Positions 1-64,000 of a stretch of 64,000 nt of DNA are shown piece after piece (the stretch's first letter is position 1; each line of letters starts with the position of its first letter). A program made the translations under genes and the position numbers. The DNA lies in the NCBI GenBank assembly GCA_903866625.1, contig CAIPOI010000006.1, positions 62,001 to 126,000 on the forward strand, in the 5' to 3' direction. Source of the DNA: an uncultured archaeon. GTDB taxonomy: Archaea > Nanobdellota > Nanobdellia > Pacearchaeales > GW2011-AR1. The notes below the pieces were generated by a model. It searched no databases. It was not told the origin of the DNA and saw only the letters and a list, made by a program, of their open reading frames with translations.

Positions 1-965
1 TACCGGGATATAATTTTATTGTAATGATTCAGCTTATGCTTGGCGGATTCTTAATCATGCTTATGGATGAGGTTTGTTATAAGTATGGATTTGGCTCAGG
101 GGTTTCATTGTTTATCGCAGCCGGAGTTGGTTGGAGGTTAATTACAGGATTATTTGGTTTTGTTGGAGCAGCCGGAACAATTGGGCCTGTTGGAGCAATA
201 CCTGTATTTTTTGATAGTTTGTTTAATACTGGAGATGCAATTGGTGCTATGAAAGCTGTTGCTACTGTTCTTTCAACAGTAATTATTTTTATGATAATTG
301 TATGGGCTCAATCTCTAAAAATAGAAATTCCCCTGTCTTATGATAGACTAAGAGGATATAATGTTAAATGGCCTCTTGCATTTTTCTATGCCTCAAATAT
401 TCCAGTTATACTTACTGGCGCATTTATAGCAAATCTTCAGTTGTTTGGAAGTTTGTTTCAAAATTGGATGGGTCATGCTACTTTCTTAGGAAGTTTCTCT
501 AATGGGCAAGCAGTTTCAGGATTAGCTTATTGGGTTGGAAGCACAGATATTTTAAAAACTTTAATTGATAAAAGTTTTAGATGGATATTCTTAGGACAAG
601 CAGTTACTCATATTATTGTTTTTATTGTTTTTTCAGCAATATTCTCGGTTTTCTGGGTAAAGACTTCTGGAATGGATGCGCAAGCTCAAGCAAGAAATAT
701 AATTAAGTCAGGATTACAAGTCCCAGGATTCAGGAAAGATGAAAGAGTTTTAGAAACAATTCTTAATAGATATGTTATGCCACTTACCATTATGGGCGGA
801 GTAGCAGTAGGACTACTTGCTTCAGTTTCAGATGTTCTTGGAACAATTACTGGAGGAACAGCACTATTACTTGGAACTATGATTATCTATCAGTTCTATC
901 AAAACATTGCTCAACAGCATGCGATGGATATGCATCCTGCTATGAGAAAAATGATGGGTAATTAA
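1..965 (+). CDS. secY: Preprotein translocase subunit SecY (3' part)
   Basis: SecY (Sec61 alpha) forms the protein-conducting channel in the cytoplasmic membrane. The frame is open from base 3, so the true start lies before the window; about 320 codons are present, roughly the last two thirds to three quarters of a protein that is usually 430-480 residues in archaea. Seen directly: the SecY-type GSGVSLFIAAGV segment, several long hydrophobic helices and a short polar C-terminal tail ending in MRKMMGN. The ATG at 24 is internal. One base after the stop comes an EMC3-like insertase gene, so two membrane-insertion functions are probably cotranscribed. Confidence 0.95.
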   Translation, partial: PGYNFIVMIQLMLGGFLIMLMDEVCYKYGFGSGVSLFIAAGVGWRLITGLFGFVGAAGTIGPVGAIPVFFDSLFNTGDAIGAMKAVATVLSTVIIFMIIVWAQSLKIEIPLSYDRLRGYNVKWPLAFFYASNIPVILTGAFIANLQLFGSLFQNWMGHATFLGSFSNGQAVSGLAYWVGSTDILKTLIDKSFRWIFLGQAVTHIIVFIVFSAIFSVFWVKTSGMDAQAQARNIIKSGLQVPGFRKDERVLETILNRYVMPLTIMGGVAVGLLASVSDVLGTITGGTALLLGTMIIYQFYQNIAQQHAMDMHPAMRKMMGN

Positions 966-966
966 A

Positions 967-1392
967 ATGGATATTCAAGCACTTATACAAGCAAATCCCC
1001 GATTATGGATTGTAATTTTTGCATTCTTTGTTTCAGTAGTTATAACTATTGCAAATTATTTTTTAACTGATAAAGAGCTTATGAAGAATATAAAAGAAAA
1101 GCAAAAAAGACTTCGAGAAGAAATGAAGAAATACAGAAATGATTCTCAAAAAATGATGGAGCTAAATAAGCAAATGATGGAAGATTTTCCAAATCAAATG
1201 AAACAATCAATGAAAGTATCAGTTATAACTCTGATCCCTTTGCTTTTATTATTTAATTGGTTAAGAGTAAGCTTTGCTTCAACAACTTTGGCTGAACCAG
1301 GATTATTTGGTTGGCCAATTTGGACTTGGTGGTATATTCTTTCTTCTTTAGTTTGGAGCATGATACTAAGAAAACTTTTTAAGTTGGATTAA
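967..1392 (+). CDS. EMC3/YidC-like membrane insertase (DUF106, Ylp1)
   Basis: This 141-residue protein has the layout of archaeal DUF106 proteins, the Oxa1/YidC/EMC3 superfamily that helps insert membrane proteins. There is one membrane helix near residues 12-33, a long charged coiled-coil hairpin at about 37-78 that is rich in Lys, Glu and Met, and two more membrane helices near 83-100 and 115-135. The cytosolic hairpin and three helices are the family hallmarks. It starts one base after the secY stop, a common archaeal neighbourhood. The family call rests on topology and context more than on a sharp motif. Confidence 0.82.
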   Translation: MDIQALIQANPRLWIVIFAFFVSVVITIANYFLTDKELMKNIKEKQKRLREEMKKYRNDSQKMMELNKQMMEDFPNQMKQSMKVSVITLIPLLLLFNWLRVSFASTTLAEPGLFGWPIWTWWYILSSLVWSMILRKLFKLD

Positions 1393-1438
1393 ATTTGATT
1401 AAAAAATTTTATTCTTATCAAATCTATTATTCATAAAT

Positions 1439-1960
1439 TTATCTTCTTCTGACATAAAAGAAACCTGAAACTAAACCTACTAGAACTAAAGCAACTCCAA
1501 GAGTATTTGATGTTGAGCTAGCCATATTTGCTATAACGTTTCCAGTTATGTTCGCTGAGAGAAAAAAGAGTCCACCTAAGACTCCAATAAGAGAAGAGAG
1601 AGCTAAGGGCAATCTAACTTTAGTCCCCTCTAGAGGCGCCTCGGAATCCAGTAAACTTTCTAATTGATCATTTTTCTTTATAGTTACACCATTTTTCTTT
1701 AAAGCAGTGTTCAAATCTTTTGCAAGTTTAAGAAGTCTCGCCTTCGCAGATTCGTAGTCTGCATAATTTAAATCTCCGCCACCCGCCGGCATATATCTTG
1801 GGAATTCTCCGGCTTGAAATTTTGAGCCGTTAGAAACTACTTCAACATATAATTTTCTTCCGAAAAAGCTTGGCCTTAGTCTTACTTCAGCAGAGTCATA
1901 ACCCTGTTTAGCAACTAAAGAAGCGATTTGTTCGGGGTTCATGTAATTCTTTTTTGCCAT
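1439..1960 (-). CDS. Hypothetical protein with two C-terminal membrane helices
   Basis: I do not recognise this 173-residue protein. The N-terminal 110 residues are soluble and basic; an early segment (MNPEQIASLVAKQGYDSAEV) looks like a compact alpha/beta domain, followed by an amphipathic helix rich in Ala, Lys and Leu. Two hydrophobic segments lie near 116-135 and 150-169, and the protein ends in YVRRR, which suggests that the N-terminal domain is cytosolic. It is transcribed away from the prefoldin gene, and the roughly 95-bp gap holds both promoters. Confidence 0.7.
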   Translation of the reverse strand: MAKKNYMNPEQIASLVAKQGYDSAEVRLRPSFFGRKLYVEVVSNGSKFQAGEFPRYMPAGGGDLNYADYESAKARLLKLAKDLNTALKKNGVTIKKNDQLESLLDSEAPLEGTKVRLPLALSSLIGVLGGLFFLSANITGNVIANMASSTSNTLGVALVLVGLVSGFFYVRRR

Positions 1961-2025
1961 ATTCTCTTAAGAATTATCAACTTTAAAAACCCTTCTAAAA
2001 AAACTTTAGAAGATGCTAACCAAAA

Positions 2026-2035
2026 CCTATAAAAA
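2026..2035 (+). promoter_or_regulatory. TATA box of the prefoldin alpha gene
   Basis: CCTATAAAAA is centred about 25 bases before the ATG at 2057. In archaea the TATA box sits about 25 bases before the transcription start, so this spacing predicts a leaderless mRNA beginning at or next to the start codon. The same spacing recurs before several other genes in the window. Confidence 0.6.
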
Positions 2036-2056
2036 CCATCTATTTAGAATAGGTTT

Positions 2057-2515
2057 ATGGAAAAGAACTCAATGAGAATAAATATGCTTGGGCAAGAAGC
2101 TGAGAGATTAGAACAGCAAATGCAGGTTATGGAACAGCAGATTGGAGAGCTTAATCAGATTAAGCAAAGTATAGAAGAACTTGAAAAAGATAAATCAAAA
2201 GAAATACTTGCAAATCTTGGAAAAGGAATTTTTGCAGAAGCAAAAGTTAAGAATAATAGCCTTATCATAAATGTTGGTGCAAATGTTTTTCTTAAAAAAA
2301 CACCAAAAGAAGCTCAAGAGATTATTGAAAGTCAGTTAAAGCAGCTTTCTGAAGGAAAACAAAATCTTCTTTCGAGTATAGAACAACTTCAAACAGAAAT
2401 GCAGAATCTTTTATTAAATTCTAATTCCGAACATGAACATTCGCATTCTTGCGAAAACGAAGATTGTGAGTGTGAGGAAGAATGTGATGATTGCAAGTGT
2501 GGACATAAGCACTAA
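2057..2515 (+). CDS. pfdA: Prefoldin subunit alpha with a Cys/His-rich tail
   Basis: Prefoldin is a jellyfish-shaped chaperone that holds unfolded proteins for the thermosome; two alpha subunits form the centre of the hexamer. Two coiled coils (about residues 6-48 and 90-125) flank a beta-hairpin region with the family sequence NLGKGIFAEAKV and the segment GANVFLKKTPKEA. Unusually, after residue 124 the protein continues with an acidic tail of about 28 residues holding six Cys and five His, beginning HEHSHSC and ending CKCGHKH. Alpha subunits normally stop shortly after the second helix. The tail probably binds metal ions (inference). Confidence 0.92.
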   Translation: MEKNSMRINMLGQEAERLEQQMQVMEQQIGELNQIKQSIEELEKDKSKEILANLGKGIFAEAKVKNNSLIINVGANVFLKKTPKEAQEIIESQLKQLSEGKQNLLSSIEQLQTEMQNLLLNSNSEHEHSHSCENEDCECEEECDDCKCGHKH

Positions 2516-2546
2516 TTAGGGAAAGAGTTCTGGTGTTGAAAATAAA

Positions 2547-3011
2547 ATGGAAGATATATTTAAAGACGAAAAATTTGAAAAGTTTCTTTATGGTGGAGTA
2601 AGAGATTTAGAAGAACCTGTTGGACAATTAATATATAACTTATGGAAGGCAGGAATAACTACTGAATGGAGCTGCTCCGGACATATAGGCAAAACAATAG
2701 GACCCTCTGAAAAATTGGCTATAGACGGGCATTATGTCTATGATGCTGGAAGATTATATTATAAAACAACCCCTAATTCCGAACCCCTAAAATCAAAATT
2801 GATAGAAATTTGTACAAAACATAGTTTTGCTACACTAACTGAACGAGAAGGAGATAGTAAATTTATATTAGAGATGAAAGATATAGCTTTACATTGTTCC
2901 GAAAGAGGATACACAGAATTACAGGTTCCAATTCAACTTGCAGAGCGAAGATACGCTGAATTTTTAGAGATATGGAGAGAATTAACTGATTGGAGTAAAA
3001 TTATAAAGTAA
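2547..3011 (+). CDS. Hypothetical protein with a WSCSGH motif
   Basis: I do not recognise this 154-residue soluble protein. It contains TEWSCSGHIGK near residues 38-48, a Cys/His motif like those in some small phage and archaeal proteins of unknown role, and further Cys and His residues (CTKHSF, LHCSERGY). It follows the prefoldin gene by about 30 bases in the same direction and may share its transcript. No signal peptide or membrane segment is visible. Confidence 0.7.
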   Translation: MEDIFKDEKFEKFLYGGVRDLEEPVGQLIYNLWKAGITTEWSCSGHIGKTIGPSEKLAIDGHYVYDAGRLYYKTTPNSEPLKSKLIEICTKHSFATLTEREGDSKFILEMKDIALHCSERGYTELQVPIQLAERRYAEFLEIWRELTDWSKIIK

Positions 3012-3065
3012 AGCTCTATTTTTAATCACATAAATGCTTTTAAATTAAAAACTATAAAATAATTT

Positions 3066-3515
3066 ATGAGCTGGTTAAGAGCAAGAAAATCTGAACTTCC
3101 TAAAAGAAATCCTTATAGATTTAATGTAATTAATGCTTATAGAATTGAAGAAGGCGAAAGAAGCAGATATGCTCATAAGGATATTCGATTAATTAAGGGT
3201 TCTGAATGGGCTTTTTCTTTTGACGGAAATAGAAGATGGAGAGAACAGCACTATCAACTTGCGGTAAGCGTACTAACTTCTCGTATAAAACAGGAACAAA
3301 CTAAAAAAGATAAACCCTACAAGTATATGTTTACTTTACAACATGATACTGAGAATGAATTAATAAGCTTAGAAAGACTTGAAAAAGATCCCAAAAATAC
3401 TTTAGGAGAAGCACTTAATCATGCCAAAATAGATCCAAATTATCCGCATCGTATTTTAAGAAATCCAGCACTATTAGAATCTCAGAAGATGCCCGGATTT
3501 ACTTATCCCTATTAA
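3066..3515 (+). CDS. Hypothetical basic protein
   Basis: A 149-residue, strongly basic, soluble protein that I do not recognise. It opens with MSWLRARKSELPKRNPYRF and has a Trp/Arg-rich stretch (FDGNRRWREQHYQLAV) that could contact nucleic acid; this is a guess from composition. It has its own AT-rich upstream region and ends just before the convergent Lrp-type regulator. Confidence 0.65.
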   Translation: MSWLRARKSELPKRNPYRFNVINAYRIEEGERSRYAHKDIRLIKGSEWAFSFDGNRRWREQHYQLAVSVLTSRIKQEQTKKDKPYKYMFTLQHDTENELISLERLEKDPKNTLGEALNHAKIDPNYPHRILRNPALLESQKMPGFTYPY

Positions 3516-3530
3516 TTCTAAAACTAAGAG

Positions 3531-4520
3531 CTATTCTATATAAGTAAATTTGTGCTCTTTTGAAATTGTTATAACTTCTACTTTCTTGATTATGTCTGAA
3601 AATTCATCTTTAATTCGTTTTAAGATAGAATTAAATTCTTCTTCAGAAAAAGTTTCAAATTCAGGCTCTAAATCCCAATTACTTAATACCTTAAGATTAT
3701 GAACGACATTTTTATTTGAAGCTAAAAATAAGTTTAATTCTTTTAATCGCTTTTCTTTAGGGGAATCCAAATAAAAAAAAGTCTTGTAAAACTTTATTCC
3801 CAACTTTCCATAGTTAATTGCTATTCTAAAACCTGTTATTATTCCTCGCTTAATTAAGGATTTTATTTTATAATCAACAATTCTTGGAGTTGTTCCAAGT
3901 TCTTCAGCAATCTCTACGATAGAACTTCTGGCATTTTTTCCAAGCTCCTTTATTATCTTTAAATCCAAATCTTCTATTTCTTCCGAAGGACTAGAGGTTA
4001 CAAGCTTTTTTGTTCTATCAAAATTTGCTTTTTGTTCTAAGAGATAATCTCTTTGATAAACTTCGGCTTCGGTGCAGATAGAAATAGACTTTTTTTCAAC
4101 ATAACCCTCAAACAAACTGAGAATATTATTTTTAAAAGCTTCAACTTCAGATAAAGATTTTACTTCGCCAGCAACCGAAAGATCCCAATCACCTTTACAA
4201 GAGATAACCCACAAAACCTTTTTATCTTTTTTCATCTCTTCAATAATTTTATTAATATCTTCAGATTTTAAGTGCTGAAAAGAAAGTAAAATTTTAAATT
4301 GAGTTAAACCTAACTTAGATAAGTCTATACAAACCTGATATTGAGTTATTATTCCTTCATCTTCAAATCTTTTTATACGATAGTTTACGACTTCACTCGA
4401 AAGCTTAACTTTCTTTGCTATCTGGGGGCACGATTGTCTACAATTCTTGTCAAGCTCATAAAGTATTTTTCTATCTTTCAAATCAAGGCCAAAAAGCTTG
4501 CCCGAGTTATTTTCGTTCAT
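3531..4520 (-). CDS. Tandem Lrp/AsnC-family transcription regulator
   Basis: This 329-residue protein is two Lrp/AsnC units in a row. The first helix-turn-helix is near residues 13-60 (LDLKDRKILYELDKNC, then VVNYRIKRFEDEGII), followed by a ligand-binding-like alpha/beta domain to about 160. The second helix-turn-helix is near 184-232 (LDLKIIKELGKNARSS, then IVDYKIKSLIKRGII), followed by another alpha/beta domain. Ordinary Lrp proteins have about 150 residues and dimerise, so this chain may act as a built-in dimer. Four co-directional unknown genes start about 110 bases away on the other strand and are plausible targets. Confidence 0.88.
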   Translation of the reverse strand: MNENNSGKLFGLDLKDRKILYELDKNCRQSCPQIAKKVKLSSEVVNYRIKRFEDEGIITQYQVCIDLSKLGLTQFKILLSFQHLKSEDINKIIEEMKKDKKVLWVISCKGDWDLSVAGEVKSLSEVEAFKNNILSLFEGYVEKKSISICTEAEVYQRDYLLEQKANFDRTKKLVTSSPSEEIEDLDLKIIKELGKNARSSIVEIAEELGTTPRIVDYKIKSLIKRGIITGFRIAINYGKLGIKFYKTFFYLDSPKEKRLKELNLFLASNKNVVHNLKVLSNWDLEPEFETFSEEEFNSILKRIKDEFSDIIKKVEVITISKEHKFTYIE

Positions 4521-4629
4521 ATTTAAGATAATTACATTTAGTATATAAATATTGTTATTTTATTAAATAATCTTATGAAAACCTTTAATTATATTACTAA
4601 CTTAGCAGTAGTATCAGATAAATAAGAAA

Positions 4630-5016
4630 ATGATAAAACAAATAAAACAAAATATCAAAAACATTTGGTATGGAATAAAAATAGAAGAGCTTCCAGCAAT
4701 AAATGGAATTCAAGCTGAAAGAATATACAGAGGTTCTAGATATCAAGTAATAGCTGCAAAGCAAGTAAAACCTTCAGAAAGTTTTTGGAATGAAGAATAT
4801 CAACCTTTTGATTTGTGCCTTAATTCATGGGATTTAGCAAGGAATACAACTCATTATTTTTTTCATGGGTTAAATGTTAGAAATGAGGTTAGTAAACAAC
4901 CATACAAACAAGAAATTTCTCCAAGCGACCTAAAAGAATTTATGCCTTTAGTTGAAGCTCTAGAAAATCGATTGGGATATACTCTAATTAAACAGGTTCC
5001 AAGAGAAAGAAAATGA
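4630..5016 (+). CDS. Hypothetical protein, first of a four-gene unit
   Basis: A 128-residue soluble protein that I do not recognise. It has an aromatic stretch (NTTHYFFHGLNVRNE) and a helical C-terminal third. Its stop overlaps the next start as ATGA, so the two proteins are probably made together. It is divergent from the double Lrp-type regulator. Confidence 0.65.
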   Translation: MIKQIKQNIKNIWYGIKIEELPAINGIQAERIYRGSRYQVIAAKQVKPSESFWNEEYQPFDLCLNSWDLARNTTHYFFHGLNVRNEVSKQPYKQEISPSDLKEFMPLVEALENRLGYTLIKQVPRERK

Positions 5017-5783
5017 TACCAAAACAAAAAATAGAACAAATATGTACTGAAGCAGGATTATGTGTCCTTGACCAAATAGTTGAACCAGATTCTTTAAAAT
5101 ATTCTAAAACAATTATTAATAGTTCGGATTTAAATTCAACTCTTTTTAACCTAAGATATATCTTAGTTCCAAAAGTGGAAGTTCAAGTATTAGACTTTGG
5201 AGGTTTAGATAAATTAATGTCCCTTGCTCTAAATCTTAAGAGGAAGATAAAAATTAATAATGGAGAAATTACGCTTTATTATAAAAAAGAAGAGGAGCAA
5301 GATAGGATCAAAAGGAAAGGTATATCCTATCAAGATTTTGATGGTGCTCTTCACTATGATTTTCCAAGAATTCATATTAAAGAAAGTTTAGGAAAATACT
5401 TTGTTAGAGAAATTACTGATTTTGAAATTGATGAAGAGGCTAAGCTGATTTTAGAAACAGAATTAAAAATGGCAAAAATACCTTTCAGAAAAAGATATTC
5501 CTTTCATGAAGAAAAAGAAGAGAAATATATCGGGCCGTTTGTTGAATCTACATTTTTTATTTATCCATCTAGAGAGGTATGTCTCAGATTAAAGGCAGAG
5601 CCCGGAGAGACACATTGCCGACATGGCTATACCCCCTTAAATCACCCAGTAATATCTCATGGATTCCTTGAAAATGGTTATTGTTCAAGTATTTGTCTTC
5701 CGATAGATGAAAAATTATTTCCAAATTGGAAGCAAACAGCTACACAATGTGGCTTTGAACATATAGAAAATTTCAGAGATTAA
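5013..5783 (+). CDS. Hypothetical protein with a C-terminal Cys/His cluster
   Basis: A 256-residue soluble protein that I do not recognise. The C-terminal third holds a Cys/His cluster (ETHCRHGYTP, NHPVISHGF, NGYCSSICLP) that could bind a metal ion. The N-terminal part is alpha/beta with no motif I can name. It is translationally coupled to the gene before it and lies eight bases from the gene after it. Confidence 0.65.
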   Translation: MIPKQKIEQICTEAGLCVLDQIVEPDSLKYSKTIINSSDLNSTLFNLRYILVPKVEVQVLDFGGLDKLMSLALNLKRKIKINNGEITLYYKKEEEQDRIKRKGISYQDFDGALHYDFPRIHIKESLGKYFVREITDFEIDEEAKLILETELKMAKIPFRKRYSFHEEKEEKYIGPFVESTFFIYPSREVCLRLKAEPGETHCRHGYTPLNHPVISHGFLENGYCSSICLPIDEKLFPNWKQTATQCGFEHIENFRD

Positions 5784-5791
5784 AAGATAAA

Positions 5792-6205
5792 ATGATAAAC
5801 AAACAACAAATACAAAACGCACTAAGGGTCTATGGAAGTGAAGGAGTAAAAAATGATACTTTACAAACTGATTTTTATGTCTATGTAAATGAATTTGAAA
5901 ATAATTATAAAAGTATATGGGGGGATTTTTCACAGAATCCTGAACTTAATCTAAGAGATTCAAGAAAAATTATAGTTCATTTTCCAATTAGATGCCCTAA
6001 AGGATGGTTAGACCAAAAAATTCAAGATTCTAAATTCATAGTAATGTTTCGTGGTGCAACAACACCTTTTGGCTATTATTCTACTCTAAAGGGCTTTCCC
6101 AATGTTGAGCGGGGAATTGATTTTATTGAAGAAGTAAGAACAGAATTAAAAGAACCATCTCAATATGGGATTCATGCATTATATCTTGGCAGGAGAGTAA
6201 AATAA
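5792..6205 (+). CDS. Hypothetical protein
   Basis: A 137-residue soluble protein without a recognisable domain. It contains the aromatic stretch ENNYKSIWGDF and VMFRGATTPFGYYSTLKGFP. It is third in a compact four-gene unit and is followed after one base by the next start (TAA-a-ATG). Confidence 0.6.
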   Translation: MINKQQIQNALRVYGSEGVKNDTLQTDFYVYVNEFENNYKSIWGDFSQNPELNLRDSRKIIVHFPIRCPKGWLDQKIQDSKFIVMFRGATTPFGYYSTLKGFPNVERGIDFIEEVRTELKEPSQYGIHALYLGRRVK

Positions 6206-6206
6206 A

Positions 6207-6458
6207 ATGAAAAAGCAACTAATTGATTTGGAAGGTAAGACTGAAGGAAATGAACCCCTCGGCAATCCTATTTTAGTAAGTTTTAGTGGTACTCCCGAAC
6301 ACTCCGATGATAACTTCTTCTTAGCTATGCCTGAAATAGGTAAACATGCACCGCCCCAAGCTACAGGATTTTGTCGAAGCAGACCAATTAGATATGAATT
6401 CTGGAGAACTCATTCAGAGTATTATCTTGCAGTTCAGTATTATCAACTAAAGCACTAA
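6207..6458 (+). CDS. Hypothetical small protein
   Basis: An 83-residue protein, last of the four-gene unit that begins at 4630. It has a Pro/His-rich middle (MPEIGKHAPPQATGFCRSRP) and an aromatic end (HSEYYLAVQYYQLKH). I cannot assign a function. Its 3' end overlaps that of the convergent isomerase gene by four bases. Confidence 0.6.
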   Translation: MKKQLIDLEGKTEGNEPLGNPILVSFSGTPEHSDDNFFLAMPEIGKHAPPQATGFCRSRPIRYEFWRTHSEYYLAVQYYQLKH

Positions 6459-7255
6459 TATTCTTTCTTAGAAACTTTCTTCAGAAAATCAGAATAACTA
6501 TCAATACCCCTTTCTGTAACTATCTTTGAAATGTTTTCTTTTTTTACAAATTCAAACGCAGGATTTTTGATGTGAACCTTATTTATCTTGGGATTCCAGA
6601 TTTCCTTGAAATCTCTTTGCTCAAGCCTAATACTCTTATGAGAATATTTCCAAGAATCTGCGATGATTAAAACAGGAACTCCTCTGTTCTTTGCAATTTC
6701 TGAAAACATGCCACTTCCAACTTTATTAATAACCCCTGTATCTAAAAGTGCATCTGCACCAATAAATACAATATTAGAGGAGTTTATGGCTATTGCTGCC
6801 GCAGAGTCTACTACATTTACGACTTCTATTCCAGCTCTACCAAGTTCTTTAGCGGTTTTTCTTCCTTGAAATAATGGCCTAGTCTCAGTGTTGTAAACTC
6901 TAAATTTTTTTCCGTGCTTCTTTGCATAAATCAAAGCGCTTACCACATTAGTAGAATGACAGTGAGTAAAAATAGTATAATTATTTTTTATTAAGCTAAA
7001 GACCAACTTGTTTATGTGATATTGTGCCGCAGAGAAATGCTGAAGAATTTCTTTTTTGGGCTTTTTTCCAGCTAAACTGAGAACATGACTAAGCAAAGGC
7101 TCAGTAGGTCTTAACTTTAAAAGAATTTTTTTTGTATCTGCACTAGGGAATAGATAGTATGCTTTTAATGCAGCTTTAGCGACATTTGAAGCTCCCTGAA
7201 TATCAAGATTTTTTATTCTTTTGCAAATCCGATTAAATCTGTATTTCTTTAACAT
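6455..7255 (-). CDS. Ribose-1,5-bisphosphate isomerase / eIF2B-like family protein
   Basis: This 266-residue protein belongs to the eIF2B-alpha/R15P isomerase/MtnA family. The family pattern is clear: FTHCHSTNVVSALIYA holds the candidate catalytic Cys, then YNTETRPLFQGR, and GADALLDTGVINKVGS holds the candidate catalytic Asp. In archaea the enzyme turns ribose-1,5-bisphosphate, made from AMP, into ribulose-1,5-bisphosphate for form III RuBisCO; this salvage route is known in several DPANN genomes. The partners (AMP phosphorylase, RuBisCO) are not in the window, so a translation-factor-like role cannot be excluded. Confidence 0.85.
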   Translation of the reverse strand: MLKKYRFNRICKRIKNLDIQGASNVAKAALKAYYLFPSADTKKILLKLRPTEPLLSHVLSLAGKKPKKEILQHFSAAQYHINKLVFSLIKNNYTIFTHCHSTNVVSALIYAKKHGKKFRVYNTETRPLFQGRKTAKELGRAGIEVVNVVDSAAAIAINSSNIVFIGADALLDTGVINKVGSGMFSEIAKNRGVPVLIIADSWKYSHKSIRLEQRDFKEIWNPKINKVHIKNPAFEFVKKENISKIVTERGIDSYSDFLKKVSKKEY

Positions 7256-7354
7256 CTTTTACCCTCTTTTTAATCTTCTTTGATAAGTCCTTTTAAGTTT
7301 TTAAATCCTACTGGATTTGACAATATTTAAAAACAACCGAGAATAAATAATAGA

Positions 7355-8215
7355 ATGTTAGAATTGTTTATTAATCCAAAAAGAGCTGAGAGACAACCTT
7401 GGCAGATGTTTTTTATCGGTCTTTTTTATGCAAGCCTTTCTATTGTTTTAGCGTATATTATGTTTGGCTCTGATCCGGTTTTATCCAAGGGAATGGGATT
7501 GTTAATAGTAATATTTTGCGTAATATTTACTATGCCTTTTATCTATTATACTATCAAACTTGAAGAAAGAAAAAATATAGAATATGACGAACAAATAAAG
7601 TTGCTCAAAGAGCATTGGAATGCAATTAAGGTTTTTCTGTGGCTATTTTTAGGGTTTGTTGTAGCTTTTTCTTTTTGGCACATGGTGTTACCTCACGGGC
7701 AAAATATATTAAATTTCCAGATACAAACCTATTGTTCTATAAATCAACATAGTAATTATGAAAATTGCCTTAAGCAGTATGGTTTACTTGAGACTTCTGG
7801 CATAACAGGCAAAGTTACCTCTAAAGAAAGATTTTTGTCAATTTTTGTGAATAATATAAAAGTTATGATGCTTACTCTTTTTTTATCATTAATATTTGGT
7901 GCGGGTGCTATCTTCATTCTGGCTTGGAACGCTTCAGTAATAGCTGCAGCCATAGGTATATTTACTAAATTTCAAGTTGCATCCATACCTATCGGGCTTG
8001 GGAGATATATGATTCATGGAATTCCCGAGATAGCTGCTTATTTTGTGGCTGCTCTTGCGGGCGGGATATTAAGTTTAGCAGTAATAAGAAAGGACCTTAA
8101 TAAGGATAGATTTTGGAATATTCTTCAGGATTCTTTTAATCTATTGATCATAGCAATCATAATTATATTTGTGTCCGGCATAATAGAAGTATTTATAACC
8201 CCGAAATTATTCTAA
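7355..8215 (+). CDS. SpoIIM-like (DUF95) integral membrane protein
   Basis: A 286-residue protein with about six membrane helices: two near residues 18-36 and 46-66, one at about 92-112, and three from about 165 to the end. GIPEIAAYFVAALAGGILSLAV is the signature region of the stage II sporulation protein M family, which is common in non-sporulating archaea. Its role there is not established. It directly precedes a zinc-ribbon gene and aglB in the same direction. Confidence 0.8.
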   Translation: MLELFINPKRAERQPWQMFFIGLFYASLSIVLAYIMFGSDPVLSKGMGLLIVIFCVIFTMPFIYYTIKLEERKNIEYDEQIKLLKEHWNAIKVFLWLFLGFVVAFSFWHMVLPHGQNILNFQIQTYCSINQHSNYENCLKQYGLLETSGITGKVTSKERFLSIFVNNIKVMMLTLFLSLIFGAGAIFILAWNASVIAAAIGIFTKFQVASIPIGLGRYMIHGIPEIAAYFVAALAGGILSLAVIRKDLNKDRFWNILQDSFNLLIIAIIIIFVSGIIEVFITPKLF

Positions 8216-8241
8216 AAATAAGGTAAAAACCTTAAAAGAAG

Positions 8242-8391
8242 ATGGAAAATTTAATTTGCACAAACTGCAACTTTCGCTTTAAGAGGGATAAATTTACCCC
8301 CCTTTGCCCTTACTGCAATAAGAAAGCAGCAGAAATAGAGTCTTCTGCACAAGACATTGTTTGCGAAGTTGAAGATTTACTAAAAGAATAA
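8242..8391 (+). CDS. Small zinc-ribbon protein
   Basis: A 49-residue reading frame with ATG at 8242 and TAA at 8389-8391. It encodes a rubredoxin-like zinc ribbon: MENLICTNCNFRFKRD, then LCPYCNKKA, giving CxxC and CxxC knuckles 12 residues apart, followed by an acidic helix with one more Cys. It fills the gap between the SpoIIM-like gene and aglB, and aglB starts two bases after its stop, so all three are probably cotranscribed. Its partner is unknown. Confidence 0.75.
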   Translation: MENLICTNCNFRFKRDKFTPLCPYCNKKAAEIESSAQDIVCEVEDLLKE

Positions 8392-8393
8392 AA

Positions 8394-11072
8394 ATGACTA
8401 AAGAAACAAAAGAAATTTTAAGAATAGTTAGAGAGAATTATATTTGGTTAGTTGTGCTTGGACTTATCCTAATTTTATTTCTTGGGATTTATATTAGAAG
8501 TGTAGATATCTCTTCTCTGAAAGATATAACTACTGGAAACTATACCCTTGGACAAGATTTAGATCCATTTTTATATTTAAGAAATGCTCAGGCAATAATA
8601 AATAATAATCTTACTAATCCTGATATGATGTGGGCTGCTCCACTTGGAAATCAGCCTTATGCTTACCATAGTTTAATGCCTTGGGTGATGGCAGGATTTT
8701 ATAAACTATTAAATATTTTTGGAACAATAAGCTTAGAATTATCTGCTTGTATACTTCCTATTTTTCTAACGGCTCTTGCGATTATATTCTTTTTCATGTT
8801 TGTTCAAAAATCTTTTTCTTATATTATAAAAAAGCCTTATGATTCTATTGGCGCTTTAATTGCTGCCCTTTTATATGCAGTTGTCCCCCAGATGCTTCAT
8901 AGAACTACTGGTGGGATTCCAGAAATTGAAAGTCTTGGTATGCCCTTTATGTGGCTTGCTTTTTATTTTTTTATTTTAGCTTGGGAAAATAAAAAACAAA
9001 TTCAAAGTATTGTTCTTGCAGGATTATCTGGAATTTTCACAGGCTTAATGGTTTGGAGTTGGGGTGGAAGCGAGTATATATTTTTAGCGCTTTCTCTAAC
9101 AGTATTTATTTCTTTTTTCTTTAGTAAGCTTGAAAATAAAAATCTCACAGTTTATGCTATTTGGTGGTTCTTTTCTAATTTGGCTATTTACTTAAGATCC
9201 AATATGTCTTTAACAAGTACATTTAATCGCCTTCCAGATTTTATACTTTCAACAATAGTTTTGGTTATTATTCTGGTTCATTTTATCATGGAAAAGTTTG
9301 TTTACTCAAAACCAAATTATAATTTTAAATTAGATAAAAAATTAACTTCAGTTATATGCGCCTTACTATTTTTGGTGCTTATTGCTTTAATCTTATTTGG
9401 ACCAAGTTTTGTGGTAGATAAAGCTTCTTCGTTGGTAAATTACATTACCACTCCTTTTGAAGAGAGCAGAGTAGGATTAACTGTAGCAGAGAATAAGGTT
9501 CCTTACCTTACAGAAATTGATGGGGCTTTTGATGTTCACCTATTTAACATAACTATTTCTTTATTCTGGTTCTTCTTTTTTGGGAGCATGGTATTATTTT
9601 ACTATGCAGTAAAGCATTTTAACATAAAAGATAGGTTAATATTAAATGCAGCATTCATAATCTTCTTAGTAGGATTGATGTTTAGTAGAATTTCTTCTTC
9701 AAATCTAATGAATGGAGATAATTTTGTTAGCAAATTTGCTTACTTTGGCAGCATTGTTCTACTATTTGCTGTAATAATAAGGATTTATTTTAAGGAACAA
9801 AAAAACAAAGAGGATTCTTTTTCAAAAATTAATTTTATCTATCTACTTTTAATTAGCTTAACATTTTTTTCTGCAATATCCATGCGTGGAGCAGTAAGAC
9901 TTTTATTTATTATTTCACCATTTGTAGTTATTAGTACAAGTTATCTTCTTGCAAAGTTAATGGAGAAAACTGCAGAAAGAAAAAATGGTAAAAATTTCTT
10001 GCCGTATATTTTACTAAGCATTATTTTAATTGCGTTGGTATTATTTGTAGCTAAAGGATATGCTCAACAAAGTTATTATGAAACCAAGTATACTACTGCT
10101 CCAGGACCTTACCAAATAGAATGGCAGAATGCTATGGCTTGGGTGAGAAATAATACTGCACAGAATGCTATATTTGTACACTGGTGGGATTATGGTTACT
10201 GGATTCAAACAATCGGTAAAAGAGCTACTGTAACAGATGGAGGACATTTAATTAATTACTGGGATCATACAACTGCAAGATATTTAATGACTGCAGAAAA
10301 AGAGCAAACCGCACTTCAACTGGCTAAAGCCCATAATGTATCCTATATTTTATTTGATTCTACAGATATAAGCAAATATGGGGCTTTTGCAAGCATTGGA
10401 AGTGATAAAGATTGTTCGAGTGGTGGAGATAGATGTGGTTATATAAACACTTTTATCGTCGATGAAAATCAAACCCAAGAATTAAAGAATGAAGTAGTTT
10501 TTGTTTATGTTTCTTATGGCGGCTTGCCTATTGATGAAGATATTGTTTGGAATGGGCAACTATTGCCTCAAAACAAAGCAGGAATTATAGGGTTTTTGGT
10601 TCATCAGTCCGGGAATCAAATAAAGGGTGTAGAAGCAGTAATCTATTACAAAAATCAAAGATATGATGTGCCTGTAAATTATGTTTATTTCAATAATAAA
10701 AAAGTAAAGGTTTCTAATAGTGGAATAGATGCTGTATTCTACTTTATACCTACTCTTAGTTCAAAATCAATAAATCCCATAGGTTCGGGCTTATATCTTT
10801 CTCCGAGAGTTGCAAGAAGCGAGTTTGCAAGAGTTTATCTTTTAGGAGAAACAAATCTCAAGTTAGTTCATGAAGAAAATTTTGAAGTAGTTAAACAGAT
10901 TAATAGTGCTTATGGAACAAATTTCAGTTTTGTTTTAGCAAATCAGCTTTATGGTCCAATTAGAATTTACTCTGTGGGGGATCTAACTAATGTCCCATAC
11001 TATTCACAGTATACTGAAAGAAAATCTTTAGAAAATTCAGATTTTGCTAAACTCGATTACCTCGGAAAATAA
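8394..11072 (+). CDS. aglB: Oligosaccharyltransferase STT3/AglB
   Basis: AglB moves a lipid-linked glycan onto Asn of N-x-S/T sequons in exported proteins, acting at the outer face of the membrane. The 892-residue size, about 13 membrane helices in the first 560 residues, an early acidic loop (LGQDLDPFLYLRNAQ) and the WWDYGYW catalytic-domain signature near residue 597 are all present. A soluble C-terminal domain of about 330 residues follows. The next genes make or modify lipid-linked sugars, so this begins the glycosylation cluster. Confidence 0.97.
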   Translation: MTKETKEILRIVRENYIWLVVLGLILILFLGIYIRSVDISSLKDITTGNYTLGQDLDPFLYLRNAQAIINNNLTNPDMMWAAPLGNQPYAYHSLMPWVMAGFYKLLNIFGTISLELSACILPIFLTALAIIFFFMFVQKSFSYIIKKPYDSIGALIAALLYAVVPQMLHRTTGGIPEIESLGMPFMWLAFYFFILAWENKKQIQSIVLAGLSGIFTGLMVWSWGGSEYIFLALSLTVFISFFFSKLENKNLTVYAIWWFFSNLAIYLRSNMSLTSTFNRLPDFILSTIVLVIILVHFIMEKFVYSKPNYNFKLDKKLTSVICALLFLVLIALILFGPSFVVDKASSLVNYITTPFEESRVGLTVAENKVPYLTEIDGAFDVHLFNITISLFWFFFFGSMVLFYYAVKHFNIKDRLILNAAFIIFLVGLMFSRISSSNLMNGDNFVSKFAYFGSIVLLFAVIIRIYFKEQKNKEDSFSKINFIYLLLISLTFFSAISMRGAVRLLFIISPFVVISTSYLLAKLMEKTAERKNGKNFLPYILLSIILIALVLFVAKGYAQQSYYETKYTTAPGPYQIEWQNAMAWVRNNTAQNAIFVHWWDYGYWIQTIGKRATVTDGGHLINYWDHTTARYLMTAEKEQTALQLAKAHNVSYILFDSTDISKYGAFASIGSDKDCSSGGDRCGYINTFIVDENQTQELKNEVVFVYVSYGGLPIDEDIVWNGQLLPQNKAGIIGFLVHQSGNQIKGVEAVIYYKNQRYDVPVNYVYFNNKKVKVSNSGIDAVFYFIPTLSSKSINPIGSGLYLSPRVARSEFARVYLLGETNLKLVHEENFEVVKQINSAYGTNFSFVLANQLYGPIRIYSVGDLTNVPYYSQYTERKSLENSDFAKLDYLGK

Positions 11073-11073
11073 A

Positions 11074-12075
11074 ATGTTAACAGAAACAATCTTTGGTTAT
11101 GAAATTCTTTTAATTAGCTTTTGCATCTCGGTTTTATTTACTTATGCTTGGATTAGAGTAGCAAAAAGAAGTAAGGGTATGATTGTTCCAGATATGAATA
11201 AACATAATAAACCAAAAATACCCAAAACAGGAGGGTTAGCAGTAGTTTTAGCAGTAATCCTTGCAATATTCTTTTACATTTTCGTAAAAACTTTTCTTAT
11301 TCAATCACTTAGCCATCTTATTGAGATATTAACTTTTATGATAATTCTACTATTGGCTTGCTTTATTGGAACTATCGACGACATTTTCGGTTGGAAGAAA
11401 TCTCTTAAGGGTTGGCATAAAATCATCATGACTCTTCCGATTGCCTTACCATTAGTGGTTATAAACGCAGGACAGCATGTAATGGACGTTCCTTTTATGG
11501 GTGCGATTAATTTTGGCTTAATTTACCCTCTTTTGCTTATTCCCCTAGCAGTAATTGGAACAAGTAATGGATTTAATATGCTCGCGGGCTATAACGGATT
11601 AGAAGCAGGATTGGGTTTGGTTATATTTTCCTTTCTTGGGACAAAAAGTTTGTTAACTGGCCAGATTTGGCTGGCTATACTTGCAGGAATAATTATTGCT
11701 GCGTTAATTGGTTTTTTAATATTCAATAAATGCCCTGCAAAAGTCTTTCCAGGGAATTCTTTAACCTATTCTCTTGGAGCAATGATTGCAGTATTTGCAA
11801 TTCTTGGAAATATAGAAAAAACCGCTTTAATTTTATTTATACCTTTTATAATTGAGGGGGTATTAAAAGCAAGAAGTAAGTTTAAAGCACAAAATTTCGG
11901 AATACCGAATAAAGATAACAGCCTTGAACTTCCTTATCCAAAATACTATAGTCTAACCCATCTAAGCATTAAAATACTAAAAATAATCAAACCAAGTAAA
12001 AAAGTTTATGAAAAAGATGTTGTGCTGCTATTGGTTTTTGTAGAGATTCTCTTGGGTTTGATAGCCCTTGCTTAA
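11074..12075 (+). CDS. GlcNAc-1-P transferase of the GPT/MraY/WecA family
   Basis: This membrane enzyme transfers a UDP-linked sugar phosphate to dolichyl phosphate and starts a lipid-linked glycan (AglH/Alg7-like). Family blocks are clear: KIPKTGGLAVVLA, FIGTIDDIFGWKKSLKGWHK with the Asp pair, and SNGFNMLAGYNGLEAG. There are about ten membrane helices. The ATG at 11074 is chosen because it lies one base after the aglB stop; an upstream in-frame TTG would overlap aglB. About 333 residues, normal for the family. Confidence 0.9.
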   Translation: MLTETIFGYEILLISFCISVLFTYAWIRVAKRSKGMIVPDMNKHNKPKIPKTGGLAVVLAVILAIFFYIFVKTFLIQSLSHLIEILTFMIILLLACFIGTIDDIFGWKKSLKGWHKIIMTLPIALPLVVINAGQHVMDVPFMGAINFGLIYPLLLIPLAVIGTSNGFNMLAGYNGLEAGLGLVIFSFLGTKSLLTGQIWLAILAGIIIAALIGFLIFNKCPAKVFPGNSLTYSLGAMIAVFAILGNIEKTALILFIPFIIEGVLKARSKFKAQNFGIPNKDNSLELPYPKYYSLTHLSIKILKIIKPSKKVYEKDVVLLLVFVEILLGLIALA

Positions 12076-12076
12076 A

Positions 12077-13183
12077 ATGATTGCAATTATCATCGGAACT
12101 CGGGCAGAATTAATAAAAAGTTTTCCAGTTATGCTCGAGCTTCAAAAAAGAAAATTGCCCTATTATTTTATTCATACTGGTCAGCATAATCTAAAGGATT
12201 TATGCAGGCTGTTTGGAGTAAAGAATCCAGATGTAGTTTTATCTAAAGAACCAGAAAAGAGTTCAAGATTTAATGAAAATGCCTTAAAGGGCATATTTTG
12301 GAACATTTCTTTAGTGTTTAAAATAAAAAAAGAGCTTTCTAAAATAAAAGATCTAAAATATGTGATTTATCATGGAGATACTATGACTACCGCAACAGCT
12401 GCAATAGCTTCTTCAAAACTCTTGAATCCCTTTAAAAAATATAAAAATGTCCACCTTGAAGCAGGATTAAGAAGCGGGACTATATTTGAACCTATGCCTG
12501 AAGAGATTTCCAGAAAATTATGTGATAGATTTTCAGATATTTTACTTGCAGTTTCTAATCTGGCAGAAAATAATCTAAAAAAAGAAAAGCAAAAAGGAAA
12601 GATTATACTCTCAGGCAATACTATAATTGATTCTGCTACAATTTGCCTAAAAAAAGCAGAACAAAAGAAAATGAGGGCTCTTTCAAAAGAAAAATTTGCA
12701 TTAATAACTGTCCATAGACATGAAAACATAAAAAGTAAAGAACGAATGAAAAATATAATCCAAATTCTTTCTTATTTGCCTATTCCAAGTTATTTTGCAC
12801 TTCATAGCAATACTTTGGCAAAACTAAAAGAAATGGGTTTATATGAAGAACTTATAAAAAATCCAAATGTAAAAATAATAGAACCTATAGACTATATTTC
12901 TTTTATCTATCAGATGAAAAAATGCTCTTTAATAGTATGTGATGGGGGCAGTATGCAAGAAGAAAGTTTATTATTTCAAAAACCGTGTATAATCCTTAGG
13001 AAAGCTACAGAAAGACAAGAAGGGCTTGAAAGTAATTTTCAGTTCTTAACAAAGCTTGATGTTGAAAAGACTAAAGCTAAAATAAAAGAGTATCTGGCAG
13101 AAGATTTTAAAGTAAAACCTATAAAAAATCCTTATGGGAAGCCTGGATTAAGCAGTAAAATCGTGGATATTTTAAAAAAATGA
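12077..13183 (+). CDS. wecB: UDP-N-acetylglucosamine 2-epimerase
   Basis: This enzyme interconverts UDP-GlcNAc and UDP-ManNAc. Family blocks are IIGTRAELIKSFPV at the start, FIHTGQHN, HLEAGLRSG, ALITVHRHENIK and CDGGSMQEESLLFQKP. The last block differs from the usual DSGGIQEE, which could mean a related UDP-sugar substrate. The ATG at 12077 is preferred over an in-frame TTG nine bases earlier because it gives the stop-one-base-start spacing used throughout the cluster. It overlaps the next start as ATGA. Confidence 0.9.
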   Translation: MIAIIIGTRAELIKSFPVMLELQKRKLPYYFIHTGQHNLKDLCRLFGVKNPDVVLSKEPEKSSRFNENALKGIFWNISLVFKIKKELSKIKDLKYVIYHGDTMTTATAAIASSKLLNPFKKYKNVHLEAGLRSGTIFEPMPEEISRKLCDRFSDILLAVSNLAENNLKKEKQKGKIILSGNTIIDSATICLKKAEQKKMRALSKEKFALITVHRHENIKSKERMKNIIQILSYLPIPSYFALHSNTLAKLKEMGLYEELIKNPNVKIIEPIDYISFIYQMKKCSLIVCDGGSMQEESLLFQKPCIILRKATERQEGLESNFQFLTKLDVEKTKAKIKEYLAEDFKVKPIKNPYGKPGLSSKIVDILKK

Positions 13184-14184
13184 GGATATTAAATGCGATA
13201 AGAAGCAGTAAAACTGGATATAAACTTAGTAGAAGATTGCTTCTTTCTCCCCTTCTTACAGAAAATAAAATTTATGATAGGATTTATACTAAAAAGATAA
13301 ACAAGGCGATAAATAGCTTAGAAAACTCGCCACCGAGCACTGTTGAAATAGGTATAACCAATGCATGTAACTCAGATTGTATTATGTGTCCCCACTCTAA
13401 ACTAAAAAACATTGGATTTATGAAATCTGAACTTTTTGAAAAAATAATAGACGATTGCGCCAAGAGTGGAATTAAATCAGTTACTCTTTCTTTTTTTGGA
13501 GAGGCTTTATTGGATAAAAAACTTATAGAAAAAATAAAATATGCAAAATCTAAGGGTCTTCGCGTAGGATTTTTTAGTAATGCCTCCCTTATGAACGAAA
13601 TTTGGGCTCATAAGCTTATTGAATCAGGATTAGATTACATAAATATTAGTTTTGATGCTTATAAAAAAGAAACTTATGAAAAGATTAGAAAAGGATTAAG
13701 CTTTGAAATCACTAGAGAGAATATCAAAAGGCTTGTTGAACTTAAAAAACAGCTTAATAGTAAAACTCCTGCAATTAATCTTGCTTTTGTGGAATTAACA
13801 GAAAATCAGGGTGAAATCAAAGATTTTTATAAAGATTGGAAAGGCAAGGTTCAAGACATAAACGTATTAAATATGAGAAATTGGGCTGGTCAAATAGGAA
13901 AAGAATCTAAAAGCAGTTTTCATTTTAAGTCTAAGGACAAGAGAAGACCATGTTCTCTGATATGGCAAAAGATGATTGTGGATTGGAATGGAGAGGTTGT
14001 TCTATGTTGCGATGATTGGAATCATTCAGTGGTTCTCGGAGATTTAAATAAGCAAACCCTAATGCATGTCTGGAATGGTGAAAAGTTAAGAAAAATAAGA
14101 GAACTGCATAAAAAAGGAGAATTTAACAAAATAGGAATTTGCTCGAACTGCAATAAAAAAACAGTTTGGTGGCTCATAGGTTAA
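13180..14184 (+). CDS. Radical SAM/SPASM-domain enzyme
   Basis: A 334-residue radical SAM enzyme. CNSDCIMC near residues 64-71 is the CxxxCxxC motif for the SAM-binding [4Fe-4S] cluster. The C-terminal third is a SPASM domain with an auxiliary-cluster pattern (CSLIWQ, VVLCCDDW, ICSNCNKK) and the segment LGDLNKQTLMHVWNG. The substrate is unknown; SPASM enzymes in surface-glycan loci modify sugars, peptides or lipids. It is a paralogue of the enzyme at 20770. Overlap with the epimerase gene by ATGA indicates coupling. Confidence 0.88.
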   Translation: MRILNAIRSSKTGYKLSRRLLLSPLLTENKIYDRIYTKKINKAINSLENSPPSTVEIGITNACNSDCIMCPHSKLKNIGFMKSELFEKIIDDCAKSGIKSVTLSFFGEALLDKKLIEKIKYAKSKGLRVGFFSNASLMNEIWAHKLIESGLDYINISFDAYKKETYEKIRKGLSFEITRENIKRLVELKKQLNSKTPAINLAFVELTENQGEIKDFYKDWKGKVQDINVLNMRNWAGQIGKESKSSFHFKSKDKRRPCSLIWQKMIVDWNGEVVLCCDDWNHSVVLGDLNKQTLMHVWNGEKLRKIRELHKKGEFNKIGICSNCNKKTVWWLIG

Positions 14185-14214
14185 TTATTTAAATAAAAAA
14201 ATATTAAATTTATA

Positions 14215-14427
14215 ATGATTGCATTAATCTTAACCCTTTTGGATTTATTTAGCACAATTATACTCGGAGCCATAATAGTTACTTCACCATGCTTATTTAC
14301 ACATCAACCCGTGCCGAAAATTATATCTTATTCAATTGTTTTTTTTATAAATCTTGCAATTGGGATATTTATGGTTTATACTTATTGGTTTGATTCCAAG
14401 TATAGAAAAAATAAATTGCAGAATTAA
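14215..14427 (+). CDS. Small two-helix membrane protein
   Basis: A 70-residue protein with hydrophobic segments at about residues 2-25 and 37-57 and a basic C-terminus (YRKNKLQN). I do not recognise it. It lies between the radical SAM gene and a glycosyltransferase gene in the same direction. Confidence 0.6.
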   Translation: MIALILTLLDLFSTIILGAIIVTSPCLFTHQPVPKIISYSIVFFINLAIGIFMVYTYWFDSKYRKNKLQN

Positions 14428-14473
14428 TAAAACAAATAGCAATATTTAAAACTTAACTAAAACTCATTCTATA

Positions 14474-15613
14474 ATGAAAAAGATCAGAGTTTATATCCAA
14501 TATCCTTGGAAGACTTCAGATTCCCCATATTACAAGGCTCTTGTTGAAAATCCTCCAAAAAATGTAGAATATCTCAAGAGCGAACATAAATTAAATCTGA
14601 TTATCTCTCCTAAATTCGGACTTTTTACAGCAGTGAAAAAACTCGTTAGACATCTCTTTGCAATAAGAAGAATGCCTAACATAAGAACACAAGAAAAAGT
14701 AAATTGTGATTTGTATCATAGTGCCCATTGTTTACTAGAAGGAGATAAGCCTTGGATAGTTGATATCGAAAACTACTGGAACTTTGCCCCCTCTTATTTT
14801 ATTGCTCATTCGAAAAAGGGAAAAAGTTTAATATCTTCATACTTAAAAAGCAAGAACTGCAAAAAGATTGTTGCTTGGACTGAAGAAGCTAAAAAAACCG
14901 TTGTTGGAGCTTTAAAAGATAACGAAATTGAAAATAAAATAGAGGTAGTTTACCCTGCAATACCTCTCCCAAAGTTTAATAAGATAAAAAAAGATAAGAT
15001 TACCCTTTTATTTTTGGGAAGATATTTTTATTCAAAGGGAGGTTGGCATACATTAAAGATTTTTGATGCAATAACTAAGAAATTTGATAATGTAGAGTGT
15101 ATATTTATTTCTCAAACACCCAAAAAGTTTATAAAAAAATATTCTAACAATAAGAAGATAAAATTTTACGAGCTTATGGATAAGAAAAAAATATTTGAAG
15201 AGATTTATCCCCAAGCAGACATATTTGTATACCCTGGATTTAGTGATACTTTTGGTTTTGCAATGATTGAAGCAATGGGTTTTGGACTTCCAGTTTTAAG
15301 TGTAAATAGGTTTGCTAGAGAAGAGATTATAACAAATGAAAAAACAGGATTCATTATAAAAATTCCTCAAATAACATATGGTACTGCATTTCCAAATATA
15401 CAAGATGGTGTACCTATAGTTCCAAATGAAGAAGCAATGATTGATGAGTTTATAAAAAGAATTTCAGACCTAATAGAGGATAAGAAAAAACTTGAAAAAA
15501 TGAGTAAAAATTGTATAAGCGAGGTTAAGAGTGGAAAATTTTCATTAGAAAGAATGAATAAATCCTATGAAAAAATATACTCGCAAGCATTAAATAAAAA
15601 TGAAAAAAATTGA
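14474..15613 (+). CDS. GT4-type glycosyltransferase (GT-B fold)
   Basis: A 379-residue enzyme of glycosyltransferase group 1. The C-terminal domain has GRYFYSKGGWHTLKIF and the donor-binding motif SDTFGFAMIEAMGFGLPVL with the two conserved Glu residues. No membrane segment is visible, so it probably works at the cytosolic face on a lipid-linked glycan. Its 3' end overlaps the ATP-grasp gene by 14 bases. The sugar is not predictable. Confidence 0.88.
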   Translation: MKKIRVYIQYPWKTSDSPYYKALVENPPKNVEYLKSEHKLNLIISPKFGLFTAVKKLVRHLFAIRRMPNIRTQEKVNCDLYHSAHCLLEGDKPWIVDIENYWNFAPSYFIAHSKKGKSLISSYLKSKNCKKIVAWTEEAKKTVVGALKDNEIENKIEVVYPAIPLPKFNKIKKDKITLLFLGRYFYSKGGWHTLKIFDAITKKFDNVECIFISQTPKKFIKKYSNNKKIKFYELMDKKKIFEEIYPQADIFVYPGFSDTFGFAMIEAMGFGLPVLSVNRFAREEIITNEKTGFIIKIPQITYGTAFPNIQDGVPIVPNEEAMIDEFIKRISDLIEDKKKLEKMSKNCISEVKSGKFSLERMNKSYEKIYSQALNKNEKN

Positions 15614-16724
15614 TGTAATTATAACCGATTCTGAATTAAAACATAGCTTAGCTACGGTAAGAGCGCTTGGAAAAGAAAAGCTAAAGGTTGCTACTTGTTC
15701 TGAAAAATTTAGTGCAACAAAACTTTCTAGATACTCTAAATATTCCTTTAAGTATAATAAGAATAATTTGATAACTAAAGTTCTGGAAAATGCAGGTGAA
15801 GATAAAACTTCAACTTTAATTCCTATAGGGTATAATTCTAATATTCTATGCTCTAAAAATAAAAAAATTCTTATGAAGAAATTTAATATGTTAATAGCAG
15901 ACTATGATAAAATCACACTTGCCTCAGATAAAGAAAAGATTAATTCGATTTTAGATAAAATTAAATTTCCAAAACCAAAGACTTGGATTATAAAATCTAT
16001 GGGTGACATAAAAAAGGTAGATTTTAATGGCCCGATGATAATTAAATCAAGTCAAGAGATGAGGGGCAAAAAAGTAGAGTATTTGAATAATCTTGAAGAA
16101 TTAAAACAAAAAGCAAAGGAGAGATTAAACTATGGAACTCAAATAGTTCAAGAAAGAGTTAGGGGTTTTGGGTGTGGATTTTTTGCTCTTTGTAAAAAAG
16201 GTAAGGTAAAAGTTAGCTTTCAACATAGAAGAATAAGAGAGTATCCCTATTCGGGGGGGGTTAGCTCTTGTGCTGAAAGCTATTATGACCCGAAACTAGA
16301 ATCGCTTGGGAAAAAAATAGTAAAAGCTTTGAATTGGGAGGGTATATGCATGATAGAGTTTATTTGTGAAGATAAAACTAAGAACTATAAATTAATTGAA
16401 ATGAATGCAAAATTCTGGGGTTCTCTTGATTTAGCTATTGCCTCTGGAATTAATTTCCCATATCTACTCTATCTTGAAGCAAATAACAAACCCTACACTA
16501 TTCCTAAATATAAAACCGGAGTAAGATTTCAGTGGATTCTTCCTGAAGATACTTTAAGAATAAAAACTTCTCCAAAAAAACTGGGGGCTATCAAAGAATA
16601 TTTAACTGATTTGTTTAGTTTTAAAGTAAAAAAAGATATAGGATACATATTTATAGATCCGCTACCTACTTTGCTTAGAATTGGAGCAACTTTTATAAAA
16701 TTATTCAAATGGAACTTAAATTAG
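15600..16724 (+). CDS. ATP-grasp domain enzyme
   Basis: A 374-residue ATP-grasp protein. The N-terminal pre-ATP domain (IDVIITDSELKHSLATVRAL) is followed by the nucleotide-binding part (GPMIIKSSQEMRGKKVEYL, then QIVQERVRGFGCGFFAL) and metal ligands in KLIEMNAKFWGSLDLA. Such enzymes join a carboxylate to an amine or other nucleophile through an acyl phosphate. In glycan loci they may add amino acids or amides to sugars; that is inference. It overlaps genes on both sides, showing tight coupling. Confidence 0.85.
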   Translation: MKKIDVIITDSELKHSLATVRALGKEKLKVATCSEKFSATKLSRYSKYSFKYNKNNLITKVLENAGEDKTSTLIPIGYNSNILCSKNKKILMKKFNMLIADYDKITLASDKEKINSILDKIKFPKPKTWIIKSMGDIKKVDFNGPMIIKSSQEMRGKKVEYLNNLEELKQKAKERLNYGTQIVQERVRGFGCGFFALCKKGKVKVSFQHRRIREYPYSGGVSSCAESYYDPKLESLGKKIVKALNWEGICMIEFICEDKTKNYKLIEMNAKFWGSLDLAIASGINFPYLLYLEANNKPYTIPKYKTGVRFQWILPEDTLRIKTSPKKLGAIKEYLTDLFSFKVKKDIGYIFIDPLPTLLRIGATFIKLFKWNLN

Positions 16725-17359
16725 ATTTGCATATGCATAGTTCATTTTCGTATGATTCGAAGATGAAAGTAGAAGAGATTATTAAACGGGCCATTAGAAA
16801 AGGACTTGATGGAATCGCTATAACCGATCATGAAACTTTTAAAGGTGCGATTTTAGCTGAGAAAATTGCTAAGGAAATAGACTCTAAGTTTATAATTCTA
16901 AAGGGGGAAGAAATAGAAACGGAAATAGGCGACATTATAGGATTATTTTTGAAGAAAGAAGTGAAATCAAGAAAGTTTAAAGAAGTAGTAAGTGAAATCA
17001 AGAAACAGGGAGGGTTAGTGGTTTTACCTCATCCTGGAAAATATCATAAAATTAATAATGAGGTTATAAAAAATGTGGATTTGGTTGAGATTTTTAATTC
17101 TCAACTAACGGATTCTGCAAATAATATTGCTAAAGAAATTGTTAAATCTAACAAAAAACCCTTTGTTGCAGGAAGCGACGCACATAATCTGTTTCAGATT
17201 GGAAGGGGAGTAACAAAAATTAAAAGCAAATCATTATCTGAGAAGGACTTAAAACTCGCATTATTAGAAAAAAATAAAGAAATCATCATAAATAAGCCAA
17301 ATATTATTTTAAGATTTTGGATAATTTTTTTAAAGGTTTGGAGGAAATATGTCAAATAG
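16709..17359 (+). CDS. PHP-domain metal-dependent phosphoesterase
   Basis: A 216-residue PHP-domain protein with the ordered metal-binding motifs of the family: HMHSSFSYDS, ITDHETF, KGEEIET, LPHPGKY and AGSDAHN. PHP enzymes hydrolyse phosphate esters with two or three metal ions. In a glycan cluster a sugar or lipid phosphate is a likely substrate (inference). Its ends overlap the ATP-grasp and NodB genes. The short hydrophobic end (IILRFWIIFLKVWRKYVK) could anchor it to the membrane. Confidence 0.88.
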   Translation: MELKLDLHMHSSFSYDSKMKVEEIIKRAIRKGLDGIAITDHETFKGAILAEKIAKEIDSKFIILKGEEIETEIGDIIGLFLKKEVKSRKFKEVVSEIKKQGGLVVLPHPGKYHKINNEVIKNVDLVEIFNSQLTDSANNIAKEIVKSNKKPFVAGSDAHNLFQIGRGVTKIKSKSLSEKDLKLALLEKNKEIIINKPNIILRFWIIFLKVWRKYVK

Positions 17360-18125
17360 TGTATCGGTTCATGTAGATGGATACTATGGGCTAAAATATG
17401 GAGTAACTAATTTGTTAGAATTATTTAAAAAGTACAATATCAAAGCAACTTTCTTTGTAAATATGGGTAGAGAAGCAGGAATATTTAAAATTCTAAAGTA
17501 CAGAACAAAAGAACTAAAAAAATCGGATAAAGAAATTGTAAATAGATATTCTAAAATTCAAATGTTAAGAATGTTGTTTTTTCCGAGAGCTTTAGGCTAT
17601 AAAAATTGTAAAATATTAAAACAGATAAAAGATGCAGGGCATGAAGTAAATCCTCATTGTTGGAGTCATCTATTATGGTCTAAAAACTTTGATAAAATGG
17701 ATATAGAAAATCAAATAAAAAAGATGAAGGAGAGTTTTGTTAGATGTTTGAATCAAGAGCCTACGGGATTTGCTCCACCCACATGGAAATGGAACAGCAG
17801 AGTTATAGATTTCTTAAAAAAAGCAGGGTTTAGCTATATTTCTACAAACAATGCCAAATTTTCTAAGATTACTAAAAGTAATGGTATAACTCTAATTCCC
17901 CTAACTTATGATAAGACTCCGGAAGAGATGCTAAATGAGGGGATGAGTGAAAAAGAGGTTATTAAATACTATAAAGAAAAAGTCATAAAAAAAGAGTTTA
18001 ATATTTACTTTCATGCAGATTATGAAGGAATTCGGGGATTAAAATTAACAGAGGAAATATTAAAGTTAATAAATCCCAAAACCTTAAAGACTTATACAGA
18101 AATTGTTAGCGCTAATGAAAAATAA
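17349..18125 (+). CDS. Polysaccharide deacetylase (NodB fold)
   Basis: A 258-residue NodB-family protein. SVHVDGYYGLKYGV carries the first metal Asp, PHCWSHLLW gives the HxxxH metal ligands, and GFAPPTWKWNSRVIDFLKKAGF is the typical substrate-loop block. The family removes N- or O-acetyl groups from sugars. Next to a UDP-GlcNAc 2-epimerase, an N-acetylhexosamine substrate is plausible. GGAGG lies shortly before the ATG at 17349. No signal peptide, so action in the cytosol is likely. Confidence 0.85.
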   Translation: MSNSVSVHVDGYYGLKYGVTNLLELFKKYNIKATFFVNMGREAGIFKILKYRTKELKKSDKEIVNRYSKIQMLRMLFFPRALGYKNCKILKQIKDAGHEVNPHCWSHLLWSKNFDKMDIENQIKKMKESFVRCLNQEPTGFAPPTWKWNSRVIDFLKKAGFSYISTNNAKFSKITKSNGITLIPLTYDKTPEEMLNEGMSEKEVIKYYKEKVIKKEFNIYFHADYEGIRGLKLTEEILKLINPKTLKTYTEIVSANEK

Positions 18126-19092
18126 AACAATAACTTTTGGATGTACTCTTTTGAATGAAGAAGATAATATAGAAACCTTTCTTAATTCTATAACTGAACA
18201 ATCAATAAAACCACAGGAAATTGTAATTGTGGATGGTGGTTCAACCGATAGGACTCTTGAAATAATAAAAAGGATTCAGAAAGAATCAAAAGTGCCTATC
18301 AAAGTTGTAGTAAGCAAGGGCGCGAATATAGCAAAAGGAAGAAATATTTATACACGCTTGGCAAAAAGTGATTTATTATTTTCTGGAGATGCAAGCACAA
18401 GATTTGAAAAAGATTGGATAAAAAAACTTCTTAAGGGTTTTGAGGCAGGCGGAGATGTAGTTTTCGGAACATATGTTCCAGAAGAGCCAAAAACTATATT
18501 TGATAAAGTAGTTAATACTCGCGTTAGAGACTATTCAAAGTATAGTGAAGAAGATTGGGCTAAGGAAGAACCTTCTAATCGTCAAGCAGCCTATAAAATG
18601 TCAAGTTGGAAAAAGGTTGGGAAGTTTCCTGAATGGATGAATCGAGCAGATGATGCTTGGATTTATGAAAAAGCCAAAAAGATGGGACTAAAATTTGTAC
18701 CTGTAAAGGATGCAAAGGTTTATTGGAAACCCAGAAAAAGTCTTAAAGAATATGTTAATCTTGCGTATCAAGATTCTTTGTCGGATGGAATAGCAGTCAA
18801 TATAATTTTAAGAAGAAAGATTTATTTTGCAGAAATATTTGTTGCTCTTTTTTTCGTTTTTTCAGTTATTTATAGTTTTTTTAATAGAATTTTTGGATTT
18901 ATTGCTATGGGAATAGTCTTGGCAATCTTCTTAGCTTATGCTTTAAAAACTTCCCTAAAATCTAAAGAGATAATAGTTTGCATATATGCTGGGATTATAT
19001 CTGTCTTGCTATTTTTTGCACATTCTTTTGGAGCTATAATTGGATTGATTATAAAACTAATAAGGCTCATTAAAAGAGAAAAAAATCGATAA
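18115..19092 (+). CDS. GT2 glycosyltransferase with C-terminal membrane helices
   Basis: A family 2 glycosyltransferase of about 325 residues. The GT-A domain has GCTLLNEEDNIETFL, VDGGSTDRT and the metal-binding SGDAS motif; three hydrophobic segments near residues 240-310 anchor it. The ATG at 18115 is preferred to the in-frame TTG at 18103 because the domain begins right after it. Its start overlaps the end of the deacetylase gene. Confidence 0.88.
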   Translation: MKNKTITFGCTLLNEEDNIETFLNSITEQSIKPQEIVIVDGGSTDRTLEIIKRIQKESKVPIKVVVSKGANIAKGRNIYTRLAKSDLLFSGDASTRFEKDWIKKLLKGFEAGGDVVFGTYVPEEPKTIFDKVVNTRVRDYSKYSEEDWAKEEPSNRQAAYKMSSWKKVGKFPEWMNRADDAWIYEKAKKMGLKFVPVKDAKVYWKPRKSLKEYVNLAYQDSLSDGIAVNIILRRKIYFAEIFVALFFVFSVIYSFFNRIFGFIAMGIVLAIFLAYALKTSLKSKEIIVCIYAGIISVLLFFAHSFGAIIGLIIKLIRLIKREKNR

Positions 19093-19126
19093 AAAGGTTT
19101 ATAAGTAAAAATAACCAAAGAGGTTT

Positions 19127-19567
19127 ATGAAAAAATTCGAGGGACAAGAGTTCTTTAATGAATTAGAAGCTTTTCTGAAAGTACTTGAAAAGAACAAGTT
19201 TACAGAATATGTTATTCTTAAGATAGACTTTAAAAAACCAAAACATAGCGATATAGACATCCTTACAACTAAGTTTTCAAAATTACAAAATATACTTAAG
19301 AAAAACGGATATAAATGTGGCAAAGATTTAAGGTATTATAAGAAAAATAAAATCCCAATTGATTTGCATGATAAGGTTGGTTGGAATATAGCTCAGTATA
19401 GCACAAAAAAACTTATGGGCAGTAGAATAGAAAAGGAATTAAAGGGTCACAAATTTTATTATATTGGGAGATGGGATGATTTTAGAACAAAAATCGTTCA
19501 TGATATTTATACTAAATTAGTGGAGATAAAATGGAGAATTGGCAAAAAGATAGGCTTAGGCGCATAG
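19127..19567 (+). CDS. Nucleotidyltransferase-like protein
   Basis: A 146-residue protein that looks like a minimal nucleotidyltransferase-fold domain. KHSDIDILTTKF has the paired acidic residues typical of the fold, and KIPIDLHDKVGW supplies a third acidic residue on the next strand. The usual GS before the DxD is replaced by KHS. Its end overlaps the methyltransferase gene by 37 bases. The assignment rests on this motif spacing only. Confidence 0.55.
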   Translation: MKKFEGQEFFNELEAFLKVLEKNKFTEYVILKIDFKKPKHSDIDILTTKFSKLQNILKKNGYKCGKDLRYYKKNKIPIDLHDKVGWNIAQYSTKKLMGSRIEKELKGHKFYYIGRWDDFRTKIVHDIYTKLVEIKWRIGKKIGLGA

Positions 19568-20109
19568 CTTCAATTGCGAATGCACACATAAGTGCAGGTT
19601 CAAAAGTTTTAGATATTGGTTGTTATAATAGACATATACTACCTCTCTTGAAACCAGGCATAAAATATACTGGAGTAGATATCAACGGAGAGTGTGATGT
19701 TAGAGTAGATCTTAATCAAGGAAAATTGCCATTCAAAGACAATTCATTTGATTTTGTTATATGTGCAGAGATATTTGAGCATATTGTTAGACCTAAAGCA
19801 TTATTAAAAGAAATAAGAAGGGTGTTAAAACCCGAGGGATATGCTGTATCTTCCATACCTAATGAAAATCATGTAATAATAAGACTGAGAAGACTCTTTA
19901 ATATCCGATACAGCTCTTTAGTATTTGATGAGAATCCCCAAAGGCATATGCACAGCCCCAGACTTTCAGAAGCAGCAGAGTTTGTAAAAAGTGAATTCGA
20001 AATAGTTAAAAAGGAGTATTACACTCCTAAATTATGGTTGCAGTTTATTGCAAACCTATGGCCCTCTGCTTTTGCAAGAGGAACAATATTTGAGGTAAGA
20101 AAAAAATGA
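19531..20109 (+). CDS. Class I SAM-dependent methyltransferase
   Basis: A 192-residue methyltransferase. Motif I is KVLDIGCYNRHI, motif II is the VDIN acidic turn, and FDFVICAEIFEHI is the motif IV region; the C-terminal part ends in LWPSAFARGTIFEVRKK. The substrate is not evident. It is the first of two adjacent methyltransferase genes and overlaps the second by ATGA, suggesting that two methyl groups are added in one pathway, probably to sugar or lipid. Confidence 0.88.
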   Translation: MENWQKDRLRRIASIANAHISAGSKVLDIGCYNRHILPLLKPGIKYTGVDINGECDVRVDLNQGKLPFKDNSFDFVICAEIFEHIVRPKALLKEIRRVLKPEGYAVSSIPNENHVIIRLRRLFNIRYSSLVFDENPQRHMHSPRLSEAAEFVKSEFEIVKKEYYTPKLWLQFIANLWPSAFARGTIFEVRKK

Positions 20110-20768
20110 AAGACGAACAAAATCAAACAATAAAGGATTTACATGTAGAAATAGAGAATATCTGCAAGGCAGGATTTCTAAGAACCTGGTATAAAGAAAA
20201 AAGATGGAAAATCGCATTAGATTGGATTGGGAGTGGAAAAAAAGTTTTAGATATTGGATGCAGATGGGGGCACATAACTTATGATATTGCTAAGAAAGGA
20301 AATGAAGTAATAGGTATTGACTTTGTACCAGAATTTATTGAAGAAGCAAAAAAGATTCATGGAGACAAAGTTAAGTTCATGGTAATGGATGCCTATGATC
20401 TAAAGTTTAAAGATAAGAGCTTTGATGCAGTTTTCCTTGGAGAAACATTTGAACATTTAATAGATCCACGAAAAGCCCTAAAGGAAATTAGAAGAGTTCT
20501 AAAAGATAATGGAGCCTTAATAATTACTACGCCCAATTTTGCTTCTTTTAGAAATAGAATAAAGACTTTTTTAGGCTATCAAAATGATGATTTTTATCTG
20601 CACATAAAAGTATGTACAAAAGAAACTCTTGAAAATCTCTTAAAAGGTGCAGGGTTTAAAATTGAAAAAATTAAGGGCAACCAAATCTCTTTCTTTAATA
20701 TAAAATTTCCTTGTCCAATAGTAAGTTTGTGCAATACTTTTATAGTAAAAGCCGTAAAGAAAAAATAA
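20106..20768 (+). CDS. Class I SAM-dependent methyltransferase
   Basis: A 220-residue methyltransferase with motif I KVLDIGCRWGHITYDIA, motif II VIGIDFVPEF and FDAVFLGETFEHL. It resembles UbiE/COQ5-like and glycan O-methyltransferases; the substrate is unknown. It begins four bases before the previous gene ends and lies one base before the radical SAM gene. Confidence 0.88.
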   Translation: MKDEQNQTIKDLHVEIENICKAGFLRTWYKEKRWKIALDWIGSGKKVLDIGCRWGHITYDIAKKGNEVIGIDFVPEFIEEAKKIHGDKVKFMVMDAYDLKFKDKSFDAVFLGETFEHLIDPRKALKEIRRVLKDNGALIITTPNFASFRNRIKTFLGYQNDDFYLHIKVCTKETLENLLKGAGFKIEKIKGNQISFFNIKFPCPIVSLCNTFIVKAVKKK

Positions 20769-20769
20769 A

Positions 20770-21750
20770 ATGAAAAGTCCTATGACTTTATATAACAGAA
20801 GGGAGACTCGTTCTTCAGTATATCCAAGAGAGATTAACTTAGAGACAACTAATTTTTGTAACCTTAGATGCATAAGCTGCCCGCAAAGAGGAGAAATGTC
20901 CAGAAAAAAAGGTTTTATGGAGTTTAATCTGTTCAAAAAAATAATAGATCAGGCAAGTGGAAATGTTAGAAATATTCAGCTCCATTTATTTGGAGAGCCA
21001 TTATTACATCCAGACATAGTAAAACAATTAAAATATGCTCATGAAAAAAAAGTAAATCTTGGAATATTTACTAATGCGGCTTTGCTTACTGATGAAAAAG
21101 CAGAAGCTCTTGCAGAATATGCAGATAGAGTAGTAATCTCTTTTAATGGAGCTACAAAAAAAGTTTATGAGAGTATTCAAGTAGGCTCTAATTTTGAAAC
21201 TACAATGAGCAAAATAAAGAAATTTTTAGAAATTGTTAATAAAAAAGGTAAATGTCTTGTTAAACTAAAATTCCTACAAATGAAAGAGAATGAAAGAGAA
21301 GCAAAGGATTTTGTGAGTCAGTGGGAAAAATATAAATCCAAAAAAGTTAATGTTAGTGTTGTAAAAGAGCATGATTGGGCAGGACAATTGGAAAATCTGC
21401 CCGAGTGGCAAGAGCAAAAAAGGGAAAGATATCCCTGTTTCTTACTTTGGAAAATGATGGCTATTGGTTGGGATGGAAGAGTTGGGGTTTGCTGTTATGA
21501 TTTTAATTTCCCAATAATTCTTGGAGATCTAAATAAGCAAACCATAAAAGAAGTTTGGAATAGTGAAAAATATAAAAAAATAAGAGAAATGCAGATAAAT
21601 AGGCAATTTGATAAACTTTCTTTGTGTAAAAATTGCACTTCTTGGACCCTTTATCCTAAAAAGTTCAGTAAATCCTACATCTTAAAGTCTTCTTTATATA
21701 GCAGTTTTTATAAACTATTAAATAAATTTGGAAAGTATAGTGTAAAATGA
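20770..21750 (+). CDS. Radical SAM/SPASM-domain enzyme, paralogue of the one at 13180
   Basis: A 326-residue radical SAM enzyme. CNLRCISC is the SAM-cluster motif (CxxxCxxC), preceded by INLETTNF. The SPASM part has the segments PCFLLWKMM, VGVCCYDF, LGDLNKQTIKEVWNSEK and LCKNCTSW, matching the enzyme at 13180 block by block. Two diverged copies in one cluster suggest two similar steps on different substrates. It overlaps the HprK-like gene by ATGA. Confidence 0.88.
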   Translation: MKSPMTLYNRRETRSSVYPREINLETTNFCNLRCISCPQRGEMSRKKGFMEFNLFKKIIDQASGNVRNIQLHLFGEPLLHPDIVKQLKYAHEKKVNLGIFTNAALLTDEKAEALAEYADRVVISFNGATKKVYESIQVGSNFETTMSKIKKFLEIVNKKGKCLVKLKFLQMKENEREAKDFVSQWEKYKSKKVNVSVVKEHDWAGQLENLPEWQEQKRERYPCFLLWKMMAIGWDGRVGVCCYDFNFPIILGDLNKQTIKEVWNSEKYKKIREMQINRQFDKLSLCKNCTSWTLYPKKFSKSYILKSSLYSSFYKLLNKFGKYSVK

Positions 21751-22727
21751 AAGTTTTATTAAAATTCCCCGAATGTAACATGCAAGTTATTTCCAATAAT
21801 GCTGGATTTCTTGAATTTGTTAGAAGCAACTATTATTTATTTTTAGCAGACAAGCTTGAAAAGATTGATTTGACATCCAAGATAAATTTTGGAGCAGATA
21901 AATTTAAAGAATTGCCCATAAGAATCTCATCAAAGGCTACCCTATCTAAAGATGCTTTAGTCTATAATGATTCCCCCCTAAGCATACAAATAAAAGATAA
22001 ACCACTTATATTTGAAGCAAATTTTAAGCCTACTTTGATAAAACATGTTGCAAGAGCGCTATTAAGAGGAACTACACGAAGGAGAAACGATTATTATGAG
22101 TATTTAATACAAAAAATGGTAAGATATCCTTTGTTTTTTTATTGGGAAAGAAAGGGTTTTCAATTACATCATTCTGCATCTATAGAAAAAAACGGAAAAG
22201 TGTTCTTATTTTTAGGATTAGATAAAATGGGTAAAAGTACTACTTCTCTAAAGATGTCTCTAAAGGGCTATAAAATTATGTCTGATAATTTTACACTAAT
22301 AAAAGATGGAAAAGTATACCCTTATCTGAGAGGAGTTCGTGCAACAGATTTTGTTAGAAAAAATTTACCTGAATTGAGATTTAAAAATCTAAAAATTGAT
22401 GGAAATAAATATCAGATAGTCTTAGACAATAAAAATTTCTGCTTTAAGCCTACCAAGATAAAAAAATTATTTTTTATGAGAAGAGGCACAGGATTTAAAT
22501 GTGAAAAAATAGATTCACAGCAAGCAGCAGAACAGCTTTTAAGCATATCCAATGCTTCTTTGGAGTATCCTCATCATCACTATACTTCACTGATACCTTT
22601 TGTAACAAGGGATAAAATAGCCATAAGTAGATACAAAAAATATTTAGAATTAGCACAAATACCCGCATATAATTTAGAATATTCTAATTTCAAAGATGTG
22701 GAAGAAATAGAAAAAGAGCTTGAATAA
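21747..22727 (+). CDS. HPr-kinase-like P-loop protein
   Basis: A 326-residue protein with a P-loop near residue 157 (FLFLGLDKMGKSTTSLKM) and DNFTLIKDGKVYPYLRG, the layout of HprK/PEP-carboxykinase-fold proteins found in bacterial and archaeal polysaccharide loci. The usual GxxGxGKS is altered to GLDKMGKS but keeps the Lys and Ser. Such proteins are thought to phosphorylate small molecules or regulate glycan synthesis; the substrate is unknown. The N-terminal 130 residues do not resemble HprK. Confidence 0.72.
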   Translation: MKVLLKFPECNMQVISNNAGFLEFVRSNYYLFLADKLEKIDLTSKINFGADKFKELPIRISSKATLSKDALVYNDSPLSIQIKDKPLIFEANFKPTLIKHVARALLRGTTRRRNDYYEYLIQKMVRYPLFFYWERKGFQLHHSASIEKNGKVFLFLGLDKMGKSTTSLKMSLKGYKIMSDNFTLIKDGKVYPYLRGVRATDFVRKNLPELRFKNLKIDGNKYQIVLDNKNFCFKPTKIKKLFFMRRGTGFKCEKIDSQQAAEQLLSISNASLEYPHHHYTSLIPFVTRDKIAISRYKKYLELAQIPAYNLEYSNFKDVEEIEKELE

Positions 22728-22728
22728 A

Positions 22729-23499
22729 ATGGAAGTTAGTGCGATAATACCTACTTATAATCGTAAGGAAATGTTGGAAAAGAATCTAAAGGTTCTTATA
22801 AATTTTAAGGAGATTAAGGAAGTAATTATAGTAGATGATGGTAGTACAGACAATACTTTTGAAATATTAAAAAAATTCTCAGATAAACTCAAAATCAAAT
22901 ATACAAAAAATAAAGTTACAATTGGTTCTGCTTACTCTTGGAACAAAGGCATATCTTTAGCTTCAAAAGATTATATTCTCTTATTGAATGACGATACTCG
23001 TATAATTGAGGATAATTTCTTTGAGATTCTTGCAGAAGATAAAGAAAAAGCAGACATAATTGGCCCTGCATTAAAGAACACTAAATATGAAAAAATAAAT
23101 TTTTTATATAAAATAAGAAAAGTTTTACTCCATATTCTTATAGGGGATCCACTCAAGGCATTTTCTGCAAAGCCCAAATATGTAGATTTTGTTTCAGGAG
23201 TTATGTTTTCTTCAAAGAAAATAATGGCAGAGATAGGTTTTGATGAAGGGTACGAGGGCAATTGTTTTAGAGAGGAATCAGATTTTCAAAAGAGAGCAAA
23301 GAATAGGGGGTATAAAATATTTTATGATCCTCGAATAAGTGTTTTGCATGACCAAACTAATGAAGGTGGGCAGAGAAGATTCTCTAAAGAAGAGGATAAA
23401 AGGTGGAGAAAAGTAAATCACCATAGATTTTTAGATAAAAATTATAAGATATTAAGAATTTTTTGGAAACCTCTTTTCTGGATTTTTACAAAGTTTTAA
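22729..23499 (+). CDS. GT2 glycosyltransferase
   Basis: A family 2 glycosyltransferase of about 256 residues: SAIIPTYNRKEM, VIIVDDGSTDNTF and LLNDDTRI with the metal Asp pair. FREESDFQKRAKNRGYKI is the usual acceptor-side block. It lacks clear membrane helices. The ATG at 22729 follows the previous stop by one base; an in-frame TTG nine bases earlier is less likely. It ends convergently with the flippase gene with a 14-base overlap. Confidence 0.9.
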   Translation: MEVSAIIPTYNRKEMLEKNLKVLINFKEIKEVIIVDDGSTDNTFEILKKFSDKLKIKYTKNKVTIGSAYSWNKGISLASKDYILLLNDDTRIIEDNFFEILAEDKEKADIIGPALKNTKYEKINFLYKIRKVLLHILIGDPLKAFSAKPKYVDFVSGVMFSSKKIMAEIGFDEGYEGNCFREESDFQKRAKNRGYKIFYDPRISVLHDQTNEGGQRRFSKEEDKRWRKVNHHRFLDKNYKILRIFWKPLFWIFTKF

Positions 23500-24865
23500 T
23501 TCTTCTCTTATTGAAAAATAAAGAAGAAAGATAGAAAATTCTGCTGATGATTATTGCTATAGAAGCCCCGAAAACTGCAAAACTTTCAGAGTATCTTAAG
23601 AAATAGGTTACTAAGAAAACATTAAGCACAAGATTTAATAGAGTGGATAGTGCTAAAAATTTTGCTATTACTTTAGTTTTAGCCTGAGAAATAAAAAAAC
23701 TTTCATATAGTGCAGATATTGGCAAGACGATTAGAAGAATTGCTAACAATCTAAAAATATTTATTGATTCAGTATAATTAATTCCGTAGATTATACCAAT
23801 TATTAGTGGGGCAAAAGTAAGAGAAAGAATGAATCCGATAAGTGAAAGAATCACAACTAAATTTAAAACCTTTCTAAATCCTACCTGAAGTTGAGTTCCA
23901 TTGAGCCTACTGAATATTGGCAAAAGAGAAGTTGAAAATGTAATTAATAATGCAATAGAACCTGCTAAATTAAGCGCTGCGCTGTAGTGTCCAATTATTG
24001 AAGCAGAAACAAAATGGCCCAAGATAATCATATCAATATATCCAAAAATTAATCCGGATAAAGAAAGCAAAGACAAATTAAAAATAAATCCTCTTATTGA
24101 ACTTTTTTCATCATGAGAGAGTTTTTTGGATTTTTTTGATAAGCTTAAAAGATTCTTTCTTACTATTCTTGCATAAAAAATTAGAATTAAAATGTAACAA
24201 ATAGTGATTGATGCAATCAAATTAAGAGTTATAATATCTCTAGAATAAGCCATTTTTATAGAGAATAGTGCCAAGGCCGGAACTAAAACCAATCTTAATA
24301 GTTGAAAAACTATTTCTTTTACAAGGGGTTTCTTAAATTGATTCAATCCATTAAATATTCCATCTATAAAGTTTATCAGGTTATAAGCAAACAAATAAAC
24401 AATTCCTGCAAGCAATGCAAAGAATATTGGTTTATTATAGTAGTAATGAGAGATTGGCCAAGAGATTGCAAGAAGTATAAACCCTGCGATTATAATTAAA
24501 ATAATTTTAAATTTGAATAAGTACTGAATATATGCTCTTGCGGAAGAATTTTTATGTTTACCCATGGCGTTTGAAATAAATCTAATTGTTGCAGAAGTTA
24601 TACCTAGGTCAGATAGACTGGTGAATATTACTATTGTTGCTAGAGCCAAACTGTATAATCCAAATAGTTCTGGCATCAATATTCTCGCTAATAATATTGT
24701 AAAAAATAGCGAACCTATTTTACCAGTAAGAGAAGTGGAGAATTGAAAAATAGAATTCTTTATTGCTAAGCCAGTATAGCCCGAATAATCTCTTTTTATT
24801 ATCCTCTTAAGAATACCCTTAAAATCATTTCCAGCAGTATTTATTCTCTTGATTACCTCTTGCAT
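23486..24865 (-). CDS. Polysaccharide/lipid-linked glycan flippase (Wzx/MATE-like)
   Basis: A 459-residue protein with 12-14 membrane helices and the N-terminal pattern of the Wzx (RfbX) branch of the MOP exporter superfamily: FQFSTSLTGKIGSLFFTILL, then ILMPELFGLYSLA. These proteins flip lipid-linked glycans to the outer face. It probably hands the glycan built by this cluster to AglB, although it is on the opposite strand. It lies two bases from the following membrane-protein gene and shares a unit with secDF. Confidence 0.88.
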   Translation of the reverse strand: MQEVIKRINTAGNDFKGILKRIIKRDYSGYTGLAIKNSIFQFSTSLTGKIGSLFFTILLARILMPELFGLYSLALATIVIFTSLSDLGITSATIRFISNAMGKHKNSSARAYIQYLFKFKIILIIIAGFILLAISWPISHYYYNKPIFFALLAGIVYLFAYNLINFIDGIFNGLNQFKKPLVKEIVFQLLRLVLVPALALFSIKMAYSRDIITLNLIASITICYILILIFYARIVRKNLLSLSKKSKKLSHDEKSSIRGFIFNLSLLSLSGLIFGYIDMIILGHFVSASIIGHYSAALNLAGSIALLITFSTSLLPIFSRLNGTQLQVGFRKVLNLVVILSLIGFILSLTFAPLIIGIIYGINYTESINIFRLLAILLIVLPISALYESFFISQAKTKVIAKFLALSTLLNLVLNVFLVTYFLRYSESFAVFGASIAIIISRIFYLSSLFFNKRRIKTL

Positions 24866-24867
24866 GA

Positions 24868-25326
24868 TTAATTTAGCTTCTTGCGCTTTTTATTCTTTAT
24901 GAATAGGTGAATTTGAGAAGTTTTTGAATGTAAGGATTGCCCATGGTTAATTAGGTCAATATAGTCTAAAATTAGATGAAATAAAACTCCGATTAGTATG
25001 AACACTAAAACTGGAAAAGGCAAGGTTAGAATTATTAATATTAGAACAAATTCGACACCATGAAGTATAAAATGTGGATGAACTTTCTTTAAATTTTCTT
25101 TCTTAGAGGAATTATAAAATTTTTTGTGCTCGCAATAAAAGTAGTTATATGCCCTCTTTAAGCTCATATCTTTGTTTTGAAATACAAACAACAAATAGTG
25201 GTCTATATCCATAAGAACAGAGGACAAAAATATTATTGAAGCAAAAAGTAAAGTTATGCTTGGAAATAAAATAAATAACAAAATTGAAAAAATAAACCCA
25301 AAAATAATATGTCTTGAGACTAACAT
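24868..25326 (-). CDS. Multi-pass membrane protein, YdjM/DUF457-like
   Basis: A 152-residue protein with four hydrophobic segments. Conserved-looking polar motifs sit at the helix ends: MDIDHYLLF, HPHFILHGVEF and FHLILDYIDLINHG. This Asp/His pattern is like that of membrane-bound metal-dependent hydrolases of the YdjM/DUF457 type; the assignment is tentative. The ATG at 25326 is chosen because it lies just past the secD stop; a TTG start at 25374 would overlap secD. Confidence 0.6.
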   Translation of the reverse strand: MLVSRHIIFGFIFSILLFILFPSITLLFASIIFLSSVLMDIDHYLLFVFQNKDMSLKRAYNYFYCEHKKFYNSSKKENLKKVHPHFILHGVEFVLILIILTLPFPVLVFILIGVLFHLILDYIDLINHGQSLHSKTSQIHLFIKNKKRKKLN

Positions 25327-25336
25327 GTGAATATAA

Positions 25337-26884
25337 TTAGTTATGATCTTCAATTCTTTTGATAATATCTGCAAAAGCAGGACGTGTTATGAATACTCCT
25401 GCAGTTATACCTATAAGCGTTGTTATCGCGAAACCCTTTAGTAAACCTGCTCCTGCTGCACCTATGCCCATAAATTGGAATAAGCCTGTTAGAGGAACTA
25501 AGGAAACAAAAGCTGTAGCAAAAGAAGTGAATATTATAAATAAAGCTTTTTTTATTCTTTCTTTTAGAGAGTCTACTTTAAATCTGGACTCATCAAGAAT
25601 AACTATCTGAGAATCAACTCCTGTACCAATTGTTGCAATAATACCTGCAATAGAAGGCAAATCAAGGTTCCATTTGATTAGTGCAGCGAATCCTAAGATG
25701 ATAACCAGTTCAGAGAAAGAAGTGAAAAGTAAGGCTAAGGATATTTTTATGTTCCTATATCGCAGGAATATGATGATAGAAACTGCTAACATAGCAAATA
25801 ATCCTCCAATTAATATTGCTTCTGTAAAACTTTTTCCTAAAACTGGAGAAATTGTATCAAGCTTTGAAATTTCTAATTGATAAGGAAGACTTCCTGTAAT
25901 AAGAATAGTTTGAAGCTTTTTCATATTTGTTTCTGCATCAACAACTGCGGAAGCTCTATCTTTTCCAGTTCCAGAACCTTGAATAGATATCTGAGTCGTA
26001 ATTTGTCCTTTCAAATCCTTTGAAATATATAATGAATCTGCAAGCTTTCCGTCAATGTATAAATCTAATTTCTGGGAAAGATAACCTGGATCTTCTGTGC
26101 TTATTGAAAGATTTCCAGTTACTGCTGCTTGACGTTTTGCAGCTTCTTCTGTTAAAGAAATAGGAAATCTAAATCTGCATACTTCTCCGCTACTTGTTGA
26201 AGAACATCCTTCTATTCCAGATTGCTGGCCAGATCTTTCAACATGAGCAATATCTTTTCCGCCAGTAAAGATAGTTTCATTACCAATTTTTCCCTCAAAT
26301 TTTCCTTGCTGTAAAATTAAATCTTCTAAATCTTTTGGAGTAGAACCTGCAATTTCTATAATCATAAAATTATTCCCCTGCATATCTGAAGCTTTCTTTA
26401 TATTCAAATCGGATAAGCCCACAAGATTAAACCTTTCTTGAGAAATTGAGATTAAATCAGTCAATTCTGAGTCGGTTAGACTATGATTCTTTGCAGTTAT
26501 TAGGGCTCTTGCTCCACCCTGAATGTCTAATCCGGTTTTTATTCTTATTCCAGACCTCTCTGAAACAATTATCTGATTTTTTATAGAAGAATTAAACAGA
26601 CCTATAATTTCTTGTTTATTTGTTTGAATATCTAATTTATTCATTTGTTTATCCGATAGTAAAGACATAGAATTTTGAAAATCACTAACGTTCTTGATGG
26701 TCTGACCATTTACAGTAAGGATTATTTCACCAACAGTTAATCCTTGATCTGACAGAGAGGTATTTTTTTCAACAAATTTTACATAAACCCCTGAAGTTGT
26801 AAACAAATCCTTAAAAGAAAATATAAAGTATAAAGAGAATACTAAAAAGATTATTAACACCCAAGTTTTTACACTTAATTTCAT
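25337..26884 (-). CDS. secD: Protein-export membrane protein SecD
   Basis: A 515-residue SecD, which works with SecF at the translocon in a step driven by the ion gradient. One N-terminal helix is followed by a large external domain with GIRIKTGLDIQGGARALI (the D1 motif) and then six-helix RND-type membrane blocks, including GIIATIGTGVDSQIVILDE. An early PDZ-like segment (GLTVGEIILTVNGQTI) is present, as is common in archaeal SecD. Archaea lack SecA, so SecDF acts on the receiving side. Its start overlaps the secF stop by four bases. Confidence 0.95.
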   Translation of the reverse strand: MKLSVKTWVLIIFLVFSLYFIFSFKDLFTTSGVYVKFVEKNTSLSDQGLTVGEIILTVNGQTIKNVSDFQNSMSLLSDKQMNKLDIQTNKQEIIGLFNSSIKNQIIVSERSGIRIKTGLDIQGGARALITAKNHSLTDSELTDLISISQERFNLVGLSDLNIKKASDMQGNNFMIIEIAGSTPKDLEDLILQQGKFEGKIGNETIFTGGKDIAHVERSGQQSGIEGCSSTSSGEVCRFRFPISLTEEAAKRQAAVTGNLSISTEDPGYLSQKLDLYIDGKLADSLYISKDLKGQITTQISIQGSGTGKDRASAVVDAETNMKKLQTILITGSLPYQLEISKLDTISPVLGKSFTEAILIGGLFAMLAVSIIIFLRYRNIKISLALLFTSFSELVIILGFAALIKWNLDLPSIAGIIATIGTGVDSQIVILDESRFKVDSLKERIKKALFIIFTSFATAFVSLVPLTGLFQFMGIGAAGAGLLKGFAITTLIGITAGVFITRPAFADIIKRIEDHN

Positions 26885-27906
26885 TGTTTTTTATGCTCCA
26901 GGAACCATTTAATTAAAGAAGTATTAGTAATCCAGGTATTAAGCATATCAAATCCGAGGCCGATTAAAAGAATGACAAACATTTGATTTAAAACTGTTCC
27001 AAATGGATGAACAAACATTAAAGCTACTGCAATCGAAGCTATTGCAGTTAGTGTCATAGTCATTCCAGTCTTAAATGCTCCGAATATTTCGTGATTTATA
27101 GAAGTATCTTTCCTTTTTAGAACTCTTGTCGTTAGAAGAATATCTGTATCCACAGAATAACCGATAAGCATAAGGAAAGCTACGATACCTGCACCAGAAA
27201 TAGTCAAACCAATTAAGTCAATAACTGCAAGAGTCATTACAATATCTGCAAAAGCACAAAACATTACTGCAAAACTTGGAATAGAATTTTTTATGTATAA
27301 AGAGACTAAAATTATTATAAAGACTAAAAGAAATATGGAAGAAAGTAAGATGTTTAGTTTAAAGAATAGTTTTCCCATAAAAATTCCAAACAAAATATTT
27401 AAGAGTATTGCAAGAAGTTTTATCTTCCATTTATCAGAGAATATTACGAAAACAACTGCAGCCATCCAAAAGAAAGCTATTAAGACAGTTACTCCTAATT
27501 GTTTATAGAAATTTTCACTTAAGCTTGAACCTATAAATTGAATGTTTGAATTTGAATCAGTAAGAGAGTAACCTAAATATTTTTCTAGAATTGGTTTTAT
27601 TACTTCTGGTTTTTCAGAGGTCATAATTATAACTTGATTTTGTTTTCCGTTCGAGTCCAATAAATATCTGGTTTCTATATCTACAACTTGTGATGAAAGA
27701 GTGGTTTGAATTTCATTTGAAGAAATATTAGTAAAAAGAGTTATAGTTGTTCCACCGGTTAAAGATAAATCTCTATGAACAAAGTCATGATTAGTCATAT
27801 AAAAATTTGTGATGATTACAATTGAAAGAATCAAAATTAGTGCAGGTAAGATAAGTGCCTTCTTATAATGCTTGTTATATATTCCGCTTAGTTTTTCTGA
27901 AACCAT
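26881..27906 (-). CDS. secF: Protein-export membrane protein SecF
   Basis: A 341-residue SecF with an N-terminal helix, a short external domain starting at DLSLTGGTTITLF and five more membrane helices including MLIGYSVDTDILLTTRVLKR, the conserved TM4 motif. It is the first gene of the secF-secD unit and starts 10 bases from the tRNA-Gly 3' end on the same strand, which leaves little room for a separate promoter. Confidence 0.95.
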   Translation of the reverse strand: MVSEKLSGIYNKHYKKALILPALILILSIVIITNFYMTNHDFVHRDLSLTGGTTITLFTNISSNEIQTTLSSQVVDIETRYLLDSNGKQNQVIIMTSEKPEVIKPILEKYLGYSLTDSNSNIQFIGSSLSENFYKQLGVTVLIAFFWMAAVVFVIFSDKWKIKLLAILLNILFGIFMGKLFFKLNILLSSIFLLVFIIILVSLYIKNSIPSFAVMFCAFADIVMTLAVIDLIGLTISGAGIVAFLMLIGYSVDTDILLTTRVLKRKDTSINHEIFGAFKTGMTMTLTAIASIAVALMFVHPFGTVLNQMFVILLIGLGFDMLNTWITNTSLIKWFLEHKKQ

Positions 27907-27916
27907 TTTTGTTTTA

Positions 27917-28029
27917 TGCGCTAGCGGGGAATCGAACCCCGATCAATTGGTCATTTCACCTTGAGCCCATACTTATATAAGAGCTCGTGGTTTGGAAACC
28001 AATAGTACTAGCCGTTATACTACCAGCGC
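27917..28029 (-). tRNA. tRNA-Gly(TCC) with an intron of about 41 nt after position 37
   Basis: Read on the minus strand, all arms fold: acceptor GCGCTGG/CTAGCGC with discriminator A, U8-A9, D stem GTAT/GTAC with GG in the loop, anticodon stem ATTGG/CCAAT, loop TTTCCAA giving anticodon TCC, and T arm CGGGG-TTCGATT-CCCCG. The two halves of the anticodon stem are separated by about 41 extra bases (27952-27992) after A37, the canonical archaeal intron site cut at a bulge-helix-bulge. The 3' CCA is not encoded. A Trp(CCA) register was tested and rejected. Confidence 0.9.
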
Positions 28030-28057
28030 AGGTAATAATAATGGGTTTTATTGTCTT

Positions 28058-28399
28058 TTAAAGATTGCTATCCTTTAATTTATAGTGGAATTTTCTATGG
28101 CAGTTAGCACATAAGACTTCACATTTCTTAATTTCTTTTTGGACTCTCTGGATAGAGTAACCTGCATGGACTTTTGTATTGATTCCAAAAAGTTTATCTC
28201 TCTTGTTTTTATGATGAAAGTCGAGGGTTGCTGGATGATTCTCTCCACATTTAATACATCTAAGGGTTTTCTTATATTCTTTAAACCATTTTTTAATTTC
28301 TTTTTTTCTTCGAGATATATGTGCTTTTTCAGATTCTCTGTTAAGAGAATACCAATTTCTCCTATAGGCTCTTCTTTTATCTAAATCTTTATAAGGCAT
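28058..28399 (-). CDS. Small HNH-type nuclease-like protein
   Basis: A 113-residue protein with a very basic N-terminal half and a C-terminal HNH-like domain: CIKCGENHPATLDFHHKNK and LCANCHRKFHY. Two CxxC knuckles and the H-H/N-H core fit stand-alone HNH endonucleases. It lies between the intron-containing tRNA-Gly and tRNA-Arg genes on the same strand, a typical niche for homing or mobile elements. Whether it is still an active nuclease is unknown. Confidence 0.82.
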   Translation of the reverse strand: MPYKDLDKRRAYRRNWYSLNRESEKAHISRRKKEIKKWFKEYKKTLRCIKCGENHPATLDFHHKNKRDKLFGINTKVHAGYSIQRVQKEIKKCEVLCANCHRKFHYKLKDSNL

Positions 28400-28454
28400 A
28401 AACTTATAGGGTTTCCAACTATTAAAATTATTGTAATCCCTTAAGAATAACTAA

Positions 28455-28531
28455 CGCGCCCGAAAGGATTTGAACCTTTGACCCTCTCCTTAGGATGGAG
28501 ATGCTCTGATTCCGGGCTGAGCTACGGGCGC
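28455..28531 (-). tRNA. tRNA-Arg(CCT)
   Basis: On the minus strand: acceptor GCGCCCG/CGGGCGC, D arm starting GCTCAG, anticodon stem TCTCC/GGAGA with loop ATCCTAA (anticodon CCT), variable GGGTC, T arm AAAGG-TTCAAAT-CCTTT and discriminator G. No intron. The CCA end is not encoded. Confidence 0.95.
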
Positions 28532-28570
28532 AACAAAATATGCGAGTCTTACTTAGTCTCATGATTCTCA

Positions 28571-28750
28571 TGCGAGAGATAGCTCAGAAAATAAAATTTT
28601 CTGATACTTCAATTCTCTACTTTCGAATTGAAGTGATTCGAACCTATCGAATCCTATCTATGCGAGAGATAGCTCAGAAAATAAAATTTTCTGATACTTC
28701 AATTCTCTACTTTCGAATTGAAGTGATTCGAACCTATCGAATCCTATCTA
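28571..28750. repeat. Exact tandem repeat of 90 bp (two copies) touching tRNA-Leu
   Basis: Positions 28571-28660 and 28661-28750 are identical. A third copy of the first 12 bases (TGCGAGAGATAG) begins at 28751 and is the 3' end of tRNA-Leu(CAA). In each unit I can pair four stems that close like a cloverleaf: 6 bp outer (28577-28582 with 28654-28659), 8 bp (28585-28592 with 28596-28603), 10 bp (28606-28615 with 28625-28634) and 7 bp (28635-28641 with 28647-28653). A tRNA-like T-arm sequence (GGTTCGAATC) occurs on the minus strand. Function unknown. Confidence 0.9.
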
Positions 28751-28833
28751 TGCGAGAGATAGGATTCGAACCTATGAAGGCATAAGCCAAGAGATTTTGA
28801 GTCTCTCCCGTTTGACCGCTTCGGTACCCTCGC
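28751..28833 (-). tRNA. tRNA-Leu(CAA)
   Basis: A class II tRNA on the minus strand: acceptor GCGAGGG/CTCTCGC, D arm CCG...CGG, anticodon stem AGAGA/TCTCT with loop CTCAAAA (anticodon CAA), long variable arm TGGCTTATGCCTTC, T arm ATAGG-TTCGAAT-CCTAT and discriminator A. Its 3' end runs straight into the 90-bp tandem repeat, each unit of which restores the last bases of the acceptor strand. Confidence 0.95.
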
Positions 28834-28989
28834 ATAAAAAAACTAATAATAGAGTGTATAAAAAGCTTTATAAATTTAAAATTCTCAGAGATATTATGAA
28901 ACCTGGAGTAGAAGCTAATTGTTCAAGAATTCTATTAGCTCTGCTTATTTTATAGTAAGGTTTCTCTAAATTTATTTCTTGGAGAAACA

Positions 28990-30177
28990 ATGACAAACCC
29001 TAATTATAATTCTGCTTCTGAAAGGAAAATTATCATTCTAGACACGACTCTTAGAGATGGAGATCAAAGTGCTCTTGGAACAATGTATCCTAGTGAAAAA
29101 ATGAAAGTTGCAAAACACCTTGAGAAAATGGGAGTTGAACGAATTGAAGCAGGTTTTGCTGCAGCAAAAGGTAATTATGAATTTATGTCCGGAGTTGCTC
29201 AAACATTAAAAAATTCGTGGCTTTCTGGTCTTTCTAGATGCGTAAATAGAGATACAGAAAGAACTTACGAAGCTTATAAGAACTATCAAAAAAGAATGAT
29301 CCATCTTTTTTTGCCTACTTCTGAAATTCAAGTAAGTGCTAAAATGAAAAAAACTGATGACGAACTTATAAAAATAACTAGAAGTTCTGTGACTTATGCA
29401 AGGAGTTTCTTTGATAAAGTTGAGTTTACTGCAGAAGATGCTGTTAGAAGCAATTGGGATTTTTTGAAAAGAGTTTATTTTGAAGCCATAAATTCTGGAG
29501 CTACCATAATTAATGTAGCCGATACTGTTGGCTATGCTGAAACAGAAGAGTTTGGAAGGCTTGTCAAAAATGTTGCGGGTTATGTAAAAATAATAAACCC
29601 CAATGTAGAAATAAGTATTCACTGTCATAATGATTTAGGATTGGCTGTTGCAAATACCATTGCAGGAATTAAAAACGGAGCACAGCAAGTAGAGGTAACT
29701 ATCAATGGTCTTGGCGAAAGAGCAGGTAATTGCAGCCTTGAACAGATAGTTGCTTTTAGTAAGGTTCATCCAGAATCTTTCTCAACCAATGTTTTATCAG
29801 GGGAAATTTACAAAGCTTCCAAAATGGTTAGTAGATTTACTGGAGTAAGAAATGACTCTGCTCCTGTTGTTGGAAAATCTGCTTTTGCCCATAAATCTGG
29901 AATACATCAACATGGAGTCATAAATAATAAAGAGTCTTATGAAGTTTTAAGAGCAGAAGATTTCGGAAGAAAAAGTGAAATAGTTATAGGCCCTCATTCA
30001 GGCTATCATGGAGTTATTGCAAAAGCAAGAGAGCTCGGATTTGAAATTAGTCAAGAACAAGCAGCACTAATTTTAGATGTAGTTTCAGAAAAAGTTCAAA
30101 GAGAAGAGCAAAAAAGATTTGATGATGAAGATATCAGAAAAATACTTATGGAAAAGGTTTTAGCTCTAGCAGTTTAG
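28990..30177 (+). CDS. leuA: 2-isopropylmalate synthase-family enzyme (LeuA-like)
   Basis: A 395-residue enzyme of the DRE-TIM family that joins acetyl-CoA to a 2-oxo acid. Motifs: ILDTTLRDGDQSALGTMYP, ISIHCHNDLGLAVANT (metal His pair), TINGLGERAGNCSLEQI and AHKSGIHQHGV. The C-terminal region after the barrel is short, so the full leucine-binding regulatory domain of LeuA (usually 500 residues or more in total) is missing. 2-Isopropylmalate, citramalate and homocitrate synthases share these motifs; substrate choice is not certain. No other leucine genes are in the window. Confidence 0.82.
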   Translation: MTNPNYNSASERKIIILDTTLRDGDQSALGTMYPSEKMKVAKHLEKMGVERIEAGFAAAKGNYEFMSGVAQTLKNSWLSGLSRCVNRDTERTYEAYKNYQKRMIHLFLPTSEIQVSAKMKKTDDELIKITRSSVTYARSFFDKVEFTAEDAVRSNWDFLKRVYFEAINSGATIINVADTVGYAETEEFGRLVKNVAGYVKIINPNVEISIHCHNDLGLAVANTIAGIKNGAQQVEVTINGLGERAGNCSLEQIVAFSKVHPESFSTNVLSGEIYKASKMVSRFTGVRNDSAPVVGKSAFAHKSGIHQHGVINNKESYEVLRAEDFGRKSEIVIGPHSGYHGVIAKARELGFEISQEQAALILDVVSEKVQREEQKRFDDEDIRKILMEKVLALAV

Positions 30178-30187
30178 TGAGGAAAAG

Positions 30188-30198
30188 CTTTATAAATA
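30188..30198 (+). promoter_or_regulatory. TATA box of the 5S rRNA gene
   Basis: CTTTATAAATA is centred about 25 bases before the 5S rRNA 5' end at 30218, the expected archaeal TATA spacing. It overlaps nothing coding; the leuA stop is at 30177. Confidence 0.7.
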
Positions 30199-30217
30199 CA
30201 CTAAAATAGGAATTATT

Positions 30218-30327
30218 GAAACGGCCATAGTAAGCTGGTAATACCTGTTCCCATTCCGAACACAGAAGTCAAGCAGCCTACGTCATTGGTGGTAGTCTTG
30301 CAAAAGGTGAACCCAAGATGCTGTTTC
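30218..30327 (+). rRNA. rrf: 5S ribosomal RNA
   Basis: The 5' and 3' ends pair as helix I (GAAACGGC with GCTGTTTC). Inside are the conserved loop sequences CCCATTCCGAACACAGAAGTCAAGC and the helix IV/V region with GGTGAACCCAAG. About 110 nt, slightly short but complete. It stands alone with its own TATA box, with no 16S or 23S rRNA nearby. A stem-loop with a T run (30328-30345) follows and may end transcription. Confidence 0.93.
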
Positions 30328-30329
30328 GC

Positions 30330-30345
30330 TTATTTTTTAATAAGT
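30330..30345 (+). terminator. Likely 5S rRNA terminator
   Basis: Directly after the 5S 3' end, CTTATT and AATAAG can pair around a run of T. T-rich tracts are typical archaeal termination signals. It is short and weak, so the call is moderate. Confidence 0.4.
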
Positions 30346-30391
30346 TTTGAAGTGATGAGAGTCTCGAGCTTTTTTGGGTTTTTGAGAAGAT

Positions 30392-30754
30392 TTATCTCTT
30401 TTCTTCAACTAACATTAACCCATTTGTTTTTACCCTATAAGAATTAGAATATAAAACTCTGTCAATAAGAGCTTCGAAAATTTTTGTTTCTCTTTCGTGT
30501 TTACATAACATGTACTCTCTGAGTCTCCTAGCATTACTTAAAGAAATAGCCAACCAAATTCCCCCATAATCTCCATTACCCGGAACAACTTGGTTCTCTG
30601 GAAGAAAAATCCATTCAGCAATATTGAAAGTCATTATATGTGGATTTTTTCTTAGACCCAGAGATTTCATATCTTCGGTGACTACCTTATAGCCTACCCT
30701 ATACAATTTGCCTTCGAGATTTACTGTTAAAAGTCTTGGTATTTTTGTTGACAT
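30392..30754 (-). CDS. Hypothetical protein
   Basis: A 120-residue soluble protein that I do not recognise. The first half has alternating hydrophobic strands (RLLTVNLEGKLYRVGYKVV), and the middle has VPGNGDYGGIWLAISLSNARRL, which suggests a small alpha/beta fold. It is the downstream one of two orphan genes on this strand, about 57 bases after the next. Confidence 0.6.
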   Translation of the reverse strand: MSTKIPRLLTVNLEGKLYRVGYKVVTEDMKSLGLRKNPHIMTFNIAEWIFLPENQVVPGNGDYGGIWLAISLSNARRLREYMLCKHERETKIFEALIDRVLYSNSYRVKTNGLMLVEEKR

Positions 30755-30811
30755 AGAAATCTAATAGACTAATGTTTTAAAAGAATTATGGTATTATGGA
30801 ATAACCATGAA

Positions 30812-31435
30812 TTATAGCAGGTAATTTTCAACAAAATCTTTAAGATTCCCACATTCCCAAGAAGCAATTTGATTTAGGTCTCGCAAGACTATTCCCTTAG
30901 CAGGACTATTGGGTTTCTTCTGATGATCTAGAAGATAGTGTGGCCGAATTGAAACATAAGCCCTTAAAGCACCAGCATCCATATTTCCCTTGATATAAAA
31001 AGGCAACCCTTGATGAAAGGCGAGGATGGAATTAACTTTGTTTACTGAAAACACAACTCTAGGAATATTTAGTTTTACTAACTCTGATTTATAAAAATTA
31101 AGAAAATTGCCTTGGACATTATCACCAGAATCAGCCCCAACAAGAGATGGCTCTATAAAAGATTCTCCTAAAGCTCTAAACTCTCTAAGTGTTCGTAGCA
31201 CGAGTTCTTTATGTTCTCTATCAGCACAATCTGGGTAATCTCCGTCACTAATATAAAGATCGAATTCTCTCGAATTTGCTTGACTACTAGCTTCTTCTAA
31301 ATCTAGGGCAAAAGTTACCCTTGATAAAAGAGACTCTGTTGTTAAACCTAAACTTTTTCCTGCAATTAAAACACCATGAACAATTTCATGAGGATAATCT
31401 TCAGCCCATAATATTTTTTTATATTTAAATTCCAT
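30812..31435 (-). CDS. Hypothetical protein, receiver-like N-terminus
   Basis: A 207-residue soluble protein. Its start, YKKILWAEDYPHEIVHG, and then FDLYISDGDYPD are spaced like the acidic pocket and phospho-Asp strand of a response-regulator receiver domain, with VVFSVNKV in place of the later Thr/Ser-Lys strand. That similarity is weak and no output domain is visible. It sits between rpoN and another orphan on the same strand. Confidence 0.6.
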   Translation of the reverse strand: MEFKYKKILWAEDYPHEIVHGVLIAGKSLGLTTESLLSRVTFALDLEEASSQANSREFDLYISDGDYPDCADREHKELVLRTLREFRALGESFIEPSLVGADSGDNVQGNFLNFYKSELVKLNIPRVVFSVNKVNSILAFHQGLPFYIKGNMDAGALRAYVSIRPHYLLDHQKKPNSPAKGIVLRDLNQIASWECGNLKDFVENYLL

Positions 31436-31461
31436 AGATTAATATTAATAGAACAAACTAT

Positions 31462-31659
31462 TTAGAATTTCTTGAACTTATTAACTAATTCAAGAGTATC
31501 TTCTTGGCAAAGGAATACGGTTCTGCAGCAATATCTTTCTAATCCAAGCTCATCAAGAACTTTCTTAGCGTCTTCGCCCTTGGAAGTTCTTTTTTTAAAA
31601 TCATCCCATAGGTGACCTATTGGTTTTCCGCAAGACATGCAACGAATTGGAATTATCAT
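31462..31659 (-). CDS. rpoN: RNA polymerase subunit N (Rpb10)
   Basis: A 65-residue subunit that helps assemble the D/L/3/11 core of archaeal RNA polymerase. The zinc-binding pattern is intact: CMSCGKPIG near residues 7-15 and RYCCRTVF near residues 43-50. Archaeal rpoN usually follows the uL13-uS9 genes; here it lies on the other strand about 5 kb away from them. Confidence 0.95.
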   Translation of the reverse strand: MIIPIRCMSCGKPIGHLWDDFKKRTSKGEDAKKVLDELGLERYCCRTVFLCQEDTLELVNKFKKF

Positions 31660-31821
31660 AATATTAATGTCAAAACTAGGTTTTTAAAACTTACTATTTT
31701 GCTCCCATGGAGCTCTCCTTATCTTTGCTCTAAACTTTTTTATCCAGATTTTTAATATTGAAAAAAAGAATACAAATATTTATAAATAACATCTCAATAA
31801 AGAAAATATAAAAAAGAGAAA

Positions 31822-31992
31822 ATGGCAAACAAATGTGTTTATTGTAATAAAGAATTACCTGTTAATAAGGCGCTTTCGGTATGTAAACCTTGCGGAATAA
31901 AGGTTTGGGGCTTAAAGATGTATGAAGCAATAGATTCTCAGATGAGTGATGCTAAAGAAACAGGTAATCTCGAACAAGGAAGCATCTGTTGA
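31822..31992 (+). CDS. Small zinc-finger protein
   Basis: A 56-residue frame with ATG at 31822 and TGA at 31990-31992. It begins MANKCVYCNKELPVNKALSV and continues CKPCGIKVWGLKMYEAI, a two-knuckle zinc ribbon (CxxC, CxxC) followed by a helix, and ends in GSIC. The same kind of short CVYC...CxxCG protein occurs in other archaea without known function. It is divergent from rpoN and upstream of eL21. Confidence 0.75.
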   Translation: MANKCVYCNKELPVNKALSVCKPCGIKVWGLKMYEAIDSQMSDAKETGNLEQGSIC

Positions 31993-32124
31993 CTTCTTAA
32001 AATAAAAAATTTTATCATTTTATTGAAGAAAAAAGCAGGATTTTTAAGCTAAAAACCAAAAGAAAAGCTTTTTAAACAACCCCTTTCTAAGAAAATAATA
32101 AGGAAAATTAGCTGTTAATATAAA

Positions 32125-32376
32125 ATGATAAAACGAAAAAATGTTAAGAAAAAAGGAAAGTTAGAGCTTAGCAAATACTTCCAAGAGTTTAAGGTTGGAG
32201 AAAAAATTGCGATAGTAAAAGAACATACATTAAATCCTGCTTTTCCGATACAAATCCAGGGTAGAACTGGGGTAGTTATTGGTGAAAGAGGAAATAGTTA
32301 CTTAGTTAAACTAAACAACGGCGGAACTGAAAAAGTGTATATTATTGCACCTTCCTGCTTAAAAAAAATAAAATGA
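32125..32376 (+). CDS. rpl21e: Ribosomal protein eL21
   Basis: An 83-residue protein of the large subunit, shared by archaea and eukaryotes. The SH3-like core is clear: FKVGEKIAIVKEHT, then NPAFPIQIQGRTGVVIGERG. It lacks part of the N-terminal extension seen in longer homologues. Its stop overlaps the rpoF start as ATGA. The order eL21-rpoF-DUF655 is widely conserved in archaea. Confidence 0.93.
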   Translation: MIKRKNVKKKGKLELSKYFQEFKVGEKIAIVKEHTLNPAFPIQIQGRTGVVIGERGNSYLVKLNNGGTEKVYIIAPSCLKKIK

Positions 32377-32684
32377 TAAAAGAAAGAACACCATTAACAC
32401 TTTACGAAGCAAGAGAATTATTGGAAAGCTTAAAAGATAGCGATAGAAAAAAGGAAATAGTTGAATTTATATCTAAATTTGAAAAAATAGATGTTAAAAA
32501 AGCTAAAAAGATAAAAGAAGAAATTGAAGCTTTGGATATAATCAAATTAAAAAATTCAGATATTATAAAAATTGTTGATGTTATGCCTGAAAATGCTATT
32601 GAATTAAATAAGGTTGTTATGGAAGCAAGCTTAGATTCAGATGAAACAAATAAAATTATTGAGACAATTAAAAAGAATAAATAA
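32373..32684 (+). CDS. rpoF: RNA polymerase subunit F (Rpb4)
   Basis: A 103-residue all-helical protein that pairs with RpoE (Rpb7) to form the RNA polymerase stalk. The start (TPLTLYEARELLESLK) and the HRDC-like second half (LKNSDIIKIVDVMPENAIEL) match the family. Context between eL21 and the DUF655 gene supports it. Confidence 0.9.
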   Translation: MIKERTPLTLYEARELLESLKDSDRKKEIVEFISKFEKIDVKKAKKIKEEIEALDIIKLKNSDIIKIVDVMPENAIELNKVVMEASLDSDETNKIIETIKKNK

Positions 32685-32689
32685 TCAAA

Positions 32690-33229
32690 ATGAAAGAAAA
32701 GGAAGAACAAGCGATTGTAGTAGATTATCTGCCTTACGGCTATCCACTCGAGAAGAAAATGATGCCAATAGCTCAGGCTATAGGTAAAAAAAATTTTACT
32801 CTTTTAGAATTAGTACCTAGGAGAGGAATCAAGTTAGAAATTGGAGAAGAAGTTTATATTGGAGAAGGAAAGAGAGACAAGGTATATTATATCTTGGGCA
32901 AACTTCCTTTTAACAAAATAAGCGAAAATGCAAAGAATTTTCTACAGACTTACATAGAAAAGCAAGTAAGTGAAAATGAAAAATCTTTTGTAGAATTTTT
33001 CAATAATTCACAACCGGTAAACACAAGGCTTCATCAAATTGAGCTTCTTCCGGGATTTGGCAATAAACATACTCAAGCCATCCTAGACGAAAGAAATAAA
33101 AAGCCTTTTGAAAGCTTTGAAGAGTTGAAGAAAAGAATATCTAATCTTCCAGATCCAAAAAACGCAATAGTTAAAAGGATACTTGAAGAGATAAAGGGAG
33201 AGGAAAGACATTTCCTATTCGTTAATTAA
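32690..33229 (+). CDS. DUF655-family RNA/DNA-binding protein
   Basis: A 179-residue protein conserved next to rpoF in archaea. The N-terminal part (DYLPYGYPLEKKMMPIAQAIG) is an OB-like domain, and the C-terminal part has a helix-hairpin-helix (LHQIELLPGFGNKHTQAILDER) that probably binds nucleic acid. Function is not established, but its position suggests a link with transcription or rRNA handling. Confidence 0.9.
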   Translation: MKEKEEQAIVVDYLPYGYPLEKKMMPIAQAIGKKNFTLLELVPRRGIKLEIGEEVYIGEGKRDKVYYILGKLPFNKISENAKNFLQTYIEKQVSENEKSFVEFFNNSQPVNTRLHQIELLPGFGNKHTQAILDERNKKPFESFEELKKRISNLPDPKNAIVKRILEEIKGEERHFLFVN

Positions 33230-33231
33230 AA

Positions 33232-33780
33232 ATGGCAGAAGAAAAGAAACAAGAAGTAAAGCAAAAACCTCAGACAGAGGAAAAAGTTGAGAAGAAAAGA
33301 AGTTCCATGATTAGCAAGGATGTTCCTACTGGAAGAATCATTAGAATTATGCAGACAGATGTTCCTGGAACAAAAACTCTTTATGCAGGATTAACCCGAA
33401 TAAAAGGTATTTCTTGGGCAATTTCAAATGCGGTTTGTCTTTTAGCTAAAATTGAAAAAACAAAAAAAATTGAAAGTTTGACTAAAGAAGAAATTGCAAA
33501 AATTGAAGAAACAATAAAGCAACATAAATTTCCATACTACATGCTAAACAGAAGAAATGATTTCACCACAGGAGAATCTGGACACGTTACTGGTTCTACT
33601 ATAGATGTAAATGAAGAATTAGATGTTAAAAGATTAAAGAAAATCCGTTCATTCAGAGGATTAAGACATGCAACAGGTCAGCCTACAAGAGGTCAAAGCA
33701 CAAGAAGTCACTTTAGAACAAATCGTAAAAAAGGAGTTGGTATTAAAACTAAATCAGCACCAACTACTAAAGGAGAATAA
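33232..33780 (+). CDS. rps13: Ribosomal protein uS13
   Basis: A small-subunit head protein that contacts tRNA and 23S rRNA. The helix-two-turn-helix (YAGLTRIKGISWAISNAVC) and the tail block LRHATGQPTRGQSTRSHFR are typical. At 182 residues it is longer than average because of a Lys/Glu-rich N-terminal extension of about 25 residues. First gene of a uS13-uS4-uS11-rpoD unit. Confidence 0.96.
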   Translation: MAEEKKQEVKQKPQTEEKVEKKRSSMISKDVPTGRIIRIMQTDVPGTKTLYAGLTRIKGISWAISNAVCLLAKIEKTKKIESLTKEEIAKIEETIKQHKFPYYMLNRRNDFTTGESGHVTGSTIDVNEELDVKRLKKIRSFRGLRHATGQPTRGQSTRSHFRTNRKKGVGIKTKSAPTTKGE

Positions 33781-33782
33781 AA

Positions 33783-34316
33783 ATGCCCGTAAGAAAACAT
33801 AAAAGATATAGTCGACCGAGAAAGCTGTATGATATCAGCACAATGAAAGAAGAGCAGGGCTTAGTTAGCAAATATGGATTAAAAAACAGAAGAGAAGTAT
33901 GGAAAGCAGATTTTCAAATTGCAAGAATAAGAAATATTGCTAAAGGGCTAATCACTGCAGAAGAAGCTAAGAAAGAAGAATTTGTCACTAAACAAAAAGC
34001 CAAGGGATTTAATGTTGAAAGCATTGCAGATGTTCTTGGATTGAATAAGGAAGATTGGTTAAAAAGAAGACTACAAAGTATTGTAGTGAAAAAAGGTTTT
34101 GCAAAAACTCTAAAGGCTGCAAGGCAATTGATTAATCATAAACATGTTAAAATAGATGGTAAAATAATTGATTCTCCATCGCACTTGACTACACTTGAAG
34201 AAGAGAAAACTGTTTCAAGTGATTTAGTTTTAATAGCAAAAAAAGAAATGAGTAATGAGGAAAAAGCATTTTTAAAACAAATAAAATCTAAAGAAAGTGA
34301 AGAGGAAAAAGCATAA
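33783..34316 (+). CDS. rps4: Ribosomal protein uS4
   Basis: A primary 16S rRNA binder needed early in 30S assembly. The 177-residue protein has the archaeal start (KHKRYSRPRKLYD) and an S4 domain near 98-150 (KKGFAKTLKAARQLINHKHV). The C-terminus is a highly charged Glu/Lys tail. It lies two bases after uS13, and its stop shares a base with the uS11 start. Confidence 0.96.
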   Translation: MPVRKHKRYSRPRKLYDISTMKEEQGLVSKYGLKNRREVWKADFQIARIRNIAKGLITAEEAKKEEFVTKQKAKGFNVESIADVLGLNKEDWLKRRLQSIVVKKGFAKTLKAARQLINHKHVKIDGKIIDSPSHLTTLEEEKTVSSDLVLIAKKEMSNEEKAFLKQIKSKESEEEKA

Positions 34317-34774
34317 TGGTAGAAGAAATAAAACAAATTGAAACCGAACAAGACATGCAAGAACAAGTTGAAGAAGTTAAAGAAGAAAAGAAACCTAAAA
34401 AAGAAAAAATTGGAATTCTTTATATTTATACCTCTAAGAACAATACTATCTTAAATCTTACAGATATGGTAGGAAATACTATCTCAAAAGCTACTGGCGG
34501 ACAATCAACAAAACAGGATAGACTTAAATCAAGCCCTACTGTTGCAATGTTTTCTTCAAAGAAAATAGCAGAAGACGCTAATGAAGCAGGAATAACTAGT
34601 TTTTATGTTAGAGTAAGAGCAGAAACAGGAGATACAAGTCCAAGTTCTGCAGCTCATGCAGTTATAAAATCTTTAAGCAGAGACGGCTTTAAGGTAATCA
34701 GCATAAGTGATATTACTCGAGTTCCAAGAGGCGGACCTAAGAAGGGTGGCGGAAGAAGAGGAAGAAGAGTATAA
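34316..34774 (+). CDS. rps11: Ribosomal protein uS11
   Basis: A platform protein of the small subunit near the mRNA exit. The core starts at about residue 37 (KIGILYIYTSKNNTILNLTD) and ends with the conserved basic tail ITRVPRGGPKKGGGRRGRRV. The first 36 residues are an acidic and Lys-rich extension absent from most archaeal homologues. Confidence 0.96.
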   Translation: MVEEIKQIETEQDMQEQVEEVKEEKKPKKEKIGILYIYTSKNNTILNLTDMVGNTISKATGGQSTKQDRLKSSPTVAMFSSKKIAEDANEAGITSFYVRVRAETGDTSPSSAAHAVIKSLSRDGFKVISISDITRVPRGGPKKGGGRRGRRV

Positions 34775-34810
34775 GCATAAATTTAAAAGTCAATTAAAAT
34801 TGTTAATAAC

Positions 34811-35443
34811 ATGATAAAAATCACAAATAAATCAAACGAAAAATTAAGCTTTAAAACAGATGTAAATACTAGCTTAATGAATGCCATAAGAAGAAGCGCA
34901 AATTATATTCCTTTGCTTGCAGTGGACTCTTTAGAAATAAGCAAAAATGATTCTGCATTATATGACGAAATAATCGCTCATCGTATGGGTTTACTTCCTT
35001 TAAAATATGAGGAATTAAAATTACCAAGTGAATGTGACTGCGGCAAAGAAGAAGGTTGCGGAAAGTGTGCAATCAAGGTTAAACTAAGTGCAGTTGGACC
35101 TGGAATCATCTATTCAGATCAATTGTCTCCTAAGGGAGTTTCTCTACTTAAGATGCCAATAACAATTTTAGATAAAGAACAAGAATTAGAATTTGTTGCA
35201 ATAGCAAAAATGGGTAGGGGCATAGAACATGCAAAGTTTAGTCCTGGATTAATACACTACAAGTACGAAGGAGATGCAAAAAATATTTCAGATGAAGATT
35301 TTAAAAAAATAACAGAAAAAGATGCAAAAGAATTAGAAGTATCAATTGAGTCTTGGGGCCAATTGCCTGCAAAAGAAATTTTCTTAAAAGCCATAGATTC
35401 TCTAAATGGAGAATTGAAAGACCTCCTCAAACAGGTCAAGTAA
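34811..35443 (+). CDS. rpoD: RNA polymerase subunit D (Rpb3)
   Basis: A 210-residue assembly-platform subunit. The N-terminal dimerisation part has SLMNAIRRSANYIPLLAVDSLEI and the familiar EIIAHRMGLLPLK. A Cys-rich segment (CDCGKEEGCGKC) near residue 77 could hold zinc, but it is not the ferredoxin-like domain of larger archaeal RpoD proteins, which this 210-residue form lacks. It follows uS11 by about 36 bases. Confidence 0.95.
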   Translation: MIKITNKSNEKLSFKTDVNTSLMNAIRRSANYIPLLAVDSLEISKNDSALYDEIIAHRMGLLPLKYEELKLPSECDCGKEEGCGKCAIKVKLSAVGPGIIYSDQLSPKGVSLLKMPITILDKEQELEFVAIAKMGRGIEHAKFSPGLIHYKYEGDAKNISDEDFKKITEKDAKELEVSIESWGQLPAKEIFLKAIDSLNGELKDLLKQVK

Positions 35444-35460
35444 TCTGGCTATTTATTCGC

Positions 35461-35543
35461 GCGGGGATGCCGGAGCGGTCAAACGGACGCGGCTAAGGAC
35501 CGCGTGGCTAAAGCCTACGAAGGTTCGAACCCTTCTCCCCGCA
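35461..35543 (+). tRNA. tRNA-Leu, anticodon reads AAG
   Basis: A class II tRNA: acceptor GCGGGGA/TCCCCGC, D stem CCG/CGG, anticodon stem CGCGG/CCGCG with loop CTAAGGA, variable arm TGGCTAAAGCCTAC, T arm GAAGG-TTCGAAC-CCTTC and discriminator A. Leu identity fits class II shape and discriminator A. The anticodon AAG has A at position 34, which archaea almost never use; GAG or TAG would be expected. It lies 17 bases after rpoD on the same strand. Confidence 0.9.
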
Positions 35544-35550
35544 TAAATAA

Positions 35551-35808
35551 TTATTTTTTCTCAAGAAGTTTTATTCTCTGCTCAAGCTCTTCAATTTTAG
35601 AATCAAGCTGTTTCTTTGAATCAATTATATCTTTATCCATGCCTTCTATAAACTCAGATAAGTAAAGATTAAAGAGAGTACTAAGCTTTCCACCGAAGAG
35701 ATTTAGCTTCTTCTTTGCTCGTTCTAATTTATCAAAGTCTACAGTGATATTAACTCTAACTTTATTTTTTTCTGAATTTATTTTTTCCTTCTTAGATTTT
35801 TCTTGCAT
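35551..35808 (-). CDS. Small ribbon-helix-helix-like protein with coiled coil
   Basis: An 85-residue protein. NKVRVNITVDFDKLERAKKK reads as the beta strand and first helix of a ribbon-helix-helix DNA-binding domain, followed by a second helix (LSTLFNLYLSEFIEGM) and a long Lys/Glu/Leu coiled coil at the end. Such proteins are often antitoxins or plasmid regulators; no toxin gene is next to it. It starts on the opposite strand just before eL18. Confidence 0.6.
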   Translation of the reverse strand: MQEKSKKEKINSEKNKVRVNITVDFDKLERAKKKLNLFGGKLSTLFNLYLSEFIEGMDKDIIDSKKQLDSKIEELEQRIKLLEKK

Positions 35809-35884
35809 ATATATTAGTGTGTATTTAGGTATAAAAAGCTTTTGAAGGAGATAGGTTTAAATAGTCTGAAATTTCTGAGTCTTT

Positions 35885-36241
35885 ATGGCAAGCAAGACAC
35901 AAATCAATGCAAATATGAAAAGAAAAACTAATACAGTATTAGCACAAGCAATTTTCATCGCTAAAAAGAATAATCTTTTAGATATTGCTGGAAAACTTTC
36001 TTTACCTACTAGAAAGCAAGCGGCTGTGAATTTAGATAAGATAAGCGGTTCAAAATCTGAAGTAGTTATTATTCCTGGAAAGGTTTTAAGTGGTGGAGAA
36101 ATAACAAGAAAATGTAAGGTTTACGCTATGAACTTTTCAAAAACAGCCGAAGAAAAATTAAAAAAAGCCGGTTGTGAAACAAAAAAATTAATTCAAGTTC
36201 TTAAAGAAAATAAAAAATTAACAGGAGAAATAATTGCTTAA
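35885..36241 (+). CDS. rpl18e: Ribosomal protein eL18
   Basis: A 118-residue large-subunit protein. The core blocks KTNTVLAQAIFIAKKNN, SLPTRKQAAVNLDKI and VVIIPGKVLSGGEITRKCKV are typical of archaeal and eukaryotic eL18. It is first in the conserved eL18-uL13-uS9 group; the uL13 ATG follows its stop by one base. Confidence 0.95.
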   Translation: MASKTQINANMKRKTNTVLAQAIFIAKKNNLLDIAGKLSLPTRKQAAVNLDKISGSKSEVVIIPGKVLSGGEITRKCKVYAMNFSKTAEEKLKKAGCETKKLIQVLKENKKLTGEIIA

Positions 36242-36242
36242 A

Positions 36243-36653
36243 ATGACAGAGAAAATATTTGTTGATGCTGAAAATTCTATTCTTGGAAGACTAAACAGCT
36301 TTGTAGCAAAACAGGCTTTGCTTGGAAAAGAAGTTGCAATTCTAAATGCTGAAAAAGCAATTATAAGTGGAAATAAAGAAACAAATATTGCTAAGATAAA
36401 ATTGAGACGCTCTATAAATAGCATGAAGCCAAGAAAAGGTCCTTTCTTTTCAAAAGATCCAGAAAAAATTATGAAGCGAGCAATTCGTGGAATGCTTCCT
36501 GATTGGAGAAATGGAAGAGGAAAAGAAGCATTAAAGAGAATAAAATGTTATGTAGGAATACCTGCAGAATTCGCAAAAGAAAAATTAATGAAAGTTAAAA
36601 CAAATAAACCTGCAAAAACTATGACAGTTCAACAATTAAGTGATACTGCTTAA
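36243..36653 (+). CDS. rpl13: Ribosomal protein uL13
   Basis: A large-subunit protein of about 136 residues: VDAENSILGRLNSFVAKQAL at the start, then MKRAIRGMLPDWRNGRGKEALKR, the conserved basic helix. The ATG at 36243 lies one base after the eL18 stop and is preferred to an upstream in-frame TTG. Confidence 0.95.
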   Translation: MTEKIFVDAENSILGRLNSFVAKQALLGKEVAILNAEKAIISGNKETNIAKIKLRRSINSMKPRKGPFFSKDPEKIMKRAIRGMLPDWRNGRGKEALKRIKCYVGIPAEFAKEKLMKVKTNKPAKTMTVQQLSDTA

Positions 36654-36657
36654 AAAA

Positions 36658-37083
36658 ATGGAAACTTTAAGATTAATCAAACCAACATTTATTGCTTCTG
36701 GAAAAAGAAAAACTGCAATAGCTAAAGCAACAATAAGAGAAGGTTCTGGAAAAGTTACAATAAATAAGATACCCTATGAGAATTTACCTTCAATGTTTCA
36801 TAGATTAATGATAAAAGAACCATTAGAAATTGCTAAAACTACTTTGGGTGAATTAAAGTTTGACATCTCTGTTACAGTTAGAGGAAGTGGAAATGAATCT
36901 CAAATTGAAGCTTCAAGGCTTGCTATTGCAAAAGCAATTATTCAATATACAAAATCTATAGAGCTAAAAAGAGCTTATGTAGAGTATGATAGAAACTTGC
37001 TTGTTGCGGATACAAGAAGAAAAGAACCTTACAAACCTGGAGATTCTAAAGCTAGAAGCAAGAGACAGAAATCTTATCGTTAA
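36658..37083 (+). CDS. rps9: Ribosomal protein uS9
   Basis: A small-subunit head protein whose C-terminal tail reaches the P-site tRNA. FIASGKRKTAIAKATI at the start and KARSKRQKSYR at the end are diagnostic. The ATG at 36658 is preferred to an in-frame GTG 18 bases upstream that overlaps uL13. The rpoN gene that usually follows is not here but on the other strand near 31.5 kb. Confidence 0.95.
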   Translation: METLRLIKPTFIASGKRKTAIAKATIREGSGKVTINKIPYENLPSMFHRLMIKEPLEIAKTTLGELKFDISVTVRGSGNESQIEASRLAIAKAIIQYTKSIELKRAYVEYDRNLLVADTRRKEPYKPGDSKARSKRQKSYR

Positions 37084-37115
37084 TTTAATAAAGATAATTC
37101 TAATAGTTAATCTTG

Positions 37116-37484
37116 ATGAAAGTACTCTCTTTAAAACAACCTTTTGCAGAATTAATTCTTGCAGGTAAAAAGAAGATTGAGCTACGCAAATGGAATACTA
37201 AATTTCGTGGCGAATTTTTAATTCACGCTTCTAAAACTCCAGATTCAAATGCTATGAAAAGATTTGGTTTTGATAATTTGCCCTGCGGTTTTATATTGGG
37301 TAAGGTAAATCTTGTGGAGGTGAAGCATTATGAAAATGCTGAAGAACACTCTAAAGATAAAGAATTACATCTTGCCAATGACTCTTGGGGAGATTATGGT
37401 TTTGTTTTAGAGAATCCTGTAAGAATAACACCGATTCCTGCACACGGTAAATTGGGCTTTTGGGAATTTAATCTGAAAATCTAA
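37116..37484 (+). CDS. ASCH-domain protein
   Basis: A 122-residue protein made of one ASCH domain, a PUA-related beta-barrel that binds RNA or modified nucleosides. VLSLKQPFAELILAGKKKIE and LRKWNTKFRGEFLIHASKTP are the family signature. Relatives act in RNA binding or as N4-acetylcytidine amidohydrolases; which applies is unknown. The ATG at 37116 is preferred to a TTG three bases earlier. Confidence 0.85.
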   Translation: MKVLSLKQPFAELILAGKKKIELRKWNTKFRGEFLIHASKTPDSNAMKRFGFDNLPCGFILGKVNLVEVKHYENAEEHSKDKELHLANDSWGDYGFVLENPVRITPIPAHGKLGFWEFNLKI

Positions 37485-37999
37485 GACTGACCAAATCCAT
37501 TCATAATTCTTCTTAATTCTTGATCTTGAAATCTTGTATCTAGACATTTAACCATAACTACGTCTTTTTTATTTGGATCGTAAAGGTTCTGAGAAAAGAG
37601 AGAAGTATACCCCAAAAAAGTCATCAAATCTATTATCTCTGTCTGATCTTCTCGAGCATCGCACATTAATAGATCATAGTTTCCTGCTTGTTCAACTTCT
37701 GCCTGGCGCAACATAAAATGAGCAAAACGTCTTCCTCTTATATCGGGATGAACTCGAATATTCTTTATTTCTCTTACTCTTGATAGCTGTTTATGAGGTT
37801 GCCAGACTACATCTCCAACCACCCTCGAACCACTTGTAGCAATAATTCCCTGCTTATAACCTAAAGATAGTTCAGATTCTGCTCTTTGAACCCAATCGCC
37901 ATAATTCGGATAACCTAAATCTTGCTTATGAAGAAAGTCTATTGCTGCACGAACATCACTCATACTCTCTATTGAATGAAAATTAAAATTAAAAGGCAT
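37481..37999 (-). CDS. GNAT-family N-acetyltransferase
   Basis: A 172-residue GNAT protein. IKNIRVHPDIRGRRFAHFML is the acetyl-CoA motif A (R/Q-x-x-G-x-G/A in the form RGRRFA), preceded by a beta strand (VVGDVVWQPHKQL). The N-terminal part resembles no named subfamily. The substrate could be a small molecule or a protein N-terminus. Its stop overlaps the convergent ASCH gene by four bases. Confidence 0.78.
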   Translation of the reverse strand: MPFNFNFHSIESMSDVRAAIDFLHKQDLGYPNYGDWVQRAESELSLGYKQGIIATSGSRVVGDVVWQPHKQLSRVREIKNIRVHPDIRGRRFAHFMLRQAEVEQAGNYDLLMCDAREDQTEIIDLMTFLGYTSLFSQNLYDPNKKDVVMVKCLDTRFQDQELRRIMNGFGQS

Positions 38000-38049
38000 A
38001 AAAAATTATTATTTTAAAACATTATAAAGATTATTGTTATCTAAACTAA

Positions 38050-38649
38050 CTATTTCTCTTCAACAGCTTTCTTGCTCTTTAAAAATTCAAATCTCTTTTG
38101 AACATCATTGAATAATTCTATTGGAACTATTGCTTGATGAGAACCCTGAGAAATTTGGTTTGCAAACTTAATTTTACCAATATAGGTAAAATTATGCAAT
38201 ATCTTTTTTATTCCGTTCACCGAAATTCCATATATTTTAGAGATTTGATTCAAACTCTTGCCATCTAAGAACTCTTTAAAGATTAATCTAACATTTTCTG
38301 CTTCTTCATTAGGAATTAATTTTCCATCAACAACATTATAGCCATAAGCAGGTCTTGCCATAAGATTTCCCTGCTTGGCTTTGGTTATCATACCATGTTT
38401 ATGAATATCATGAGAAGCCCTATTAACATTATACTTCCTAAAAGTTTCGAGTTGTTGCCAAGAAACTTTTTCGCATATATAACTTTCAAATTCTTCGTTG
38501 TTTTCTGGAGCAAAAACATTGCAAACCTTGCATAAAACTTTTTTAAAATCTCTATTTATCTCAAGACCCTGACCAAGTGGAGAATAATACCCGCATTTTG
38601 CACATTTGAAACCTGCTTGCTCAAATAGTTGTTTTTGTTGTGGTTCCAT
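38050..38649 (-). CDS. Serine-recombinase-like protein lacking the catalytic domain
   Basis: A 199-residue protein. The N-terminal part is a zinc-ribbon-like region (FKCAKCGYYSP, LCKVCNVF). The C-terminal part (about 88-190) matches the DNA-binding 'Recombinase' domain of large serine integrases: AKQGNLMARPAYGYNVVDG, NEEAENVRLIFKEFLDGKSL, then ILHNFTYIGKIKFAN. The resolvase domain with the catalytic Ser is absent. It is a degraded integrase or a domesticated DNA-binding protein. It starts one base after the endonuclease IV stop. Confidence 0.78.
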   Translation of the reverse strand: MEPQQKQLFEQAGFKCAKCGYYSPLGQGLEINRDFKKVLCKVCNVFAPENNEEFESYICEKVSWQQLETFRKYNVNRASHDIHKHGMITKAKQGNLMARPAYGYNVVDGKLIPNEEAENVRLIFKEFLDGKSLNQISKIYGISVNGIKKILHNFTYIGKIKFANQISQGSHQAIVPIELFNDVQKRFEFLKSKKAVEEK

Positions 38650-38650
38650 C

Positions 38651-39436
38651 TTACATCCCCCCTAATAATTTTTTCATTTTTATAGCGTCTTCTAATGGTT
38701 GAGGAGATTCATTTATTATTGAAATCTCCATATTAAGCTCATTTAGATAACTAAATAGTTCTTTTATATCTTTTTCTTGAGTTATTAGGTGTTTTCTTTC
38801 ACCTTTGCTTGTGTATTCTATTCCGGAAAAATGAGCGTGTATTTTCTTTAAACCAGAATCTTTTAATTTTTTAATTATAGAAGGATAGTCTATGTTTCCA
38901 TTATATCTTGCCTTGAGATGAGCAAAATCTACACAAATACTACAACCTAACTCCTTGGAAAGTTTAAGGGTTTCATCTAAATCTCCAAATGCAGTCGCCT
39001 TGCCGGTTGTTTCTGGAGCTAAAATATGAAAATCTAAATTTTTTTCTTGGGCTTCTTTCTTTAGCTTTCCAAGTTGTTCTTTAATCTTATTATAAGTATC
39101 TTCTTTGCTGGATTTTAGATAAAATCCCGGGTGAAAAACTACAAAGTTTGCACCCACATATTTTGCAACTTCTAAGGATTTGAGTATTCTGGAACGAGAA
39201 GCTCCAACTTTTTTAGCATCTTCTGAGTTTAGGTTGATAAAATAAGGTGCGTGTATGCTTAATCTTAAACCAAGAGTTTTGTTTAGTTCCTTAATTTTCT
39301 CTGCTTGCTCCTTAGTTAACCAAATACCATAAGTAAATTCTAGCTCAACTCCATCTACGCCTGCTTGTTTTAGTTTCTTAAAATTTTCAAGTTCTGCTCC
39401 GCCAGTTCCTGCTGGACCTATGAATATTTTTGCCAT
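38651..39436 (-). CDS. nfo: Endonuclease IV-type AP endonuclease/sugar-phosphate isomerase-like TIM barrel
   Basis: A 261-residue TIM barrel with the ordered metal ligands of endonuclease IV: LSIHAPYFINLNS, VVFHPGFYL, APETTGKATAFGDLDE, CVDFAHLKAR, HAHFSGIEY and INESPQP. Nfo nicks DNA 5' of abasic sites in base excision repair using three zinc ions. It is divergent from superoxide reductase, and both cope with oxidative damage. Confidence 0.9.
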   Translation of the reverse strand: MAKIFIGPAGTGGAELENFKKLKQAGVDGVELEFTYGIWLTKEQAEKIKELNKTLGLRLSIHAPYFINLNSEDAKKVGASRSRILKSLEVAKYVGANFVVFHPGFYLKSSKEDTYNKIKEQLGKLKKEAQEKNLDFHILAPETTGKATAFGDLDETLKLSKELGCSICVDFAHLKARYNGNIDYPSIIKKLKDSGLKKIHAHFSGIEYTSKGERKHLITQEKDIKELFSYLNELNMEISIINESPQPLEDAIKMKKLLGGM

Positions 39437-39474
39437 CTTTTTGTTTAGCTTATCTTTACTTATATTTCACAAGC

Positions 39475-39483
39475 TTTTTATAT
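39475..39483 (+). promoter_or_regulatory. TATA box of the superoxide reductase gene
   Basis: TTTTTATAT is centred about 25 bases before the ATG at 39504, predicting a leaderless mRNA. Confidence 0.55.
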
Positions 39484-39503
39484 CCTGCGAATAATCACAT
39501 AGT

Positions 39504-39866
39504 ATGACAAATCAAAAAGAAGTTTACAAATGTGAAATATGTGGAAATATCGTTGAAGTGGTTCATGAAGGCGGAGGAGAGCTTGTTTGTTGTGGTCAAC
39601 CGATGAAGTTAATGAAAGAAAACACTATGGAAGCAAGTACTGAAAAACACATTCCAATAATAAAGGGTAAGAAAGTTATTGTAGGTTCTGTAGCCCATCC
39701 CATGGAAGAAAAACACTACATAGAATGGATAGAAGCAACAAGCGAGAGCGGAGAGGTTGCAAAAGTATTCTTAAAACCAAGAGACAAACCTGAAGCAACA
39801 TTTAGTTTTAAGCCAATTCTTGCTCGAACTTATTGTAATCTTCATGGCTTATGGAAGAGTAATTAA
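39504..39866 (+). CDS. Superoxide reductase / desulfoferrodoxin
   Basis: A 120-residue two-domain iron protein that reduces superoxide to peroxide without making oxygen, typical of anaerobes. The N-terminal rubredoxin-like centre has YKCEICGN and LVCCGQP. The catalytic centre ligands are visible: [17 protein letters not shown] and the Cys/His pair in TYCNLHGLW. All ligands for both iron sites are present, so this is the class I (desulfoferrodoxin) form. Confidence 0.96.
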
Positions 39867-39918
39867 TTGACTTAGTATCTCTAATAAAATTTATATACAT
39901 CAATTTCTTAAGATTTCT

Positions 39919-40401
39919 ATGAATAAAAAGAGGTTGGAAAGTTTAAGAAAGAGTGAAATACTTACCTGGTGCTTCTTATGGGTATTTTTAACTGCTGGAA
40001 TTGGAATTATATTTACTTCTGTAAATTCAAGAAGTTTATGGTATTATGCAATTAAGCCGGCTATTGCTCCTCCCAATTGGGTTTTTGGAATAGTCTGGAC
40101 AGTTTTATTTGCTTTGATTGCGGTTTCAATGTATAAATCTTGGATAAACTCTTCTGAAAAACAAAAGAGAAAAGTAGCTTGGTTATTTGGGATAAATCTT
40201 GTATTAAACATGGCTTGGCCTTTCTTTTTCTTTTTTTTACGAAATCCATTATGGGCTTTTTATGAGATTATTCTTGTTTGGATTTCAATTCTGATATTAA
40301 TCATTGGAATTTGGAAAATAAGCAAAACTTCTGCGACATTATTAATACCTTATTTAGTTTGGGTAAGTTTTGCTGCTTTAATAAATCTTTTAGCAATTTA
40401 A
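39919..40401 (+). CDS. tspO: TspO/MBR-family membrane protein
   Basis: A 160-residue protein with five membrane helices and the Trp-rich TspO pattern: WYYAIKPAIAPPNWVFGIVW near residues 41-60. TspO proteins bind porphyrins and sterols and are linked with stress responses; the role in archaea is unclear. Length is normal. It lies about 50 bases after superoxide reductase in the same direction with a likely promoter of its own. Confidence 0.9.
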   Translation: MNKKRLESLRKSEILTWCFLWVFLTAGIGIIFTSVNSRSLWYYAIKPAIAPPNWVFGIVWTVLFALIAVSMYKSWINSSEKQKRKVAWLFGINLVLNMAWPFFFFFLRNPLWAFYEIILVWISILILIIGIWKISKTSATLLIPYLVWVSFAALINLLAI

Positions 40402-40426
40402 AAAATCTATAGTTATTATTCTAAAA

Positions 40427-41962
40427 CTATCGTATGGCTGTTGAAAGAAGTATATTTTCTCCGAGAGCAATTGAACTTGGATCATCATAGCCCAATCCAT
40501 AAGGATTAGATGCAAGCTCCCAACCACCTTGCAAACCATAGGGACTATAGATAACTGCAGGATGGTTTTTTATTATTACTTCTTCGATTTTAGGGTCAAT
40601 CAGGGATTTTCCAAGCTGAGCTTCTAAGGCTTTAGTTATTCCTACTGCATTGATTTTATTTGGGAGTGTATAAAGTGGATCTGAAGATTTAACAGTATTA
40701 AAAGAAAATTCAGGTAAAACTTTTTGCATTTCTCTTCTAAATGCACCATCAAAAGCGGCTCTTCCGCAACAAGCTTCTGCAACTAAAGTTCCGCCATTAA
40801 GCAAATATTTTCTTAAATTTTCTATTTCTTGCTTCTTTAAAACAAAATTTTCATGGCCAGTCATATATAAAACTGGAGAGTCAAAAATTCTCGAGTCTGC
40901 TAAGGTTCTTTCATTCAAGGAATATTTTACAGGTATATCTGTTTTTTGATTAAATTGATGAAGTAACATAGAAAGACCTTTATGTCTGGTTTTCCATTCT
41001 CCATCATAGACAATTTGAGTTAAACCTATTTTTCCTGCAGTGATATTATTTGCATCGGTTAAAGAAAGTGCGTGCGCTACTCCTTTTTGCCAAGCTCTTT
41101 GTGCAGTAGAATAAGCCGTAATATTAATTCCTAATTTTTGCGCAGATTCAGGCATAAAAACTCTGTCTATTTCTCGGATATTCTCATTAGCAAAACCCGC
41201 ATCTAACCCTCTTTCAGGGATTATAATTGCTGTCCTGCAATTTAAAGTAGCTCCTTGAACTTTTGGAGCTTCTGCAGCAGGCTTATAAGGATTTCCTATG
41301 CTTACTGCGACAGTTTCTAGATCATAATAAGCGTGAAGCAAAGGATGATCTGGAGAAAGTCTTGAAACATTTACTTCTGGAAAGATTATTTTTGCTAACT
41401 GAACTGCAGAATCATAAGCAGGTTTTGAACCTCTCCCAGGATTCATAACCAAAGTTCCTCCATTGATTAAATATTCTCTAAGAATTTTTGTTTCTCTTTC
41501 GGTTAAATCAAATCTATAGTGCCTTGACCAAATTAATATTGGATTTTTTTCAGGATTAACATCTAACTCAGAAATGCTTTTAACTTCTGCAGAATAGTTT
41601 ACATTCATCAAACTTTTCATGCCCTTTAATAACCCATTTACTGCATTTGGAGTTTCTAAATCTAAATTAGAGTCCTGATTTATTCGAGTCATGAGAACTG
41701 GAGGATTCGGAGGATTTTTTTTCTCGCTTCTTGCCATTGGTGCAGCAGGAGGACCGGGATAGGGGATATAGGTTTCTGCAGAAGCTATATGTGAAGGTGG
41801 TGGTGGAGGAGCATTTCTTGGAGGAGGAGGAATAAATCCTGGCTCATCCTGATTGGATCTCACAATATTTTCAAGGTTTCCTGCTTGGGAAAAGCTTGGA
41901 GAAAATAACAATCCTAAGGAAGCAGCTAAAGCTAATACTCCTCTTTTTAGGTGATTTTTCAT
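40427..41962 (-). CDS. Exported protein with two DUF4159-like domains
   Basis: A 511-residue secreted protein. A signal peptide spans about residues 1-27 (LALAASLGLLFSPSFSQAG), followed by a Pro-rich linker (PPPPRNAPPPPPSH). Two related domains follow, each with the segment LRxYLxNGGTLV: IWSRHYRFDLTERETKIL...GGTLVMNPGRG and YMTGHENFVLKKQEIENL...GGTLVAEACCG. This matches DUF4159, a glutamine-amidotransferase-like fold best known from Planctomycetes, here duplicated. Function is unknown. Confidence 0.75.
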   Translation of the reverse strand: MKNHLKRGVLALAASLGLLFSPSFSQAGNLENIVRSNQDEPGFIPPPPRNAPPPPPSHIASAETYIPYPGPPAAPMARSEKKNPPNPPVLMTRINQDSNLDLETPNAVNGLLKGMKSLMNVNYSAEVKSISELDVNPEKNPILIWSRHYRFDLTERETKILREYLINGGTLVMNPGRGSKPAYDSAVQLAKIIFPEVNVSRLSPDHPLLHAYYDLETVAVSIGNPYKPAAEAPKVQGATLNCRTAIIIPERGLDAGFANENIREIDRVFMPESAQKLGINITAYSTAQRAWQKGVAHALSLTDANNITAGKIGLTQIVYDGEWKTRHKGLSMLLHQFNQKTDIPVKYSLNERTLADSRIFDSPVLYMTGHENFVLKKQEIENLRKYLLNGGTLVAEACCGRAAFDGAFRREMQKVLPEFSFNTVKSSDPLYTLPNKINAVGITKALEAQLGKSLIDPKIEEVIIKNHPAVIYSPYGLQGGWELASNPYGLGYDDPSSIALGENILLSTAIR

Positions 41963-42050
41963 ATTAATTAGAATAGTTAAGAATATATAAGTTTTTTCAT
42001 TTGTAATAAAGTATAGAAAAGGTTTTATATTAAGAAAATAAATTCTAACT

Positions 42051-42326
42051 ATGCCAAATCAACCGCTCGAGAACAGAAGTGAAGCAGATAGATTATTTGA
42101 AAGGTTGGATAGTCTTGGGGAAGGTTATTTCTGGAAATCTATGATACCTGGATTTGCAAGTTATTTTGAGTATGCCCTAGATAGAGTTATGAAGAAGACT
42201 GGGCAAAAAAGACCGGGGGTAATGGATTGGACTATCGCAGTTGGAGGAGATTTAATAAAGTTCGGAGTTTATTCTTGGGTAATTTCAAGTTTTGCAAAAA
42301 GCGTGGCTCAATCTTGGTATAATTAA
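42051..42326 (+). CDS. Hypothetical small protein
   Basis: A 91-residue protein that I do not recognise. The polar N-terminal half (SEADRLFERLDSLGEGYFW) is followed by a moderately hydrophobic helix near 62-85 (VGGDLIKFGVYSWVISSFA). A TATA-like GGTTTTATATTAA stands before the ATG. Confidence 0.6.
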   Translation: MPNQPLENRSEADRLFERLDSLGEGYFWKSMIPGFASYFEYALDRVMKKTGQKRPGVMDWTIAVGGDLIKFGVYSWVISSFAKSVAQSWYN

Positions 42327-42341
42327 GAGAAGAAAAAAAGA

Positions 42342-42962
42342 TTAATCGTATCTTAGTTGTTTAATACAGAATTCTTTAAGCTTTCTTGCTTCTTCGTTAT
42401 GAGAATTTCTATCTAAAATCTTTGAAAGATATTTGTTGGCTTCTTCCCACTTTCTTAAACTTAAAGAGAGTTTAGCCTTAGTTAACCATAGATTCTCAAT
42501 TCCTGGCGCAGTTTCAGGAGTATTTACCAACATTCCAGAAAGTAAAGCATTTGCTTCAGGCATTCTCTTTTGCTTAATTAAAAATTCTATTTTGTTTGGC
42601 AAAAGCTTATTTCCTGCAGAATCATAGACTCGATTAACTAAATCCATTCTTTGATTAGCCTCAAGAATTTTTATAAGTTCATACATTTCTTTAGGAGTAT
42701 AATCAACCGGGTCGTGTTTTAAAGGCCAAAGTTCTATAACTTTTTCAAAATCTCCCATCTTCAAATAACAATCAATTATCTTCTTAGTTATATGTCTATA
42801 ACTTTTTGCAGGTTTATTTGGATAGATAACAGATATAACTTTTTCATATTCAGCAATAGCTCCTGCAAAATCTCCATTAGCTTCAAACTCTTGAGCCTTA
42901 GCAATATAATCTATGTCCCAAGGATGTACTTCTTTTTTCTTGATTAAACCAAATAATGCCAT
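42342..42962 (-). CDS. TPR-like helical repeat protein
   Basis: A 206-residue soluble protein built of helix pairs that look like tetratricopeptide repeats: FEANGDFAGAIAEYEKVIS near residues 27-45 is a clear unit, with further pairs through residue 200 (LSLRKWEEANKYLSKIL). TPR arrays mediate protein contacts. Partner unknown. Confidence 0.72.
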   Translation of the reverse strand: MALFGLIKKKEVHPWDIDYIAKAQEFEANGDFAGAIAEYEKVISVIYPNKPAKSYRHITKKIIDCYLKMGDFEKVIELWPLKHDPVDYTPKEMYELIKILEANQRMDLVNRVYDSAGNKLLPNKIEFLIKQKRMPEANALLSGMLVNTPETAPGIENLWLTKAKLSLSLRKWEEANKYLSKILDRNSHNEEARKLKEFCIKQLRYD

Positions 42963-43066
42963 GATTTTTTATGCCTACTAGACTATAAAAACTTAATTTT
43001 AGTGCAAAATATAGATTGTTTAACATTAGTTAGGTTTTTATAGCATTTTTTATTCTTAAAAATGAA

Positions 43067-43444
43067 ATGGAAATTAAAGATGAGAAAACTTATCTTAAAG
43101 AATTAATTGAAGAGCTTAAAGAATTTTTAACTTCTGATGATGAAAGAAAGATAGAGTTAACTCAGAATCTTTCTAAGGAATTTTTAGTAGAAGAAGGTTT
43201 AGAATTTTCAGATAGAACTAAAGAAATTTCCACTAATCTTGAAACTTTAAAATACTATGAAGAAGATACAGAAGGCTATTATTATCTTGCTAAAACTTTG
43301 TTAGAGGAAGCTGAAGAACAGTTAAGCATATTAAGTCCGGAAGAAGAAAGAGAACAAGAGCAGATAGAAGAGCAGGATGAGGCTGAAAAAGAGTTGGAAG
43401 ATGAGGAAGACAGTGATTATGAAGAAAAGTTTGTAGTTGGATAA
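43067..43444 (+). CDS. Hypothetical acidic helical protein
   Basis: A 125-residue, very acidic (Glu/Asp-rich) protein predicted to be helical throughout, ending in a run of Glu and Asp from about residue 95. No domain recognised. It precedes another protein with an acidic tail. Confidence 0.6.
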   Translation: MEIKDEKTYLKELIEELKEFLTSDDERKIELTQNLSKEFLVEEGLEFSDRTKEISTNLETLKYYEEDTEGYYYLAKTLLEEAEEQLSILSPEEEREQEQIEEQDEAEKELEDEEDSDYEEKFVVG

Positions 43445-43482
43445 AAGTAAAATTCTTTAGCGGGTTTTTAGAATAGCATAGG

Positions 43483-43490
43483 TTTATAAG
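43483..43490 (+). promoter_or_regulatory. TATA box before the RGG-like zinc-ribbon gene
   Basis: TTTATAAG lies about 25 bases before the ATG at 43512, again predicting a leaderless transcript. Confidence 0.5.
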
Positions 43491-43511
43491 GCTACTTTAA
43501 GCACTATTAGT

Positions 43512-43907
43512 ATGGCAGATTTTAGAAGAGACAATAGAAGATTTGACAGAGGAGAAAGAAGAGGTTTTGATAGAGATAACTCTCGAGGCAGATTTGGAGA
43601 TAGAAGAGGACCAAGAAGAGATAGAAATGGTAAACTCCCAATGGTAGATGCTGTTTGTGATAAATGTGGAAAAGATTGTCAGCTTCCATTTAAACCAACA
43701 GAAGGTAAGCCTGTTTTCTGTAGTGAATGTTTTGAGAAAAAAGGTAATTCTAGAGGAAGTTTTGGTGGAAGAAATAGTTCAAGTTCTGGCGGAATAAGCA
43801 AAGAACAATTTGATGAACTTAATATAAAACTTGATAAAATTCTTGGAATTTTAGAAATGATTGAGTTTGAAGACGAAGAAGAAGCTGAAGAAGAGAGTGA
43901 AGAGTAA
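43512..43907 (+). CDS. RG-rich CxxC zinc-ribbon protein
   Basis: A 131-residue protein. The first 40 residues are rich in Arg, Gly and Asp (MADFRRDNRRFDRGERRGF), an RGG-like tract suited to RNA binding. The middle is a zinc ribbon with two CxxC pairs (AVCDKCGKDCQLPFKP and VFCSECFEKK), then a Ser/Gly linker and a helical acidic tail. The same arrangement is common in candidate-phyla bacteria and DPANN archaea, role unknown. Probably RNA- or ribosome-associated (inference). Confidence 0.75.
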   Translation: MADFRRDNRRFDRGERRGFDRDNSRGRFGDRRGPRRDRNGKLPMVDAVCDKCGKDCQLPFKPTEGKPVFCSECFEKKGNSRGSFGGRNSSSSGGISKEQFDELNIKLDKILGILEMIEFEDEEEAEEESEE

Positions 43908-43945
43908 AAGCTTAAATATCTCAAAATTCTATATAAACAGTTAAT

Positions 43946-44404
43946 ATGAAGAGGACTAGTAAAATAGAAACTCTAGTAAGAATAATTCTCAGTGCCTGCG
44001 CAGCAGCAGGAATATGGGCCTTAGTTAAGGCAGATGCAGCAGAACCAAAAAAGCTTGGAGTAGAAAAAACAGACATAACAGGAGAGTGGAATCTTCCAGG
44101 TTATTATTGTGAGAACCCAACAAATAATGTTAGAGAATATTGGGGCTGGGGAACTTATAATATTACAAATAATCAAGGCAAAGTAAGTGGAAGTTTTAAG
44201 AGTGAAAGTTATGATCTTGGGTATAAAGTTGAAGGAACTCAGGAAGGAAAAAAAGTTATTCTTAAGACAAGTAGAGCAGATGGAGTTAATTCAAACTCTT
44301 GGATTTATCGGGGAGTCTTAAGTGATGATAACACTATTTTTATTGGGCCCGGTGCGTTTCCTGAACTCAGAAAACTTCATAGAAAAAATAAGAAAGTATT
44401 ATAA
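43946..44404 (+). CDS. Hypothetical exported protein
   Basis: A 152-residue protein with a short hydrophobic N-terminal segment (LVRIILSACAAAGIWALVKA) that could be a signal peptide, followed by a beta-rich region (TDITGEWNLPGYYCENPTN, GWGTYNITNN, KVSGSFKSES) typical of small lipocalin-like or beta-barrel secreted proteins. Not otherwise recognised. Confidence 0.6.
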   Translation: MKRTSKIETLVRIILSACAAAGIWALVKADAAEPKKLGVEKTDITGEWNLPGYYCENPTNNVREYWGWGTYNITNNQGKVSGSFKSESYDLGYKVEGTQEGKKVILKTSRADGVNSNSWIYRGVLSDDNTIFIGPGAFPELRKLHRKNKKVL

Positions 44405-44436
44405 ATTCAAGAAAACCTATTTAATAGAGGTGTAAA

Positions 44437-44655
44437 ATGGCAAAAAACAAAAAAGAAAGTTGTGAATGTGAAAATGTATGCAGTTGTCACAAGTGGCATC
44501 ATAAAGCTTGTGGTGGAAGTATCTATGGCTTAGGTTTTATTGGAGCTTTAGTTTTCTATATTCAGCAAGCAACAAGTTTTGGAACTGGTTTGTTAGGAAT
44601 TTTAAAAGCTCTGGTTTGGCCTGCGATGTTAGTTTTCAAACTTCTTGGATTATAA
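44437..44655 (+). CDS. Small membrane protein with Cys/His head
   Basis: A 72-residue protein. The first 25 residues carry a metal-binding-like head (SCECENVCSCHKWHHKACGG: five Cys, three His). Two hydrophobic segments follow at about 28-44 and 50-70. The head faces the cytosol if the Lys-rich start stays inside. Function unknown. Confidence 0.65.
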   Translation: MAKNKKESCECENVCSCHKWHHKACGGSIYGLGFIGALVFYIQQATSFGTGLLGILKALVWPAMLVFKLLGL

Positions 44656-44720
44656 TCCCTTTAGTTTTTATTATTTTATTTTTTAGTTAGGTTTTTAATC
44701 TTGCTTTGAAGTAAGAATTT

Positions 44721-45110
44721 ATGGAGTTTGATTCAGAAGGAAGAATAATTCTTCCAGCAGGAATGCAGGAAGAAAGAGAAAAAGAAAATAATTCTCTTAT
44801 TCTAACAAAGATACAAGTTAACCTTACGAGCCCGGCTATTGCTCAGTTAAAAATTGAGATTGGTAGTAAAGTAAATACAGATAGAGTAAGTCTTATCAGA
44901 GAAATTGTGGCTTTTTCAGAGTTTTATGCAAAATCTAATTTTAGGGCAGTTGATTCAGAAGTAATTGCAGTTGATGGCAAGAGTGTTATTATTGAAGCAA
45001 AAAGCAGTTTACTAATGTATTCTATGCTTAATCAGCTCACCGCAGATTTAAGAGATAGATATAGTTCAAAGGGTTTTAGAGTAGTTGTGAAGGGCGGGTT
45101 TGAAAGATAA
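44721..45110 (+). CDS. Hypothetical protein
   Basis: A 129-residue soluble alpha/beta protein that I do not recognise. It begins MEFDSEGRIILPAGMQEERE, vaguely like an AbrB start, but the rest (LILTKIQVNLTSPAIAQLKI) is different. Confidence 0.55.
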   Translation: MEFDSEGRIILPAGMQEEREKENNSLILTKIQVNLTSPAIAQLKIEIGSKVNTDRVSLIREIVAFSEFYAKSNFRAVDSEVIAVDGKSVIIEAKSSLLMYSMLNQLTADLRDRYSSKGFRVVVKGGFER

Positions 45111-45167
45111 TTTTTAGTAAAAATCAACTATAATAATACTTATAAATCTGAATATTTTCAGATTTAT

Positions 45168-45692
45168 ATGGCAAGAAAAGATATGGCAAGTTTATATGCA
45201 AAGAGATTTTGTGAAGAGTTTCCTAATCCACGAATAGTAGAACCTAAAACAGATACTTTTGGACAAACTGTAAACTACTTGCTTGGACCTTCTCAAATTT
45301 GGCCTGCACAGTTAGATTCACTAACTTTTAGAGTTTCTGAAAATCATGGAGAAAGAGAGATGGATTATGAAACTCAAAAATTAGTTTTAATGCTGGAAAG
45401 TCCTGAACTTACTAAGAGAAGTTATGTTTCAAAAGAAGAATATCAAGTTACTATAGACTTCTGTTTTAGAGCAGTTCTTTCTGGAATGAAGAATGCAAAG
45501 CTAAGAATGGTTGTAGATAGTAAAAAGAGAGAGATTATTAGAAATGCTAATCCTGTAAGAAGACTTTTTTTAAGAGAAAAAACAGCAAGACAACAAGCAC
45601 TTCAAGATCCATTAGTACAAAGATTGATAACCTCCTTAAAAGATTCAGTTGAAGGATATAGAAAACAAGCAGTTTGTTGGGGTTTAGGTTAG
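45168..45692 (+). CDS. Hypothetical protein
   Basis: A 174-residue soluble protein without a domain I can name. It is basic, with a helical C-terminal half rich in Arg and Gln (REKTARQQALQDPLVQRLIT). A TATA-like element (ACTTATAAATC) lies about 25 bases before the ATG. Confidence 0.6.
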   Translation: MARKDMASLYAKRFCEEFPNPRIVEPKTDTFGQTVNYLLGPSQIWPAQLDSLTFRVSENHGEREMDYETQKLVLMLESPELTKRSYVSKEEYQVTIDFCFRAVLSGMKNAKLRMVVDSKKREIIRNANPVRRLFLREKTARQQALQDPLVQRLITSLKDSVEGYRKQAVCWGLG

Positions 45693-45732
45693 TTTTAGAT
45701 ATATTTTTATAGTTTTAAAAAAGTGAGATAGT

Positions 45733-46419
45733 ATGATAAAAGCAATTCTGTTCGATATTGATAACACGCTTATGGACTTTATGAAAATGAAGCACGAGTG
45801 TTGTAAAGCAGCCATTGATGCCATGATTAGTGCTGGATTAAAAACTAATCAAGAAAAAGGCTTGGAAGTTTTGTATAAACTTTATGATAAATATGGTTTA
45901 GAATATCAGTATATCTTTAGAAATCTTCTTAGAGAGCTTGGAGGAAAAGTAGATTATAGAATAATATCTCATGGCATTATAGCTTATAGAAAAATGAGGG
46001 ATTCTTATTTAATTCCTTATCCTGATGTTATTTCCACACTTATTGAACTAAAGAAAAATTATAAGCTCGCAGTAGTAAGTGATGCACCTGTTCTTCAAGC
46101 TTGGATGAGATTAGTAACAATGAGGCTTGATGGTTTTTTTGATGTAGTTATAACTAAAGCTGATGCAAGAAAGCAAAAAACTCATGCTGCTCCATTTAAG
46201 GCAGCATTAAGAGAATTAAAAATTAAATCTGAAGAAGCAGTTATGATTGGGGATAGAATTTCAAGAGATGTTGAAACAGCCAAGAAGCTTGGCATAAAAA
46301 CTATTTATGCAAGATATGGGGATACTCATAAAGCAGAAGTTGGAAAGAGTGGAGCAGATGCAGAGATAGAAAGAGTTTCAGAGATTATTGGGGTTTTGGA
46401 GAAGTGGGGAAAATTTTAA
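45733..46419 (+). CDS. HAD-superfamily hydrolase
   Basis: A 228-residue HAD phosphatase-like enzyme. Motif I is ILFDIDNTLMDF with the nucleophile Asp and acid/base Asp, motif II is the Ser in AVVSDAP, motif III a Lys region (KADARKQKTHAAPF) and motif IV VMIGDRISRDVETAKKLG. The cap near residues 18-95 is helical. The substrate is unknown. Followed after one base by the VOC gene. Confidence 0.88.
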   Translation: MIKAILFDIDNTLMDFMKMKHECCKAAIDAMISAGLKTNQEKGLEVLYKLYDKYGLEYQYIFRNLLRELGGKVDYRIISHGIIAYRKMRDSYLIPYPDVISTLIELKKNYKLAVVSDAPVLQAWMRLVTMRLDGFFDVVITKADARKQKTHAAPFKAALRELKIKSEEAVMIGDRISRDVETAKKLGIKTIYARYGDTHKAEVGKSGADAEIERVSEIIGVLEKWGKF

Positions 46420-46420
46420 A

Positions 46421-46831
46421 ATGAAATTTAATAAATTAGTTCCAGAATTAAGTGTGAAGAATTTTGAAAAGAGCCTTAAATTTTATACAGAAGTAATTGG
46501 ATTTAAAGTTGAATATAATCGTTTAGACTCTTTGTTTGCATTTTTATCTTTTCAGGGAAGCCAGATTATGATTGAGCAAGAAAATGAAAATTGGAAGGTG
46601 GGAAAATTAGAATATCCTCTTGGAAGAGGAATTAATCTGCAAATAGAAGTTGAAAGTATCGAACCTATTTTTAAAGCATTAAAGAAAAATAATTATCCTA
46701 TTTTTGTTGAACCCAAAGAAAGTTCATACTTGGTTGGCAAAAAAAAGATTAGGTGCAAAGAATTGTTGGTTCAGGACCCAGATGGATATTTATTAAGATT
46801 CTCAGAGGATTTGAAGGAAGAAATAATATGA
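46421..46831 (+). CDS. VOC (glyoxalase/bleomycin-resistance) family protein
   Basis: A 136-residue VOC-fold protein: VPELSVKNFEKSLKFYTEVI at the start, with a paired beta-alpha-beta-beta-beta second half ending in LLVQDPDGYLLRFSEDL. The VOC fold supports metal-dependent isomerases, dioxygenases and drug-binding proteins; the substrate is not predictable. The ATG at 46421 follows the HAD stop by one base. Confidence 0.85.
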   Translation: MKFNKLVPELSVKNFEKSLKFYTEVIGFKVEYNRLDSLFAFLSFQGSQIMIEQENENWKVGKLEYPLGRGINLQIEVESIEPIFKALKKNNYPIFVEPKESSYLVGKKKIRCKELLVQDPDGYLLRFSEDLKEEII

Positions 46832-47094
46832 AATACGAACTTACAACTGCAGTTTATCCAATGGGAAAAACAGATTTTCCATTTGTGCCTGGCACAGAAA
46901 GAACTCAAACCTTAGATAGTGAATCTGGGCTTGGTAAAACTGTTTGGGAAGGATATTTATCAATGCAAAAAGGCAAGAAACCAGTATTAAATGCTGATAA
47001 CTTCTCAACCGCTATGAATAGCTTTTTTAGATTTCTTGCGGGTGAAGGCAGAGATAGTTGGCCTCAGGTTAGAAATATTAGAGAAGTTGCTTAG
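46828..47094 (+). CDS. Hypothetical small protein
   Basis: An 88-residue protein starting at the ATG that overlaps the VOC stop as ATGA. It has a helical C-terminus (AMNSFFRFLAGEGRDSWPQV) and no recognised motif. Longer in-frame extensions upstream lie inside the VOC gene and were not used. Confidence 0.6.
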   Translation: MKYELTTAVYPMGKTDFPFVPGTERTQTLDSESGLGKTVWEGYLSMQKGKKPVLNADNFSTAMNSFFRFLAGEGRDSWPQVRNIREVA

Positions 47095-47098
47095 AAAT

Positions 47099-47254
47099 TT
47101 ATATTAACTGAGAATTAATCAATAGATTCTGTTGTTCACTCCAATCTTTATCAGAATGAGTCTTAACATAGTTAGCCCAAAATTTTATGAATTCCAGTCT
47201 TTCCTTAAAGTCTTTTTCAATATCTTGTGCTATTTTTTTATTATTAATTTTCAT
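47099..47254 (-). CDS. 51-residue partner protein of the nucleotidyltransferase
   Basis: A small frame on the minus strand with ATG at 47254 and TAA at 47099. It encodes MKINNKKIAQDIEKDFKERL, then a helical segment and SDKDWSEQQNLLINSQL. Its start overlaps the stop of the nucleotidyltransferase gene as ATGA, so the two are translated together, as in toxin-antitoxin pairs. The WSxQQxxLIxSQ pattern may mark a conserved partner family (from memory, unverified). Confidence 0.7.
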   Translation of the reverse strand: MKINNKKIAQDIEKDFKERLEFIKFWANYVKTHSDKDWSEQQNLLINSQLI

Positions 47255-47841
47255 TTTATTAGTTTAAACTCCTTTTTTACATCTAAGTCTTCTATAAGTT
47301 TAAGCAGTTCGGGATTATTAAGCTTTTCTTTAAATAATTCATAAATATGTTTGGCATCTTCTATGTCTTTCTTATTACCGCTTCTACCAAGCATTAGTTT
47401 GTAAGCAATTTGCATTTCCAAGGAGGAAATATAAAGAGTTTGTTTATTGAAAAGCACCTTTAGCTTGTTCTTAAAAGAGTATTCTTGAATCTCATCTTCA
47501 ATCAGCTTAAATTCCATATTAGGCAGGGGCTTTCCTATTCTTGAGAAGCGAATATTATGCTCTTTAACCATTTCAAATGCATCTTCGGGGATGGAAGTAT
47601 TCAAACATTCAAATCCAGAACTATGTATTTTTTTCCAAAGATTTTTGAAAGAATCAAAATTCATCTTAGGAATTAACAGATCTACATCTTCTGTGGCTCT
47701 TGACCTCCCAAATATTATGGAAACATAACCTGAAACTAAGACATAACTATCAAGCAGATTACAAAAATCAATTACAAATTTATCTAACTCGCTTGGTACT
47801 CTATTAAGTTTTATCTCTTTTTTCTCGGGATAGTATTCCAT
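47251..47841 (-). CDS. Nucleotidyltransferase-fold protein (AbiEii/MNT-like)
   Basis: A 196-residue nucleotidyltransferase-fold protein. YVLVSGYVSIIFGRSRATEDVDLLIPK has the helix-turn and the D-x-D pair (EDVDL) of the AbiEii-like and DUF6036-type families, in which a Gly-rich turn precedes the metal Asp pair. The helical C-terminal half (SSLEMQIAYKLMLGRSGNKKDIEDAKHI) is typical of these. Family members are toxins that modify tRNA or proteins, or are orphan enzymes. It is coupled to a 51-residue gene. Confidence 0.8.
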   Translation of the reverse strand: MEYYPEKKEIKLNRVPSELDKFVIDFCNLLDSYVLVSGYVSIIFGRSRATEDVDLLIPKMNFDSFKNLWKKIHSSGFECLNTSIPEDAFEMVKEHNIRFSRIGKPLPNMEFKLIEDEIQEYSFKNKLKVLFNKQTLYISSLEMQIAYKLMLGRSGNKKDIEDAKHIYELFKEKLNNPELLKLIEDLDVKKEFKLIK

Positions 47842-47962
47842 GTAATGAAGAATTTCACAAACTATAAAACTCTTTTGGTTAGAAAGAGAAGTTTTAAAAA
47901 TAGCTTACATTTAGTTGAATTAAGGTGTTAGCGCCTTAGAAGCTTATTCTAAGAATAATAAT

Positions 47963-48442
47963 ATGAACATAGAACTTCCAAAAAATACGCCTTGGCCTTC
48001 AACATATGAATCTTTAGGTGAAGCAAAACCTGAAAAATTAAGAAGTAGATATGGAAGAGAAGCTGCTGCGTTTAGATCAGCTATTCCAGCACTTACTACA
48101 GAACCTCCACAGATACATTTAATTGCAGAAAGAGATGGAAAACCTTTTGAAGAATTAATAACAGAATTTAGTTTACCTTTCCATGTAGCTATGTTGAATG
48201 CAAGAACAGGACAAACTATCTTAAAAAAATATAATCCTGGCGAAGATATTATTATGCCTGATTTTACAGTCCATTGGCTAATAAATCCAAATAATCAAAG
48301 GCTTGAATTTAAATGTGAATATGCTCCACATCCTTGGGATGGTCAGGGTGATGAACCTGAGTTTGAAAATCTCTCTTCCTTATGGAAAGAAGTGAGCGCA
48401 AGAGGATTAATGCAAAAAGTTCTCGAGGCTAGCAGGGATTAA
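47963..48442 (+). CDS. Hypothetical protein
   Basis: A 159-residue soluble protein that I do not recognise. Pro- and aromatic-rich stretches (LPKNTPWPSTYESLGE, FTVHWLINPNNQRLEFKCEY, HPWDGQGDEPEF) suggest a compact beta-rich fold. The next gene starts one base after its stop. Confidence 0.6.
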   Translation: MNIELPKNTPWPSTYESLGEAKPEKLRSRYGREAAAFRSAIPALTTEPPQIHLIAERDGKPFEELITEFSLPFHVAMLNARTGQTILKKYNPGEDIIMPDFTVHWLINPNNQRLEFKCEYAPHPWDGQGDEPEFENLSSLWKEVSARGLMQKVLEASRD

Positions 48443-48443
48443 T

Positions 48444-48731
48444 ATGCATAGAATATTACAGCATAATCTGCGATTATGTCATGGAAGAAGTCTTTGGAAA
48501 TATATTGAACTTGGTTTGGATGTACATTTAGGATTAGCAGATAAGGTTGGCTTATTGATGCATCTTTCAAAAACAGATCATACAAATTTTAATGATCTAT
48601 GGAGAGATGTCGGAGACTATGTTTTTGCCAGAAATTTTAATTCCATAGAATGTCAAAGATTGAAAGAAAGTGATTTGAACAATCAAACTTATTGGGGTAG
48701 AATTACTTTAAAATATTCTGTGGGCAAATAA
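48444..48731 (+). CDS. Hypothetical small protein
   Basis: A 95-residue protein, not recognised, rich in His, Arg and Leu at the start (MHRILQHNLRLCHGRSLWKY). It is probably cotranscribed with the preceding 159-residue gene. Confidence 0.55.
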   Translation: MHRILQHNLRLCHGRSLWKYIELGLDVHLGLADKVGLLMHLSKTDHTNFNDLWRDVGDYVFARNFNSIECQRLKESDLNNQTYWGRITLKYSVGK

Positions 48732-48769
48732 AATGCATAGGATATAAAGTTAAACTAGTTAATTTTAAT

Positions 48770-48982
48770 ATGGAAGGATTATATTATGATAGAGTTATGA
48801 TGCGTTGGAGACTTCGCTCAGAAATTGATTTTCTTGAAAAAGGAGGGAATTATCTAGTTCCTTTAAGTGCTGGAAGCAGAGCGTTATTAGAGATGGATAG
48901 AATAGGAGATTTAAGCTGGTCGGACATAGCAAAGATTGACCCAATTACACCAATTATAAAAAGAAGTATTAAGAAAAAATAA
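48770..48982 (+). CDS. Hypothetical small protein
   Basis: A 70-residue protein with a basic C-terminus (IIKRSIKKK). No motif recognised. One of a run of five short orphan genes leading to the defence island. Confidence 0.5.
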   Translation: MEGLYYDRVMMRWRLRSEIDFLEKGGNYLVPLSAGSRALLEMDRIGDLSWSDIAKIDPITPIIKRSIKKK

Positions 48983-49050
48983 AAATTATCACTTCTAAGT
49001 AATCGGATTTGTTTTTAAAGTAAGAAAATGGTAAATTCTAACTTTAAAAA

Positions 49051-49338
49051 ATGACAAGAAAATATTATTGGTGTGATAAGAATTGTTCAAGAGTTTCTGT
49101 TGTCAATAATCAAGTAAGATGCGATTGTTATAGGCAGAGTGAAATTCAAGAGTGGTGTGCTATGGGCAAACTTCCTGATGACTGTGGAGTTTCTCTTGCG
49201 GTTCAGAGAAATGAGTCTTCTGCTTCTACTCCTGAAAAGTATTTTGCAGAGCTCAGAAGATTATTAAGAAAAACAAGGAGAGAAGTTCTAACTGAGCAAA
49301 AGCGTATTGCAAGATTAAATGCTGGGCCTTATACTTAA
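49051..49338 (+). CDS. Hypothetical Cys-rich small protein
   Basis: A 95-residue protein whose first half has six Cys (WCDKNCSRV, VRCDCYRQ, EWCAMGKLPDDCG), likely a zinc site, and whose second half is a basic helix (ELRRLLRKTRREVLTEQKRI). Possibly nucleic-acid binding; not recognised. Confidence 0.6.
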   Translation: MTRKYYWCDKNCSRVSVVNNQVRCDCYRQSEIQEWCAMGKLPDDCGVSLAVQRNESSASTPEKYFAELRRLLRKTRREVLTEQKRIARLNAGPYT

Positions 49339-49371
49339 AAAGTCAAACGGGGGAAACTAAGCTTTTCAAAA

Positions 49372-49593
49372 ATGGTGAAGATAATCAAAGCTCAAAAAAT
49401 TAATAAGAAAATAAATACAGAACTCTTAAGTAAATTTGGGGAGTTTGTTTATCATTCAGAGGGTGTTGAAGGAATAGTTATTCAGGTAGAGTTTAGCAAT
49501 GGAACTGGAATAAGATTCAGAAGAAGCCATGAAGATGATGATATAGAAGAAGAGAATAAGAGGCATAAGGAAGATGCGGGTAGAAAGGATTAA
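49372..49593 (+). CDS. Hypothetical small protein
   Basis: A 73-residue charged protein with a short beta-like part (GEFVYHSEGVEGIVIQVEF) and a Lys/Glu/Asp-rich end. No domain recognised. Confidence 0.5.
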   Translation: MVKIIKAQKINKKINTELLSKFGEFVYHSEGVEGIVIQVEFSNGTGIRFRRSHEDDDIEEENKRHKEDAGRKD

Positions 49594-49618
49594 ATAATTC
49601 TGAAATCTTGAGTAGAAT

Positions 49619-50314
49619 ATGACGTTTAAGCTTTCGCCCAGTCAACTCAACTTAATGCACGAGTGCCCAAGGTGTTTTTGGCTGACTTGTCATGAAAAAT
49701 GGAAAAGGCCAGCAGGAATTTTCCCGAGCTTGCCAAGTGGCATGGATTCAATTCTAAAGAAACATTTTGATAAATTTATGGAAAAAGGAAAACTTCCACC
49801 AGAATTGTGCAATGAAAAAAATGAAACAGAATGTAAAAATCTAAAGTTATTTGATGATAAAAAACTACTATATGAATGGCGTAATTCAAGAAAAGGTTTG
49901 TGGTTTGAAGATGGAGAAGGAAATATTCTTCATGGCGGAATAGATAACTTATTAATAAATAAATTAAACAATAAGATTATAGTCTTGGATTATAAAACAA
50001 GAGGTCTTCCTTTAAAAGAAGACACGCATGAACACTATCAAGATCAACTTAATATCTATGCTTTTCTTCTAAAGAAGTTAGGCAAAGAAGTTGAAGATTT
50101 TGCATATTTGTTGTTTTATCATCCTAAGGAAGTTTTAGATTCTGGAGCAGTCATCTTCCACACAGATTTAAAGAAAATGAACGTTTCTCCAGATGATGCT
50201 GAAGATATTTTCAAAAAAGCCCTCAAGTTGCTTGATGGCAAATGTCCGAGCACCACGTGTGAGTGGTGCGAAGGAGCGAAAGAAAGTAAAAGTTATCTAC
50301 TCAGGGGTAGATAA
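49619..50314 (+). CDS. PD-(D/E)XK nuclease (RecB/Cas4-like) with likely Fe-S cluster
   Basis: A 231-residue nuclease-fold protein. Motifs in order: LSPSQLNLMHECPRCFW at the start, a Gly-Gly-Ile-Asp turn (HGGIDNLLIN), the catalytic core VLDYKTRG (D-x-K) and the Gln/Tyr helix YQDQLNIYAFLLKK. An N-terminal CPRC and C-terminal Cys residues (CPSTTCEWC) are placed like the four Cys that bind a [4Fe-4S] cluster in Cas4 and AddB. No CRISPR array or other cas genes are near. It opens the defence island. Confidence 0.82.
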   Translation: MTFKLSPSQLNLMHECPRCFWLTCHEKWKRPAGIFPSLPSGMDSILKKHFDKFMEKGKLPPELCNEKNETECKNLKLFDDKKLLYEWRNSRKGLWFEDGEGNILHGGIDNLLINKLNNKIIVLDYKTRGLPLKEDTHEHYQDQLNIYAFLLKKLGKEVEDFAYLLFYHPKEVLDSGAVIFHTDLKKMNVSPDDAEDIFKKALKLLDGKCPSTTCEWCEGAKESKSYLLRGR

Positions 50315-50358
50315 AAAAATATAGAAAGATCTTTATATGCAAAAAAGATAAATTCTAC

Positions 50359-52386
50359 ATGCCAGAGAGCTTAGATCCTGGAGAATCTTGTGAAGAAATA
50401 AGAAGAGATTTTGGAAGGGAATTTGAAGAAGAAGTAAAGCTTTTCTTAGAGGAGAAATTTAGATTTGAAGCAGTAAAGAAAAATATTCATATAGCTCCTG
50501 AAGGAAAATCTAATGAAGTAGATGTCTGTGGTAGACGAGGAGATATTTTATTTGTATTCCAGTGTCGTGCTGCAGGAAGAAGGTCCAACCCAAATTTGAT
50601 AGAAAAGATTATGGCGACTCGAGAAAGAGCTAAAATAGTTTTAGAAAATTATAAAAATGTTCCTGAATATTCTTCTTGCAAATTTGTTGTTTTTGTTTTC
50701 ATCACTAAAAAGATTGATCTTCCCGATGCGCAAAAAAGACTCCTTGAAGAAGGTAGCCCAAAAATATGGTATGCTAATGAAAGTGTTTTAGAATATTATT
50801 CAGATCTATATGATAAAATTGGAGACTTTGCAGTTTATAATTTTCTTGCAGATTTCGGAATCAGACCTGATAAATCAGAACAAATGTATGTTACTGCTCT
50901 AAGGTCTAAACTTGGAAATTATAATGTTTATAGTTTTTACGTACGTCCAAAACAATTATTAAAGTTTTCTTATGTTGCCAGGAGAAGATCTAGTAAAGAA
51001 GATTTTTATCAAAGGATGCTAGAAAAATCCAGAATTAAAAAAATTCAAAATTATCTAGATTCGGGTGGCATTTTTCCAACGAATTTGATTATTTCTCTAA
51101 AATCAGGTGAACAAGAATTTCGAAAAATAAACTGCCCAGAGCTTCCTAGACATGTAGATATAGGAATTTTAACAATCAAAAATAGCTACAATGCTTGTTG
51201 GATTATAGATGGACAGCATAGGTTATATTCCTTTGCTAAATCCCGATCTAGAGCTATGGTTCCATGTATTGCTTTTAATAATTTATCTATAGAAGATGAA
51301 AAGAGTTTTTTTGTTTCGATAAATAAAAAGCAAAAGCCAATACAACCCGATTTATTGTGGGACCTTGCTGGAAAAATGAATCCCTCCAATAATGAAGAGC
51401 AAATAGAGTGGATTATTTCTAATATCGTAAGAAAATTATATTTTAGGGAGCCCTTTAAAGAGAAAATATACATACCTGTTTATGGTTCTAAATCCGGCAA
51501 GAGTATAAATATGGCTGCATTCTGTAATGGAATTTTAAATTCAAGAATATCTTTAGAAATTACACCCAATTGTGTAGGAAATTTAAATCCCCTATTTGCA
51601 AACATTCCTGAAGCAACAGTCAATAGAGTCTCTAGTGCATTAGAAAAATATTTTAATGGATTAAATAGTTTCTTAGGAGAACAATATAAGAACTTTATTT
51701 TTGGAAATGCCGGCATTCCAATAATGTTATATCTCTTAGAACCAATTATTGCAAGAATTGGTAAAATTCCTAAAATAGAAGATTTAAATAAATATATTTT
51801 TGTTATCAAAAAATTCTTTGAAGAAACTTACTCTTTGCCAGAACAAATAGACTCTTTGGGAAATGAAACAACAAGCGAAGGCAGTAGAAAAAATATGGCT
51901 AAACAAATAGGGGATTATATTAAAAGGGAACTAAACGACAAAGATTTTTGGCCAAAGATGGAAGAATCAGATTTCGTAAATGATATAATCTCTATGGAAA
52001 GAAGATTGGGTAAGCTAATTTCTAATAAATTGTCTAGTCTAACTACTTCATGGGAAACTCAGAGAATTTCTGAAGCAATCTATAAGAATGCTAGAAAAAA
52101 ATCTGAAGTAGATGGAACCGATCTTGATGAAAACTTTGATCTTGGAGAAGAGCTAGATATAATCAAACAAAGTAACAATTGGGAGGATATTTTTAAAAAG
52201 ATATTTATATGTGAAAGGGGTTTTAAAAGCAAGGAAGAATTAGATATCGCATTTCAATACCTTCGTAGAATTAGAAATCCAAAACTTCATGGTAAATCTT
52301 TTGTCCCGAATAAGGAAGATTTTGATCAATGTAAAATTTATATGCAAAAATTTGAAAAAATTATACCCCCCATAATTTCTGAATAA
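50359..52386 (+). CDS. DGQHR-domain protein with nuclease-like N-terminus and HEPN-like C-terminus
   Basis: A 675-residue protein. Residues about 25-130 look like a restriction-endonuclease fold (NEVDVCGRR, then LFVFQCRAAG; the usual (D/E/Q)xK is QCR here). The middle holds a DGQHR domain of the DndB type: IIDGQHRLYSF near residue 284 and FFVSINKKQKPIQPDLLW. The end has RRIRNPKLHGK near residues 638-646, an Rx4H pattern typical of HEPN ribonuclease-like domains. DndB-like proteins occur with DNA phosphorothioation; no dnd genes are seen here. It lies upstream of the HaeIII-type nuclease gene on the same strand. Confidence 0.72.
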   Translation: MPESLDPGESCEEIRRDFGREFEEEVKLFLEEKFRFEAVKKNIHIAPEGKSNEVDVCGRRGDILFVFQCRAAGRRSNPNLIEKIMATRERAKIVLENYKNVPEYSSCKFVVFVFITKKIDLPDAQKRLLEEGSPKIWYANESVLEYYSDLYDKIGDFAVYNFLADFGIRPDKSEQMYVTALRSKLGNYNVYSFYVRPKQLLKFSYVARRRSSKEDFYQRMLEKSRIKKIQNYLDSGGIFPTNLIISLKSGEQEFRKINCPELPRHVDIGILTIKNSYNACWIIDGQHRLYSFAKSRSRAMVPCIAFNNLSIEDEKSFFVSINKKQKPIQPDLLWDLAGKMNPSNNEEQIEWIISNIVRKLYFREPFKEKIYIPVYGSKSGKSINMAAFCNGILNSRISLEITPNCVGNLNPLFANIPEATVNRVSSALEKYFNGLNSFLGEQYKNFIFGNAGIPIMLYLLEPIIARIGKIPKIEDLNKYIFVIKKFFEETYSLPEQIDSLGNETTSEGSRKNMAKQIGDYIKRELNDKDFWPKMEESDFVNDIISMERRLGKLISNKLSSLTTSWETQRISEAIYKNARKKSEVDGTDLDENFDLGEELDIIKQSNNWEDIFKKIFICERGFKSKEELDIAFQYLRRIRNPKLHGKSFVPNKEDFDQCKIYMQKFEKIIPPIISE

Positions 52387-52455
52387 CCTGAAATAACATA
52401 TATGCTTTGATCCTAAGGCAATTAACCTTAAAAAGTTCGGATTCTTGAAGGAGAT

Positions 52456-53394
52456 ATGCCAAATAATGCCGAAAATGAAGTTGGTAGAGCTTTTGAATAT
52501 GTAACTATTCAAGAACTTATGAAAAATATTTCTTCAAGAGGGTTAGTTTTAAAATTAACCCAGAGAGCAATAGATTCTAATATTCGTGATAAAAAACATT
52601 TTGATAATCTAGACAAGGATGTACAAAACAATTTAGAAAAAGGTAGTCGTGCTTTCCTTAAATGGATTGAAAGTCAAAATTGGTTAAATAGTAAAACCGA
52701 GATAGAACTAGATCGCCTTCCAGATACTGCCGGAGTTGAAGGAGATCCCACCGATATAAGATTAACTCTAAAAGATACTCGCAATAGTAAAGAGATTAGA
52801 AATATTTCGATAAAACACCATCATAGCGCACTAAAGCACCCCAGATTACCTAGACTTCCAGACCAATGTGGAGTAAAAGATGAGCAATTAAAAAAAGAAT
52901 TTAACGAAGATATGGATAAGATTTGGGAAGAGTTTTCAATTAAAGCCAAAAATTTAGATCCCAAAGCAACAAAATTTAGTCAACTAAAAGAAAAAGACTC
53001 TGAATTTATTAATAAAAATATTTATGAACCTCTGTTAAAAAGAGTTTGTTTATTCTTAAATGAAAATGCAAATAATTCTATAAATGCTAAATCGTTTTTC
53101 AGTTTTTTAACGGGTAGTTTTAATTTTTATACTATAAAAAATGAGGAGGATAAAATTTTGATTAAATATTTTATAGATATTAAATCGCCAAAAAGTTTTG
53201 AAATAACTTATCCTTACAAGTCCATTACTACTTTTTTAATGGAGTTTGATAATGGTTGGAATTTAAGTCTTCGACTACATACTGCAAGCTCAAGTTTTAT
53301 AAGAAGTGGTAGACTTAATCAAAGTACGAAATTTGATGTACAATCTTTGAATTTAGATAAAGTTATAAAAATTGAGAAAATTATTAAGGAGTAA
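52456..53394 (+). CDS. Type II restriction endonuclease, HaeIII family
   Basis: A 312-residue protein resembling R.HaeIII, which cuts GGCC. Shared blocks as I know them: ENEVGRAFEYVTIQEL at the start and, in the catalytic region, PDTAGVEGDPTDIRLT followed by NISIKHHHSALKHPRLPRLP. The cognate methyltransferase gene is convergent, with an 11-base 3' overlap. Recognition of GGCC is inferred from family, not shown. Confidence 0.85.
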   Translation: MPNNAENEVGRAFEYVTIQELMKNISSRGLVLKLTQRAIDSNIRDKKHFDNLDKDVQNNLEKGSRAFLKWIESQNWLNSKTEIELDRLPDTAGVEGDPTDIRLTLKDTRNSKEIRNISIKHHHSALKHPRLPRLPDQCGVKDEQLKKEFNEDMDKIWEEFSIKAKNLDPKATKFSQLKEKDSEFINKNIYEPLLKRVCLFLNENANNSINAKSFFSFLTGSFNFYTIKNEEDKILIKYFIDIKSPKSFEITYPYKSITTFLMEFDNGWNLSLRLHTASSSFIRSGRLNQSTKFDVQSLNLDKVIKIEKIIKE

Positions 53395-54385
53395 TATTTT
53401 TTATATCTTCCATAATCTTCTTAGCTATGGCTTCTGCCAGTTTTACCGGAACTGCATTTCCAATCATTTTATATCCATCTGCAATATCATTATAATAAAA
53501 AATAAAATCGTCTGGAAAAGTTTGTATTCTAGCGCATTCTCGTACAGAAAGTCTTCTATAAAGATGCTCTTTACCTGGAACAAATATCCTCTTATTTTGG
53601 CTAATAAATTTCATTTTTGGAGCTTGTGGATGAATTGGAGCATGTCTCCCGCCTGCTTGAATAGTGAATGATTGTTCATCCCACCCGCGAACTCTATTTC
53701 TAGACATATAAATAGTAGAAAAACCACCATTCATGTATTCGTGGTTGGGTATTTCTAAATTAGAATTTGTTTTGTTTTTTTCTTTAGCGGGTCTTGGTTC
53801 TGGTAAATCTCCGATTGCTTCTCTTAGACTTATCAATCTTAAGTGTGCTGGTGGGAAATCAAATTTCTTTCCTAGTTTATTATGATAACCAATAACAATT
53901 ACTCTTTTTCTCTCTTGAGGAACTCCATAGAACTTTGCGTCTAATAATACAAAAGAAACCTCATAGTTTATTTTTTTAAAAGCTTCTATAATTTTCTGAA
54001 ATTCTCCATGGTGCATTGGAGAGAGAATTCCTGCAACGTTTTCGGCAAGGAAGAATAATGGTTGTTTCTTTTCAATAAGATTGATATAGTTATAGAAAAG
54101 TTTCCCCCGTGGATCATTTATACCGCGCATCGCTCCAGCTAAACTCCAACTTTGGCATGGTGGACCTCCGACAAACCCTATAACATCTGGAATTTCTTCA
54201 GATCTTATATCTTCGATAGACCTTTTGTCAATCTTAATCTTATGATTTTTCTCAAAGGTCTCCCAACAACCAGACCAATTATCGTTAGCGAAAGCTATTT
54301 TGAACCCGACATTAGTAAAACCTAGATCTAGACCGCCCGCGCCAGAGAAGAAAGATGCAATTAATAATTCTTTTTTTGATACCAT
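53384..54385 (-). CDS. DNA (cytosine-5) methyltransferase, likely partner of the HaeIII-type enzyme
   Basis: A 333-residue C5 methyltransferase, close to the length of M.HaeIII. Motifs in order: SFFSGAGGLDLGF (I), GFVGGPPCQSWSLAG with the catalytic Cys near residue 77 (IV), FLAENVAGI (VI), YGVPQERKRVIVIGY (VIII), RRLSVRECARIQTFP (IX) and MIGNAVPVKLAEAI (X). All are intact. It protects host DNA from the neighbouring endonuclease. Its 5' end is followed by the divergent AbrB/membrane region. Confidence 0.95.
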   Translation of the reverse strand: MVSKKELLIASFFSGAGGLDLGFTNVGFKIAFANDNWSGCWETFEKNHKIKIDKRSIEDIRSEEIPDVIGFVGGPPCQSWSLAGAMRGINDPRGKLFYNYINLIEKKQPLFFLAENVAGILSPMHHGEFQKIIEAFKKINYEVSFVLLDAKFYGVPQERKRVIVIGYHNKLGKKFDFPPAHLRLISLREAIGDLPEPRPAKEKNKTNSNLEIPNHEYMNGGFSTIYMSRNRVRGWDEQSFTIQAGGRHAPIHPQAPKMKFISQNKRIFVPGKEHLYRRLSVRECARIQTFPDDFIFYYNDIADGYKMIGNAVPVKLAEAIAKKIMEDIKNITP

Positions 54386-54392
54386 TATATTT

Positions 54393-54533
54393 TTAATCTT
54401 CTCTTATATTTAAATGTTTGGCCGAATTTTTTGTTACTTTTCCATAAATCAAATCATAAACAACCCTTCCCCAAAAGGCGCATAGTCCACCAATAAAAAC
54501 TCCTAGCGCAATAAAAGCTTTCCAGTGAACCAT
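54393..54533 (-). CDS. Small membrane protein, divergent from the AbrB-like gene
   Basis: A 46-residue protein read from ATG at 54533. It has one hydrophobic segment (WKAFIALGVFIGGLCAFWG) and a basic tail. A longer frame reaching 54599 runs through the operator sites and lacks a good start context, so the shorter form is preferred. It ends seven bases before the methyltransferase gene begins on the same strand. Confidence 0.55.
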   Translation of the reverse strand: MVHWKAFIALGVFIGGLCAFWGRVVYDLIYGKVTKNSAKHLNIRED

Positions 54534-54554
54534 GCAGGGGTTTATCATAAATAT

Positions 54555-54620
54555 ATTTGGTACCAAATGTATATAAACCTTTTGGTACCCAAGTAACAAC
54601 TATATAGTAGTATGGTACCA
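54555..54620. promoter_or_regulatory. Shared operator region with three GGTACC-centred sites
   Basis: Between two divergent starts lie three sites: ATTTGGTACCAAAT (54555-54568, a perfect 14-bp palindrome), a TTTGGTACCCAA variant (54581-54592) and TGGTACCA (54613-54620). Their centres are 25 and 30 bases apart. TATA-like elements lie between the first two sites (GGTTTATATAC, minus strand) and right after the third (CTTAAATAG, plus strand, 25 bases before the ATG at 54655). The sites could switch both promoters; the AbrB-like product is the obvious candidate (inference). Confidence 0.75.
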
Positions 54621-54654
54621 AAACCCTTAAATAGAAGTTTTCTTTAATATTTTT

Positions 54655-54816
54655 ATGAAGTTACAAAAACAATCTGTTGGAAAAATTGGTGATAGAGAAT
54701 ACCACAAATATGTAATTATCGTTCCAAACGAAGATATCGAAAAAGCAGGTTTTAAAGAAGGCGAAGAGTTAGTTGCTGAAAGCAAGAAGGGAGAGATAAA
54801 GCTGAAGAGAAGATGA
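54655..54816 (+). CDS. Small AbrB/SpoVT-like DNA-binding protein
   Basis: A 53-residue frame with ATG at 54655 and TGA at 54814-54816. KIGDREYHKYVIIVPNEDIE, then KAGFKEGEELVAESKKGEIK and the end LKRR have the swapped-hairpin beta pattern of AbrB/MazE-type DNA-binding domains. It overlaps the next gene as ATGA. Placed next to three palindromic sites, it is a likely autorepressor of both divergent units. Confidence 0.72.
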   Translation: MKLQKQSVGKIGDREYHKYVIIVPNEDIEKAGFKEGEELVAESKKGEIKLKRR

Positions 54817-55076
54817 TTAACAAAAAAGAAGGTTTAGAAAAAGTGCAAAGAAATATTGATCTTAACCTTGGAATTATGTTTGGATTAGTTTTTGGTCTTT
54901 TGGCGAGTATGTGGAGTATTCTAGTTTATGAGCTACTCTTAAAAAATTCAGATAATATCCAATTTTGGGCAGCAATTATTCTGACTATTTTGCTTCTTTT
55001 CTTCTTGGGTGTCGGTCTAAAAGAGCATATGATTTGGAAGAATTTAAAAAAAGATATAGAGCGATATTTAGAATAA
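54813..55076 (+). CDS. Small two-helix membrane protein coupled to the AbrB-like gene
   Basis: An 87-residue protein with hydrophobic segments near residues 19-41 and 50-68, a basic start and a charged tail (KNLKKDIERYLE). Its start overlaps the AbrB-like stop. With a regulator and a small membrane protein in one unit, a toxin-antitoxin-like or stress module is possible; nothing in the protein proves it. Confidence 0.65.
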   Translation: MINKKEGLEKVQRNIDLNLGIMFGLVFGLLASMWSILVYELLLKNSDNIQFWAAIILTILLLFFLGVGLKEHMIWKNLKKDIERYLE

Positions 55077-55087
55077 TAAATACCCAC

Positions 55088-55378
55088 TCACATCTCCCAT
55101 CTACCCACAGTTCTCATAATTATGCCTTCGCGAAGGCCTCGATTTCCAGTGTTATCTGAAATTCTGAAGGTATCATCACTCAAATCTATTTCAAGATTTA
55201 TCTTATAAATATTTCTTATTTTAGCTTTTCGCTTATCTTCTCCTTGGCCTGCTTGAGTCGAAAGAAATGCAACCAAGGTATCATCAACACGCTCAGGTCT
55301 TATGTTTGTGCTTATGAAAGATTTGTCTTTTTTGAGATCATAAGTAATTCTTATATAAGCATCATAATTTCTTGACAT
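55088..55378 (-). CDS. Hypothetical small protein
   Basis: A 96-residue soluble protein read from the ATG at 55378 (MSRNYDAYIRITYDLKKDKS); an in-frame upstream alternative start at 55393 is possible. It looks beta-rich, with SFISTNIRPERVDDTLVAFL and FRISDNTGNRG. Not recognised. Confidence 0.58.
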   Translation of the reverse strand: MSRNYDAYIRITYDLKKDKSFISTNIRPERVDDTLVAFLSTQAGQGEDKRKAKIRNIYKINLEIDLSDDTFRISDNTGNRGLREGIIMRTVGRWEM

Positions 55379-55499
55379 ATGAGGTTTTACCAATTTGCTT
55401 ATTTAAAAACAAATCCGATTACTTGTGAGTGATGATTAAATAAAACATCTTAAACCAAAATCTATAAAAATCCCTAAACCTTGCTTCTAATAACAAAAA

Positions 55500-55703
55500 A
55501 TGGGAAAAACAAAAGTTAATTGGGTCTTGACCCTTGTGATGTCTATAATTTTTGGTTCTATTGGAGTTGATAGATTCATAATGGGACATGTTGGGTTGGG
55601 CATACTTAAGTTAATCACATTTGGTGGCTGTGGAATTTGGTGGCTAATTGATTTGATTTTAATTGCCACAAAACATCCTTTTGAAGGCATTGAATGGATT
55701 TAA
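55500..55703 (+). CDS. TM2-domain protein
   Basis: A 67-residue membrane protein consisting of a TM2 domain: two helices with the DRF motif and glycines between them (FGSIGVDRFIMGHVGLGILKL) and the end block GGCGIWWLIDLILI. TM2 proteins are common in bacteria and DPANN without known function. Three bases later comes a DUF2752 gene, its usual companion. Confidence 0.9.
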   Translation: MGKTKVNWVLTLVMSIIFGSIGVDRFIMGHVGLGILKLITFGGCGIWWLIDLILIATKHPFEGIEWI

Positions 55704-55706
55704 TTT

Positions 55707-56033
55707 ATGTTTAAAGATAAATTAAGAAAATTAGAAGAAGTCCTAAGTTTATCTTCTAAGTATAGACCTTATATTTTTATTATAGTTTTGGGAATATTAT
55801 TTTTTGCTCCAATTAGTTTCCTTGAAAGTTCACCAGACCTTTCAATATGTCATCATCTTTTTGGAAAATATTGTTATTCGGTGGGTATTACTCGTGGAGT
55901 TTCTTCTTTGCTTAAAGGAAATATTCAAACAGCTTGGAACTATAATCCCTTATCTTTTCTAGTTTTATTAGTAATGTTAACCCTAATTATATTTGACTTA
56001 GTCAAAATTTTTCGACCTTTAATTTCTAAATAG
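55707..56033 (+). CDS. DUF2752-like membrane protein
   Basis: A 108-residue protein with two to three hydrophobic segments. CHHLFGKYCYSVGITRGVSSLLKGNIQTAWNYNPLSFL fits the DUF2752 layout (Cys pair, G-x-T-R, then a lone G before A and N-P). DUF2752 genes often lie next to TM2 genes, as here. Confidence 0.8.
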   Translation: MFKDKLRKLEEVLSLSSKYRPYIFIIVLGILFFAPISFLESSPDLSICHHLFGKYCYSVGITRGVSSLLKGNIQTAWNYNPLSFLVLLVMLTLIIFDLVKIFRPLISK

Positions 56034-56039
56034 AAAATC

Positions 56040-56318
56040 CTACTTTTTACTTCCAACATAAACCTTCTGAACTTGGAAGCTCTTATAAATTCCTTCTAAA
56101 ATATCTGTACCTGCATAACCTGCAAGTAGACTTAAGCGAGTATCAAAATTAAAAATTATTCCAACAAAAATTCCTATAACAATTGCAATTAATACTGTTA
56201 TTGAATAATAACCCCAAATTATTCGTCTACGCAAAGATAGTGCTTTAAGAAGTCCAACAACACCCCTAGTTAATCCTCCAACCCCACCAAGAATTGCCGA
56301 TAAAAGTAAAGTCTCCAT
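56040..56318 (-). CDS. Hypothetical small membrane protein
   Basis: A 92-residue protein with Gly-rich hydrophobic segments (LLLSAILGGVGGLTRGVVGLL, near 3-24, and YYSITVLIAIVIGIFVGIIF, near 36-56). Not recognised; the pattern of short helices resembles small holin-like or phage-type membrane proteins, without proof. Confidence 0.6.
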   Translation of the reverse strand: METLLLSAILGGVGGLTRGVVGLLKALSLRRRIIWGYYSITVLIAIVIGIFVGIIFNFDTRLSLLAGYAGTDILEGIYKSFQVQKVYVGSKK

Positions 56319-56589
56319 GTTTCACTCTTTTAATTTATATTGGCGAAAGTATTATTTAAAGGTTTCTTATTAGGATCTAGTTAAAATAGCATAAACTTTC
56401 TTGGGTTCTCTTTCTTGATAATCCTTATCCTAATTTAATGGTTGGTTAGTTGTTTAGCGTGGGTTTTAATTGAAAATCTAAGTCGTAGAAGTTGAACAAG
56501 TCTAAAGATTAAAAGAATATTGAATCTGGATAAATAAACATTACCAAAACATCTAAAAAGCTGGAAGCCATATTCTTACTATCAAAAAA

Positions 56590-56970
56590 ATGGTGAGAAC
56601 AAACCTTCTTGAATTTATCAAAGAAGCTCGCAGAAGGGGTTTTGATGATTATCAGATTAAAGAGCCACTCTTAAAAAAGGGTTGGCCTGTTGAAGAAGTT
56701 GATGAAGCATTTTATATTCTTAGGGAAAAAGCTAAAAAGATTTCTAATCTTGGAACAAAAACTAAAATTGAACTTTATTTAGATAATAAAGTTCTGAAAA
56801 TGCTTGAAACTCGTGCTAAGAAAAATCTTTTTAGTTTAAATGAACAGGTTGAAGATATTTTAAGAAGAAGTTGCAGTACAATAAAAAAGAATCATAATCT
56901 TGCAGATGAAAAGCTCGATGATAGTTTTATAACTATTTTTTCTAGAAGAAAGTGCAAGAAGAGTGGGTAG
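56590..56970 (+). CDS. Hypothetical protein with RHH-like C-terminal half
   Basis: A 126-residue protein. The first half (LLEFIKEARRRGFDDYQIKE) is a helical domain seen at the start of several DPANN and candidate-phyla proteins. The second half (KIELYLDNKVLKMLETRAKK, then FSLNEQVEDILRRSC) has the strand-helix-helix order of a ribbon-helix-helix domain, so DNA binding is likely. It ends two bases from the convergent xerA gene. Confidence 0.6.
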   Translation: MVRTNLLEFIKEARRRGFDDYQIKEPLLKKGWPVEEVDEAFYILREKAKKISNLGTKTKIELYLDNKVLKMLETRAKKNLFSLNEQVEDILRRSCSTIKKNHNLADEKLDDSFITIFSRRKCKKSG

Positions 56971-56972
56971 AT

Positions 56973-57800
56973 TTATAAGCTATCAAGAGGATTCTTAACC
57001 CCTCTTAATTGCTCTTGACTAATATGAGTATATATCTTTGTAGTTTCTACATTTTCATGACCAAGAAGCTGTTGAATGACTAATAGATTTGCTCCATTTT
57101 CTAAAAGATGTGTTGCAAAACTATGCCTTAATGTATGTGGAGAGACTTTTTTGTTTATGCCTGCTTTTCTTGCTAATCGTGTAATAATAGATTGTACATT
57201 TCTTTTTGACATGGGCTCTTTTTCTGAAAAAAGAAAAATATTATTTTGATTTTTACTAAGGTACCTTAGTAACTGCTTGCTTAATCCTTCTGAAATTTGA
57301 AATAATCTATCCTTATTACCTTTACCAGACCTAACCCAGCCAATATGCTGGTTTAAATCTAAATCCTTAACCTTAAGGTTAACTAATTCACTAACTCTTA
57401 GGCCTGAAGAATAAAGCATCTTAACCATTAACTCGCTCTTCTTAAAATCTGCTGCGCCTATAAGTGCTTTAACTTCCTCAACTGAAAGAACTACTGGCAG
57501 TTTCTTCTCTTTTTTTGGAACCTCTAGTTTAACATATATATCTGAACGCTCTACTACTCTTCTAAAGAAGAATCTTAAACTAGAGATGGCTAGAGACCTA
57601 GACTTCTTGCTGTACTTATCTATCAAACTAGCTGAGAAAGATTCCACACTATCAAGACTTATTGTTTCAGGATTATCAATTGATTCAAGAAAGGGTTTCA
57701 AAAAATAAGTATAAGAGCTTATTGTGTTTTCACTTAGCCCCCTAAGTTTAAGACGGGTTTTTGTCTTATCTAGATACTTAGCTACCTCTTCTTTTTGCAT
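56973..57800 (-). CDS. xerA: XerA-type tyrosine recombinase
   Basis: A 275-residue integrase-family recombinase from the ATG at 57800 (a GTG at 57824 gives 283). The SAM-like N-terminal domain is followed by the catalytic domain with all expected residues: R135 in SSGLRVSEL, K160, H222 and R225 in SPHTLRHSFATHL, H248 in QLLGHEN and the nucleophile Y257 in TTKIYTHI. Archaeal XerA resolves chromosome dimers at a dif site; integrase use is also possible. It borders the unusual 57.8-61.8 kb region. Confidence 0.93.
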   Translation of the reverse strand: MQKEEVAKYLDKTKTRLKLRGLSENTISSYTYFLKPFLESIDNPETISLDSVESFSASLIDKYSKKSRSLAISSLRFFFRRVVERSDIYVKLEVPKKEKKLPVVLSVEEVKALIGAADFKKSELMVKMLYSSGLRVSELVNLKVKDLDLNQHIGWVRSGKGNKDRLFQISEGLSKQLLRYLSKNQNNIFLFSEKEPMSKRNVQSIITRLARKAGINKKVSPHTLRHSFATHLLENGANLLVIQQLLGHENVETTKIYTHISQEQLRGVKNPLDSL

Positions 57801-57983
57801 GCTAAAACTACTAAGAAACCCCACTTTTTAAACCTATGCATCTAATCCACATTAGGCGAATGTCTTACACATAAATATCCTTTTTACGAGAAAAACGCAG
57901 AAATGGGCCTAATTTCGAAGAAAATCCTAGCAGTTAACCTGTATTGTGCGAAGGTTTAGGTTATTTTGGGAGTTTTGTAGAAG

Positions 57984-58220
57984 TTAAGGAAGAATTAGAT
58001 CTACAAATCTGCCATCAACTTGACTTAGAGGCCTCTGATCTTTAGGACTCTTCTCCTTAGCTGAGCTTTGTGCAAAGGCAAGCATGCCTTCTTTTGCTAC
58101 ACAAGCTTGACCGGTGTGATTGCAAGTAAAATCTTCAAGATTAGAATAGTTGCATCCTCTTGCAGCAACTCCTGAAATAAAAGTTCCTATGAAAGGGCAG
58201 TAATATCTTTTTGGGTCCAT
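57984..58220 (-). CDS. Small Cys-rich protein (I)
   Basis: A 78-residue protein with four Cys in the first 40 residues (YYCPFIGTF, ARGCNYSNL, FTCNHTGQACVAKEG), a plausible zinc or disulfide set. Not recognised. It is one of three short Cys-rich genes in a row on this strand; it and the third share an upstream sequence element. Confidence 0.6.
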   Translation of the reverse strand: MDPKRYYCPFIGTFISGVAARGCNYSNLEDFTCNHTGQACVAKEGMLAFAQSSAKEKSPKDQRPLSQVDGRFVDLILP

Positions 58221-58254
58221 AGAGTTTATATTTTAATTAGGTCAATTTTGAAGT

Positions 58255-58584
58255 TTATTTATGTCTTCCATTAAAGGGAGGTTGCGAAGGTTTTGTTAAA
58301 CCGTGAAAAAAATTATGAACCGACATAGAGTTTCTTGCAGCGACTTCTAAGGGTATTCTTGACTCAGAACCCTGATTTGAGCACTTAGGTGAGCTTGGTG
58401 CAGAATTACCTCTGTCAATAGCAGTCTTTAGAGTATAACCCCAAACGCATTCATTACCTAAACTAATAGTAGCACCCTCACTAGAACCTACATAACAAAC
58501 CCTGCAGGAATAAGCTGCTTTGTTTGGAAAGGTGGTATATCTCCAACATTCTATGCCGCAATGAAGTGGTTTTTTAGGAGCCAT
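58255..58584 (-). CDS. Small Cys-rich protein (II)
   Basis: A 109-residue protein with Cys pairs in the first third (LHCGIECWRYTTF, SCRVCYVG) and two later Cys (NECVWG, PKCSNQG). Not recognised. The C-terminal part is rich in Ser, Asn and Pro. Confidence 0.55.
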   Translation of the reverse strand: MAPKKPLHCGIECWRYTTFPNKAAYSCRVCYVGSSEGATISLGNECVWGYTLKTAIDRGNSAPSSPKCSNQGSESRIPLEVAARNSMSVHNFFHGLTKPSQPPFNGRHK

Positions 58585-58593
58585 TTTATAAAA

Positions 58594-58839
58594 TTAAACG
58601 TAACTTACTTGTTTTTTAGACATATAAGATCGAAGTTCTTGAATCGCTTCACCCAAACCAACACAACTAGCTCCGCCTCGATTACAAACTACTGAATGAT
58701 TATCTCCGACGCCAATAGGGCAAGAAAAATGCTTTGCTCCCGGAGTTTCATCTTTTTGAACTGTTAATTTTCCTAAAATATTATGTGCTGAACAGTAAAT
58801 TCTTACAACCAACTCCTTATCTCTTTCTTCAACTGACAT
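58594..58839 (-). CDS. Small Cys-rich protein (III)
   Basis: An 81-residue protein with Cys in IYCSAHNILGKL, FSCPIGVGDN, VVCNRGGASCVGLGEA. The C-terminal end is helical. It is followed on the same strand, ten bases later, by protein II, so they are probably cotranscribed. Confidence 0.58.
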   Translation of the reverse strand: MSVEERDKELVVRIYCSAHNILGKLTVQKDETPGAKHFSCPIGVGDNHSVVCNRGGASCVGLGEAIQELRSYMSKKQVSYV

Positions 58840-59086
58840 AGTTAAACTTATTCTAAAGTTTATTTAAAGATTATGGTGATAAAAAGAGAGTATTAAATAT
58901 ATAGGACTAGAATCATTAAAAGATAATCTGCAAAAACCTTTGGTTTTTGCCAAAAAATGGGGTTGGGGCCCCATTTTTAAATATAAACCCGAGTTTTATG
59001 CACTTAGGTGAAGTTAGTGAATATGCTAAAAAATAGAGTTAAAACTAATAAAAAAGTACTAGAAATAGTAGATCTTAGAATTAAAA
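58840..59086. other. Intergenic region with two adjacent perfect hairpins
   Basis: No gene is visible here. It carries the promoter of the minus-strand Cys-rich genes and two perfect inverted repeats side by side: GCAAAAACC/GGTTTTTGC (58930-58938 and 58942-58950, loop TTT) and AAAAATGGGG/CCCCATTTTT (58953-58962 and 58969-58978, loop TTGGGG). Stems of 9 and 10 bp without mismatch, both rich in A or T on the outer side, separated by two bases. Confidence 0.75.
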
Positions 59087-59254
59087 CTATCGCTTTCTTT
59101 TATTATAATTTCGGGCCAGCTTAGTGACTCCTATAACCAACACTGCTAAAGCTATAATCCAGTTGTTCAGTGTTACACCTAGGTCTAACCCTAACAAGGG
59201 TAGAACTAATAATACTCCAATAAGAGTTACTAGCCAAGCGGTTATTTTTGCCAT
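59087..59254 (-). CDS. Small two-helix membrane protein with a Shine-Dalgarno site
   Basis: A 55-residue protein read from ATG at 59254, with two hydrophobic segments (ITAWLVTLIGVLLVLPLLGL and NWIIALAVLVIGV) and a basic tail (KLARNYNKRKR). AAGGAGGTCA lies about six bases before the ATG, a strong Shine-Dalgarno site that most genes here lack, and a TATA box (CTATATAAAG, 59309-59318 on this strand) stands further up. This decides the start; a longer frame reaches 59353. Function unknown. Confidence 0.7.
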   Translation of the reverse strand: MAKITAWLVTLIGVLLVLPLLGLDLGVTLNNWIIALAVLVIGVTKLARNYNKRKR

Positions 59255-59260
59255 CTTTTT

Positions 59261-59270
59261 TGACCTCCTT
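59261..59270 (-). promoter_or_regulatory. Strong ribosome-binding site of the small membrane-protein gene
   Basis: Read on the minus strand the segment is AAGGAGGTCA, near-perfect complementarity to the 16S rRNA 3' end, about six bases before the ATG at 59254. It shows that this gene has a leader mRNA of about 30 bases, unlike the leaderless majority. Confidence 0.6.
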
Positions 59271-59430
59271 TTTGATAGTTTTTTGATAAAAAGAATAGGC
59301 AAAAGAACTATATAAAGATGGGCTACTTCTAAGAAGTTAAACAAAAATTCCAAGCGAAATTTTGGAGGTTTTGATAGAACTCTCGGGGTTGATTTGGTGA
59401 GATAGATTAAGGCTTTTAGAGTTTTTTGGG

Positions 59431-59536
59431 TGTTTAAAGCAGTTAAACAGTGTTTATCGTCGACGATTTCGGTTGTTTAAAGGTGTTTAAACAGCTGTTT
59501 ATAGTTTTATTTTTGGTGTTTAAACAGGTGTTTAAA
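59431..59536. repeat. TGTTTAAA-type repeats before the 206-residue winged-helix gene
   Basis: Eight copies of a short element around TGTTTAAACA lie upstream of the gene at 59578: 59431, 59442 (reverse), 59451, 59474, 59484 (perfect palindrome TGTTTAAACA), 59496, 59517 (perfect palindrome) and 59529, with the last ones 12 bases apart. The gene TATA box follows at 59547-59556. The same element recurs inside the gene. They look like binding sites for its product (inference). Confidence 0.85.
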
Positions 59537-59546
59537 TTGTAGAAAC

Positions 59547-59556
59547 ATTTATAAAG
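59547..59556 (+). promoter_or_regulatory. TATA box of the 206-residue winged-helix gene
   Basis: ATTTATAAAG is centred about 25 bases before the ATG at 59578, so the mRNA is probably leaderless. The upstream repeats end about ten bases before it, well placed for autoregulation. Confidence 0.55.
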
Positions 59557-59577
59557 ACGGAAAATAGCTATAATATT

Positions 59578-60198
59578 ATGTTTGGATGGATATTCAAAAA
59601 GGTAAAAAAAGAGGAATTTAATAAACACAAAGAGGCAGTTCAAACAGCCTTAAACAGTGTTAAACAGGATATGTCTAGTGTTACTAAATGGATTAAACAC
59701 CTAGATCAGCAGGATTCTGAGATAAAAAAAGAGATGAAAGAGATATTAAGAGATTTATCCTCGATAAAAAATGATATAGAAGAATTGAAAGAAAGCGCTG
59801 TTCAAGAAAAAAGCGTAGAAGAAGCTTTGGTGTTTAAACAACCAACAGGGGTTAAACATAAACAAACAGCCGTTTATGATGTTCAAACAGCTGTTCAAAC
59901 AACCGTTCAAGCAGCTTTTTTTAATAAACTTTCATTATCTGAAAAAGCAATTATTATGATTTTAGCTAATTCTGACCTAAAATTAAGCTATGAAGACCTT
60001 GGAGCTATGACTGGAAAGGATAGCACCACTATAAGAGGTCAGATAAATACTATTAGACAAAAATGCCCAGGTATTATCGAAGAACAAATAGAGAAGAATA
60101 ACAAGAAAAGGCTATATATCCCTGAAAAAATAAGAGGAATCTTACTTAGAAAGGCAAAAGTGAGGCAAAATAGGCCTAAAATAGAAGAAATAGAGTAA
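59578..60198 (+). CDS. Coiled-coil winged-helix protein with intragenic repeats (protein A)
   Basis: A 206-residue protein: a short start (MFGWIFKKVKKEEF), a coiled coil to about residue 75 (IKKEMKEILRDLSSIKNDIE), a low-complexity Gln/Thr/Val linker at about 80-120 and a winged helix from about 118 (LSLSEKAIIMILANSDLKLS, then DSTTIRGQINTIRQKCPGII) with a basic tail. The segment coding for the N-terminal part and the linker contains about ten copies of TGTTYAAACA-like repeats, e.g. 59831-59840 (palindrome) and 59881-59914 with a 12-bp period. Not a known family to me; it may be a replication or segregation DNA-binding protein (inference). Confidence 0.78.
   Translation: MFGWIFKKVKKEEFNKHKEAVQTALNSVKQDMSSVTKWIKHLDQQDSEIKKEMKEILRDLSSIKNDIEELKESAVQEKSVEEALVFKQPTGVKHKQTAVYDVQTAVQTTVQAAFFNKLSLSEKAIIMILANSDLKLSYEDLGAMTGKDSTTIRGQINTIRQKCPGIIEEQIEKNNKKRLYIPEKIRGILLRKAKVRQNRPKIEEIE
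59638..59914. repeat. TGTTYAAACA-like repeats inside the gene of protein A
   Basis: Copies at about 59638-59647, 59650-59657, 59658-59667, 59692-59700, 59831-59840 (perfect palindrome), 59851-59858, 59863-59869, 59881-59890, 59892-59901 and 59905-59914. They encode the repeated VQTA/VKQ-like residues of the linker. Spacing is 12 bases in the last block, so frame is kept. Confidence 0.8.
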
Positions 60199-60636
60199 AA
60201 ATAGAGGCCAAAACCCGAAAAGTGAGAGTTAGCTATACCTTAAAACCAGTATTTTTAAGGCAAAAACAAGGAAAATAGAGTAAAAATAGCTAAAAAAGGT
60301 GGAAAAGTGAGAGTTAGATTAAGGCTAAAAAATAAAGAAAATAATAAAGATTAATCAAAACAGAGGAATCAAGGAAAAGTTAGACTAAAAAGAGAGAGTA
60401 AAAATAAAAAAGAAGGAAAAGTCATAATCAATAAATATCACTAAGTTTAGTCATTTTAGGACTTAAAATCACTAAAAATAAGGTGAAGAGAAAAAAGAGT
60501 GTAGTCTTAGAAGTAATTATAATTCGTTACAACGAAAAACTAAGAAAACTCAAAAATTTGATAAAAAATGAGGGTTTAAGGACTTAAAATACTTAAATCT
60601 GAGGAGATTATAATAAAAAATACTAGAAAAAGAGAG
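60199..60636. other. 438-bp AT- and purine-rich gap between convergent winged-helix genes
   Basis: No gene seen. The plus strand is mostly A and G, with long runs such as AAAAAGAGAGAG and very few C. Two copies of GGAAAAGTGAGAGTTAG-like sequence lie near 60217-60232 and 60301-60318, and two of GGACTTAAAAT near 60459 and 60579. Such strongly AT-rich, strand-biased DNA is what an easily opened origin element looks like; that is inference. Confidence 0.65.
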
Positions 60637-61416
60637 TTAAAGCTCTCTAAGCTTGATAATAGTATCTAAACTTGCTATTTTCTTTAGCTCTAGAGAGATC
60701 TTAAGAAGAATCTTCTTATTATTTAGCTTATTTTTGACTATTGGAACGCCTTTATTAATAAGTCTTTGAACATAATCCCTTATAGAACTAGAAGAAAGCT
60801 TTAATTTCGCAGCAATTTGCTCATATTCTACGCCTTCAGGATAGTTTTGTTCAAGCTCATATATCGTCGAGAAAACCAGCATTTCTTGGTTAGTAATGGT
60901 CTTAAATTTAAGCCTAATCTCTTTTCGAAGAGTATCAAGAGAATTAAGGATTTCTGTAGCGTTTAAAATCTGCTCGTGAAGGTTTTTTGAGCTATTTTCA
61001 GCAGATCTTCGAGTTGTTATTGAACTCCTATTCCAGACTAAATCTGTTGGAGTATCTGTCTGTTGGTTGGTTTGTCTGTCTGTTGGAACCCCCCTATTTC
61101 CTGTGGAACTATCCAAAAACTGGGATTTTAACCCCTTTATTTCTTGTGGAACTGTTGGATTATCTGTTGGACTAATAGTATATGTGGGATTTTGAGACTC
61201 TTGTGTTGGATTATCTGTTGGACTTTTTTGAGTATTACACTCAAATTCTAACTGCATTTGCCTAAGTTTTATAGAACTTATATCTTCGGTTAGTGTAGAA
61301 AATAACTGCTTGAGCTCTAATAAATCTCTTTTTATGAAAGAAATTTCATTAGTTAAGCTAAAAATATCATTTTTTACTCTTTCAAAAGACTCTTTTATGC
61401 CTCTTTCACTAAACAT
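60637..61416 (-). CDS. Coiled-coil winged-helix protein with intragenic repeats (protein B)
   Basis: A 259-residue protein with the same layout as protein A: coiled coil at about 8-60 (RVKNDIFSLTNEISFIKRDL), a linker rich in Pro, Thr, Asn and Gln at about 62-140 (PTDNPT twice, then PTDRQTNQQTDTPTD) and a winged-helix domain from about 170 (ITNQEMLVFSTIYELEQN, then KLSSSSIRDYVQRLINKGVP). Its linker-coding DNA carries CTGTTGGA repeats, different from those of protein A. Similarity of sequence to A is limited to the pattern. Function unknown; replication or segregation is inferred. Confidence 0.78.
   Translation of the reverse strand: MFSERGIKESFERVKNDIFSLTNEISFIKRDLLELKQLFSTLTEDISSIKLRQMQLEFECNTQKSPTDNPTQESQNPTYTISPTDNPTVPQEIKGLKSQFLDSSTGNRGVPTDRQTNQQTDTPTDLVWNRSSITTRRSAENSSKNLHEQILNATEILNSLDTLRKEIRLKFKTITNQEMLVFSTIYELEQNYPEGVEYEQIAAKLKLSSSSIRDYVQRLINKGVPIVKNKLNNKKILLKISLELKKIASLDTIIKLREL
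61043..61224. repeat. CTGTTGGA repeats inside the gene of protein B
   Basis: Exact CTGTTGGA on the plus strand at 61044, 61080, 61152, 61164 and 61215, with near copies at 61060 (CTGTTGGT), 61203 (GTGTTGGA), 61101 (CTGTGGAA), 61145 and 61183. A longer block, GTTGGATTATCTGTTGGACT, occurs twice (61154 and 61205), 51 bases apart. They encode the PTDNPT-type linker. Confidence 0.85.
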
Positions 61417-61477
61417 AATTAGAATAATTTTAAAGTTTATTTAAAGATATAGGTTATAAAAAGAATATTTTGAAGTT

Positions 61478-61750
61478 TTAAGCTCTAGTTTTGGATTGGT
61501 AAACTTGATAGGCTTCAGGCGTTAGTTGCCATCTTAATCTTCGAATAAACATCTGGCCGTTTTCGTTCTTTTTTATTATTACAACTAGATTTTTTTCCTT
61601 TAGGTCAAACATAAGAGACTTGACAAATTCTTCGTCCCGAGCTATTTCCTTAGCGATTTCTGCAGTAAAAAATTGTTTGGGAAAACTATGAAATAATAAG
61701 CTTAGAATTTGCTCTGCAATCTTGTCTCTTTTCTCTTTAGAAATTTTCAT
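61478..61750 (-). CDS. Small winged-helix-like protein
   Basis: A 90-residue protein: EKRDKIAEQILSLLFHSFPK, TAEIAKEIARDEEFVKSLMF, then DLKEKNLVVIIKKNENGQMF, the order of helices and beta-wing typical of a winged helix-turn-helix of the MarR/ArsR type. It could regulate its neighbours. It lies on the same strand as protein B, 62 bases upstream of it. Confidence 0.72.
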   Translation of the reverse strand: MKISKEKRDKIAEQILSLLFHSFPKQFFTAEIAKEIARDEEFVKSLMFDLKEKNLVVIIKKNENGQMFIRRLRWQLTPEAYQVYQSKTRA

Positions 61751-61809
61751 GTTTAGTTTGTAAAACCGAATAACTTTTTAAACCTATGCCAAACTAATTT
61801 TTTGGATTT

Positions 61810-64000
61810 ATGGAAAACTATAAAAACCAAAGAACGGGTAAGCATCTGCTTCTTCATATGACAATAATAAAAAAAGCTAAAGAAAGAGAAACTAAAGATA
61901 TAGTGGCAATCCTGCATCCTCTTGTTAGAGAATGGTTTTTCTCAAGATTTAAGGACTTTAGCCTGCCGCAAAAATATGGAGTGATGAATGTTTGGGAGAG
62001 AAAAAACACACTTATCAGTGCTCCGACAGGAGGTACAAAAACCTTAACAAGTTTTCTTTCTATTATCAACTATCTAGTTATGTTGGCTGAAAAAAACGAA
62101 TTAGAAAATAAAGTCTATGCTCTTTATTGTTCTCCCCTTAAAGCATTAAGTAATGATATCCATAAAAACTTATTAGAACCCCTACAAGAGATAAATAAAC
62201 TGGCAGAACAAAAAGGGATCGAACTTCAGGAGATAAGGGTTGGTTTGAGAACAGGGGATACAGAATTAAAAGAAAGAGCAAAACAGGCTAAAAAGGTACC
62301 TCATATATTTATTACTACGCCTGAAACTTTAGCTATAATTTTAACAACCCCGAAATTCATAGAAAATCTAAAGGCAGTAGAGTTCTGTATAGTTGATGAA
62401 ATCCATGCTTTAGATAATAAAAGAGGGGTTTATCTTAGTCTGACTCTTGAAAGACTTAATGCTGTAAGTGTAATCTGGCCTGTAAAAATAGGATTGAGTG
62501 CGACTATTGAACCTCTGGAAGAGGTTGCAAAGTTTTTAGTTGGAGAAGCAAAAGAGAGAGAAGTAGAAATAGCTAATGTTCAATTCACAAAAAAGATAGA
62601 TATTGCGGTTTTAACACCTGTAGAAAATTTGGTTGAGGATAGAAATGTTAGTCATAGCATGTATTCTCTTTTGAATAGATTAATTAAAGAACATAAAACT
62701 ACGCTGATATTTACTAATACAAGGAGTGCTACTGAAAGAGTAGTAGACAATCTTAAAGAGAAATTTCCTACAGAATATGGAGAAGATATCGCTGCACATC
62801 ACTCTTCACTATTCAAGACCCATAGATTTAGCATAGAAGAAAAACTAAGAAAAGGAGAGTTGAAAGTGGTGGTCTGTTCAACTTCACTTGAATTAGGGAT
62901 AGATATTGGATTTATTGACTTAGTTATAATGCTCGGTTCTCCCAAATCAAGTGCAAGAGCAATACAAAGATTAGGAAGGGCAGGACATAAACTGCATGAA
63001 ACTATAAAGGGCAGGTTTTTAGTTATGGATAGAGATGATTTAGTTGAGTGTTGTATTATTCAAAAAGAAATTATAGAACATAAAATAAATCGAGTGCAAT
63101 TTCCAAAAAACTGTTTAGATGTTCTTAGTCAGCAGATATTTGGTATGGCTATAGCAAATAATTGGCAAGTAGACCAACTTTTAGAAACTATAAGGAAAAG
63201 TTACTGTTACAAAGATTTAACAAAAGATGACTTTTATTCGGTTTTAAGCTATCTTTCTGGAGAATATGGTTTAGAGGATAGCCATGTTTATGCAAAAATT
63301 TGGTATGATAAAGAAAAAAAAGAAATAGGTAAACGGGGGAAACTAGCAAGAGTCATATATCTCACAAATATTGGAACAATACCTGAAGAGAGTTTTGTAG
63401 CTGTAAAGCTTTCTCCAAGTGGCGAGCAGATAGGGTATATTGATGAAGGTTTTTTAGAAAGAATGAAAAAAGGGGATGTTTTTGTTTTAGGCGGGCAGAG
63501 ATATCTTTATCTTTATACAAGGGGTATGAATCTTTATGTAAAGGCAGGAGTAGACAGGGCACCAACAATCCCTAGTTGGTTTTCTGAAATGTTACCTCTT
63601 AGTTTTGATTCTGCTTTAGAAATGAATAGGTTTAGACAGTTGATAAGAGAAAGGTTTGAAAAAAAAGAAACAGAGAGAGAAATATTAGAATTTATTTCTA
63701 AGCATTTATATGTGGATGAAAATACGGGGCGGGCAATTTATAGTTATTTCAAAGAGCAATTTAATTATTTTGAAATTCCTGACGCAAAAACCATAACTAT
63801 TGAGAGGTATAAAGCGGAAAAAAATTATATTTTAGTTAGTAGTCTGTACGGTAGAAGAGTAAATGATGCGCTTTCTAGGGCCTTAGGTTATATTATGGGT
63901 AAATATGGTAATAGAGATGTTGAAATGGGTATAAGTGATAATGGTTTTTATTTTGCAGGAGAATCTTTAGATATAGAAAAAGCATTTAAAGAATTAAAAG
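61810..64000 (+). CDS. lhr: Lhr-type ATP-dependent helicase (5' part)
   Basis: A reading frame from ATG at 61810 runs to the window end (about 730 codons seen; Lhr proteins are 850 residues or more). Helicase motifs: APTGGTKT near residue 71 (motif I), SPLKALSNDI (Ia), TTPETL (Ib), DEIHAL near 196 (II), LSATI (III), FTNTRSATE (IV), STSLELGIDIG (V) and QRLGRAGH (VI). The following part fits the Lhr core. Lhr unwinds DNA and DNA-RNA forks in repair. Motif I lacks the usual Gly before Lys (TGSGKT here TGGTKT). Confidence 0.92.
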   Translation, partial: MENYKNQRTGKHLLLHMTIIKKAKERETKDIVAILHPLVREWFFSRFKDFSLPQKYGVMNVWERKNTLISAPTGGTKTLTSFLSIINYLVMLAEKNELENKVYALYCSPLKALSNDIHKNLLEPLQEINKLAEQKGIELQEIRVGLRTGDTELKERAKQAKKVPHIFITTPETLAIILTTPKFIENLKAVEFCIVDEIHALDNKRGVYLSLTLERLNAVSVIWPVKIGLSATIEPLEEVAKFLVGEAKEREVEIANVQFTKKIDIAVLTPVENLVEDRNVSHSMYSLLNRLIKEHKTTLIFTNTRSATERVVDNLKEKFPTEYGEDIAAHHSSLFKTHRFSIEEKLRKGELKVVVCSTSLELGIDIGFIDLVIMLGSPKSSARAIQRLGRAGHKLHETIKGRFLVMDRDDLVECCIIQKEIIEHKINRVQFPKNCLDVLSQQIFGMAIANNWQVDQLLETIRKSYCYKDLTKDDFYSVLSYLSGEYGLEDSHVYAKIWYDKEKKEIGKRGKLARVIYLTNIGTIPEESFVAVKLSPSGEQIGYIDEGFLERMKKGDVFVLGGQRYLYLYTRGMNLYVKAGVDRAPTIPSWFSEMLPLSFDSALEMNRFRQLIRERFEKKETEREILEFISKHLYVDENTGRAIYSYFKEQFNYFEIPDAKTITIERYKAEKNYILVSSLYGRRVNDALSRALGYIMGKYGNRDVEMGISDNGFYFAGESLDIEKAFKELK

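Follow-up and report, generated by a model that had tools for sequence, protein, structure and literature searches.

The window, by which we mean the whole 64,000-nucleotide stretch of archaeal DNA that was analyzed, comes from a 725.6-kb genome assembly of 8 contigs that is 89% complete. It contains two convergent open reading frames, here denoted A and B, whose 3' ends face each other across an A-rich gap (Table 1). A preliminary description of this DNA had assigned both proteins the same unusual layout, a coiled coil followed by a linker and a winged helix, and the layout is confirmed by the open reading frames and by structure models. The model of protein A consists of a helix (residues 3–83), a segment with pLDDT<50 (84–111) and winged-helix elements (113–189). 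The model of protein B has a helix at residues 4–61, pLDDT<50 at 66–111 and 121–138, and a winged-helix part at 146–258. No match to Rfam was found within positions 59000–61900, and a pattern-based search for relatives of A in viral contigs found none.

Table 1. Coordinates of the A/B gene pair and of the sequence features within and around it (window positions)
Feature	Position	Strand	Description
TGTTTAAACA-type palindromes and half sites upstream of A	59431–59538		Exact TGTTYAAACA copies at 59484 and 59517
Gene A	59578–60198	+	206-aa open reading frame: aromatic/basic N-terminus, coiled coil, disordered linker, winged helix
Repeat array in the linker-coding DNA of A	59831–59913		Exact TGTTYAAACA copies at 59831, 59880 and 59892
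AAAGTGAG copy at the 3' end of A	60157–60164	+	Codons of the KVR tail
A-rich gap between the 3' ends of A and B	60199–60636		438 bp; AAAGTGAGAGTTA copies at 60219 and 60304 (+ strand)
Gene B	60637–61416	-	259-aa open reading frame: coiled coil, disordered linker, winged helix
Short tandem array of ACAG/ACAA/CCAA units	61041–61086	-	Directly after the G-string of the box, in linker codons of B
ORB-like box 1, GTTCCACAGGAAATAGGGGGGTT	61087–61109	-	In linker codons of B, read S-T-G-N-R-G-V; 3 mismatches in 20 bp against the published common ORB
ORB-like box 2, GTTCCACAAGAAATAAAGGGGTT	61130–61152	-	43 bp from box 1, in the other frame, V-P-Q-E-I-K-G; 2 mismatches to the published common ORB
Further CTGTTGGA/TGTTGG copies	61152–61222	+	In linker codons of B

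Structure searches returned generic winged helices (MarR, SlyA, CodY and ArsR types), with winged-helix chains of ORC among the tied rows, and indicated no specific function. Among 33 B members, the DnaD_N profile was found in 16, beside HTH_36 in 19 and HTH_11 in 18, while RPA_C was found in a single member, the B of the window itself. DnaA C-terminal models matched A with E-values of 0.027 and 0.0017. These replication-type profile matches are weak or common to generic HTH models, and were set aside as functional evidence.

At the level of the family, homologs of A were detected in 116 of the 138 sampled genomes and homologs of B in 115 (E ≤ 0.001). Sixteen of the genomes have a completeness of 90% or more and little contamination; at the same threshold A is present in 14 of them and B in 13, leaving two without a match to A and three without a match to B. 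Most of the named relatives are MAGs of Candidatus Pacearchaeota and Nanoarchaeota. For comparison we took the A loci of 100 of the 116 genomes with A, by order of match score. All 100 display the convergent arrangement, with B past the 3' end of A on the opposite strand and a spacing of 55–782 bp between the two open frames. Such a well-kept convergent pair points to something being held in cis.

The origin recognition box (ORB) is the site of Orc1/Cdc6, and binding of Orc1 to it is established in other archaea. Two ORB-like boxes, overlooked in the preliminary description, are located on the minus strand within B (Table 1). As the reference pattern we used the common ORB regular expression in the tabulated part of its source (PMC4164010, Table 1 therein). 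At 99 of the 100 loci, B contains on its coding strand an ORB-like 23-mer (16 or more of the 23 bases matching), and at the one locus without it (L154) B is cut by the contig end. The published expression is matched with 0, 1, 2, 3 and 4 mismatches at 14, 29, 27, 24 and 5 loci, respectively. As a control, one dinucleotide shuffle per locus yielded a single match in total, with 4 mismatches, at the same threshold. Two boxes in B occur at 17 of the 100 loci (again at least 16 of 23 bases), and in 12 of these they are 43 bp apart.

The 14 family genomes searched whole contain 30 ORB-like matches with at most 3 mismatches, which, assigned manually from their coordinates, comprise 15 in B, 11 upstream of orc1 and 4 elsewhere. 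The reversed control gave 7 matches in the same genomes, one of which (G001) has no ORB-like match at all. Four genomes of other families, also searched whole, have three matches at this level, of which B contains only one. A stretch near position 59347, upstream of A, also resembles an ORB but was dropped, with about 8 mismatches by eye. Judging from the sequence, the best sites in B would be boxes of the Orc1 type and not iterons belonging to B itself.

The DNA directly following the box has a regular structure of its own, a short tandem repeat with few G bases. Its mean self-match at lag 4 is 0.64, compared to 0.31 (sd 0.07) in 885 other windows of B, and the best of lags 1–11 is 4 or 8 in 97 of 99 loci. 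Following the 14 boxes from distant loci, the best lag is 4 or 8 in 8 cases, with other units (TCAC, GCAC, TCAA), and 9–11 in the remaining 6, some of which have units like TTCGACA. Two further short repeats are associated with B: CTGTTGGA occurs 8 times in the window, 5 of these within the linker of B (expected 1.19 ± 1.20), and GTCTGTCTGT is confined to B among the compared stretches, where it is found in 84 of 100 loci.

The repeats at A are of the TGTTYAAACA type. Allowing at most 2 mismatches and three motif forms, there are 15 of them in 950 bp at A and 175 in the remaining 63,050 bp of the window. The exact 10-mer is found at 11 distinct places in the whole genome, five of which are at A, and the reversed control pattern has 3 matches. 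Counted over the entire window with two mismatches allowed, the motif shows hardly any enrichment (295 occurrences versus 268 ± 16.5 expected, with 6 of 100 shuffles reaching 295), and therefore it is the cluster at A that counts. The eight upstream copies reported in the preliminary description can indeed be picked out by eye if looser half sites are included. Across the 100 loci, the density of TGTTYRAACA is 2.4 per kb in the 400 bp upstream of the open frame of A and 2.9 per kb within A, compared to 0 to 0.06 per kb elsewhere. In the same vein, 17 of the 22 exact TGTTYAAACAGC matches in 14 genomes are at A; five of these genomes have no such match, and in one (G096) all 4 matches are away from A. 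Whether the linker and upstream repeats of one genome share the same C/T base was also considered, and no significant tendency was observed (21 informative genomes, p = 0.2).

A second repeat at A, AAAGTGAG, was likewise missing from the preliminary description. It is present on the plus strand at 60157, 60219 and 60304, with another copy at 45720. At the compared loci its plus-strand form is found in A in 91 of 100 cases and in the A/B gap in 75, and its reverse complement is absent from A and the gap in all 100. Outside A and the gap its density is at most 0.05 per kb on either strand. The longer AAAGTGAGAGTTA is not above chance within the window at two mismatches (9 versus 5.18 ± 2.33); the case for it comes from the relatives.

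The concentration of its repeat at A in the genome is also consistent with local autoregulation, in which A and B would be ordinary winged-helix repressors whose operators have spread into their own coding DNA, the Orc1 boxes serving only to tie the expression of B to Orc1. The generic MarR-like folds of A and B suit this explanation, and so does the upstream array of A, which by eye stands just before the likely promoter. However, autoregulation leaves unexplained the conservation of a convergent pair by orc1, the fixed position of the tandem array behind the box and the presence of sites deep in coding DNA across families, and we consider it unlikely.

Codon usage in the linkers provides a separate view of these sites. 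The serine within the B box is encoded by TCC in 99 of 99 loci, whereas elsewhere in B this codon accounts for 221 of 1,959 serines. Third bases are fixed in other box codons as well (GGA in 99, GGG in 96 and GTT in 99 of 99 loci), while the asparagine codon ends in T at 85 loci and in C at 14, both of which the published box allows. The box may also be read in different frames: in the family, 104 boxes encode S-x-G-N and 12 encode V-P-Q-E, and in two distant families (L341 and L342) the sole box is in the second frame. In the linker of A, the VQT triplets of 100 relatives use CAA in 246 of 250 cases, compared to 529 of 828 elsewhere in A, and ACA in 235 of 250, compared to 493 of 875. Read in the VQT frame of the A linker, the full palindrome TGTTTAAACA has a stop codon inside, which may be the reason for the TGTTCAAACA form in coding DNA.

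Taken together, the fixed wobble bases and the changed reading frame show that selection acts on the DNA. The linker DNA of both genes is selected as DNA, and the protein linkers appear to be shaped by the DNA sites that they must contain; being disordered, they would be places tolerating whatever peptide the sites encode. Low-complexity repeats born by slippage and having no function as DNA might be suspected in linkers that are both disordered and repetitive. This we find scarcely credible, as it is contradicted by the fixed wobble bases, the change of frame, the non-coding copies of A's motif, the fixed strand and place of the repeats and the match to the published ORB. The idea of the preliminary description that origin-type sites reside in the linker-coding DNA has held up: with ORB-like boxes in the B genes of 99 of the 100 loci and selection at the DNA level, candidate sites of this type built into linker-coding DNA are well supported.

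To see how far the pair extends, we turn to other families. In the phylum, 110 of 236 genomes have a match to the A profile, but since many of the matches are weak and often cover the coiled coil alone, the distant A relatives are uncertain. In the 20 distant loci, a B relative is present in 15, being convergent with A in 10 and on the same strand in 5; no B relative was found in the stretch examined for L333, L335, L339, L343 and L344. The box is located inside B in 14 of these 15 loci, L346 having a B without a box. Motifs at A in the distant loci were picked after inspection, with the rest of each locus serving as the control; an automated motif search returned poor motifs in several of the 20. 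The repeat is TGTCCAAACA in L328–L332, GTTCATGAAC or AACG[AT]TCAA in L333, L334, L336–L338 and L340, CGTTATAACG in L344, ACGCGTC in L345 and GTTAACT in L347, and there are others besides. It lies within the open frame of A in 12 loci; in 5 others all or most copies precede the frame, and in 3 they apparently follow closely behind it. In L336, the open frame of A contains only one exact copy. The preliminary description had suggested looking for a repeat that differs between families and yet keeps its position, and at A this was observed in relatives. The repeat arrayed in the linker and flanks of A is mostly palindromic and specific to the lineage.

One family (f47) is particularly informative. 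Three of its members, all of one genus, combine the recognition helix STIRGQIN with TGTCCAAACA. The fourth member (L337), from another genus, has the helix ITVRRHLN and the other repeat type (GTTCATGAAC/AACG[AT]TCAA), and members of other families with the helix ITVRRHLN have the same repeat type as L337. The repeat thus seems to follow the recognition helix of A, once even inside a single family, which fits, but does not prove, binding of A to its own repeats. The original suggestion that each protein reads the repeat in its own gene may accordingly be kept for A, where the repeat changes together with the recognition helix, and is not supported for B, with its Orc1/Cdc6-type boxes and short tandem array.

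The N-terminus of A is another feature distinguishing the two proteins. At least four hydrophobic residues at positions 2–8 and two K/R at positions 5–12 are found in 61 of 99 A proteins and in 0 of 87 B proteins. As a guess, this allows for an anchor to a membrane or to a partner. If so, the locus might be an origin-proximal centromere, with A as a partition or tethering protein that sits on its array and holds a membrane or partner with its aromatic/basic N-terminus. A coiled coil and a winged helix combined with a local cluster of sites, the hydrophobic-then-basic N-terminus itself and weak ParB-HTH profile matches in 3 of 34 A members all agree with such a role. On the other hand, a Pfam scan of the 34 members (E ≤ 0.001) lists no ParB N-terminal (CTPase) domain for A, and we regard the centromere as possible but rather doubtful.

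The surroundings of the pair were studied using named loci (the best 80 of 164, with flanks of up to 10 kb), which partly overlap with the 100 loci above. In 40 of these 80, orc1/cdc6 is located 1,154–7,547 bp beyond B and always on the strand of A; in the other 40, orc1 was not found within the sequence covered (up to 10 kb of flank). The gene for the PolD small subunit comes next after orc1 in 34 of the 40 loci, both gene names having been checked on two loci. Overall, orc1/cdc6 scores above the family cut-off in 120 of 138 genomes; at E ≤ 0.001 the number rises to 136, but at that level bacterial controls match too. In the genome of the window, orc1 is at the start of contig C5 (C5:381–1514) and A/B near the end of contig C6, so that for this genome the linkage of A/B with orc1 is deduced from the relatives. 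An ORB-like site with 4 mismatches is present upstream of this orc1. A PWM scan (score of 14 or more, run without a shuffled control) found at least one weaker ORB-like match upstream of orc1 in 36 of 40 loci, and matches on both strands in 14 of 40.

According to the preliminary description, the AT-rich gap between A and B would open. We located the least stable 100 bp between the position 1500 bp upstream of A and the end of orc1, and found it within 500 bp upstream of orc1 in 35 of 40 loci, between B and this orc1-upstream stretch in 4 and upstream of A in 1. It falls in the A/B gap in none of the 40, a result that refers to duplex stability only and not to opening. On duplex stability, the gap was rejected as an unwinding element. 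The actual unwinding element probably lies before orc1, and A/B may be no more than an origin satellite.

These data bear directly on the possibility that A/B itself is the start site, with the box and tandem array of B loading MCM and the DNA opening there or in the gap, in the manner of lambda O. In phage lambda, the O gene carries iterons in its own linker-coding part. A is similar in having a repeat array in its own linker-coding DNA and a repeat that changes with the DNA-binding domain, although A as an initiator is putative. In contrast to lambda O, we are dealing with a convergent chromosomal pair by orc1/cdc6, in which the main boxes of B fit Orc1 and the gap is not the least stable DNA. 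A start site at A/B would account for several ordered, strand-specific repeat types and for B boxes that are mostly nearer to the consensus than those upstream of orc1 (an exception is G048). Nevertheless, the least stable DNA upstream of orc1 in 35 loci and in the gap in none, with a weaker box at the former place in 36 of the 40, makes this explanation improbable to us.

The explanation we prefer, and hold to be probable, is that the locus represents a conserved origin-linked module beside orc1/cdc6, made up of the B boxes, the A array and an Orc1/A complex near the unwinding region. Orc1/Cdc6 would bind the strong intragenic box in B, and A would bind its own array as a coiled-coil dimer. 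The resulting A/Orc1 nucleoprotein complex would form next to the unwinding region, whose probable place is upstream of orc1 between the weaker boxes. Such a complex could control initiation, by loading or titrating Orc1 or through timing, or it could hold and position the origin region, with A acting as an origin-proximal handle. The alternatives considered above exclude neither one another nor this preferred explanation. More tentatively, and with considerable reservation, A/B might be a cis scaffold for origin control in many families of one DPANN class. A would then be a self-addressing coiled-coil protein, possibly membrane-bound, co-evolving with its sites in and near its gene, and B would provide a high-affinity Orc1 box together with a tandem loading or timing element. 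If the cis-scaffold reading is true, the replication origin would in effect have written the linkers of two proteins.

Several known systems share individual traits with this module. The Bacillus proteins Noc and RacA are DNA-binding proteins that couple scattered chromosomal sites to the membrane. The aromatic/basic N-terminus of A is reminiscent of them, membrane binding by A being a guess; however, its exact TGTTYAAACAGC sites are not spread over the chromosome, as most of those counted in the 14 genomes are at A (17 of 22). The archaeal oriC1-type origin, as presented in parts of PMC4010727 and PMC4164010, has the same type of box (TCCA..GAAA....GGGGT) and the same neighbor, orc1/cdc6. It is also similar, in the same parts of these sources (PMC4010727, PMC4164010), in the unstable stretch and weaker boxes upstream of orc1 and in the PolD small-subunit gene after orc1. 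Relative to that account of the oriC1-type origin (PMC4010727, PMC4164010), the module stands apart in two respects: its strongest box falls within the linker codons of a different conserved gene, and a short tandem array comes after it. At oriC2 of Haloarcula hispanica, a downstream ORB cluster is thought to titrate Cdc6, according to a section of PMC4010727. There, too, extra Orc1-type sites are near but outside the unwinding region, whereas the boxes of the A/B module are intragenic, present in one or two copies and kept across many families (comparison limited to the same section of PMC4010727). Finally, UBP, which binds the ucm site of Sulfolobus origins, is in the relevant part of PMC12141716 a 111-residue nucleoid protein with >300 chromosomal sites. 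As A may do, it adds another DNA-binding protein and a dedicated site to an archaeal origin, but the repeat of A is clustered at its own gene.

The literature on DPANN origins seems scant, and the parts of papers examined describe no such module. Ori-Finder 2, in the available part of its description, scans intergenic sequence, and origin predictors that work in this way would miss the B boxes. The locus also offers testable cases of overlapping selection, where DNA sites would dictate a disordered linker, and of a DNA-binding protein that evolves jointly with the sites its gene contains. In addition, two unnamed but widely kept protein families of very small genomes gain a likely role at the origin.

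We also looked at nucleotide skews in three genomes (20 stretches of 8 kb each, 26–30% of each contig). In this sample, GC, AT, RY and MK skews are without an origin signal, and the GC skew does not turn at the A/B locus in any of the three genomes. The GC and AT skews run together, as if the direction of genes sets them.

AAAGTGAGAGTTA-type repeats recur in most of the related loci on the + strand, where they occupy both the gap between the convergent genes A and B and the codons for the KVR tail of A. In a few relatives (loci L078, L082, L109 and L110 from other genomes, among others), an extra ORB-like box is present on the + strand slightly upstream of the A start codon, and this additional box faces the one in B.

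Winged-helix profile matches to the ORF directly upstream of B are weak. For the three adjacent small ORFs, no clear Pfam family was found by Pfam profile search. The XerA-type recombinase gene lies close to the A/B module, and the helicase gene, which adjoins it, extends past the window end.

Additional features at and around the A/B module (window coordinates)
Feature	Position	Strand	Remarks
AAAGTGAGAGTTA-type repeats	60199-60636 and 60157	+	first range is the gap
ORF, 90 residues	61478-61750	-	directly upstream of B
Three adjacent small ORFs	57984-58839	-	cysteine-containing peptides, alike
Archaeal XerA-type tyrosine recombinase gene	56973-57824	-	NCBIfam recomb_XerA_Arch, over cut-off
Large ATP-dependent helicase gene	61810-63999	+	NCBIfam PRK13767, over cut-off
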